From: Desulfovibrionaceae bacterium
GTDB taxonomy: Bacteria; Desulfobacterota; Desulfovibrionia; Desulfovibrionales; Desulfovibrionaceae
Length of the DNA: 34,709 nt
Direction of reading: 5' to 3'
NCBI GenBank assembly: GCA_015709315.1
Contig: JACCQI010000028.1
Span: 1-34,709, forward strand
Part shown: positions 1-34,709 of the stretch, piece by piece
Layout: each line of letters opens with the position of its first letter
Numbering within the stretch: position 1 is the first letter of the stretch
Made by a program: the position numbers and the translations under genes
The notes under the pieces: model-generated
Database searches by the model: none
Told to the model about the DNA's origin: nothing
Seen by the model: only the letters and a program-made list of their open reading frames with translations

Positions 1-106
1 AAGTGTTACCTATGTTCCCGGGCAGAAGTGTTACCCATGTTGTCGGTTGCACAAAGCCCTTTACAAAGGGTTTCCCTCTCCCCTTCCCCCGGCCGCCGGA
101 GGCATC
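1..106 (+). repeat. Interspersed repeat, copy 1, with IS-end-like units
   Basis: This 106-base segment recurs at 5466-5570 with only a few differences. It opens with two tandem units of the form AAGTGTTACCYATGTT (positions 1-16 and 27-42), reminiscent of the repeated transposase-binding units at IS21/IS481-type ends. It then runs into a C-rich tail ending CCGCCGGAGGCATC. No transposase is adjacent. The TGA stop of the cupin gene (minus strand, 105-107) overlaps the repeat edge. The repetition is seen directly; the IS origin is inference. Confidence 0.75.
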
Positions 107-452
107 ACAATTCCTTGACGCCTTTGGGGATGAGGCAGACGAGGATCATGGGTTCGTCGCCGGTGTTGACCACGTGGTGCAGTTCGTCGGGCGCCACGTA
201 GGCCACGCTGCCGGGGGCGAGGGGGATTTTTTCGCCGTCGCGCACGATGTAGCCCGTGCCCGCGTGGTAGAACTGCTGGTGTTCCCAGGGGTGGCTGTGG
301 GGCGGAATCTGCGCGCCGGGCGCAAGCTCTATGATCCGCATGCAGAAATTGACGTCGTCGTCGGCCTGGCCGATGACCACCCGGCCGGTAACGCCGGGAC
401 CGGCCACGGGCAGGTCTTTGGCCTCGGCGTCGGTGTAGTGGATTACCTTCAT
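105..452 (-). CDS. Small cupin-domain protein
   Basis: A 115-residue single-domain cupin. The metal-binding signature is visible as H52, H54 and H58 in PHSHPWEHQQFYH, with a second histidine motif near residue 94 (DELHHVV), as in the two cupin motifs. Small cupins of this type bind a divalent metal and serve as sensors, isomerases or dioxygenases, so the substrate cannot be assigned. I chose the ATG at 452 because AGGAGA lies about seven bases upstream and the protein then begins at the cupin domain; a longer upstream extension is low-complexity and lacks a ribosome binding site. It is divergent from the AhpD-like gene at 815. No signal peptide is seen, so it is cytoplasmic. Confidence 0.85.
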   Translation of the reverse strand: MKVIHYTDAEAKDLPVAGPGVTGRVVIGQADDDVNFCMRIIELAPGAQIPPHSHPWEHQQFYHAGTGYIVRDGEKIPLAPGSVAYVAPDELHHVVNTGDEPMILVCLIPKGVKEL

Positions 453-814
453 GTGTCGTCTCCTGTGATGCGTGGTTGGCGTGCCTTGGGGACCTGTCCG
501 CACGGAGCGGACGCATGGTGCGGAGGCTAGCACAAGGCCGTTTCGGACGCCAGACCGACGGCCGAAACGGGCCGGTGTTCGGGATGCGGCCGCATACGCC
601 GCTTTCGTCGCCGTGGCGCGTTTCTTGTAGTTTTTTTGAAAAAAACGATTATAAAATTCGTCAAAACGCAAAAAAAATCGTCGTTTTTCCACTTTACAAG
701 TAGTTTTTTTGGATGTAGTCAAAGGGTAACCCAATCGGGACTCTCTCCCTCTCATAGGCCCGGTCCAAGAGGTGTTCTCTTGGACCGGGGCTGTACTTTT
801 ATATAGGAGGCCAC
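453..814. other. Divergent intergenic region with an AT-rich core
   Basis: No gene is supported here. Positions 628-712 are strikingly AT-rich, with several A and T runs, against a GC-rich background. A TATAAT on the minus strand (plus 648-653) could serve the cupin gene, and TTTACA at 693-698 might serve the plus-strand gene, though its -10 is poor. A long hairpin follows at 759-789. Confidence 0.5.
759..789 (+). promoter_or_regulatory. 13-bp perfect hairpin in the 5' leader of the AhpD-like gene
   Basis: CCCGGTCCAAGAG at 759-771 pairs perfectly with CTCTTGGACCGGG at 777-789 around a five-base loop GTGTT. It ends 25 bases before the ATG at 815 and just upstream of the AGGAGG. There is no immediate U-run, so an operator or leader structure is as likely as a terminator. 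Confidence 0.6.
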
Positions 815-1144
815 ATGAAGGAACCGGCAGAAAAAGCGACCGAGCTTTTCCGGCAGATGAACAAGAACCGCCGGGACGTGTTCAAGGCGTACCAGGGGTT
901 CACAGCCACCATCAAAAAGGGCAGCGCCATCGAGGACAAGTACCAGTCCCTCATTCTGATCGCCTGCTCCATCCTGTCGCAGTGCGACATGTGCATTTCT
1001 CTCCACGTCCAGAACGCCGCCTCGCACGGGGCCACCAAGGACGAGATCATCGATGCGGGGCTTTTGGCCGTGGCCATGGGCGGCTCCCCCAAGATGATGT
1101 ACATGCGCTACGTGTATGAAGAGGTCGAAAAACTCTACGACTAG
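815..1144 (+). CDS. AhpD-like carboxymuconolactone decarboxylase family protein
   Basis: 109 residues, all-helical, with the AhpD-type redox motif C57-D-M-C60 followed by H64 (SQCDMCISLH). In this family the CxxC and the following His form a peroxidase or disulfide reductase site. The conserved flanks (ILIACSIL before the motif, and AASHGATKDEIIDAGLLAVAMGG after it) match the family and its usual length. AGGAGG lies five bases before the ATG. It is monocistronic between a leader hairpin and a strong terminator. A role in peroxide or thiol stress is plausible; the substrate is unknown. Confidence 0.88.
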   Translation: MKEPAEKATELFRQMNKNRRDVFKAYQGFTATIKKGSAIEDKYQSLILIACSILSQCDMCISLHVQNAASHGATKDEIIDAGLLAVAMGGSPKMMYMRYVYEEVEKLYD

Positions 1145-1169
1145 GATCGTCCCCGCGAAATTCGCCAGG

Positions 1170-1204
1170 AAAACCGCCCCGGAACCATGTTCCGGGGCGG
1201 TTTT
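1170..1204. terminator. Bidirectional rho-independent terminator
   Basis: A 12-bp GC-rich stem (CCGCCCCGGAAC with its complement) has a three-base loop, flanked by AAAA on the left and TTTT on the right. It can stop both the AhpD-like gene (plus) and the ASST-like gene (minus, ending at 1215). Confidence 0.9.
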
Positions 1205-1214
1205 CCGTTCCGGG

Positions 1215-2258
1215 CTAACGGGCCGGGATGCGCCGCGCCTTGTAGAAGCCGTTCTCGCGCGGGTCCACGGTTCTGGGGGCGTTGTGCCGGGGCGCGCCGG
1301 GTTTCGGGCCGGACAGGGACACGGTGTCCACCCCGCGCTTGGAGAGCTGCCAGACCACCTTGCCGAGGTTCGGGGTCAGCTCCATGATCTTGTCAACGTC
1401 CGTGACCAGGATGTTGCCGTTGGGCAATGCCTGGTGGGCGCGGACCAGGTGGATATCCGGCTTTTTGAGCTTGTGCAGCACCTGCCCCTCCCTGGTGGTC
1501 ACCAGGATGACCTGCGGGGCGTGGGTGGAGAGCACCAGGTTGTCGCCGGGCAGGGTGCGCGGATCATGCACGTACCGGACCCGGCGGCCGTTGTGCAGGG
1601 TGGACAGGGACCAGGCCACGTCGCCGTTGCGGTCCACCTCCACGGCGGTGAAGAAATTGCGGAGGCTGATGCGGGTCAGGCCGTTGTCCAGCCGCGTGGC
1701 CCCGTTGACGTGGGCGAACCCGTCCCGGTCCACGGCCCCCTTGTGCCGCCGCTGGTCCGGGGCGATGTGGTCCGAGGCGATCCATTGCCAGACCACGTCC
1801 CCGTTCGGAGTGATCTCGGTCACTTCGGGATCGCCTTTTTTTTCCCAGGCAAAGGTGTACAGGGTGTTGCCGTTTCGGAGGCGGTCGGCGTCGTGCGAGA
1901 CCCTGTCGGTCAGATGGCGCCAGACGATGGCGCCCTGCCGGTCCACCTCGAAGATGCCCTTGAAGGGCATGACGAACAGGATGTGGTCCGTGTCCGGTAT
2001 CCACTCCACGTCCATGGCTTGGCCGGGCCTGCCGCCGCGCGCGATGTCCTGGGGCACGGCGTACTCCCAGACCACCCGGCCGTCCATGTCCACCTCCACG
2101 ATCTTCGGGCGGCGCGGGTCCATGGTCTCGGCGAACAGCGTGGTCCCCGGACACGCCTTGCCGCGGGCATGGACGTCGATGGCGTATTCCCCGGCCGAGG
2201 CGCGGCAGGGTAGAAAAATAAGGATCGCCAGAAAGCAGAGGATCAGGCGGCGATTCAT
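1215..2258 (-). CDS. Periplasmic arylsulfotransferase-like beta-propeller protein
   Basis: 347 residues with a clear Sec signal peptide (about 1-22, ending ASA-GE). The mature part consists of propeller-blade repeats carrying the signature V-E-V-D-x-x-G-x-V-V-W (EVDMDGRVVWEY, EVDRQGAIVWRH, EITPNGDVVWQW, EVDRNGDVAWSL). It resembles the ASST/PQQ-like family, including HVNGATRLDNG and HDPRTLPGDNLVL. Bacterial ASSTs transfer sulfate between phenols and use a conserved His; I cannot confirm that residue here, so catalysis is unproven. GGGAG precedes the ATG at 2258. It is the last gene of the minus-strand run starting at 5212, separated by 82 bases from the radical SAM gene. Confidence 0.7.
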   Translation of the reverse strand: MNRRLILCFLAILIFLPCRASAGEYAIDVHARGKACPGTTLFAETMDPRRPKIVEVDMDGRVVWEYAVPQDIARGGRPGQAMDVEWIPDTDHILFVMPFKGIFEVDRQGAIVWRHLTDRVSHDADRLRNGNTLYTFAWEKKGDPEVTEITPNGDVVWQWIASDHIAPDQRRHKGAVDRDGFAHVNGATRLDNGLTRISLRNFFTAVEVDRNGDVAWSLSTLHNGRRVRYVHDPRTLPGDNLVLSTHAPQVILVTTREGQVLHKLKKPDIHLVRAHQALPNGNILVTDVDKIMELTPNLGKVVWQLSKRGVDTVSLSGPKPGAPRHNAPRTVDPRENGFYKARRIPAR

Positions 2259-2340
2259 CAGGCATCTCCCGGTTTGTCCGGACCCTAGCAGATAAACGGC
2301 CTTCGGGACAAGGGAAGGGCACTTTGCACGGATTGGCCGG

Positions 2341-3693
2341 CTATTTCCCCTGGAGCCGCCGCTTCCATTTTCCGGCCCGGTCCCAGTCGAAGCCGCCGGG
2401 CACGCAGGGCCAGATGGAGTTGTTCTGGAAGAGCGGTTCTTCGGCCAATGGATATGGGGAGGCCGCGCAGGCCGCTTCGAACATGGGCGAGCCGGGGATG
2501 GGCGTGTAGTGGGCCAGGTGGGGCCGGAACCCGTGGGCGCGCACGTGGTCCACGGCGCGGGACACGGAGTCCATGTCCTGGCCGGGCAGGCCGAACAGGA
2601 TGTACACGCCGATGTCGTTCAGGTCGAAGCCCGCGTCCACCAGGTTGCGCGCCCCGGCCTCCCACTCCGCACGGGTCAGCTTGACGTCGCTGCGGTGGCC
2701 GAAGTCCGTGGTCTCCAGCCCCAGTCGCACGGTGGTCATTCCGGCCCGCTTCAGCCTGCGGCAGACGTTGGCGGACAGCCGCCGGATGTGCATGGCGTTG
2801 GGCGTGTGCAGGCGCAGGCCGGGACAGGTATTCGCAATTTCGTCCAGCACGGGCCACAGCCAGCGGTCCGGGTTGATGAGCAGGGCGTCGTCGTAAAAGG
2901 CGAAGTCGCGCACGCCCCGCCCGTACTCGGCCCGGATGGACGCGGCGATGGACTCGTGCTCCCCCTGGGTGAACTGCGGATACAGGGCGTGCGAGGCGCA
3001 GTAGTCGCAGGCGAACGGGCAGCCGCGCGAGCCGAGGATGACGGAATAGCCGGGGTCGGTGTAGAGGTCGAGTGCCAATGAAAGCCCAGCGTTCTCAGGT
3101 AATTGAGGCGCTTCAAAATCAATCATCCCCCAAAAGGCCGTCCAGTTGTCGGGCCGCTCCAGCGGGCCTTGCAGGCGATGGGCGTTTGCGTGCCGCTCGG
3201 CGTGGCCGCCGCACAGGGTGGCGTATCCGCCGCCGAGAATCCGGGGCGTGTCCGGCCACAGTTCGGCGCAGAGGTCGAGGATGTCCAGCGCTCCCGGATA
3301 CCAGTAGGTCATGATGGTGGTGACGAGCACCGCGGCCGGCTTGGGGTCCAGGGCGGCCAGGGCCTCGCGCACCGCGTCCGGGTCCAGGCCGTAGCGGGAG
3401 TAGCGCCGGTCCATGAAGGCCAGCGGCGCGGGCGGCTTGATCGCATGCTTGGGATAGTGTCCGGTGCCGTACCGGCCGGACTTGGGCCAGGCCGTGTCCG
3501 CCCACAGGGGGTCCAGGCAGTCCACGAGCGCCACGGACGCGCCCGCCGTGCGCACCATGTCCAGGCAGGCGAGCAACCCCACGGGCCGCGACCAGAGGTT
3601 GAAGGCCGCGAAGTCCGTGATCCAGGGGTTGATGCCGAGAATGCGCGGCCCGTCCCCGCCGGACCAGGGGATATGGGGAAACGGCGGCCGCAC
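2341..3693 (-). CDS. Radical SAM protein, B12-binding-like N-terminus
   Basis: 450 residues. The radical SAM cluster motif C225-x3-C229-x2-C232 (SRGCPFACDYCAS) is intact. The N-terminal ~150 residues have the layout of cobalamin-binding radical SAM proteins (GLLACLDMVRTAGASVALVDCLDP; PRILGGGYATL) but lack the DxHxxG cobalamin motif as far as I can see. The C-terminal half has the usual barrel features (RLGLETTDF, VYILFGLPGQDMDSV). Start is GTG at 3693, with GAGGT about six bases upstream inside the end of the small membrane protein gene, only three bases away. This coupling suggests co-expression. The substrate is unknown. Confidence 0.85.
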   Translation of the reverse strand: MRPPFPHIPWSGGDGPRILGINPWITDFAAFNLWSRPVGLLACLDMVRTAGASVALVDCLDPLWADTAWPKSGRYGTGHYPKHAIKPPAPLAFMDRRYSRYGLDPDAVREALAALDPKPAAVLVTTIMTYWYPGALDILDLCAELWPDTPRILGGGYATLCGGHAERHANAHRLQGPLERPDNWTAFWGMIDFEAPQLPENAGLSLALDLYTDPGYSVILGSRGCPFACDYCASHALYPQFTQGEHESIAASIRAEYGRGVRDFAFYDDALLINPDRWLWPVLDEIANTCPGLRLHTPNAMHIRRLSANVCRRLKRAGMTTVRLGLETTDFGHRSDVKLTRAEWEAGARNLVDAGFDLNDIGVYILFGLPGQDMDSVSRAVDHVRAHGFRPHLAHYTPIPGSPMFEAACAASPYPLAEEPLFQNNSIWPCVPGGFDWDRAGKWKRRLQGK

Positions 3694-3696
3694 GGA

Positions 3697-3873
3697 CTAC
3701 CTCGTCAGGATATTGGTCAGGATGGAAGCCCCGAGCATGCCGATGAGGATGATGAGCAGTACGTTGGTCCACTTGTCCCGCCGTTCGACCCGCTGTTGCT
3801 TGGACCGGGTGAACTGCCCCACGATCAGGAAGACCAGCCCGAGAATGACGATGATTTTGAATAGAAAGCTCAT
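3697..3873 (-). CDS. Small two-helix membrane protein
   Basis: 58 residues with two predicted transmembrane segments (about 4-20 and 37-56) separated by a strongly basic loop (RSKQQRVERRDK). It is supported by tight packing: its ATG overlaps the stop of the YfiH-family gene (ATGA) and its stop lies three bases before the next start. I do not recognise the family. A small HIG1- or YidC-like helper is possible, but nothing specific supports it. Confidence 0.7.
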   Translation of the reverse strand: MSFLFKIIVILGLVFLIVGQFTRSKQQRVERRDKWTNVLLIILIGMLGASILTNILTR

Positions 3874-4643
3874 GCCCGCTCCGTCCGTATCCAGATGATG
3901 CCGCATTGCCGCCCGGTGTCCCTCACGGGCGACGCGCACGCCTTGCGGTAGGAGAAAAACGTGTCGTCCATGCCCACGGTGCAGAGGTCCAGGCCGAATA
4001 TCTGCGCCTCGGGCACGCCCGCGTCCATGAGCTGGTCGCGGGTCATCCGCCACAGGTCCGCGCGCTGGGTTTCCCTGTCGTAATATCGGTCGAAGCCGGG
4101 GCCGAAGTCGGTGTCGAAGTTGACGAACTCGGCGGCGTCCGGGCCGAGCGACGGCCCGCGCACCGCGAACACGTCCCCGGCCTTCAGCCCGTAGTGCTCG
4201 CAGAATCGCCGCACCCCGGAGCCGGGAAAGTTGATCTTGTTGCCGCGCCAGCCCGCGTGCAGCCCGGCCACGTACCGGCCCGACCGGTGCGCCAGCAGGA
4301 TGGGCTGGCAGTCGGCGGTCTTGATGACCAGGCCCAGGCCCGGCTCGGCGGTGGCCAGCCCGTCGCCGTCCTGTTGCGCGCGCTCCTCCGGGAGGAACGG
4401 CTTCGGGTCGAAATGCAGGACGTCGCCGTGTACCTGGTTTAGGTCGCACCAGCCGGTCAGGCCCATGCGGTCGAACACCGCGCGGCGGTTGGCCGCCACG
4501 GCCGAGGGATCGTCGTTCACGTCGAACGAGATGTTGGCCGAGTCGTGGGGCGGTTCGGAGACCCCGCCCCGGCGGGAGGTGAAGGCGCAGCCCACTTGCG
4601 GGATGTCCATGAAGGCAAAGGGGAAAAAGGCTATGGCCGCCAT
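3870..4643 (-). CDS. YfiH/LACC1-family (polyphenol oxidase / purine nucleoside phosphorylase) protein
   Basis: 257 residues, full length for the family once annotated as multicopper polyphenol oxidase. The zinc/catalytic triad is visible: H72 (NQVHGD), C112 (KTADCQP) and H129 (HAGWRG). Members (YfiH, YlmD, LACC1) are now known to process purine nucleosides; YfiH has also been linked to cell-wall precursor quality control. The ATG at 4643 lies inside the end of the cyclo-ligase gene (13-base overlap). The 3' end overlaps the next small gene by ATGA. The whole run appears translationally coupled. Confidence 0.88.
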   Translation of the reverse strand: MAAIAFFPFAFMDIPQVGCAFTSRRGGVSEPPHDSANISFDVNDDPSAVAANRRAVFDRMGLTGWCDLNQVHGDVLHFDPKPFLPEERAQQDGDGLATAEPGLGLVIKTADCQPILLAHRSGRYVAGLHAGWRGNKINFPGSGVRRFCEHYGLKAGDVFAVRGPSLGPDAAEFVNFDTDFGPGFDRYYDRETQRADLWRMTRDQLMDAGVPEAQIFGLDLCTVGMDDTFFSYRKACASPVRDTGRQCGIIWIRTERA

Positions 4644-5212
4644 AGTTCGTCGTCCGTGCAGATAAGGTCCATGGGTCTGTCCCAGGGGTCGGCGGGCAGC
4701 CCGTCCACCACCTGGAATCCGTAGCAGATGCCCACCTTGAGCGTCCGGCGCATCTGCTCGGTGGACAGAAGCCGGTCGTAATAGCCGCCGCCGAAGCCCA
4801 GCCGGTTGCCCGCGCGGTCGAAGCCCACGCCGGGGATCAGCGCGATGGCGGGCGAGCATTCCTGCACGGGCGGGCATTTCCCGGCGTCCGGCTCCATGAT
4901 GGAAAACGGACCGGGCGTCAGGTCCGCCTCGCAGGCCGCGCAGGCCAGGTCCATCTCGCCGTTCCGCTCCGGGCGGCACCGGGGCAGCAGCACGCACGCG
5001 CCGCGCTGCCACAGCTCGGTCACCAGCGGGCGCAGGTCCACCTCGTTGTTGACGGGCCAGTAGATGAGCGCCTCGGCGGCGTTCCTCCACTCCCGCAGGG
5101 CGCGGAGGCGTTCGATGATTCGTTCGCTCCCTTCGCGCACCCGTTCCGGGGTGAGCGCCCGCCGCCTTTGCAGCAGCTTTGCGCGCAATGCGTTCTTGTT
5201 GGTGTCGGCCAT
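4631..5212 (-). CDS. 5-formyltetrahydrofolate cyclo-ligase
   Basis: 193 residues, the normal length. The N-terminal basic helix (RAKLLQRRRAL), the YWPVNNEVDLRPL segment and the nucleotide-binding signature PGVGFDRAGNRLGFGGGYYDR are diagnostic of the family (MTHFS/YgfA/Fau). It converts 5-formyl-THF to 5,10-methenyl-THF using ATP, recycling folate. It is the first gene of the minus-strand run. The leader upstream (5213-5345) is rich in hairpins; in many Proteobacteria the 6S RNA gene sits directly upstream of this gene. Confidence 0.93.
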   Translation of the reverse strand: MADTNKNALRAKLLQRRRALTPERVREGSERIIERLRALREWRNAAEALIYWPVNNEVDLRPLVTELWQRGACVLLPRCRPERNGEMDLACAACEADLTPGPFSIMEPDAGKCPPVQECSPAIALIPGVGFDRAGNRLGFGGGYYDRLLSTEQMRRTLKVGICYGFQVVDGLPADPWDRPMDLICTDDELWRP

Positions 5213-5345
5213 GGCGAATCCCTACCACGGGCGGGAAGGACAATCCACCCTTGGTTCGCGCTTGCGAAACACCATCGGGGGCGTGCGGCAACCGCACTGC
5301 GTGTCGGTGTACGATTCGGGCCTGAAATTGGAACATGTATTTTTT
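5213..5345 (-). ncRNA. Candidate structured RNA or leader upstream of cyclo-ligase gene
   Basis: Read on the minus strand, this stretch contains at least three hairpins: GTGCGG/CCGCAC (plus 5283-5297), TTCGC/GCGAA (loop AAGC) and GGGTGG/CCGCCC. A possible closing helix CGAATC/GATTCG brackets them. 6S RNA (ssrS) commonly precedes this gene in Proteobacteria, so it is a candidate. However, I cannot build the single long interrupted helix typical of 6S, so confidence is low. Confidence 0.2.
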
Positions 5346-5419
5346 CTCGGTCATCCCGCGCCCGCACGGGCCTCGCCGCAGGCGACCCGAAAAGTTTGGG
5401 AAAAGAAAGGGGATGGGGG

Positions 5420-5445
5420 TCCGGGGGCCTGATCAGGCCCCCGGA
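5420..5445. repeat. 26-bp perfect palindrome next to repeat copy 2
   Basis: A fully self-complementary GC-rich block centred on TGATCA, with arms CCGGGGGCC/GGCCCCCGG. It lies about 20 bases before repeat copy 2 and looks like the other half of an interspersed element. It could also act as a terminator, but no U-run follows. Confidence 0.65.
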
Positions 5446-5465
5446 GCCGGAGGAAGAACTCTAAA

Positions 5466-5570
5466 AAGTGTTACCTATGTTCCCGGACAGAAGTGTTACC
5501 CATGTTGTCGGTTGCACAGACCCCTTTCCAAAGGTTTTTTCCTCCCCTTCCCCCGGCCGCCGGAGGCATC
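5466..5570 (+). repeat. Interspersed repeat, copy 2
   Basis: Near-identical to 1-106: the same two AAGTGTTACCYATGTT units at 5466-5481 and 5492-5507, the same GTCGGTTGCACA, and the same ending CCGCCGGAGGCATC. The middle (around 5518-5545) differs slightly. The flanking sequences beyond the repeat are unrelated, showing a dispersed element. Confidence 0.8.
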
Positions 5571-5648
5571 TTTCTCCCCGCTTGGGTTTCGGGGCTTCTT
5601 GATGTATCGTGTGCGGCGACATCAACGACTAGCCGTGCCGGAGGCGCG

Positions 5649-7021
<1,373 letters not shown>

Positions 7022-7022
<1 letters not shown>

Positions 7023-8209
7023 TGTTCGTCCTCGACCACCCCTATGTCTCGGGGAGCCTGATCGAGTCCGTCAAGCGGCTCGGCCTGCCCGTGCTGGATA
7101 CGGCAAACGCCCGCGCCCTGACGCGCGGCGCGGACCTCGAATTCATCGACGAGATCGAGTTCTCGGCCCGCATGGGGCTGGGTGCCAGGGTCTACACCAA
7201 TTCGGAGAACGGCCTGGAGTACATCCTGCGCTGCCGGTGCAACGAGGACCTCGCCCGGCAGGTGGACGTCTGCAAGGACAAGGCCCTGTTCCGCGAGACC
7301 GTGGCCCCGCTGCATCCGGGCTACCGCTTCCTGCGCGTGCCCATCGACGAGCTGGCGGACCTGGACGTGTCCTTTTTCGACGGCCCGTTCATCGTCAAGC
7401 CCGCGCGCGGCTTCTTCAGCCTGGGCGTGCATCAGGTCGCCTCGCATGACGGGTGGCCTGATGTGGTCGACGCCATCCTGGCCGAGCGCGACGCCCTGAA
7501 CGCCGAGTACCCGGAGGGCGTGGTCAGCGCGGCCGAGTTCCTGGTGGAGGACGGCATCGAGGGCGAGGAGTACGCCATCGACGTCTACTTCGGCAGCGAC
7601 GGCACACCCGTGATCACCAACATCCTGCACCACTATTTTCTGTCCGGGGACGACGTGTCCGACCGCCTCTACTACACGTCCAGCCGCATCATCCGCCAAT
7701 GGCTGGAGCCGTTCACGGACTATGCGGCCAGGGTGGGCAGGCGGTGCCGGTTCCGCGACTTCCCCATCCATCTGGAGGTGCGGGTCATGCACAGCGGCGA
7801 GATTCTGCCCATCGAGGCCAACCCCCTGCGCTTCGCGGGCTGGTGCGTGGCCGACATGACCCGGCTCGCCTGGGGCGTCGATCCCTACGAATGCTACTTC
7901 AAGGGGATAGCGCCGGACTGGGAGGCCATCCTTGAAGGACGCGAAGGCGAGGTCACGACCATGACCATCGCCGACGTGCCGCCGGGCATGGACCGGGCCG
8001 ACATCACGGGTTTCGACGTCGAGGGATTCAAATCGATGTTCGACAACATGCTGGAATTACGCGAGATTGATTATTCCACCTATCCGGTATTCGCCTTCTG
8101 CTTCGCCCGCATGGACGAGGCGGGCGTGGCCGCGCTCAAGACCGCGCTGAAGCGGGACTTCAGCCGGTTCGTCACTCTGGGCGGCCGTTCAGGCCCGCCT
8201 TCGGCCTGA
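7022..8209 (+). CDS. ATP-grasp domain protein
   Basis: 395 residues. The central region has ATP-grasp features: FIVKPARGFFSLGVH (ATP-binding lysine and glycine-rich loop), VEDGIEGEEYAIDVYF (specificity and metal region) and HLEVRVMHSGEILPIEANPLRFAG (metal-binding E/N signature). ATP-grasp enzymes form acyl phosphates and ligate them to amines or thiols; the substrate cannot be inferred. Its ATG shares one base with the stop of the sigma-54 regulator, so the two are translationally coupled. Its last 38 bases overlap the convergent HD-GYP gene. Confidence 0.85.
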
Positions 8210-9566
8210 CCCCCGAAAACTCCTTGTGCCACTTGAGGAAGGCGTCCACGCATTCCGGGCAGAAGAGCACGCCACGGCCCTCGGTGATCGTCTTCACGGC
8301 GGTTTCGCCGGACAGCGCCTTTCTGTACACGCGGTCGCTGGTCATGGCGTCGTACACGTCGGCCACGGCGATGATCCGCCCGATGAAGGGAATCTCCTCG
8401 CCCTTGAGTCCCTTGGGATAGCCGGAGCCGTCCCACCGTTCATGGTGGGACGAGGCCGCGAGCAGCACGTCCTTCATGCCCGGCAGCGGGGCGAGGATGT
8501 CCGCGACCACGGTGGTGTGCTCCTTGATGTGCTCGTATTCCGCGTCGGTCAGTTTGCCCGGCTTGAGCAGCACGTTGTCCCGGACGCCGATCTTGCCCAG
8601 GTCGTGCAGCAGGCCCGCGATGTGCAGCCGGGCCATGTCGTTGTTCGAGAACCCCAGGTGCCGGGCGACGCCCATGGCGATGCCGGTCACGGATTCCGAG
8701 TGGCCGCAGGTGTACTTGTCGCGGGCTTCCAGGGCGCGCACCAGGCTGGTGATGGACCCCAGCGTCAGGTTGCGCTCGGCCGCGAGCCGCTTCTGCTCCA
8801 CCCGCATCAGGTGGAACTGCTCGGACAGGATGCGCTTGAGGACCTGGACCAGGTTGTTGATGCCGATGGGCTTGGTCACGTAGGCTGAAATGCCGTCCTG
8901 GATCATGCGGCGCATGACGACCTTGTCGCTGACGCGGGACATGACCACGATGGGCACGGAGGCCAGGGCCTCGCGCGACTGGATTTCCCGGCACAGCTCC
9001 AGGCCGTTGATGCCGGGCATGATCAGGTCCATGAGGATCAGGTCCGGCACCACGGAGTCGAGCACCTCCAGGGCTTCCTCGCCGTTTTGGGCGGCTTCGA
9101 CCTTGAATCCCGCCCGGCGCAGGCCGTCGCCCATGATGGACCGGACCGCCTTGGAGTCGTCGATGAGCAGGATCAGCCGGTCGCGGGCCAGGGCCACCCT
9201 GTCCAGGACTTGCTCGATGCGCGGGACCATGTCCGAGCCCGCCGCGCTCTTGGGCACGTAGGCGTCGGCCCCGACCTCGAATCCCCGGTCGATGTCGCGG
9301 TCGGTCTCGCGGGAGCTGAGGATGATGACGGGCGTGTCCGCCGTGCCGGGATTGCGCTTGATCCAGTCGCAGAATTCCAGGCCGCTGCGGCCGGGCATGT
9401 CCACGTCGGTGATGATCAGGTCGAGGGGCGTGTTCTCCACGATCCGCTGTCCCTCGGCCGCGTCGTGGGCCACGTGGATTTTGGCTCCCACCGGCGCGAG
9501 GATTCTTTCCAGTGCATAGAGTGCGGCGTTTGAATCGTCCACAATGAGAAACTTCGGCGTATCCAT
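8172..9566 (-). CDS. Tandem-receiver HD-GYP response regulator (c-di-GMP phosphodiesterase type)
   Basis: 464 residues: two receiver domains (about 5-125 with phosphoacceptor D54, and about 130-250 with a DLIMPG site), a short linker helix, and an HD-GYP domain (about 270-460). The HD motif is intact (LLHDLGKIG) and the GYP signature is present as HHERWDGSGYPKGL, so hydrolysis of c-di-GMP is expected. A C-terminal CPECVDAF segment is shared with the neighbouring protein at 9675. The GGGGGG-rich ribosome site before 9566 is acceptable. It converges on, and overlaps, the ATP-grasp gene. Confidence 0.93.
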   Translation of the reverse strand: MDTPKFLIVDDSNAALYALERILAPVGAKIHVAHDAAEGQRIVENTPLDLIITDVDMPGRSGLEFCDWIKRNPGTADTPVIILSSRETDRDIDRGFEVGADAYVPKSAAGSDMVPRIEQVLDRVALARDRLILLIDDSKAVRSIMGDGLRRAGFKVEAAQNGEEALEVLDSVVPDLILMDLIMPGINGLELCREIQSREALASVPIVVMSRVSDKVVMRRMIQDGISAYVTKPIGINNLVQVLKRILSEQFHLMRVEQKRLAAERNLTLGSITSLVRALEARDKYTCGHSESVTGIAMGVARHLGFSNNDMARLHIAGLLHDLGKIGVRDNVLLKPGKLTDAEYEHIKEHTTVVADILAPLPGMKDVLLAASSHHERWDGSGYPKGLKGEEIPFIGRIIAVADVYDAMTSDRVYRKALSGETAVKTITEGRGVLFCPECVDAFLKWHKEFSGVRPKAGLNGRPE

Positions 9567-9674
9567 GGCGGTCCCCCCGCGTCTTCAGGGATAAGGCATC
9601 CGTAATTCAAGGGTAGGGCAACCGCCCGCAAAGGGTATTATAATCTGCACGGACCGGAGCGGTCCGGCAACGGG

Positions 9675-10280
9675 CTACACGCCCTCGGGCAGGTCGATCA
9701 TGCCGCCGGTGCGGGCGAACCATCCCAAAAATCCGTCCACGCACCGCGGGCAGAGCGTGGTTCCCCGCTCCTCACCGATAATGTCCGCGGCAACGGGGCG
9801 CGGCAGGGAGTCGCGGTGGGGGCGCGGGGAGATGATGGCGCTGAACACGTCGGCCACGGCGATGAGCCGGGCGAAAAAAGGAATGTTCTCGCCCGCGATG
9901 CCGTTGGGGTAGCCCGTGCCGTCCCACCGTTCATGGTGGTTCAGGCAGACCTCGGCCACATCGGCCAGCTCCGGGAAGGGGGCCAGGAGCTTCGCGCCCA
10001 GGATGGTGTGTTCCTTGACGTGGGCGAACTCGGCCCGGGTCAGCGCGCCGGTCTTGAGCAGGATCGAGTCGCGCGAACCGGCCACGCCGAGGTTGTGCAG
10101 CCGCCCCATGACCAGGAGCCGGTCGCGGTCCGCTTCGGACAGGCCGAGTTCGCGGCCGGTGCCCATGGCGACCAGGGCCACTCTTTCGGAATGCCGTGCC
10201 GTGTGCGGGGTGCGGGCTTCGGCCGTCTGGGCCATCCGGTAGAGAACCGTCAGGGTATCTTCAAGGGGCGAGAGTGTCAT
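9675..10280 (-). CDS. HD-GYP-like protein with degenerate HD motif
   Basis: 201 residues from the ATG at 10280, chosen because GGAG lies about ten bases upstream; a GTG at 10322 has no ribosome site. It is an HD-GYP domain without a receiver. The later motifs are intact (HVKEHT, NHHERWDGTGYPNGI), but the signature HD is HN (H62-N63) and the following Lys is Val (RLHNLGVAG). The Asp is a metal ligand, so catalysis is probably lost or altered. Its C-terminus (CPRCVDGFLGWF) resembles that of the intact HD-GYP regulator next door, suggesting duplication. It could be a c-di-GMP receptor or regulatory partner. Confidence 0.88.
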   Translation of the reverse strand: MTLSPLEDTLTVLYRMAQTAEARTPHTARHSERVALVAMGTGRELGLSEADRDRLLVMGRLHNLGVAGSRDSILLKTGALTRAEFAHVKEHTILGAKLLAPFPELADVAEVCLNHHERWDGTGYPNGIAGENIPFFARLIAVADVFSAIISPRPHRDSLPRPVAADIIGEERGTTLCPRCVDGFLGWFARTGGMIDLPEGV

Positions 10281-10399
10281 GTCGCTGCTCCGTGGCGAGT
10301 TTGCATTTTTTTCATCTGTCACTATGCGATTTCATTACGTCCGTGACAAGTATATTTCTCGTCTTGCCTCGAGTGGGGGCGCGTACTACCATCCGATGC

Positions 10400-13285
10400 G
10401 TGGAAAGTCCGGTCCTCGAATACGTCTCGGCCATGCTCGATTCCGAGCGCATGGCGCACCAGATCGCCCATTACAGGGTTCTCGACGGGGCCGCCGCGCG
10501 CCTGGGCGACCCGCGCCGCCCCTGGCCGGGCCTCGTGGAAAACGGGCTGTCCCTGCTCGGCATCGACCGCCTCTACGACCACCAGGCCGAGGCCGTGGAC
10601 CACATCCGGGCCGGACGCCATGTGGTGGTGGCCACGCCCACGGCCAGCGGCAAGACCCTGACCTACAACCTCCCGGTCATGGAGCGGGTCCTGGCCGACC
10701 CCGAGGCGCACGCGCTTTATCTCTTTCCGCTCAAGGCCCTGGCCCAGGACCAGCTCAAGGCGTTCAACGAACTGGCCGCGCTCATGCCCGAAGAGCGGCG
10801 GCCCACCGCCGCCATCTACGACGGGGACACCACGCCCCATTTCCGGCGCAAGATCCGCAACGACCCGCCCAACGTGGTCATGTCCAACCCGGAGATGGTC
10901 CATCTGTCCATGCTGCCGTACCACGCGGGCTGGGCCGAATTCCTGTCCGGGCTGACGCACGTCGTGGTGGACGAGGTGCATACCTACCGGGGCGTCATGG
11001 GCGCGCACATGGCCATGGTCTTCCGGCGGCTCATGCGGCTGTGCCGGTACTACGGGGCCAGCCCGACCTTCGTGTTCTGCTCGGCCACCATCGGCAACCC
11101 GGCCGAGCTGTGCCGCATGCTCACCGGGCTTTCCGTCCACCCCATCCTTGAATCCGGGGCCGCGCGCGGCGGGCGGCACATGATCTTCATCAACCCGGAC
11201 GGCAGCCCGTCCCAGGCCGCCATCCAGCTGCTCAAGGCCGCCCTGTCGCGCGGCCTGCGGACCATCGTCTATTGCCAGTCGCGCAAGATGACCGAGCTGA
11301 TTTCCCTGTGGGCCTCCGAGCGTAGCGGGCGGTTCGCCGGGCGCATCTCTGCCTACCGGGCCGGGTTCCTGCCCGAGGAGCGCCGCGAGATCGAGGCGAA
11401 GATGGCCTCGGGCGACCTGCTGGCCGTGATCTCCACCTCGGCCCTCGAGCTGGGCATCGACATCGGCGGGTTGGATGTCTGCATCATGGTCGGCTACCCC
11501 GGCTCCATCATGGCCACCTTGCAACGGGGCGGGCGTGTGGGCCGAAGCTCGCGGGATTCGGCGGTGGCGCTCATCGCCCAGGAGGACGCCCTGGACCAGT
11601 ATTTCATGCGGAACCCGGACGACTTCTTTGCCCGGCCGCCGGAATCGGCCATGCTCAACCCGTACAACCCGGCGGTCATGGACCGCCACCTGGTCTGCGC
11701 CGCCGCCGAGCTGACCCTCAGGCGCGGGGAGCCGTTTCTGGCCGAGCCCGAGGTGGGGGCGCGCGTGGAGGAGTTGGTGGCCCGTGGCGTCCTGTACGAG
11801 GCGGAACCGGACCTGCCCGGCCATCCGGTGGAGATCGTTACCGGCCGCAAGCGCCCGCACCGGGACGTGGACCTGCGCGGGGCCGGGCGGCAGATGCACA
11901 TCGAGGACAACACCCAGGGCCCGGACAAGGCCCCGGTCATCGGCACCATCGACGAGCATAGGGCCTTTCGCGAGACCCATCCGGGCGCGGTCTACCTGCA
12001 TCGGGGCAGGACCTACGTGGTCCGGGACCTGGACCTGGGCGCGGGCGCGGTCCATGCCGTGGCCGAGCGGGTGGGCTACTACACCCGGCCGCGCGGCAGC
12101 AAGGACACCGAGATTCTGGAGGTGCTGGGTCAGAAGGCGTGCTTTGGCACCCGCGTCTATTTCGGCCGGGTCCGGGTCACGGAACAGATCACCGGGTACG
12201 AGAAGCGCAACGTGCGCGGCGGCAAGCTGCTCGGCATCATGCCGCTCGACCTGCCGCCCCTGGTCTTCGAAACCGAGTCCCTCTGGTTCGAGATCGGCCA
12301 CGACATCCGCCGCAGGTGCGAGGAGGAATACCTGCATTTCATGGGCGGCATCCACGCCTTCGAGCACGCGGCCATCGGCATGCTGCCCCTGCTGGTGATG
12401 ACCGACCGCAACGACCTGGGCGGCATTTCCACACCCATGCATCCCCAGGTGGACGGCCCGGCCGTGTTCATCTACGACGGCATGCCGGGCGGGGCCGGTC
12501 TCACCCGCCAGGCGTTCGAGCGGGCGGACGAACTGGTCGAGGCCACGCTTAAGACCGTTGCCGAGTGCCCGTGCGAGTTGGGCTGCCCGTCCTGCGTGCA
12601 TTCGCCCAAGTGCGGGTCCGGCAACCGGCCCATCGACAAGCGGGCCGCCCTGTTCGTGCTGGAGGCCATCCGCTCCGGCGACCCCAAGTCCATCGAACCC
12701 AAGGAGATCGACGTGAATACTTTGCCCGGCATCGACATGAAGCGGCCCGCGCCCGAACGGTTCGGCGTCATCGACATCGAGACCCGTTTTTCCGCCGAGG
12801 AGGTGGGCGGCTGGAACCGCGCCGACCGCATGGGCGTGTCCATCGCCTGCGTCTATGATTCCGGGGACGACGCCATGCACGATTACGAACAGGACCGGAT
12901 GAACGATCTGGTGGAGCACCTGAAAACGTTCGACCTGGTCATCGGCTTCAACCATGTCCGGTTCGACTACGCCGTGCTCGGCGGCCTGCATCCCTTCCCG
13001 TTCCGCTCCCTGCCCAGCCTGGATCTGCTGATTAAGGTCAAGGACCGGCTGGGCTACCGGGTGAAGCTCGACAACATCGCCCAGGCCACGCTGAACGCGG
13101 GCAAGTCCGCGGACGGCCTCCAGGCCCTCAAATGGTGGAAGGAAGGGCGGCTCGACCTGATCACCGAGTACTGCCGCCAGGACGTGGCCGTCACCCGCGA
13201 CGTCTATCTCTTCGGCCGCGAGCACGGGCACGTGCTGTTCACCAACAAGGCCGGGAAAAAGGTCAAGGTCCCGGTGGACTGGTAG
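10400..13285 (+). CDS. MrfA-like DEAD/H helicase fused to MrfB-like DEDD exonuclease
   Basis: About 961 residues. The helicase half has Walker A ATPTASGKT (near residue 80), DEVH box, SAT motif, and motif VI QRGGRVGR. It is followed by the YprA/MrfA zinc-type Cys cluster (CPCELGCPSCVHSPKC) with the DUF1998-like region. From about residue 785 there is a separate RNase H-like exonuclease: DIET, GFNHVRFD, and Y-C-R-Q-D (DEDDy type). In Bacillus subtilis MrfA and MrfB are separate proteins that repair mitomycin C lesions. The GTG at 10400 keeps the family N-terminus (VLEYVSAMLDSERM...HYRVL) but lacks a clear ribosome site; ATG 10433 is the alternative. Confidence 0.9.
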   Translation: MESPVLEYVSAMLDSERMAHQIAHYRVLDGAAARLGDPRRPWPGLVENGLSLLGIDRLYDHQAEAVDHIRAGRHVVVATPTASGKTLTYNLPVMERVLADPEAHALYLFPLKALAQDQLKAFNELAALMPEERRPTAAIYDGDTTPHFRRKIRNDPPNVVMSNPEMVHLSMLPYHAGWAEFLSGLTHVVVDEVHTYRGVMGAHMAMVFRRLMRLCRYYGASPTFVFCSATIGNPAELCRMLTGLSVHPILESGAARGGRHMIFINPDGSPSQAAIQLLKAALSRGLRTIVYCQSRKMTELISLWASERSGRFAGRISAYRAGFLPEERREIEAKMASGDLLAVISTSALELGIDIGGLDVCIMVGYPGSIMATLQRGGRVGRSSRDSAVALIAQEDALDQYFMRNPDDFFARPPESAMLNPYNPAVMDRHLVCAAAELTLRRGEPFLAEPEVGARVEELVARGVLYEAEPDLPGHPVEIVTGRKRPHRDVDLRGAGRQMHIEDNTQGPDKAPVIGTIDEHRAFRETHPGAVYLHRGRTYVVRDLDLGAGAVHAVAERVGYYTRPRGSKDTEILEVLGQKACFGTRVYFGRVRVTEQITGYEKRNVRGGKLLGIMPLDLPPLVFETESLWFEIGHDIRRRCEEEYLHFMGGIHAFEHAAIGMLPLLVMTDRNDLGGISTPMHPQVDGPAVFIYDGMPGGAGLTRQAFERADELVEATLKTVAECPCELGCPSCVHSPKCGSGNRPIDKRAALFVLEAIRSGDPKSIEPKEIDVNTLPGIDMKRPAPERFGVIDIETRFSAEEVGGWNRADRMGVSIACVYDSGDDAMHDYEQDRMNDLVEHLKTFDLVIGFNHVRFDYAVLGGLHPFPFRSLPSLDLLIKVKDRLGYRVKLDNIAQATLNAGKSADGLQALKWWKEGRLDLITEYCRQDVAVTRDVYLFGREHGHVLFTNKAGKKVKVPVDW

Positions 13286-13300
13286 GGGGCGGTTCCGGTC

Positions 13301-14071
13301 TTACCGGGTTCCCCCGTGGTGCGCGATCCATTGGGTGGCGCGGTCGGCGGCCTCGTCCATCTGCGCCTCGGTCATGGACTTGACCACGGCCATGAGCATG
13401 GAATTGGCGCGCTGGTGGCCCTTTGAACCGGCGATGGCGAACCACTTGCACGCCTCCACCAGATCGGGTTCCCGGTCGATGCCGCTCACCAGCAGCTCGC
13501 CCAGGGTGGCCTGCGCCTCGAGGTATCCCTGGTCGGCCGACAGGATCAGCAGTTCCCTGGCGCCGGGCAGGTCCTTGTCCACGAGCCGGCCCGCGAGCTT
13601 GAGGATGGCCAGGTTGAATTGGCTCCGGGCGTCGCCGTTGTCCGAGGCCCGCACCACCCAGTGCAGAAACTTTTCCAGATTCTGTTCGACGCCCACGCCC
13701 CGGCCGTAGGCATAGGCCAGGTACGCCTGGGCCTGGGGGTGTTCCAGCCCGGCGGCCTCGGTGACCAGGGCCAGGCCCTTTGCCGGGTCCTGGGGCACGC
13801 CGTGGCCGTTGAGATAGAACTGGCCCAGGGTGTTCAGGGCCTGGGGCTGCTTCTGCTCCGCCGCGAGGTTCAGCCAGCGCAGGCACTGTTCCATGTCCTG
13901 CCCGACCACGTCGCCCAGGTAGTACATGCGGGCGAGTTCCATCTGGGCCGAGGGATCGCCGGCCAGGGCCGCGTCCTTGATTTCGTAGCCCGGCTCGCGC
14001 AGGGGGGAACAGTAGATGGCGGCCAGGAACAGGGCGACAAGACAGGCGGTGTAGACGTATCGTGCGATCAT
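13301..14071 (-). CDS. Secreted or membrane-anchored Sel1-repeat protein
   Basis: 256 residues. The N-terminal hydrophobic segment (about 5-22) is a signal peptide or anchor. The rest is a series of Sel1-type TPR-like repeats (AQMELARMYYLGDVV, ALNTLGQFYLNGHGV, AQAYLAYAYGRGVGV, SQFNLAILKLAG, AQATLGELLVSG, ACKWFAIAGSKGHQRA). Such solenoids mediate protein-protein contacts in the periplasm. GAGGA precedes the ATG. It converges on the helicase gene with a 15-base gap. The partner is unknown. Confidence 0.85.
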   Translation of the reverse strand: MIARYVYTACLVALFLAAIYCSPLREPGYEIKDAALAGDPSAQMELARMYYLGDVVGQDMEQCLRWLNLAAEQKQPQALNTLGQFYLNGHGVPQDPAKGLALVTEAAGLEHPQAQAYLAYAYGRGVGVEQNLEKFLHWVVRASDNGDARSQFNLAILKLAGRLVDKDLPGARELLILSADQGYLEAQATLGELLVSGIDREPDLVEACKWFAIAGSKGHQRANSMLMAVVKSMTEAQMDEAADRATQWIAHHGGTR

Positions 14072-14184
14072 GGGGTCCTCGGCGGGGTTGAAGGGTTCGG
14101 CGTCCAGTTACGCCGACTTCGGCCGCAATGTCAAAAAAGCCGCGAGCGGCGCGGGGCCGATGCGGCGGGGGAGGGGCGGGTCTT

Positions 14185-14200
14185 CCGGCCTCGAGGCCGG
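14185..14200. terminator. Possible terminator hairpin after the amidase gene
   Basis: CCGGCCTCGAGGCCGG is a 16-base palindrome just downstream of the amidase stop (minus strand). No U-run follows on either strand, so this is a weak call. Confidence 0.3.
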
Positions 14201-14217
14201 GGCGCGGCCGGGACCGG

Positions 14218-16008
14218 CTAGTTCATGGCGTACCGTTCAATCTTGCCCTTGTAGGCGAGTATCCCTTCCACGATGCCGTTGGCGAGGTGGTCGAGGTAGG
14301 TGTTGGACTTGAGGCGCTTGGCCTCGGTCTTGTTGGTCAGGTAGCCCAGTTCCACGAGCACGGAGGGCATGCGCGCGCCCATGAGCACGTAGAACGGGGC
14401 CTCGCGGGTGCCCTGGTTCTTGACCGAGTATTTCCGCCTGACCCGGTGGATGGTCTTGGTCTGCACGTCGCTCGCCAGGTCGCGGGACTCCTTGATCTTG
14501 GAGTTGACCATGAGGTCGGTGAGGATGAACTGGAGGTCCGAGATGGAGCGCGGGTCCACCGCGTTTTCGCGGGCCGCGATGCGAACGGCCGCGTCGGACT
14601 TGGCCAGGTTGAGGCTGTAGGTCTCCAGGCCATGGACCGACCGGCTGCGGTTGGCGTTGCAGTGGATGGACAGGAACAGGTCCGCTTTTTTTGCGTTGGC
14701 CATGGACGTGCGCTTGTCCAGCGGGATGAACACGTCCTTGGTCCGGGTGTAGATGACGTGGAAGCCCTTGGCCTTGAGCTTGCCGCCCAACAGCTTGGCG
14801 AAGGTCAGGTTGACGTCCTTTTCCCGAAGCCCGTTGGCCACCGCGCCGGGGTCCTTGCCGCCGTGGCCGGGGTCGATCATGATGGTCTTGACGGTCAGGC
14901 CGAGCTGTTCGAGCAGGTCGCCCGCCATCTTTTTGGACCCGTTGGGCGGGCGGTAGGCGGAGTCGGCGGTGGTCTTCCTGGGCGCGGGCTTGGCCGCAAC
15001 CGGCGTGTCCCCGTCGGGCGCGTACACGTCGATGACGATGCGGTACGGGTTTTCCAACGGAAATATTTTGTATTCCTGGAGGTCCAGGAAATCGAGGACC
15101 ACGCGGGTGGTGTCCTTGGAATACTGGCCGGTGCGGATGGAGCTGAGGATGCCGTCGGACACCTGGGTGGAGGCGGTCACGTCATGCCCCAGCCGCGAGT
15201 TCTTGAGGTCCACGTACAGCCGGTGGGGGCGGTTCACCTCCCGGTTGGGCTTGAGCACCTGGTAGCGGTAGGGCACGCGGCCGTCCAGCTCCAGGACCAC
15301 GCGGGTGTATTCGTCGCTGGAGGTGAAGCGGACCATGTTCAGGTGGGCCATGCCCGAGGGGTCCTTGGGCCGGAGGTCGCTGGCGGCGGGCTTGGATGAA
15401 TTCGTCTTTTGGGCGGAGGAGCCGCCGGCGCTTGCGGTGGTTTTTCCGTTTTTGGAGACCTGGGCGATGGCCCAGTCGTATTTGCCCAGCTTTTTGAGCG
15501 AGGCCTTGGCCTTGGCATGCATGTCCGAGCGCGGGTAGTCCACGATGATCCGGGCCAGGTCCTTTCGGGCGGAGTCGGTCTCCCTGAGCCGCTGGGCGTA
15601 GATTCCGGCCCGCCGGTACAGGCAGTCGTCGGCCCACCCATGGCGGGGGTAGCGGGCGAGCACCCGGCCGAAATAGTCCACGGCCCGCCGGAAATCGGAT
15701 TTCAGGCCGGACTGGATGCCCAGTTCCTCATGCACCCGGCCGATGTAGTACAGGGCCTTGGGCGCATATTCCCCGTTGGGGCTTGCCTTGAGGCAGCGGG
15801 TGAACTTTTTTTCCACCTTTTCCCAGTTGGAGCGGTACTTGGCCTTCTTGGAGTTCTTGCGCAGGGCGTGGAAGTCGGAATGGCCGACGATGAAGTAGGA
15901 TTTGGCCGAGGCGGCCATGGCTTCGGGAGCGCACAGGAGCAGGGCCGCAATGACGAGAACCGCCATGGCGTACAGAATGCGGGTGGGCGCAACAGCGAAC
16001 AGCTTCAT
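14218..16008 (-). CDS. N-acetylmuramoyl-L-alanine amidase with TPR and AMIN domains
   Basis: About 596 residues. A signal peptide (about 1-34, ending EAMA-AS) leads to a TPR-like region (YYIGRVHEELGI, DDCLYRRAGIYAQ), a linker rich in Ser/Lys/Ala, an AMIN domain (VRFTSSDEYTRVVLELDG... YRIVIDVYAP) and a C-terminal Amidase_3 domain. The zinc ligands are visible: MIDPGHGGKDPG, E in GLREKDVN, SIHCNA, with the catalytic E in VLVELGYLTN. It cleaves the amide between MurNAc and the stem peptide in the periplasm, typically at cell division (AmiC-like). ATG 16008 gives a classic signal peptide; ATG 16050 is the alternative, with GGAGG too close to it. Neither start is decisive. Confidence 0.9.
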   Translation of the reverse strand: MKLFAVAPTRILYAMAVLVIAALLLCAPEAMAASAKSYFIVGHSDFHALRKNSKKAKYRSNWEKVEKKFTRCLKASPNGEYAPKALYYIGRVHEELGIQSGLKSDFRRAVDYFGRVLARYPRHGWADDCLYRRAGIYAQRLRETDSARKDLARIIVDYPRSDMHAKAKASLKKLGKYDWAIAQVSKNGKTTASAGGSSAQKTNSSKPAASDLRPKDPSGMAHLNMVRFTSSDEYTRVVLELDGRVPYRYQVLKPNREVNRPHRLYVDLKNSRLGHDVTASTQVSDGILSSIRTGQYSKDTTRVVLDFLDLQEYKIFPLENPYRIVIDVYAPDGDTPVAAKPAPRKTTADSAYRPPNGSKKMAGDLLEQLGLTVKTIMIDPGHGGKDPGAVANGLREKDVNLTFAKLLGGKLKAKGFHVIYTRTKDVFIPLDKRTSMANAKKADLFLSIHCNANRSRSVHGLETYSLNLAKSDAAVRIAARENAVDPRSISDLQFILTDLMVNSKIKESRDLASDVQTKTIHRVRRKYSVKNQGTREAPFYVLMGARMPSVLVELGYLTNKTEAKRLKSNTYLDHLANGIVEGILAYKGKIERYAMN

Positions 16009-16138
16009 ACCGTTTGGGCCGGATGCAAAATTGGGTCTTTTCAGGAACATGCCTCCGGGCGCATGTCTGGACCATATAGCTTGCGCGCATTGTTCAGAAA
16101 AATCTAAAAAAAGTCCAGAGAAAAAGGAGCGGACCGGA

Positions 16139-16894
16139 TCAGGCCAGGCCGGTTTCCAGCCATTTCGCCCAGTCGGGCCGTTCGTTTTCCCGTGCCAGGG
16201 CCGCGGCCGTCTTCCAGTCGTACTCGACGGAAAACAGTTCGGCCTTCCACTCAAGGCCCGCCTTGGAGATCAGGGCGTAGCGGGCGTGGGGCGAGCCTGC
16301 GGCCATGACATGCGGCGGGTCGTCGTCGGCGTAGGCGGGCAGGCCCACGCTGCCGGGGTTGACCACGGTGACGGCTCCGCAACGGACCAGGCCCGCGTGG
16401 TGGCTGTGCCCGGCCAGGACCAGGGCGGGCGCGTTCGGGCCGGCCGGGATGTCCGCAAGGATGTCGGCGCAGGGCCGCACGCCCGGCAGTCCGGCGGACA
16501 CGTCCTCGATCAGGTAGGCGGTGTCGCTGCCCGGCGTCCCGTGGCAGAGCAGGATGTCCGGTTCGGGCCGAAAGGCGGCTGGCAGGGTCTTCAGCCAGGC
16601 CAGGCCGTCCGCGCCGATGGCCGTAAGGGTCCGGGCAAGGGTCGGGTTCGGGTCGGCACCCTGCGCCGGATCGTTTTCGAGCAGGATGCGGTCCTGGTTG
16701 CCGAGCACGGCGTCCATGGCGAGGGCCTTGAGCGCGGCCCAGGTCCCGGCCGGGTCCAGCGGGCCGTAGAACGTGTCCCCCAGGTTGACGAATCGCGTCG
16801 CGCCTTGGCTGCGGGCATGGTCCAGCACGGCCCTGAGGGCCGCGGCGTTGCCGTGGATGTCCGCCAGCACGGCGATGGTGGCTGTTTGCGGCAT
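16139..16894 (-). CDS. Metallophosphoesterase (YfcE/MJ0936-like)
   Basis: 251 residues with the calcineurin-type motifs in order: DIHGN, LGDTFYGP, GNQD (GNHD variant with Gln in place of His), LCHGTPG, GHSHH and VNPGSVGLP. The Gln in the third motif is a conservative-looking departure in a residue that normally acts in catalysis. It is likely a cytoplasmic phosphodiesterase or phosphatase; the substrate is unknown. ATG 16894 is preferred over an in-frame TTG at 16912; neither has a clear ribosome site. It lies 56 bases after the cyclophilin gene in the same direction. A paralogue-like protein is encoded at 33893-34618. Confidence 0.85.
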   Translation of the reverse strand: MPQTATIAVLADIHGNAAALRAVLDHARSQGATRFVNLGDTFYGPLDPAGTWAALKALAMDAVLGNQDRILLENDPAQGADPNPTLARTLTAIGADGLAWLKTLPAAFRPEPDILLCHGTPGSDTAYLIEDVSAGLPGVRPCADILADIPAGPNAPALVLAGHSHHAGLVRCGAVTVVNPGSVGLPAYADDDPPHVMAAGSPHARYALISKAGLEWKAELFSVEYDWKTAAALARENERPDWAKWLETGLA

Positions 16895-16950
16895 GGCACG
16901 AATATGGGCCAAATCGGGGCCGATGGCAAGGCGCGACGGGGCCGTCCGCC

Positions 16951-17625
16951 TTAGCGGGCCAGGTATGCCTTCTTGAGGATCACGTTTTCGGCCGGGACGT
17001 TTTCCATGCGGCCGCGCGTGATGGTTTTTACCGCATGGATCCGCTCGACCACGTCCATGCCCCGGATGACCTTGCCGAAGGCGCAGTATCCCGCCTTGGT
17101 CGTCGAGTCGAAGCTGCCCGCGCCGGTCTTGGAATAACTTTCCTTTCTGTCCAGGATCGGGTTGTCCCTCACGTTGAAGAAGAATTCGCTGGTGGCGGAA
17201 TCCGGGTTGTCGGTGCGGGCCATGGCGATGGTGCCCCGCGCGTTGACCAGGCCGGTGGACGCCTCGTTGACCACGGGCGGGAACAGCGCTTCTTTCTTGG
17301 ATATGTTCGCGGTGTAGCCGCCGCCTTGGACTATGTTCATGGACTTGTTCTCATGCTTGCGGTCGCCCCGGCCCTGATATCCCTTTTCCTGGACCACCCG
17401 GTGGAACACGGTGCCGTCGTAGAATCCGGCGTTCACGTACTTGAGGAAATTCTCCACGGTCTTGGGAGCGTCCTTGGGGGAAAGCATGACGATGATGCGG
17501 CCCATGGAGGTCTCCATGATGACCACGGGCGGGGGACCGGCGGCAAAGGTCTCGTTCACGGGAAGGGCCAGGAACAGGCCGCAGGCCAGGGCCGCGGCCA
17601 GGATCAGGGTACGAGCGAGTGTCAC
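16951..17625 (-). CDS. Exported cyclophilin-type peptidyl-prolyl cis-trans isomerase
   Basis: 224 residues with a signal peptide (about 1-28, LPVNETFA-AG) followed by a cyclophilin fold: METSMGRIIVML, FYDGTVFHRVVQ, NIVQGGG, GTIAMARTDNPDSATSEFFFNV, and YCAFGKVIRGMDVVERI. The active-site FHR and Q/M/F residues are recognisable. An insertion (GYQGRGDRKHENKSMN) lies between FHR and the GG strand. It assists protein folding in the periplasm. Start is GTG at 17625 with GAGGAGA six bases upstream. It is 20 bases after aroE. Confidence 0.92.
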   Translation of the reverse strand: MTLARTLILAAALACGLFLALPVNETFAAGPPPVVIMETSMGRIIVMLSPKDAPKTVENFLKYVNAGFYDGTVFHRVVQEKGYQGRGDRKHENKSMNIVQGGGYTANISKKEALFPPVVNEASTGLVNARGTIAMARTDNPDSATSEFFFNVRDNPILDRKESYSKTGAGSFDSTTKAGYCAFGKVIRGMDVVERIHAVKTITRGRMENVPAENVILKKAYLAR

Positions 17626-17645
17626 GTCAATCTCCTCGGGTTGAG

Positions 17646-18452
17646 TTATGCGTTCAGGGCGTCCAGCAGCAGTTCGCGGGCGCCGTCTTCATCCAAGTTT
17701 TGCCCGGTCCACAGGCGGAACTGGGCCAGCCCCTGGTGCAGGAACATCTCCAGCCCGGAGACGGTCGCGCATCCGGCGGCGGCCGCCTCGCGCAGGAACC
17801 GGGTTTCAAGCGGGTTGTACACGATGTCGTAGGCGATGGCATCCGAAGGGAACCTGTCCGCCGCCCAGGGGGTGGCGTCCGCATGCTCCCCGGCCATGCC
17901 GAGCGGCGTGGCGTTCAGGATCAACTCCCACGGGCGGTCCATGCGGTTTTCCCAGTCCACGCAGTCCGCGCCGAAGTCGGCGGCCAGATCATCGGCCTTT
18001 TGCCGGGTGCGGTTGGCCACGGCCACGGACGGGACGGCGAGTTCCTTCAGCCCGGCCAGGGCCGCGCGGGCCGCGCCGCCCGCACCGAGCACGATGGCCG
18101 ACCGGGGAAGGGCGTCGAGTCCCTTGAGCGGGGCGATCACGCCGACGACGTCGGTGTTTTCGCCGCACAGGGCGTCGCCGTCCCAGAAAAGCGTGTTGAC
18201 CGCGCCCACGGCCTTGGCCCGGTCCGTGATCCTGTCGAGGAATTGCATGACGGCCCGCTTGTGCGGGATGGTCACGGACAGGCCGGAAACGGGCCGGGCG
18301 CGGACCTGGCCCATGAACGATTCGAGGTCGCCGGGCATGACCGGCCAGGCCGAATAGGCGGCGTCGATGGCGAGTCGCTCGAACCCCCAGTTGTGCAGGG
18401 TCGGACTCATGGTGTGGCCCAGGGGCCAGCCTATGATGCCGAAGCTTTGCAT
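17646..18452 (-). CDS. aroE: Shikimate 5-dehydrogenase
   Basis: 268 residues, full length. Substrate-binding and catalytic motifs are present: SPTLHN near residue 16, VTIPHK with K65, ENTD with D101, and the NADP-binding loop GAGGAARA followed by ANRT. It reduces 3-dehydroshikimate to shikimate in aromatic amino-acid synthesis. ATG at 18452 starts two bases after the fabD stop, with GGAAG in the end of fabD, so the two are likely co-transcribed. Confidence 0.95.
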   Translation of the reverse strand: MQSFGIIGWPLGHTMSPTLHNWGFERLAIDAAYSAWPVMPGDLESFMGQVRARPVSGLSVTIPHKRAVMQFLDRITDRAKAVGAVNTLFWDGDALCGENTDVVGVIAPLKGLDALPRSAIVLGAGGAARAALAGLKELAVPSVAVANRTRQKADDLAADFGADCVDWENRMDRPWELILNATPLGMAGEHADATPWAADRFPSDAIAYDIVYNPLETRFLREAAAAGCATVSGLEMFLHQGLAQFRLWTGQNLDEDGARELLLDALNA

Positions 18453-18454
18453 GG

Positions 18455-19381
18455 CTAGACTTCCGCCGCCTGCTCCAGGTTGCCGACGTTGAGGCCGGAC
18501 CACTGTTCCTCCGCGTCGCCGAGGTTGGCCTTGAGCATCTTGAACAGCACGCCCTTGGGGCCGACCTCGATGAACCGGCGCACGCCCGAGGCGTACAGGG
18601 CCTGCATGGTCTGTATCCAGAGCACGGACGAGGTCATCTGGCGCTGCATGACCGCGAGCACGGACGCGGGATCGGGTTCGGGCAGGGCCGTGGCGTTGTG
18701 AAAGACCGGGAAGGCGGGCGCGTTCCAGGCAAGGGTTTCCAGGAAGGCGGCGAACTCGTCGGCGGCCTCCTGGATGAGCGGCGAGTGGAAGGCCCCGGAC
18801 ACGGCCAGTCGGATGGCCCGGCCCCTGGCCTCCTTGACCTGCGCCTCGGCGGCGTCGAGCGCCTCCTGTTCGCCGGAAATGACGAACTGGGCCGGGGTGT
18901 TGTAGTTGGCGATGCGCAGTTCCTTGTCGGTTTCCTTGGCGGCCTGGTCCACGATGGCCTCCACCTTGTCCTGCGGCAGCTTGACCACGGCGGCCATGCC
19001 GTGGCCCGCGCCGCCGGATTCGGCCATGAGCCTGCCGCGCAGGGCCACCGCCCGGACGGCGTCCTCCGGGGCGAGCGCGCCGGACGCGGCCAGGGAGGCG
19101 AACTCGCCCAGCGAATGCCCGGCCGTGGCAGCCGGGGCGACCCGGTCCTTCACGGCCAGCCACAGGGAAAGGTTGACCACGGTCAGGGCGGGCTGGAGGG
19201 CGCGGGTGTCGGCCATGTCACCGGGTTCGCCGTCCCAGTATATTTCGCGCAGGGGCAGGCCGGATTCCCTCTCGGCCAGCTTCCACAGATCCAGGGCCTC
19301 GGGGTGGCGTTCGGCCACGTCCCAACCCATGCCCTTTTCCTGGGATCCCTGTCCGGGGAAGAGTATGCCTGTCTTGATCAT
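18455..19381 (-). CDS. fabD: Malonyl-CoA:ACP transacylase
   Basis: 308 residues, full length. GQGSQ near the N-terminus, the nucleophile S90 in GHSLGE, R in the RGRLM segment, and catalytic H199 in SGAFHSPL are all present. It loads malonate on acyl carrier protein for fatty acid synthesis. GGAG stands six bases before the ATG at 19381. It is the first gene of the run fabD-aroE-cyclophilin-phosphoesterase, apparently driven by the promoter at 19443-19472. Confidence 0.95.
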   Translation of the reverse strand: MIKTGILFPGQGSQEKGMGWDVAERHPEALDLWKLAERESGLPLREIYWDGEPGDMADTRALQPALTVVNLSLWLAVKDRVAPAATAGHSLGEFASLAASGALAPEDAVRAVALRGRLMAESGGAGHGMAAVVKLPQDKVEAIVDQAAKETDKELRIANYNTPAQFVISGEQEALDAAEAQVKEARGRAIRLAVSGAFHSPLIQEAADEFAAFLETLAWNAPAFPVFHNATALPEPDPASVLAVMQRQMTSSVLWIQTMQALYASGVRRFIEVGPKGVLFKMLKANLGDAEEQWSGLNVGNLEQAAEV

Positions 19382-19442
19382 TGAATGCTCCTTATGTCGG
19401 CGCGGGCGTCGGGCCCGTGCAATCGCCGTTTTGGTGGGTATC

Positions 19443-19472
19443 GGGATATCGCGTCGGCCGAGCCGCCGTCAA
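19443..19472 (-). promoter_or_regulatory. Candidate sigma-70 promoter for fabD
   Basis: On the minus strand TTGACG (plus 19467-19472) and TATCCC (plus 19443-19448) are separated by 18 bases, about 60 bases before the fabD ATG. The -35 is good and the -10 is moderate. Confidence 0.45.
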
Positions 19473-19545
19473 GTTGTGCAGCTTTGTTCCCGGGAGCGTT
19501 ATTTTTGCCGGAAATCCTGTTTCCGGGCCCACTGGCCCGCAATGG

Positions 19546-19574
19546 TTGCGATTTTTGGGAAAGCTTCGTATAAC
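19546..19574 (+). promoter_or_regulatory. Candidate upstream promoter in the fabD/HIT intergenic region
   Basis: TTGCGA (19546-19551) and TATAAC (19569-19574) with a 17-base spacer. Transcription from here would give a leader of about 260 bases before the HIT gene and would cover a possible short ORF of 37 codons starting at ATG 19605, which has no ribosome site. It is also the region of lowest GC nearby. Confidence 0.45.
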
Positions 19575-19715
19575 TATTGGGAATGTTTGTGGTTAAAATT
19601 GTAACATGGATTTCAATCACTTAGTCCGGGCCAACGACCCGATTTTCAAGAATATTTCTAGACTCGCCGCCAACCGTTGGTGCGCTTGGGTTTACAGAAA
19701 ATCATGCGAACAGAC

Positions 19716-19744
19716 TTGATTTAACTGGATTTCATGGTTATAAA
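19716..19744 (+). promoter_or_regulatory. Sigma-70-type promoter for the HIT gene
   Basis: TTGATT (19716-19721), a 17-base spacer, and TATAAA (19739-19744). The predicted start site is about 90 bases upstream of the HIT ATG at 19841. Confidence 0.6.
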
Positions 19745-19840
19745 CTCGTGTAACTGTCGAAATTTCTCCGCCCGGGCCTAAAAATGCCATGCCCCCGAAA
19801 GGTATGGACATCGCCGGGAGACGGAGGGGGAGAACTTGTG

Positions 19841-20266
19841 ATGAAGCCAATAGATTCCGAGTGTATTTTTTGCAAGATCATAGCCGGGGACATACCCTGC
19901 GCAAAGGTCTACGAGTCGGAATCCTGCCTGGCGTTCCTGGACATCGCTCCGGTGAACGCGGGGCATGCCCTGGTGCTGCCCAAAGGACACTATCCCACGT
20001 TGATGGACATTCCGGCCGAACTGGGGAGCGATCTGCTCCGGGCCTTGTCCTCCGTCGGCCGGGCGGTCATGGAAGCGACCGGCGCCGACGGACTGAACCT
20101 CATGCAGAACAACTACGAGGCGGCGGGGCAACTGGTGCATCACGCGCATTACCATCTTATCCCCCGGTTTTCGGACGACGGGCTGAGGCTGTGGCCCCAG
20201 TCCCGGTACGAGGACCAGGACGAGATGGGGAGGCTCGCGGAGAAAATCGCGGACCTCGCACGGTAA
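19841..20266 (+). CDS. HIT family nucleotide hydrolase/transferase (HinT-like)
   Basis: 141 residues with the histidine triad HAHYHLIPR near residue 100 and the N-terminal ECIFCKIIAGDIPCAKVYE typical of HinT proteins. The family hydrolyses nucleoside phosphoramidates or adenylates in the cytoplasm. I chose ATG 19841; GTG 19838 is equally possible, and GGGGGAG stands upstream. An HU/IHF gene follows 30 bases downstream, probably in the same transcript. Confidence 0.92.
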   Translation: MKPIDSECIFCKIIAGDIPCAKVYESESCLAFLDIAPVNAGHALVLPKGHYPTLMDIPAELGSDLLRALSSVGRAVMEATGADGLNLMQNNYEAAGQLVHHAHYHLIPRFSDDGLRLWPQSRYEDQDEMGRLAEKIADLAR

Positions 20267-20296
20267 TTTCCTGGTAACCTTTTTTGGAGGCGATCA

Positions 20297-20581
20297 ATGA
20301 GCACCCTCACCAAAGCCGGCATCGTGGACTACATCTACGAGCGCACCGACAAAAACCGCGCCGAGATCAAGGATCTGGTCGAGACCATTCTCGAAATCAT
20401 GAAGAATGCCGTCAAGAAGGACCATGCCCTTCTGATTTCCGGCTTCGGCAAGTTCGAGGCCTACGACAAGCGCGCCCGCAAGGGCCGCAACCCGCAGACG
20501 ACCCAGACCATAACCCTGCCCCCGCGCAAGGTGGTCGTGTTCCGTCTGTCCCGCAAGTTCCGCGCCGAACTGAACCCCTAG
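20297..20581 (+). CDS. HU/IHF-family DNA-binding protein
   Basis: 94 residues, the usual length. The helical N-terminus (TKAGIVDYIYERTDKNRAEIKDLVETILEIMK) is followed by the beta arm with GFGKFEAYDKRARKGRNPQT and a final PRKVVVFRLSRKFR. This matches IHF-alpha/HU proteins, which bend DNA; the GRNPQT segment is the tip of the DNA-binding arm. GGAGG lies six bases before the ATG. It is ended by the strong palindromic terminator at 20730-20762. Confidence 0.94.
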   Translation: MSTLTKAGIVDYIYERTDKNRAEIKDLVETILEIMKNAVKKDHALLISGFGKFEAYDKRARKGRNPQTTQTITLPPRKVVVFRLSRKFRAELNP

Positions 20582-20729
20582 GCCGGGGATCGGTTCCGCC
20601 AGGCTGCACCTGTGCCGCCCCGGCCGCATGACGCGTCCGGCGGCGACTTCGCATGCAGGTGAAACGGCAATGGCGCGGCCCGCTTTTGGCGCGGCCCGGC
20701 TTTGCCCGTCCGTTTTACGCAGGCACGAC

Positions 20730-20762
20730 AAAGGGCCGATTGATGCATCAATCGGCCCTTTT
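20730..20762. terminator. Bidirectional terminator between HU/IHF and SPOR genes
   Basis: A 32-base perfect palindrome centred on TGCA, starting AAAGGGCC and ending GGCCCTTT, with T residues after it on both strands. It serves the convergent HU/IHF (plus) and SPOR lipoprotein (minus) genes. Confidence 0.9.
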
Positions 20763-20786
20763 CCCGTGTCATGCAACGCGGGAGAA

Positions 20787-21545
20787 CTATTCGATCTTGA
20801 GCACGAACCCGTTGGGGAACTCCGCCTTGAGCGCTTCGAGGGCCGCGTCCGCGCCGTGCTGGTCGGCAAAGGCCCCGGCATGGACGCGGTACATGCCCGC
20901 GTCGGTCTTTTCGAGCATGGTTCCCTTGTATCCGTCCGAGAGCAGTCCGGCCAGGACCTTGTTGGCGTTTTCCAAATCCGAGAAGGCCCCCACCTGCACG
21001 TAATAGGGGCCGACTTCCTGGGCGACGGGCGGTTGGGCGCTCGGGACTTCCCCGGCGTTCGGGGCGGACTCCAGGTCCAGGACCTGCTCGTCCTCGGGAT
21101 CGTCCACCGGCTCGAACGCGGCCTTGGCCTTGGGATCGGCCGGGGCGGTATCCACCATTTCGGCCGTTTCCGGCGCGGCGGGCTTCACGTCGGGCGCTGG
21201 TTCCTCGGCCAGGTCGTCCCCGCCGATGTCCGGCTGCTCCGTTTCCTCGACCACGGCCCGCACCTCAATGGGGCCGTCGTCCTGGGCGTTCTTCACGTCG
21301 GTTGATTCGTCGATGATCGTGGGCTGTGTCGACCCGACTTCGTGCGTCTCCTCGATGATCGGGTCTTTTTCCCCGCCCACGGTGTAGGTCTCGGAGATGA
21401 TTTCCGGTTTTTCGGCGGGGCCGGACCCGTCCTGGGACGCGGGCCGCTTGGCCGGAGGCGAGGAATCGATGGATTTGCGGAGGCAGCCGGACAGGGCCAG
21501 GGCCGCCACGGCCAGCGCGATCAGCAGAAATATGCTTTTTCTCAT
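20787..21545 (-). CDS. SPOR-domain lipoprotein
   Basis: 252 residues. The signal peptide ends in the lipobox LALSGC, so it is a lipoprotein; the residue after Cys is Leu. A long acidic, proline-rich linker (about 25-175) carries repeated I-I-x-E-(S/T) motifs (EIISETYTVG, PIIEETHEVG, TIIDESTDVK). The C-terminal SPOR domain starts near 178 (PYYVQVGAFSDLENANKV... YRVHAGAFADQHGADAAL). SPOR domains bind denuded peptidoglycan at division sites. ATG 21545 is preceded by an AAGGGGGG site. A candidate promoter lies at 21602-21628. Confidence 0.9.
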   Translation of the reverse strand: MRKSIFLLIALAVAALALSGCLRKSIDSSPPAKRPASQDGSGPAEKPEIISETYTVGGEKDPIIEETHEVGSTQPTIIDESTDVKNAQDDGPIEVRAVVEETEQPDIGGDDLAEEPAPDVKPAAPETAEMVDTAPADPKAKAAFEPVDDPEDEQVLDLESAPNAGEVPSAQPPVAQEVGPYYVQVGAFSDLENANKVLAGLLSDGYKGTMLEKTDAGMYRVHAGAFADQHGADAALEALKAEFPNGFVLKIE

Positions 21546-21601
21546 GGGATAATCCCCCCTTGCTTGCGAATATGTCGATGCCGAATCTAGAGTTAGTCTA
21601 A

Positions 21602-21628
21602 AGTATACTCGATAGTTTCGGTTGGCAA
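21602..21628 (-). promoter_or_regulatory. Candidate promoter of the SPOR lipoprotein gene
   Basis: On the minus strand TTGCCA (plus 21623-21628) and TATACT (plus 21602-21607) are 15 bases apart, shorter than ideal, in a locally AT-rich stretch about 57 bases before the ATG. Confidence 0.35.
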
Positions 21629-21692
21629 GGGGGACGCGACCGGGGCGTTGAACGTATGGACGGGGCGCGGGCCATGGGCTATTCTGCCCGTC

Positions 21693-23057
21693 ATGCGGAT
21701 CGGACGATACGAAATACGCGGGCTGCTCGGCCGGGGCGGCATGGGCGCGGTCTACAAGGCGGCCATGCCCGTGACCGGCCGCATCGTGGCGCTCAAGGTG
21801 CTCAAGGCGGCCGAGATCATGGAGGACCTGCTGGGCGAGGCGGCTCTCAGGGAGATGTTTTTCAAGGAGGCCGCGGCCATGGCCTCCATCAGCCACGCCA
21901 ACGTGGCCGCCATCCTGGACGTGGACCGGGGCGGGGACGGCACCCCGCCGCATTTCACCATGGAGTACTACTGCGGCAACCTGGGCGTGCTCATGGGCGA
22001 GACCTACGAGGTGGAGCAGCCCTCCCGGCGGCTCGGGGTGGACGCCTCCCTGCACGTGGCCCGGGAGATGCTCTCCGGCCTGGACCGGCTGCATTTCGAG
22101 GGCATGGTCCACCGCGACGTCAAGCCGTTCAACGTCATGCTGGCCGAGGACGAGGGCGGCACGGGCACGGTCAAGCTCATCGACTTCGGCCTTTCCAAGC
22201 TGCGCGGTGAAACGCCCGCCCGGCACAAGGGCATGGTGGTGGGTTCGCCCTATTACACCGCGCCCGAGCAGGAGGCGGACCCGGACGCGGCCGATGCCCG
22301 CGCGGACCTCTTCTCCGTGGGCGTAACCCTGTACCGCATGCTCACCGGGCGGCTGCCCGGCCAGGGCGGAACGGTCCGGTCCATCTGCGAGATTCACGCC
22401 GACCTGGACTGCGCATGGGACGACTTTTTTGCGCGCGCCCTGGCCCCGGACCCGGCGGACCGGTTCCGGGACGCCACGGCCATGATCGGGGAGCTTGATC
22501 GGCTTGCGGCGGACTGGCGGGCGCGGCGGGAGGCCGTGTGTTCGGCCCCGGACCTGCTTTTCGAGCCGGAGCGGCACGACCCGGACTGGCGGCCGCGCTC
22601 CGAGCCGGTCAAGGTGGGGGCCGGGGCGGCCCGCGCCTATTTCGACCTGGACGGGCTGTGGCGGCCCAAGGAATACGGATTCGCCCGGTTCGAACCGGCG
22701 GACGGCGGGCTGGTGCGCGATGCGGTCACCGGCTTGGTCTGGGAAAGGGAAGGGTCCCGCTACCCCCTGACCTGGGAGCGGGCGCACGCCCATGTGGCCC
22801 GGCTGAACCGAAGCGGATTCGGCGGCCGCACGGACTGGCGGCTGCCCACGGTGGACGAGCTGACCACCTTGTTCACGGGCCGCACCGAGCCGGGCGAGTT
22901 CTGCCTGGAACCCGCCTTTGACCCGCGCAAGTCCCGTCTCTGGTCCTGCGACGCCAAGGCGTTCACCGCGGCCTGGTACGCGGACGCGGAACTCGGATTT
23001 GTCTGGTGGCAGGACCGCACCTGCCGTTTCTTCGTCCGCGCGGTCTGCGGGGCGTAG
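21693..23057 (+). CDS. Hanks-type Ser/Thr kinase fused to a DUF1566 (Lcl C-terminal) domain
   Basis: 454 residues. The kinase domain (about 5-265) has the glycine loop G13-RGGMG, K35 in VALKVLK, catalytic HRD at 140-142 (HRDVKPFNVM), D164-F-G, and YYTAPEQ. A linker follows, then a DUF1566 domain (about 345-454) with GLVRDAVTGLVWERE, FGGRTDWRLPTVDEL and CRFFVRAVC. No transmembrane segment is seen, so it is cytoplasmic, unlike many bacterial kinases. DUF1566 resembles lectin-like/FGE folds and is often extracellular; its presence on a soluble kinase is notable. The start is uncertain: ATG 21693 fits the kinase N-terminus, but no ribosome site is clear. Confidence 0.88.
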   Translation: MRIGRYEIRGLLGRGGMGAVYKAAMPVTGRIVALKVLKAAEIMEDLLGEAALREMFFKEAAAMASISHANVAAILDVDRGGDGTPPHFTMEYYCGNLGVLMGETYEVEQPSRRLGVDASLHVAREMLSGLDRLHFEGMVHRDVKPFNVMLAEDEGGTGTVKLIDFGLSKLRGETPARHKGMVVGSPYYTAPEQEADPDAADARADLFSVGVTLYRMLTGRLPGQGGTVRSICEIHADLDCAWDDFFARALAPDPADRFRDATAMIGELDRLAADWRARREAVCSAPDLLFEPERHDPDWRPRSEPVKVGAGAARAYFDLDGLWRPKEYGFARFEPADGGLVRDAVTGLVWEREGSRYPLTWERAHAHVARLNRSGFGGRTDWRLPTVDELTTLFTGRTEPGEFCLEPAFDPRKSRLWSCDAKAFTAAWYADAELGFVWWQDRTCRFFVRAVCGA

Positions 23058-23084
23058 GCCGGGCCATGGGTATTTCGGAATACA

Positions 23085-23120
23085 GGCCCCCGCGCACGGC
23101 AGTGCGCGGGGGCCTTCGCT
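23085..23120 (+). terminator. Terminator of the kinase gene
   Basis: A 13-bp GC-rich stem (GGCCCCCGCGCAC with its complement) around GGCA, followed by TTCGCTTTATTTG. Confidence 0.8.
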
Positions 23121-23672
23121 TTATTTGTCACCCATCAACTCCGGGAGGGCGTTCCCGAAATTACTTGATCCCGGTGCGGCCGTATTTCGCGCCCTTGGCC
23201 GTTGCCGTTCATGCCGGGAGGCGGACCCGGTGCCCGCCTCCCGGACCGGGATGGGATGTCCACCGGGGCCTCTCCCCGGCAGCGGCTATGAGCATACCCC
23301 CGGTTTCGGCCCAAACCCGGTTTGGGGAACGAATGACGGGAAAAAGCGGGCCATAGGATAAAATTGGCGCTTGACAGGGGACGGGAATCGCTCCTTTCAA
23401 TACGCGTTTTCCGCGTCCGCCGCCCGGCGGGAAAAACGGACCGCTTACCGGCGACGGGGGCGGCGCTTTGGACCGATTCGCCGTTCACCGGGCGATATCT
23501 GACCGTTCACGGAAAAAGGGACGCCACGGCGGGCGGCCTCTTATAGAGGATATCGTGTTCGCCGCGTTACGAATCATGTGGGGGCGCGGCAGGCGTCAAT
23601 TTTTTAAAAAGGCACGGCTCGTTCCGCCGGGGTATGTTCAAAGACACAACGCAAGATCAGGAGAATTCCGAG
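23121..23672. other. Long intergenic region upstream of acetyl-CoA synthetase
   Basis: No gene is supported in this 550-base stretch. It holds a hairpin at 23214-23244 with an 11-bp stem (CCGGGAGGCGG and complement) and nine-base loop, and a TTGACA at 23371-23376 with no convincing -10 at the right spacing. A long regulated leader for the downstream gene is possible. Confidence 0.4.
23214..23244. promoter_or_regulatory. Intergenic 11-bp hairpin
   Basis: CCGGGAGGCGG (23214-23224) pairs with CCGCCTCCCGG (23234-23244). No U-run follows, so it is not an obvious terminator; its role is unknown. Confidence 0.4.
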
Positions 23673-25655
23673 ATGAGCGAAGAAAAGAAAATCGAGAGTA
23701 TGCAGAAAAACGGGCAGATATTCCAACCCGACACCGCCATGCAGGCCCAAGCCTGGATTCGGAACATGGAGGCTTACGAGGCGGCCAACGAAAAGGCGCT
23801 GAACGACCCCGAAGGCTACTGGGGCGACCGGGCCAAGGAACTGCTCTCCTGGTTTTCCGATTTCGACTCGGTCCTTGAGGCCGACTACGACAAGCCCGAG
23901 TTCAAGTGGTTCGCGGGCGGCAGGACCAATGTCTCCTACAACTGCCTTGACCGACACCTGACCAACGGCCGCCGCAACAAGGCCGCCCTGATCTGGCAGG
24001 GCGAACCCGAGGAGGATACCCGGGTTTACACCTACCAGATGCTCTACACCGAGGTCTGCCGGTTCGCCAACGTGCTCAAGAAAAAAGGCGTCAAGCGCGG
24101 CGACCGCGTGTCGCTCTACATGCCCATGATCCCGGAACTGGCCATCGCCATGCTGGCCTGCACCCGGCTGGGCGCGCTGCACTCCATCGTGTTCGCGGGC
24201 TTTTCCTCCATCGCGCTCCAGTCCCGCATCGAGGACGCCGAGGCCAAGGTGCTGATCACCGCCGACGCGGTCCTGCGCGCGGGCAAGACCATCCCGCTCA
24301 AGCCCAATGCGGACGAGGCCCTCAAGGACTGCCCGTCCATCGAGCAGTGCATCGTGGTCAGGCGCGGCGGCAACGAGGTCGAGATGGTCGAGGGCCGCGA
24401 CTCCTGGTGGCACGACGAGATAGCCGCCGACGACATCACCTCCGAATGCCCCTATGAGGAAATGGACGCCGAGGACCCGCTGTTCATCCTCTACACCTCC
24501 GGTTCCACGGGCAAGCCCAAGGGCGTGCTGCACACCACCGGCGGCTACCTGACCTATGCGGCCCACACCACCCAGTACGTGTTCGACGTCAAGGACGACG
24601 ACGTCTACTGGTGCACCGCCGACGTGGGCTGGATCACCGGCCACTCCTACATCGTCTACGGCCCGCTGGCGCTCGGCGCCACCTCGGTCATGTTCGAGGG
24701 CGTGCCCAGCTATCCCAAGCCGGACCGCTTCTGGCAGATCGTGGACAAGTTCAAGGTCAGCATCTTCTACACCGCGCCCACCGTCATCCGCGCGCTCATG
24801 CGCGAAGGCGAGGAGTGGACCCGCAAGTACGACCTCTCCTCCCTGCGGCTGCTCGGCAGCGTGGGCGAGCCCATCAACCCCGAGGCGTGGCTCTGGTACC
24901 ACAACAATATCGGCGGCGGCAGACTGCCCATCGTGGACACCTGGTGGCAGACCGAGACCGGCGGGATCATGATTTCCGCCATGCCCTACGCCACTCCGCT
25001 CAAGCCCGGCTCCGCCACCCGGCCCCTGCCCGGCGTTTCCGCCAGGATCGTGCGCCGCGACGGCTCCCCGGCCGACGCCAACGAGGGCGGCCACCTGGTC
25101 ATCGACAAGCCGTGGCCCGGCATGCTCCGCAACGTCTGGGGCAACCCCGAGCGCTACAAGTCCACCTATTTCGCCGGGTTCCCCGGGGCCTACGAGGCGG
25201 GCGACGGCGCGCGTATGGACGAGGACGGCTATTTCTGGATCATGGGTCGGTTGGACGACGTCATCAACGTGTCCGGCCACCGCATGGGCACCGCCGAGAT
25301 CGAGTCCGCCCTGGTGGCGCACCCGGACGTGGCCGAGGCCGCGGTGGTGGGCATGCCCCACGACATCAAGGGCGAGACCATCTACGCCTACGTCACGCTG
25401 AAGTCCGGCATCGAGCCGTCCGACGACATGATCAAGGAACTCAAGGTCTGGGTCCGCAAGGAGATCGGCCCCATCGCCACCCCGGAATTCATCCAGTTCG
25501 CCGACGGCCTGCCCAAGACCCGCTCCGGCAAGATCATGCGCCGCGTGCTCAGGAAGATCGTCGAGGGGTCCGACGAGTTCGGCGACACCTCCACCCTGGC
25601 CGACCCGTCCGTGGTCACCGATCTGGTGGAAGGCAACAGGGATCTGGTCGGCTGA
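23673..25655 (+). CDS. acs: Acetyl-CoA synthetase (AMP-forming)
   Basis: 660 residues, the standard length. It carries the AMP-binding motif [11 protein letters not shown], the WWQTETGG motif, [20 protein letters not shown] and the C-terminal acetylation-site lysine region [10 protein letters not shown]. It activates acetate to acetyl-AMP and then acetyl-CoA. ATG 23673 has AGGAGA about eleven bases upstream; an ATG at 23634 would add 13 poorly conserved residues without a ribosome site. It is monocistronic, ending in the terminator at 25709. Acetate activation or propionate activation are both possible for this family; acetate is more likely. Confidence 0.94.
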
Positions 25656-25708
25656 GGACATCCGTTCCCGAAGACCGATCCGCGCTTCCGAAACGGAAAA
25701 CGCATCGC

Positions 25709-25740
25709 AAGGCCGGCATGCATCTCATGCCGGCCTTTTA
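25709..25740 (+). terminator. Terminator of acs
   Basis: A 12-bp stem (AAGGCCGGCATG with its complement) with loop CATCT, followed by TTTATA. Confidence 0.9.
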
Positions 25741-26040
25741 TAATCCTCTTGTCATTTTTCGAAAATCCGTCACGTTGTCTGGTAGAGACCTGTAATAAGA
25801 CGGATGCATGGCGAGATTGAACGGGAGATGTCCTGCCGGGAAACCGGCCCTGCTCCCGACCTGGTGCTTGGCGTGCCTTGTCGCCGTGGTTCTGACTGAT
25901 TTCCCGCCCTTGTACGTGTCGGACCGCGACGGCCGCCACCGAAGACATCGAGGGCACGGACAGCCTCTCCGGGCGGGCATGAACAAGGCCGCTGCTCCTT
26001 GTGCGGAACAGCGGCCCGTATTTCCCATGCGGGCGGGGAA
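25741..26040. other. Intergenic region between acs and the EF-hand gene
   Basis: About 300 bases without a supported gene. A reading frame on the plus strand (from 25808) has no family resemblance and runs antisense to the EF-hand gene. A hairpin at 25987-26016 lies just after the EF-hand stop. Confidence 0.5.
25987..26016 (-). terminator. Probable terminator of the EF-hand gene
   Basis: GGCCGCTG and CAGCGGCC pair, with three further pairs after one mismatch and a six-base loop. On the minus strand it lies 25 bases after the stop and is followed by TTGTTC, so the U-run is weak. Confidence 0.5.
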
Positions 26041-26298
26041 TCAGTGGTTTTCCTCGTATCCCCGGCCTTCCTTGTACGCCTCCCACTCCTCGTGGTCCAC
26101 GACGCCGTCCTTGTTCGTGTCGGCGGACTCGAACTCGGCCACGTCGCCGCCGGAAAAGGCGACCATGAATTCGCTCTTGGACATGACGCCGTCCAGGTCG
26201 ACGTCCAGGGAGTTGAAGCAGACGTTGTAGTTGGTCTCCGCCATGGCCGGGCGGCACATCAGGAGCACAAGGGCCAGGGCGAACAAAAGTTTTTTCAT
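26041..26298 (-). CDS. Secreted two-EF-hand calcium-binding protein
   Basis: 85 residues with a signal peptide (1-20, MCRPAMA-ET) and two canonical 12-residue EF-hand loops: D32-x-D34-x-D36-G-...-E43 and D60-x-N62-x-D64-G-...-E71. All calcium ligands are present. It is a small periplasmic calcium-binding protein of unknown partner. It lies 19 bases after the CsoR-like repressor in the same direction and may share its transcript. Confidence 0.88.
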   Translation of the reverse strand: MKKLLFALALVLLMCRPAMAETNYNVCFNSLDVDLDGVMSKSEFMVAFSGGDVAEFESADTNKDGVVDHEEWEAYKEGRGYEENH

Positions 26299-26317
26299 TG
26301 ATTTCTCCGTTCGGTGA

Positions 26318-26608
26318 TTATCCTTCGATGAACCCGGTCAGGACCCGGATGAACTTGTCCAGGGCCTCCTTCGAATCGACGCCGTCTTCCATGGATTCGG
26401 CATAGCATTTGAGCATGTATCGCTTCAGGATCAGCTTGTTGGCGGATTGCAGGGCGCTGCGGACGGCCCTGACCTGGACCAGGATGTCCTGGCATTCCTT
26501 GCCCGCCTCGATCATCCCCTGGATGCCTCGGACCTGTCCCTCGATGCGTTTCATGCGGGAGAGGACGTTTTTTTTGATGGCTTCCTCTTCGCGCAGCGTG
26601 TCGGTCAT
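26318..26608 (-). CDS. CsoR/FrmR-family repressor, CstR-like ligand set
   Basis: 96 residues, all-helical DUF156 fold (KKNVLSRMKRIEGQVRGIQGMIE). C39 and C68 are 29 residues apart, as in CsoR and CstR. The residue 25 after the first Cys, His in copper-sensing CsoR, is Y64 here. This leaves the two-Cys arrangement of CstR, the persulfide sensor of Staphylococcus aureus that controls rhodanese genes. ATG 26608 is chosen because GGAG lies seven bases upstream; ATG 26614 is too close. It is divergent from the TorD-like gene, with a 20-base palindrome between them. Sensing of persulfide is inferred, not shown. Confidence 0.85.
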   Translation of the reverse strand: MTDTLREEEAIKKNVLSRMKRIEGQVRGIQGMIEAGKECQDILVQVRAVRSALQSANKLILKRYMLKCYAESMEDGVDSKEALDKFIRVLTGFIEG

Positions 26609-26650
26609 GGTCATTCTCCTTACAGGTTCTCATTGCCCTGGGGCGGTCTT

Positions 26651-26670
26651 TACCCTACGATCGTAGGGTA
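26651..26670. promoter_or_regulatory. Palindromic operator between the repressor and TorD genes
   Basis: TACCCTACGATCGTAGGGTA is a perfect 20-base palindrome in the 92-base divergent gap. It overlaps TATTAT (26669-26674), a possible -10 for the TorD-like gene. TACCC/GGGTA half-sites recur at 33759-33777. CsoR-family repressors bind such G/C-tract palindromes. Confidence 0.75.
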
Positions 26671-26700
26671 TTATTCACAGACGATGCGAGGACTCGATTC

Positions 26701-27315
26701 ATGCCGATCAGTGATGCCGAGCTTTTTCTTCTCAGCGCCATCGAGCTGTGCGCCGCCGTGTTTCGCGGACCCGGCGCAGCGGATTGGAAGGCCCTGACCG
26801 ACTCAGGAGTGCCCGAACTCCTCGACCGTGTCCAGCATTTTCCCGGCTTCCCCGACGGCCCGCTGCACGGCCTGGAGGCCGGGCTGGCCGGGTGCGCGTC
26901 GGATTTCGGGGAGCTGGAAACCGAGTACGTCCGGCTCTTCATCGCCGGTCCGGGCGGCGTTCCCGCTCCGCTCTACGAGTCCTGCCATGCGGGCGGCGAT
27001 CCCCGGACCATGGGGGAACCCGCGCTGGCCATGCGGGACAGACTGGCCCGGGAGGGCCTGGCCGTAAACCTCGACTCCAACGAGCCGCCCGACCACCTGG
27101 CCATCGAGCTGGAATACCTCTATCACCTGCTGGCCCAGGGCTGGTCCGGCTCCGACCCGGCCCAGGCCCGGCGCGGCGTCTTGTTCGCGGCCGAGGTCAT
27201 GCTGCCATGGGTGCGCCGTTTCCGCGCCGCCCTGGCCGGTGCCGACCCCCATCCCGTGTTCCTGGCCGCCTCGGACCTGGCCCTGGCGATCCTCGCCGCC
27301 GTGCCCGCCGCCTAG
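26701..27315 (+). CDS. TorD/DmsD-family molybdoenzyme chaperone
   Basis: 204 residues, all-helical, with the family signature E-Y-V-R-L-F-x-x-G-P followed by P-A-P-L-Y-E-S (near residues 80-98) and the later DHLAIELEYLYHLL segment. Such proteins bind the Tat signal peptide of a molybdoenzyme and hold it during cofactor insertion. The partner is most likely the Tat-exported molybdopterin enzyme at 30983-33175. Its 3' end overlaps the Sec-rhodanese gene by four bases (convergent). Confidence 0.85.
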   Translation: MPISDAELFLLSAIELCAAVFRGPGAADWKALTDSGVPELLDRVQHFPGFPDGPLHGLEAGLAGCASDFGELETEYVRLFIAGPGGVPAPLYESCHAGGDPRTMGEPALAMRDRLAREGLAVNLDSNEPPDHLAIELEYLYHLLAQGWSGSDPAQARRGVLFAAEVMLPWVRRFRAALAGADPHPVFLAASDLALAILAAVPAA

Positions 27316-28319
27316 TCGATGGTGTCGGCCCGGATGACCGCGCCCTTGAGCACGTTCAGGAACGTGTCGTCGGGCGTGAAGTAGCCGCGCCGGATCAGCC
27401 GTATGACCCATGTCCCGTCGCCTTCGGCCTGCACCAGGTAGGCCAGGGGCAGCTCGGCCTGTCCCAGGCATTCGAAAATCCGCCCGTCCTTGTCCGAGAA
27501 GAGCGGGTAGGCCACCTCGTAATGCTTTCGGAACCGGACCACGGCCCGGTTCGAGTCGTACACGCCCAGGCCGATGATCTTGAGCCGCCCCCTGAGCACC
27601 GGGTCCGCCTCCACCTGCCGGAAGAAGCGGGTCAGCGCCTTGGTTTCGGCCACGCAGTCGCTGCACAGGGTGTTGTACAGCTGGATGAGCACGAATCGGG
27701 CCGACAGCTTGGACAGCTCCAGCCAGCGGGCGTCCTCGGGCAGGTCCAGGTATTCCCGGTCCGCGTCGCCGTTGAGCACGGCCACCCGGCAGGTGGGGAA
27801 GTCGTCGCCCACGGCCAGGATGTGCTGCTCCTCGGTCTTGCCCTCCACGAGTTGCGGGTGCGCCTCCTTCCAGCCGTGGAAGCCGTCCGGATACCGGAAG
27901 ACCTCGGTGTAGCCCAGCCGGGCCGCCCACCGGGCGGCGATGGAACTGCGCAGTCAGCGGAAGCTGCGGCAGTAGATGACCAGGGTCCGCTTGCGGTTTG
28001 GCCCGGCCAGCGCCTCGAAGGCGCGTTTCTTTTCGGCCGAGAGGTCCGTGCGGTCGCCCAGGTCGAATTCCATGTTGCGCGCGCCGGGGATGTGCCCGGC
28101 CGCGTACTCGTAGTCGGCGCGGGCGTCGATGAGCAGCATGTCCGCCCCGGACTCCAGGCGTTCCTTCAGCGTCCGGGCGTCTATTATTCGATACCCGTCG
28201 CTTGCCGCCTCGGCCTGTGCCGAGGCGCGCCAGACATCGTTCTCGTCGGCCCTTGCCGGGGGGCTGAAAAGGGCAAAGGCGAGGAGCAGGCATGCGGTCA
28301 ATGTGAATCGTTCGTGCAT
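27312..28319 (-). CDS. Probable selenoprotein: Sec-rhodanese fused to thioredoxin-like domain
   Basis: Read through an in-frame TGA (27954-27956), this is a 335-residue secreted protein. It has a signal peptide (about 1-24), a rhodanese domain (about 42-155) and a thioredoxin/TlpA-like domain (about 165-335) with C219-S-D-C222. The TGA is codon 122 in YC-RSFR-U-LRSSIAARWAARLGY; the adjacent triple rhodanese has YC-GGLA-C-PLSHKSA at the same site, so TGA replaces the catalytic Cys. The frame continues with rhodanese sequence directly after it (LGYTEVFRYPDGFHGW). A hairpin 16-34 bases downstream of the TGA fits a bacterial SECIS. Without Sec, the region would be annotated as two broken genes (28319-27954 and about 27848-27312). 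GGGGAG precedes the ATG. It lies 43 bases after the triple-rhodanese gene. Confidence 0.88.
27922..27938 (-). promoter_or_regulatory. Candidate bacterial SECIS hairpin
   Basis: On the minus strand GCCGCCC and GGGCGGC form a perfect 7-bp stem with loop GGU; the loop starts 22 bases after the last base of the TGA codon at 27954-27956. Bacterial SECIS elements lie immediately downstream of UGA, with a G near the start of the apical loop and usually GGU-like loops. The stem is unusually short and GC-rich, and the outer stem is not obvious. Confidence 0.7.
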
Positions 28320-28362
28320 GGGCGCTCCCCGCCTTGTTGACGGTTTGTCGGGCCATCCCCGG

Positions 28363-29460
28363 CTACTTGTTGGGATGGACCTCGTAGGTGTTGTCCTCGT
28401 TGAAGTCGATGGTGGCTTCAAGGTAGAAGACGTCCTTGGCATCCGAGAATTTGTCCATGTACAGATAATATGCCTCGCCCGCCCGCGCTCCGGTGGAGCA
28501 GGTGAAGACGATGGGCTTGTCCGTGGGGATGTCCGCGGCGTTCTTGTCGATCATGTTCACGGTCATGTTGGTGGCGGACGGGAAGTGGCCCATGGCGAAT
28601 TCCTCGGGGTCGCGCACGTCGATCAGGGTGATGGCGGACGGGTTCTCCACGATGGTCTTCAGGAACCAGTCGGTGTCCACCGCGCCTTCGGCCTCGCCGG
28701 CCTGGACTGCGGTGCCGGACGCGCCGAACATCTCCTTCCAGCCGGGGTAGCCCGCTTCGGCCACCATGACCTGCTTGTAGCCCAGGGCGCGGGCCATGAC
28801 GGCGGACTTGTGGGACAGGGCGCACTTGTAGCCGCCGCAGTAGAAGACCAGGGTGGTCCCGGCCTTGTCCGCGGGCAGCATGCCGCGCTTGGCGGCGAAC
28901 TGCGTCTCCGGGATGCCGATGGCGGACGGGATGGCCCCCTCAAGGAACTTCTGATAGGGGCGCGAGTCGATCAGCATGTATTGTTCGCCCTCGGCCAGCA
29001 TGGAATGGAGCTTCTCCAGGCCGATGGAGGCGTAGGCGTGGCGCTTCTTGAAATCCGGGTAGCCCTCGGCGTAGACCTTGACGTTGGTGTAGCCCATCTC
29101 CTCGGCCATGAACGCGGACTTGTGGGACAGGGGGCAGGCCAGGCCGCCGCAGTAGAAGATCAGCAGCGCGTCCTTCTCCTTGGGCAGCTGGTCGGCCATC
29201 TTCTCGAACTGGCTGGCCGGGATGGACACGGCCGTGGGGATGTAGCCGTCCACGTACTTGGGTTTGTAGGGGCGCGAATCGATGATCATCACGTCCTTTT
29301 GCTTGGGCATCTTGGCGTACTTGGCCACGAAGGCGTAGTCCACGATGGTGTGGAACTGCCTGAACGCGGGGGTCTTTGACTCTTCGGCCGCGACCGGCCC
29401 GGCGAACGCCATCAGGGCGAAAGCCAGCATAACGGCCGCCGCAATCATTTTCTTGTGCAT
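28363..29460 (-). CDS. Periplasmic triple-rhodanese protein
   Basis: 365 residues with a signal peptide (about 1-25, GPVAA-EE) and three rhodanese domains. Domain 1 has YC104-GGLA-C109, domain 2 YC208-GGYK-C213 and domain 3 C321-STGAR. The first two use the CxxxxC arrangement in which the second Cys is catalytic; the third has the classic CxxGxR loop. All three have the D-S-R or D-V-R motif upstream. Rhodaneses carry persulfide sulfur and would pass it to or from the oxidoreductase encoded upstream. GGGAG precedes the ATG at 29460. It follows the cytochrome b gene with a hairpin between them. Confidence 0.92.
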   Translation of the reverse strand: MHKKMIAAAVMLAFALMAFAGPVAAEESKTPAFRQFHTIVDYAFVAKYAKMPKQKDVMIIDSRPYKPKYVDGYIPTAVSIPASQFEKMADQLPKEKDALLIFYCGGLACPLSHKSAFMAEEMGYTNVKVYAEGYPDFKKRHAYASIGLEKLHSMLAEGEQYMLIDSRPYQKFLEGAIPSAIGIPETQFAAKRGMLPADKAGTTLVFYCGGYKCALSHKSAVMARALGYKQVMVAEAGYPGWKEMFGASGTAVQAGEAEGAVDTDWFLKTIVENPSAITLIDVRDPEEFAMGHFPSATNMTVNMIDKNAADIPTDKPIVFTCSTGARAGEAYYLYMDKFSDAKDVFYLEATIDFNEDNTYEVHPNK

Positions 29461-29488
29461 GACACACTCCCTTCCTTGATCTGTTTTG

Positions 29489-29515
29489 GCCCCGTCCTTC
29501 CCTCGAAGACGGGGC
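29489..29515 (-). promoter_or_regulatory. Intercistronic hairpin between cytochrome b and triple rhodanese
   Basis: GCCCCGTC and GACGGGGC form an 8-bp stem with an 11-base loop in the 67-base gap. No U-run follows on the minus strand. It may adjust expression of the rhodanese genes relative to the reductase genes, through processing or partial termination. Confidence 0.5.
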
Positions 29516-29527
29516 TGGGTTTTCTAT

Positions 29528-30256
29528 TTATTCCGTGGGCTGCTCGCCCTCGGTCTCGGCCTTTTCCCACCACAGCCGGTGGTGGTGTTTGGCGTAGTCG
29601 TCGGGGACCGCGCCGGTGAACATGGATTTGAAGCCGGGCCGTTCCTCGGGGGAGATGGCGGCCATGTAGATGTGGACCAGCAGCCCGGCGAAGACCAGGC
29701 CCACGGCGATGAAGTGCAGGGCGATGGACCAGCTTACCCAGCCGGTGGCCTCGGCCCCGAAGGTCCGGTCCGACAGATACATGATCACGCCGGTGACGGC
29801 GATGACCACGCCGCCCGCCACCGAAACCTGGGCGAACGCCTTCTGGCCCATGTTGTAGAACCCCTGGGCGGGCAGCTCGGGGTCCATGCCCATGGCCTTC
29901 AGGGGCTTCGGCCCCAGCGTCATCAGGACCATTTTCTTGAGCATCCAGCCCATGTCGCGGGCCGGGCTGACCGAAAAGACCTCGGCCAGGAAGAACCTGG
30001 CGCCCCTGAAGTTGACGATCAGGTAGAGGATGAAGCCCGCGATCCAGACCAGCCCGATCCCCTCGTGGATGGCCAGCAGGTTTCCGCCGCCGCCCACCAG
30101 GGAGCGCATGGCCTCGGGATACCCCGAGCCGAACGGGTCGATGGCCGGGTTCTGGATCAGGCCCACGCCGGTCAGCAGGAGCAGAACCCAGCAGACGGCG
30201 TTGAACCAGTGGATGAGGATATCGGATTTGTCGTGCCGCTTGTGCATCTTAGCCAT
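29528..30256 (-). CDS. Membrane cytochrome b subunit (PhsC/FdnI type)
   Basis: 242 residues with four main hydrophobic segments and candidate haem ligands in ILIHWFNAVCW, LLAIHEGIGLVW, and IALHFIAVGLVFAGLLVHIYMA. The layout matches dihaem cytochrome b subunits of thiosulfate reductase (PhsC) and formate dehydrogenase (FdnI). It would link the quinone pool to the periplasmic enzyme. The start overlaps the ferredoxin stop by eight bases. It is not an NrfD-type subunit, separating this enzyme from classic polysulfide reductase PsrABC. Confidence 0.88.
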   Translation of the reverse strand: MAKMHKRHDKSDILIHWFNAVCWVLLLLTGVGLIQNPAIDPFGSGYPEAMRSLVGGGGNLLAIHEGIGLVWIAGFILYLIVNFRGARFFLAEVFSVSPARDMGWMLKKMVLMTLGPKPLKAMGMDPELPAQGFYNMGQKAFAQVSVAGGVVIAVTGVIMYLSDRTFGAEATGWVSWSIALHFIAVGLVFAGLLVHIYMAAISPEERPGFKSMFTGAVPDDYAKHHHRLWWEKAETEGEQPTE

Positions 30257-30983
30257 CGCGGTCCTCCTTGGAGTCGTTCCCGGCCAGGAACTGGCGGCCG
30301 AGCATGGCCAGCACGCCCAGGCCGGACAGGGCGACCACGCCCTTGACGAGCGGGGCGGCCTCCTTCATGGCGACCATGGAGGCGGGCACCACGGCCTCGC
30401 CGCCCCAGGTGGGGTCGCCGGGGTCGCCGACGTAGAACATGTTGGGCTTGGTGTCGGTCCGGGCGGCCACGCGGGTCAGCCGCCCCTTGTTCTTGCGGTA
30501 CAACCGACCGGCCTCGCTCTCGGGGTCGTTGACGTCGCCGAACACCCTGGCCTTGGTCGGGCAGGTGTCCACGCAGGCCGGGGGAAGTCCGGCGGCGCGG
30601 CGCTCGGGGCAGTAGTTGCACTTGTCGGCCTTGCGCTTGGCCGCGTTGCGGAAGCGCGCATGGTAGGGGCAGGCCGGGATGCAGTTGCCGCAGCCGATGC
30701 ACAAATCGTCGTCGATGACAACCTCCCCGGTTTCGGGGTCCTTGTAGGTCGCGCCCGTGGGACAGGCGTCCACGCAGGTGGGGTTGTCGCAGTGCATGCA
30801 CGCGCCGGGCTGGAACTTGGCCCTTGCCGTCAGGACGCCCGGCGCGGGCACGTCCTGCGTGGGCTTGATCCAGTTGCGGAACTGGTCCTCGGGGACGTCG
30901 TTGGCCACCTTGCAGGCGGCCACGCAAGCCTTGCAGTCGATGCACTTGGCGGCATCGATGACCATTGCGAGTTGCTGTGCCAT
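30249..30983 (-). CDS. Four-cluster ferredoxin subunit with C-terminal membrane anchor
   Basis: 244 residues with four [4Fe-4S] motifs: C14-x2-C17-x2-C20-x3-C24, CMHCDNPTCVDACP, CIGCGNCIPACP and CNYC-x11-CVDTCP. This is the electron-transfer subunit (PhsB/DmsB-like) between the catalytic subunit and the cytochrome b. A C-terminal hydrophobic stretch (about 210-232) is a possible membrane anchor, as in HybA-like subunits. No signal peptide is seen, so it would be exported with the Tat partner. Its ATG shares one base with the stop of the catalytic subunit (TAATG). Confidence 0.92.
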   Translation of the reverse strand: MAQQLAMVIDAAKCIDCKACVAACKVANDVPEDQFRNWIKPTQDVPAPGVLTARAKFQPGACMHCDNPTCVDACPTGATYKDPETGEVVIDDDLCIGCGNCIPACPYHARFRNAAKRKADKCNYCPERRAAGLPPACVDTCPTKARVFGDVNDPESEAGRLYRKNKGRLTRVAARTDTKPNMFYVGDPGDPTWGGEAVVPASMVAMKEAAPLVKGVVALSGLGVLAMLGRQFLAGNDSKEDRDG

Positions 30984-33175
30984 TAGGCCACCTTCCTTGT
31001 CACGGTTACGAATGTGGTGTGCATGGCGGCATTGCCCGTGACCGCGTCGTAGTCGTCTTCGAGAAGCTCGTTGATGGACGCGCCGTTGTTGTGGGACCGG
31101 GTCTGCATGGAGGACAGGGTGTTGAAGCCCGAGAGCATGTAGACCGTGTCCGGGCGGATCCTGTCCGTGACCTCGGCGGCAAGCTCCTGCCGGCCCACGG
31201 AGCTGGATACCTCGACCTTTTCGCCGTCCCTGATGCCGAGGCCCTCGGCGGCCCTGGTGTTGAGCCACAGGGTGTTGGACGGCTCGAATTCCCGCAGCAG
31301 AGAGTTGTTGGCCGTGGAGGACTGGGTGGTCAGGGCGTCGCGGCCCACCACCAGCCGGAACTGGTTGGCGGGCGTCCTGGCCGGTTCGGTGTAGACCGGC
31401 ATGGGGTCCAGGCCCATCTGGAGGTAGCGCTGGTTGTACAGCTCGATCTTCTTGGACAGGGTCTTGTAGATGCGGCCGTCGTAGATGCCGTAGACCTTGG
31501 ACGGGTTGTAGTACACGCCGTCCCGGTCCATGACCTTGAGGGCCTCGGGAATGTCGCGGGTCTGTTGCTTGCGGTATTCCTCGATGGTGAAGTCGAAGTA
31601 TTCGCCCAGCTCCATCCTGCCGGCAATGCCCTTGATGATGTCGAACAGGGAGCGGGATTCGTACAGGGGGTCGATGACCGGGTCGCGCTTGACCACGCAG
31701 GCGCAGGCCACGGAGCCCTGGAGGCCGGAACAGGGGTCGGTCCGTTCCAGGTAGGACTGCGACGGCAGGACCAGGTCGGCCATCCAGGCGGTGTCGGACA
31801 TGGCGATGTCCACCACGGTGACGAAGTCCATCCGGTTCATCATCTCGATGGTCTTCTTGCGGTTGGGCGCGGTGCCCATGGGATTGGTCTTGTACACGAA
31901 CCATCCCCGGATCGGATACGGGTCGTCGTTCAGGACGGCGTCGCGGGTGACCACGAAGGACCCCTCGTGCTCGAACATCATGGGCACCTTGTGCGCGTCG
32001 ATGCGGTCGTCCCGGTTTTCGTCGTACCAGGGGGCGTCGTAGGGCACGCCCGTAAGCCCCACCTGGCGCGCGGCCAGCAGGCCGCCGGGCTTGTCCCAGT
32101 TGCCCAAAAGCGCGTTGACGATGGCGAAGCTGCGGCGGATCTGGGTGGAGTCCTCGTAGTCCGAGGTGCGGCGGCCGGGATAGACCATGGATGCCGGGGC
32201 CGCGGCGGCCAGCTCGCGGGCGATGCGGGCGATGTCCTCGGCCGGGATGCCGCATTGCTCGGCGGCGAAGCCGGGGGTGTACGGCCCCAGGTGCTCGGCG
32301 AGCAGCTCGATGCCGTAGGTCTTTTCCGCGACCCACTGCGGGTCGTAGAGCTTTTCGCTGATGATGACGTGCGCGAGCGCGAGCATGAAGGCCATGTCCG
32401 TGCCCGGACGGATGGGATGCCATTCGTGGGACAGGGCGGCGGTCTTGGTGTAGCGCGGGTCGAGCGTGACCAGCTTGCAGCCGTGGTCGCGGATGGCGGT
32501 CATCAGGTCCATGGAGTCCGGGGTGACCAGCGCCTCGAAGCGGTTGGCCCCGGCCATGATGATGTATTTCGAGTTGAGCACGTCGGCAAAGGGCACTTCG
32601 CCGTAGGTGTCCAGAAAGGCCCGGTTGCCCGACACCAGGCACAGGGATTCGTGCGAGGTGACGTTGAAGGAGCCGTAGACCTCGGCAAACCGCGAAACGA
32701 ACTGGGAATGCAGGTCCGTGCCCGCGGAAAAGAGATGGCCGCAAGGGGTGTGTTTTTTGCGGACCTCCTCCATCTTTTGGGCGGCCATGTCCAGGGCCTC
32801 GTCCCAGGGGATGCGCTGCCACTTGCCCTCGCCGCGTGCGCCCTTGCGGAGCAGGGGGTGCTTGAGGCGGTCGGGGTCGTAGACCTGGGCGATGCCCGCG
32901 TTGCCGCGCGCGCACAGCATGCCGCGCGACTTCAGGAATTTCGGGTTGGGGTCCAGCTTTTTGACCACGCCGTCCTCGACGCGCGCGATCAGTCCGCATT
33001 TATTGAAACAGATGTCGCAGGCCGAGAACTTGGAGTCCCAGGCCGGGGCCGGGACGGCCGCCCGGGCTTTTTTCAGGCCGCCCAGCAGGGCCGGGCCGCC
33101 CATTGCGCCCGCCGCAACCAGGCCGGACGCCTTGAAGAAATCGCGGCGGGACATCGTCTGTTGGGGATTCGACAC
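30983..33175 (-). CDS. Tat-exported molybdopterin oxidoreductase, PhsA/PsrA-like catalytic subunit
   Basis: 730 residues. The Tat signal is MSRRDFFKASGLV. The [4Fe-4S] motif is C53-x2-C56-x3-C60-x27-C88. C179 in SHESLC is the likely molybdenum ligand; Cys ligands are typical of thiosulfate, polysulfide and tetrathionate reductases. Further Mo-bis-PGD motifs (IIMAGANRFEAL, DLVLPSQSYLERTD) are present. Acting in the periplasm, it probably reduces thiosulfate or polysulfide, or works in reverse. The substrate is not decided by sequence. GTG 33175 with GGAGG is the start. It is operonic with the cytochrome c upstream and the b-type and rhodanese genes downstream. Confidence 0.88.
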   Translation of the reverse strand: MSNPQQTMSRRDFFKASGLVAAGAMGGPALLGGLKKARAAVPAPAWDSKFSACDICFNKCGLIARVEDGVVKKLDPNPKFLKSRGMLCARGNAGIAQVYDPDRLKHPLLRKGARGEGKWQRIPWDEALDMAAQKMEEVRKKHTPCGHLFSAGTDLHSQFVSRFAEVYGSFNVTSHESLCLVSGNRAFLDTYGEVPFADVLNSKYIIMAGANRFEALVTPDSMDLMTAIRDHGCKLVTLDPRYTKTAALSHEWHPIRPGTDMAFMLALAHVIISEKLYDPQWVAEKTYGIELLAEHLGPYTPGFAAEQCGIPAEDIARIARELAAAAPASMVYPGRRTSDYEDSTQIRRSFAIVNALLGNWDKPGGLLAARQVGLTGVPYDAPWYDENRDDRIDAHKVPMMFEHEGSFVVTRDAVLNDDPYPIRGWFVYKTNPMGTAPNRKKTIEMMNRMDFVTVVDIAMSDTAWMADLVLPSQSYLERTDPCSGLQGSVACACVVKRDPVIDPLYESRSLFDIIKGIAGRMELGEYFDFTIEEYRKQQTRDIPEALKVMDRDGVYYNPSKVYGIYDGRIYKTLSKKIELYNQRYLQMGLDPMPVYTEPARTPANQFRLVVGRDALTTQSSTANNSLLREFEPSNTLWLNTRAAEGLGIRDGEKVEVSSSVGRQELAAEVTDRIRPDTVYMLSGFNTLSSMQTRSHNNGASINELLEDDYDAVTGNAAMHTTFVTVTRKVA

Positions 33176-33271
33176 GGATTACCTCCGGTTTTCCGTTGTG
33201 TTGCTCCGGCCGGTCCGCGCTTATCCGACCTGTAAGGTCTGGAAATTGCGTACTTTGGGGGCCGGGGCGCG

Positions 33272-33304
33272 CGGGCCGCGCCGACGCAATGCCGGGGCGG
33301 CCCG
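33272..33304 (-). promoter_or_regulatory. Hairpin between the cytochrome c and catalytic-subunit genes
   Basis: CGGGCCGC and GCGGCCCG can pair (8 bp, 17-base loop) in the 140-base gap after the cytochrome c stop. No U-run is present. It may separate expression levels of the two genes. Confidence 0.35.
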
Positions 33305-33315
33305 TGTTCACGCAA

Positions 33316-33639
33316 CTAGGAGCACTTGGCCGGGGACGGGGAGTCCTTGGCGTAGTCGTGCAGATAGGTGAAGATGTCGTTCAGGTCCTTCTCGTTGACG
33401 GTCCAGTCGCCGGAGCACTTGATCTTGCCGGTGTCGGCAAAGGTGGCCTTCCACTCGGCCTGGGTGCGGTCGGCCGGGCTCAGGTCCGGGGCCTCGGCGC
33501 CGTTGTGGCAGGTCCGACAGTTCTTGCGGTAGAGAAATTTTCCTTTGCGCGCATTGCCGTCGCCCATGGCAAAGGCCATGGAAACGGCGAAGACGGTGAT
33601 CAGCGTCGCGGCCAGGGCGACTATCAGATTGCGGTTCAT
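33316..33639 (-). CDS. Periplasmic monohaem cytochrome c
   Basis: 107 residues with a signal peptide (about 1-24, MAFA-MG) and one haem site C41-R-T-C44-H45. Two further Cys (KCSGDW and the C-terminal AKCS) could form a disulfide, and the final Cys is unusual. The axial Met is not obvious. It would transfer electrons to or from the molybdoenzyme downstream. ATG 33639 follows AGGAGG. It is the first gene of the operon, transcribed from the promoter at 33757-33785. Confidence 0.88.
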   Translation of the reverse strand: MNRNLIVALAATLITVFAVSMAFAMGDGNARKGKFLYRKNCRTCHNGAEAPDLSPADRTQAEWKATFADTGKIKCSGDWTVNEKDLNDIFTYLHDYAKDSPSPAKCS

Positions 33640-33729
33640 ACTTTCCTCCTGCTGGCAATGTTGTTTTTTCCACACACCTGTGAGTGGACCCAGCATACGG
33701 CTGCCGGGGGTCATTACAATTATAACCTG

Positions 33730-33744
33730 TACCCCGCAGGGGCA
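33730..33744. promoter_or_regulatory. Second candidate operator, upstream of cytochrome c
   Basis: TACCCCGCAGGGGCA is an imperfect G/C-tract palindrome. It sits just upstream of a TATAAT on the minus strand (plus 33719-33724), forming a possible second regulated promoter without a good -35. Confidence 0.45.
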
Positions 33745-33756
33745 CTCTGCAATTCC

Positions 33757-33785
33757 CATATACCCATACCGGGTATAGGTGTCAA
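33757..33785 (-). promoter_or_regulatory. Promoter of the phs-like operon with operator in the spacer
   Basis: On the minus strand TTGACA (plus 33780-33785) and TATATG (plus 33757-33762) are exactly 17 bases apart. The spacer and -10 are occupied by the inverted repeat TATACCC-N5-GGGTATA (33759-33777). A repressor bound there would block RNA polymerase. The half-site TACCC/GGGTA matches the palindrome at 26651-26670. Confidence 0.8.
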
Positions 33786-33892
33786 GCGGGGTGTGCAAAA
33801 AAAAGATGCCTTGGGGGAAATGTCATAGGCAGTTCAAATAATGAACTTTATTGTGTGCGGGGCGTGCGGGACGGAAAAGGCGGTTTCGGGAA

Positions 33893-34618
33893 TTACCAGA
33901 GGCGGTCGCCAAAGGCGCGGTGCAGGCCGCAGTGGCTGATGCGGTCCACGGTCTTCTGTATGTCGTAGGGGACCCTGCGCAGTTCCAGGGTGCGGGCGTC
34001 GGTGTCGAAAAGCAGGTATTTGGCGCGGTTGTCGCCGTCGCGCGGCTGGCCCACGGCGCCCACGTTCACCAGGTGGCGGCATTCCGGCTCCAGCCGGAAC
34101 GGGACGCGGGGGAACGGCATCTCCTCGGATACCCCCCCCTGATATGTGTACCGTTTCAAATCATGGGTGTGGCCCACGAAGCAGACCGGCTCGGGGTATC
34201 CGGCAAAGACCTCGGCCATGCGGTTTCTGTGTTTCCACAGGTATTCGGTCACCGAGTCCGGCGGCAGGCCATGCACCATGCGGCAGCCGTGAACCGACAG
34301 CGCCTTGTGCCGGGTGGTTAGCCACTGGTACGCCTCTTCGGTGATCGCCTCGCGGGTCCAGCGCAGGGCGTCGGCCGCGGGCTGGTTGAAGCCGCGCAAA
34401 TAATGGATGTTGATCAGCCCCTGCTCGTGGTTGCCCATGATGCATTCCACGCCGCGCTCGCGCAGCAAATCCACGCACTCCTGCGGCTGCGGCCCGTACC
34501 CCACCATGTCGCCCAGGCAATACGCCGCGCTCGCACCGGTCCCCTCCAGGTCGCGGACGACCTCCTTCAGGGCCTCGAAGTTGCCGTGTACGTCGGACAT
34601 GATGGCGATGCGGGGCAT
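33893..34618 (-). CDS. Metallophosphoesterase (YfcE/PrpE-like)
   Basis: 241 residues. The motifs are in order: DVHGN, GDMVGYGP, GNHE, VHG, GHTH and VNVGAVGQPRDGD. This is a cytoplasmic metal-dependent phosphoesterase of the group annotated as diadenosine tetraphosphatase-like or YfcE-like; the substrate is unknown. The ATG is at 34618. It differs from the paralogue at 16139 in having GNHE and a GDNR C-terminal segment. The upstream gene, if any, is beyond the contig end. Confidence 0.88.
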   Translation of the reverse strand: MPRIAIMSDVHGNFEALKEVVRDLEGTGASAAYCLGDMVGYGPQPQECVDLLRERGVECIMGNHEQGLINIHYLRGFNQPAADALRWTREAITEEAYQWLTTRHKALSVHGCRMVHGLPPDSVTEYLWKHRNRMAEVFAGYPEPVCFVGHTHDLKRYTYQGGVSEEMPFPRVPFRLEPECRHLVNVGAVGQPRDGDNRAKYLLFDTDARTLELRRVPYDIQKTVDRISHCGLHRAFGDRLW

Positions 34619-34656
34619 GTGCCGAGTCTACCCGTTCGCATCGGCGCGGGCAAGGG

Positions 34657-34709
<53 letters not shown>

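Follow-up and report, generated by a model that had tools for sequence, protein, structure and literature searches.

The window analysed here is a stretch of 34,709 nucleotides from a Desulfovibrionaceae bacterium. Its minus strand carries at 27312..28319 a gene for a fusion of a rhodanese with a ResA/TlpA-like domain, 335 aa long with UGA read through. The earlier note had described the minus-strand frame from 28319 to 27312 as broken by a single TGA, and this was confirmed by the reading-frame scan: one internal stop was found at codon 122 (27954..27956, minus strand), followed by the TAG stop at 27312-27314 (minus strand). Codon 122 is the predicted selenocysteine (Sec) in the motif C117-x4-U122-x-R-S. 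The Cys of codon 117 (27969..27971, minus strand) takes the canonical rhodanese active-site position. The N-terminus (28248..28319, minus strand), which ends with ...PPARA, is hydrophobic and by eye resembles a signal peptide, in agreement with the secretion claimed before; a helix was modelled for residues 3-17.

With UGA read through, residues 48-153 matched the rhodanese family PF00581 with 70.2 bits (gathering 22.2). The match covers codon 122, thus the rhodanese runs on either side of the TGA as claimed. C-terminal to this domain, residues 195-298 matched AhpC-TSA (PF00578) with 28.7 bits (gathering 26). Together with the thioredoxin-type pair C219-S-D-C222 (27654..27665, minus strand), this bears out the C-terminal thioredoxin-like domain with CSDC that the earlier note had read from the translation. 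No NCBIfam model reached its own cut-off for the fusion protein. Two further cysteines are C284, within the ResA-like domain, and C177 (FPxCR), conserved in 23 of the 29 full-length rows that alignment A3 contains.

The AlphaFold2 model had a mean pLDDT of 92.9 and a pTM of 0.67. Each domain appears to be well modelled; the packing of the rhodanese against the ResA-like domain is unsure. With Foldseek, the C-terminal half of the model matched ResA (1su9_B, TMt 0.83). The first rhodanese in the list, at rank 25, was 6mxv, which superposed poorly (rmsd 16.0). Hence, the rhodanese assignment rests on PF00581 and on sequence alignment. As in the rhodanese superfamily, the PF00581 score lies above gathering and the active-site Cys follows a strand. 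The loop is longer than usual, with two extra residues compared to 6mxv, the one rhodanese alignment shown.

Upstream of the fusion gene, on the same strand, lie genes for a triple-rhodanese protein with a signal-like start (28363..29460), a PhsC-like membrane subunit of cytochrome b561 type (29528..30256, PF01292), a PhsB-like 4Fe-4S electron-transfer subunit whose start is not settled (30249..30980) and a PhsA-like molybdopterin oxidoreductase (30983..33175). The best NCBIfam match of the PhsA-like protein was the thiosulfate reductase NF012032 (6e-158), although its 527 bits are below the cut-off of 694. Its start SRRDFFK is similar to a Tat signal, with a PF10518 score of 20.2 bits that stays under the cut-off of 22.7. 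A TorD/DmsD-like chaperone gene (26701..27315, plus strand, PF02613) is convergent with the fusion gene. An acetyl-CoA-synthetase-like gene (AMP-binding) at 23634-25655 on the plus strand is apparently unrelated to the phs-rhodanese unit.

A search of genome contigs yielded 211 confirmed candidates; among the 80 of these 211 that were listed, the first 27 (L048-L074) were taken as orthologues. The closest named relatives in this search and in the tree belong to Pseudodesulfovibrio, and the window is therefore most likely from this genus. The order phsA-phsB-cytochrome b-triple rhodanese-fusion gene was present at 20 of 27 loci; at 18 of these 20 the convergent TorD-like gene was there too. Contig ends interrupt the order at L061 and L073. 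The triple rhodanese follows the fusion gene at L060 and L062, and at L060 no phsABC match was found within the fetched stretch. At L072 it is placed before phsA, and L063 and L071 gave no triple-rhodanese match. Within the genus, 29 of 36 genomes have the fusion gene; the same 29 have the triple rhodanese and a close PhsA of 74-100% identity, and in 28 of these 29 the fusion gene adjoins the triple rhodanese (exception G647). Of the seven genomes without the fusion gene, six have only a PhsA relative of 33-34% identity; the seventh, the fragmented genome G710, holds a partial close PhsA. From this gene neighbourhood the fusion protein very likely belongs to a Phs-type functional unit.

Among 119 genomes of the family, 81 matched at E 0.001, many through one domain only; full-length matches were seen in 11 of the 119, the window counted, among the matches listed. 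Eight of 395 phylum genomes matched at E 1e-25. For the rhodanese-only alignment (A4), 43 of the 395 matched at E 1e-22; the A4 rows with two TGA may be TsoB, a selenoprotein discussed below. A scan of viral contigs with the gene's alignment confirmed no relative, and the anti-phage library gave no match.

Of the 27 orthologous loci, 18 have TGA at codon 122 and 9 have a Cys codon. With 12 further copies and the window, 40 copies were available, of which 29 have TGA and 11 have TGC or TGT, so that the homologues with Cys at this codon, which the earlier note had proposed to look for, do exist. The search pattern demanded U or C at this codon, and no copy submitted failed to match. In a second reading the codon was TGA, TGC or TGT in 19 of 19 copies, some of which probably overlap the 40. 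The fusion gene of the 29 genus genomes contained exactly one in-frame TGA in 24 cases and no stop in five; TAA or TAG was found in frame in none of the 29. Therefore, the single TGA is not a matter of chance. The 36-genome table gives the count of TGA and not their position; TGA was located at codon 122 in 13 newly fetched genus copies and in those among the 40.

Selection was examined with nine genus copies, eight with TGA and the Cys copy of Pseudodesulfovibrio pelocollis (L052), giving 36 pairs. Downstream of codon 122, pS was 0.42-0.85 and pN 0.12-0.25; upstream, pN was 0.18-0.32. In all 36 pairs pS exceeded pN, both before and after the TGA. Judging from these values, selection at the protein level is continued beyond the TGA.

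The genome of the window (3.28 Mb, listed as 100% complete) was searched for selA, selB and tRNA-Sec of the Sec machinery, as the earlier note had suggested. Genes for selA (601.3 bits, cut-off 267.9) and selB (383.6 bits, cut-off 242.25) and a tRNA-Sec (80.7, gathering 47) were found. Formate dehydrogenase alpha (FdhA), used as control, showed one in-frame TGA in two of three genes above the cut-off in this genome. Based on selA, selB and tRNA-Sec, the Cys orthologues, the selection on both sides and the constraint at the RNA level described below, UGA of codon 122 is almost certainly decoded as selenocysteine, in line with the earlier claim. Of the 26 genomes searched for the 27 loci, all but that of L062, 24 scored above the selB cut-off; these comprised 16 of the 17 TGA genomes and 8 of the 9 Cys genomes. 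No such score was reached for L051 (TGA copy), with many contigs and only match fragments, or for L057 (Cys copy), with a piece of selB at a contig end (237.8 bits). The idea that the state of codon 122 tracks the presence of selB was rejected, as TGA and Cys genomes showed no contrast.

A SECIS-like hairpin of 7 bp, GCCGCCC-GGU-GGGCGGC, can be drawn at 27922..27938 (minus strand), +16 to +32 after the TGA, with the apical GGU at +23 to +25; the structure is tentative. Constraint on this region was measured as codon-use-corrected synonymous divergence at same-residue sites. For the 22 Sec copies of the genus the divergence had its minimum over the TGA plus the 12 codons that follow: among 265 overlapping scan windows, those with the four smallest values (0.41-0.46, against a median of 0.86) start at 0, -1, -2 and +1. 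The sequence analysed here departs from its relatives, the value falling from 0.56 to 0.38 when it is left out. Without the codon-use correction, in nine copies, the +1 scan window ranked 13 of 265. Nine other Desulfovibrionaceae Sec copies gave 0.57 (rank 2 of 51), and seven Sec copies of Desulfarculaceae/Desulfobacteria gave 0.60 (rank 8 of 59, the lowest scan windows starting at +2 to +6). For 10 of 11 Cys copies the observed/expected value of the +1 scan window was 1.04 (rank 40 of 51), as for the six Desulfovibrionaceae Cys copies (1.04, rank 43 of 51). The five Desulfarculaceae Cys copies alone reached 0.59, but at rank 33 of 99. This pattern fits a SECIS element that is kept where UGA is kept.

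The particular hairpin is weakly supported. A 7-bp stem around the loop GGGC at +26 has all its pairs in 18 of 22 genus copies and 6 of 7 in L048. The window, L169 and L181 show 7 of 7 pairs in a register starting three bases upstream; both registers were chosen after the sequences were seen. Counting either register in all families, the full stem was present in 14 of 29 Sec versus 4 of 11 Cys copies. It was the minimum-energy fold in two of five Sec copies folded singly, the window and L020. Covariation in stem register A was weak, with two pairs changed on both sides and 40 of 500 shuffles as high. RNAalifold chose stems other than the drawn hairpin. The Rfam search over 27800-28100 gave two matches far below gathering and no SECIS family. 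The minimum free energy was no better than for shuffles, and folding z-scores of Sec and Cys copies barely differed (one-sided p 0.08). As a test for SECIS the folding energy was discarded as uninformative, because the two FdhA sites of the window's genome fail too. An RNA element downstream of the TGA is likely, and the drawn hairpin itself is tentative.

Two observations were made beside these. The Cys version L052 retains the full 7-bp stem of its Sec relatives and has the look of a recent change from Sec to Cys that left a relic SECIS behind. Furthermore, the codon directly 5' of the TGA is AGG in 15 of 29 Sec copies and, among further genus copies, in 11 of 13; at the corresponding place AGG occurs in 0 of 11 Cys copies, and the window (27957-27959) has CGC. 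AGG may be part of the RNA element.

The exchange of both residues was followed on a 39-row tree, of 26 Sec and 13 Cys rows, built without the codon-122 column. The states required nine changes, at least four of them forced by starred branches. With shuffled labels the mean was 11.0 changes, and 46 of 500 shuffles were as low as nine. On this tree Sec and Cys interchange repeatedly at codon 122.

The earlier note had assumed that Sec replaces the catalytic Cys. This did not hold: the canonical C117 is retained, and Sec stands five residues later in an enlarged loop. In the model, strand 112-116 is followed by the loop 117-123 and the helix 124-134. The active-site Cys of the solved rhodanese 6mxv aligns with C117 (whole-sequence E 6.6e-08; single-domain scores are weak), and the 6mxv gap falls at 120-121, beside residue 122. 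C117 is invariant in all 39 aligned rows. The consensus around the catalytic Cys of rhodaneses is given as C(R/Y)(K/H)G, starting at that Cys, in a passage of PMC3276061; the fusion protein reads CRSF at this position. As C117 occupies the canonical active-site position, Sec does not replace the canonical nucleophile and is the second member of a C-x4-U pair.

The claimed alignment of the TGA with C109 and C213 of the triple rhodanese was borne out: C109 is aligned and C213 corresponds by motif. However, both are the second cysteines of C104-x4-C109 and C208-x4-C213 and not the canonical catalytic ones; the third domain has C-x4-R. In L048 4363 and L072 2792 an in-frame TGA falls inside the triple-rhodanese gene, so that its first loop reads C-x4-U, in the column of C109 of the window. 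The product is a probable second selenoprotein of the unit in these genomes. A comparable loop is present in TsoB (NF045694), a rhodanese/DsbD fusion-like selenoprotein (Haft and Tolstoy 2025, as cited in PMC13188914). Of 297 class genomes, 11 have a TsoB above the cut-off, each gene with two TGA, and its loop reads U-x4-U-V-R-S in eight copies and U-x4-U-V-x-S in three. Set by eye on the common frame Y-[CU]-x4-U-x-x-S, its two Us fall on C117 and U122. From TsoB and the triple rhodaneses of L048 and L072 it follows that rhodaneses which are related but distinct have acquired Sec at this second position of the loop.

A release of sulfur by the protein's own CSDC pair, also proposed in the earlier note, is possible, but it is not general. 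CxxC is missing in two of 29 full-length rows of alignment A3 (L070 and L028) and in L027 of alignment A2. A3 also includes ten rhodanese-only rows, of which six have Sec without a thioredoxin-like domain; four of these six end at a TGA taken as stop. A strictly intramolecular cycle is disfavoured, because C219/C222 are missing in some fusions and Sec is kept in rhodanese-only rows. The fusions L070 (= L026), L027 and L028, which keep Sec and have lost CxxC, share the motif ECCTPD.

From these data the following cycle is proposed. SelB and tRNA-Sec would decode UGA at codon 122, aided by the RNA element just downstream; this step is well supported. C117 would be loaded with sulfane sulfur, for which thiosulfate, polysulfide or the triple rhodanese could be the donor. 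The C117 persulfide could then be attacked by the selenol of U122, by which sulfide would be freed and an S-Se bond formed. This bond might be reduced by C219/C222, or by a partner where the pair is missing. The rhodanese would then be a persulfide reductase or a sulfur-delivery protein for the respiratory complex and not a plain sulfurtransferase. We regard the chances as evenly balanced for a periplasmic Sec-rhodanese in which C117 loads, U122 resolves and the ResA-like pair recharges, serving the PhsABC-like unit. For U122 as the resolving residue they are slightly less than even; such chemistry is favoured because TsoB too joins this loop to a DsbD-like part (by NCBIfam name). The narrower assignment as a selenium-dependent persulfide reductase with a fused ResA-like recharging domain, feeding a PhsABC-type complex, is put forward tentatively.

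In a milder form of the claim that Sec is catalytic, Sec122 itself would be the sulfur acceptor, a selenenyl-sulfide carrier, with C117 assisting. Sec is a stronger nucleophile than Cys, TsoB has Sec at both loop positions, and the second position was also the one taken by Sec in the triple rhodaneses of L048 and L072. Against this, C117 comes right after the strand, at the canonical place, where 6mxv has its aligned active-site Cys, and never varies in the 39 rows, and residues 120-121 just before Sec are absent from 6mxv. On balance we consider an accepting Sec122 unlikely. Still less probable is a redox-repair or peroxidase-like selenoprotein that guards the periplasmic molybdoenzyme and does not handle sulfur. 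The ResA/TlpA-like domain would suit such a role, and most predicted selenoproteins resemble thiol oxidoreductases according to a section of PMC9312934; the retained rhodanese active-site Cys and the tight linkage with the Phs-like complex and the triple rhodanese speak against it.

A TGA acting as true stop would mean a broken gene, a sequencing error or a truncated rhodanese followed by a thioredoxin-like protein from the GTG at codon 158, which opens a frame of 178 aa, is preceded by AGGAGG in the window and has a start-like codon as counterpart in 18 of 22 genus copies; however, this codon is absent in 4 of 22, AGGAGG precedes it in only 2 of 22, the stretch from the TGA to codon 158 averages 76% identity in the 22 copies, the Cys orthologues are contiguous through codon 122, the only stop in 24 of 29 genus copies is a single TGA, and selection at the protein level persists downstream, so that this explanation is strongly disfavoured and appears extremely improbable, with the pseudogene, sequencing-error and split-gene versions all rejected from the Cys orthologues, the one-TGA copies, the selection and the codon-158 data.

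A bacterium of the sulfate-reducer type appears to make a secreted selenium-containing sulfur-handling protein encoded beside a thiosulfate-reductase-like enzyme. Here a Sec-rhodanese can be assigned to a definite operon, and in one genus both occur together in 29 of 36 genomes. The natural Sec and Cys versions, and a Sec position suggesting a resolving and not an accepting role, make it a testable enzyme. The use of thiosulfate or polysulfide in these bacteria may depend on the selenium supply. If the proposal is true, a persulfide reductase would be a new selenoenzyme activity joining selenium to dissimilatory sulfur metabolism, and TsoB and the triple rhodaneses of some relatives would likewise have recruited Sec to the same loop position. 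Annotation readily mistakes such genes for truncated ones.

A 2005 prediction from marine metagenomes already included rhodaneses with Sec, as stated in a part of PMC1088965. Several forms are tabulated in reviews of 2022 and 2026 (PMC9312934, PMC13188914), and their functions are described as unclear in a passage of PMC9312934. Our literature search gave no description of this fusion or operon in the portions of the sources available, and the 2025 TsoB paper may mention relatives; no paper joining thiosulfate reductase, rhodanese and Pseudodesulfovibrio was found. The table of PMC13188914 contains a rhodanese-like selenoprotein form 1 with UxxS (WP_010941598.1) and NF041203 rhodanese_LYCAU with CxU, in which Sec follows two residues after Cys. 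U-x-x-S of form 1 fits U122-L-R-S; that the Sec position is the same is a guess, as both were compared by motif only. WP_010941598.1 is presumably a Geobacter protein. NF041203, a rhodanese family with Sec members, matched the fusion protein weakly (3.8e-06; 26.6 bits, cut-off 115) and differs in the Sec spacing, x instead of x4.

ResA/TlpA thiol-disulfide oxidoreductases share the fold and CxxC of the C-terminal domain. With 37.6 bits the fusion protein is below the ResA cut-off of 170 (NF002854), and its domain sits behind a rhodanese. Sud of Wolinella is a periplasmic rhodanese serving the sulfur-reducing molybdoenzyme PsrABC; it is not known to have Sec or a thioredoxin-like domain. TsoB was the best NCBIfam match of the rhodanese domain of the fusion (4e-29, residues 22-154). 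Only the rhodanese part was matched, however, with 101 bits at a cut-off of 805. In both proteins a thiol-redox part is attached to a rhodanese whose enlarged loop has Sec as its second member. TsoB carries Sec at both positions (U-x4-U) and a DsbD-like part, whereas the fusion protein combines C-x4-U with a ResA-like domain and sits in a phs-like operon; the comparison with TsoB covered the proteins.
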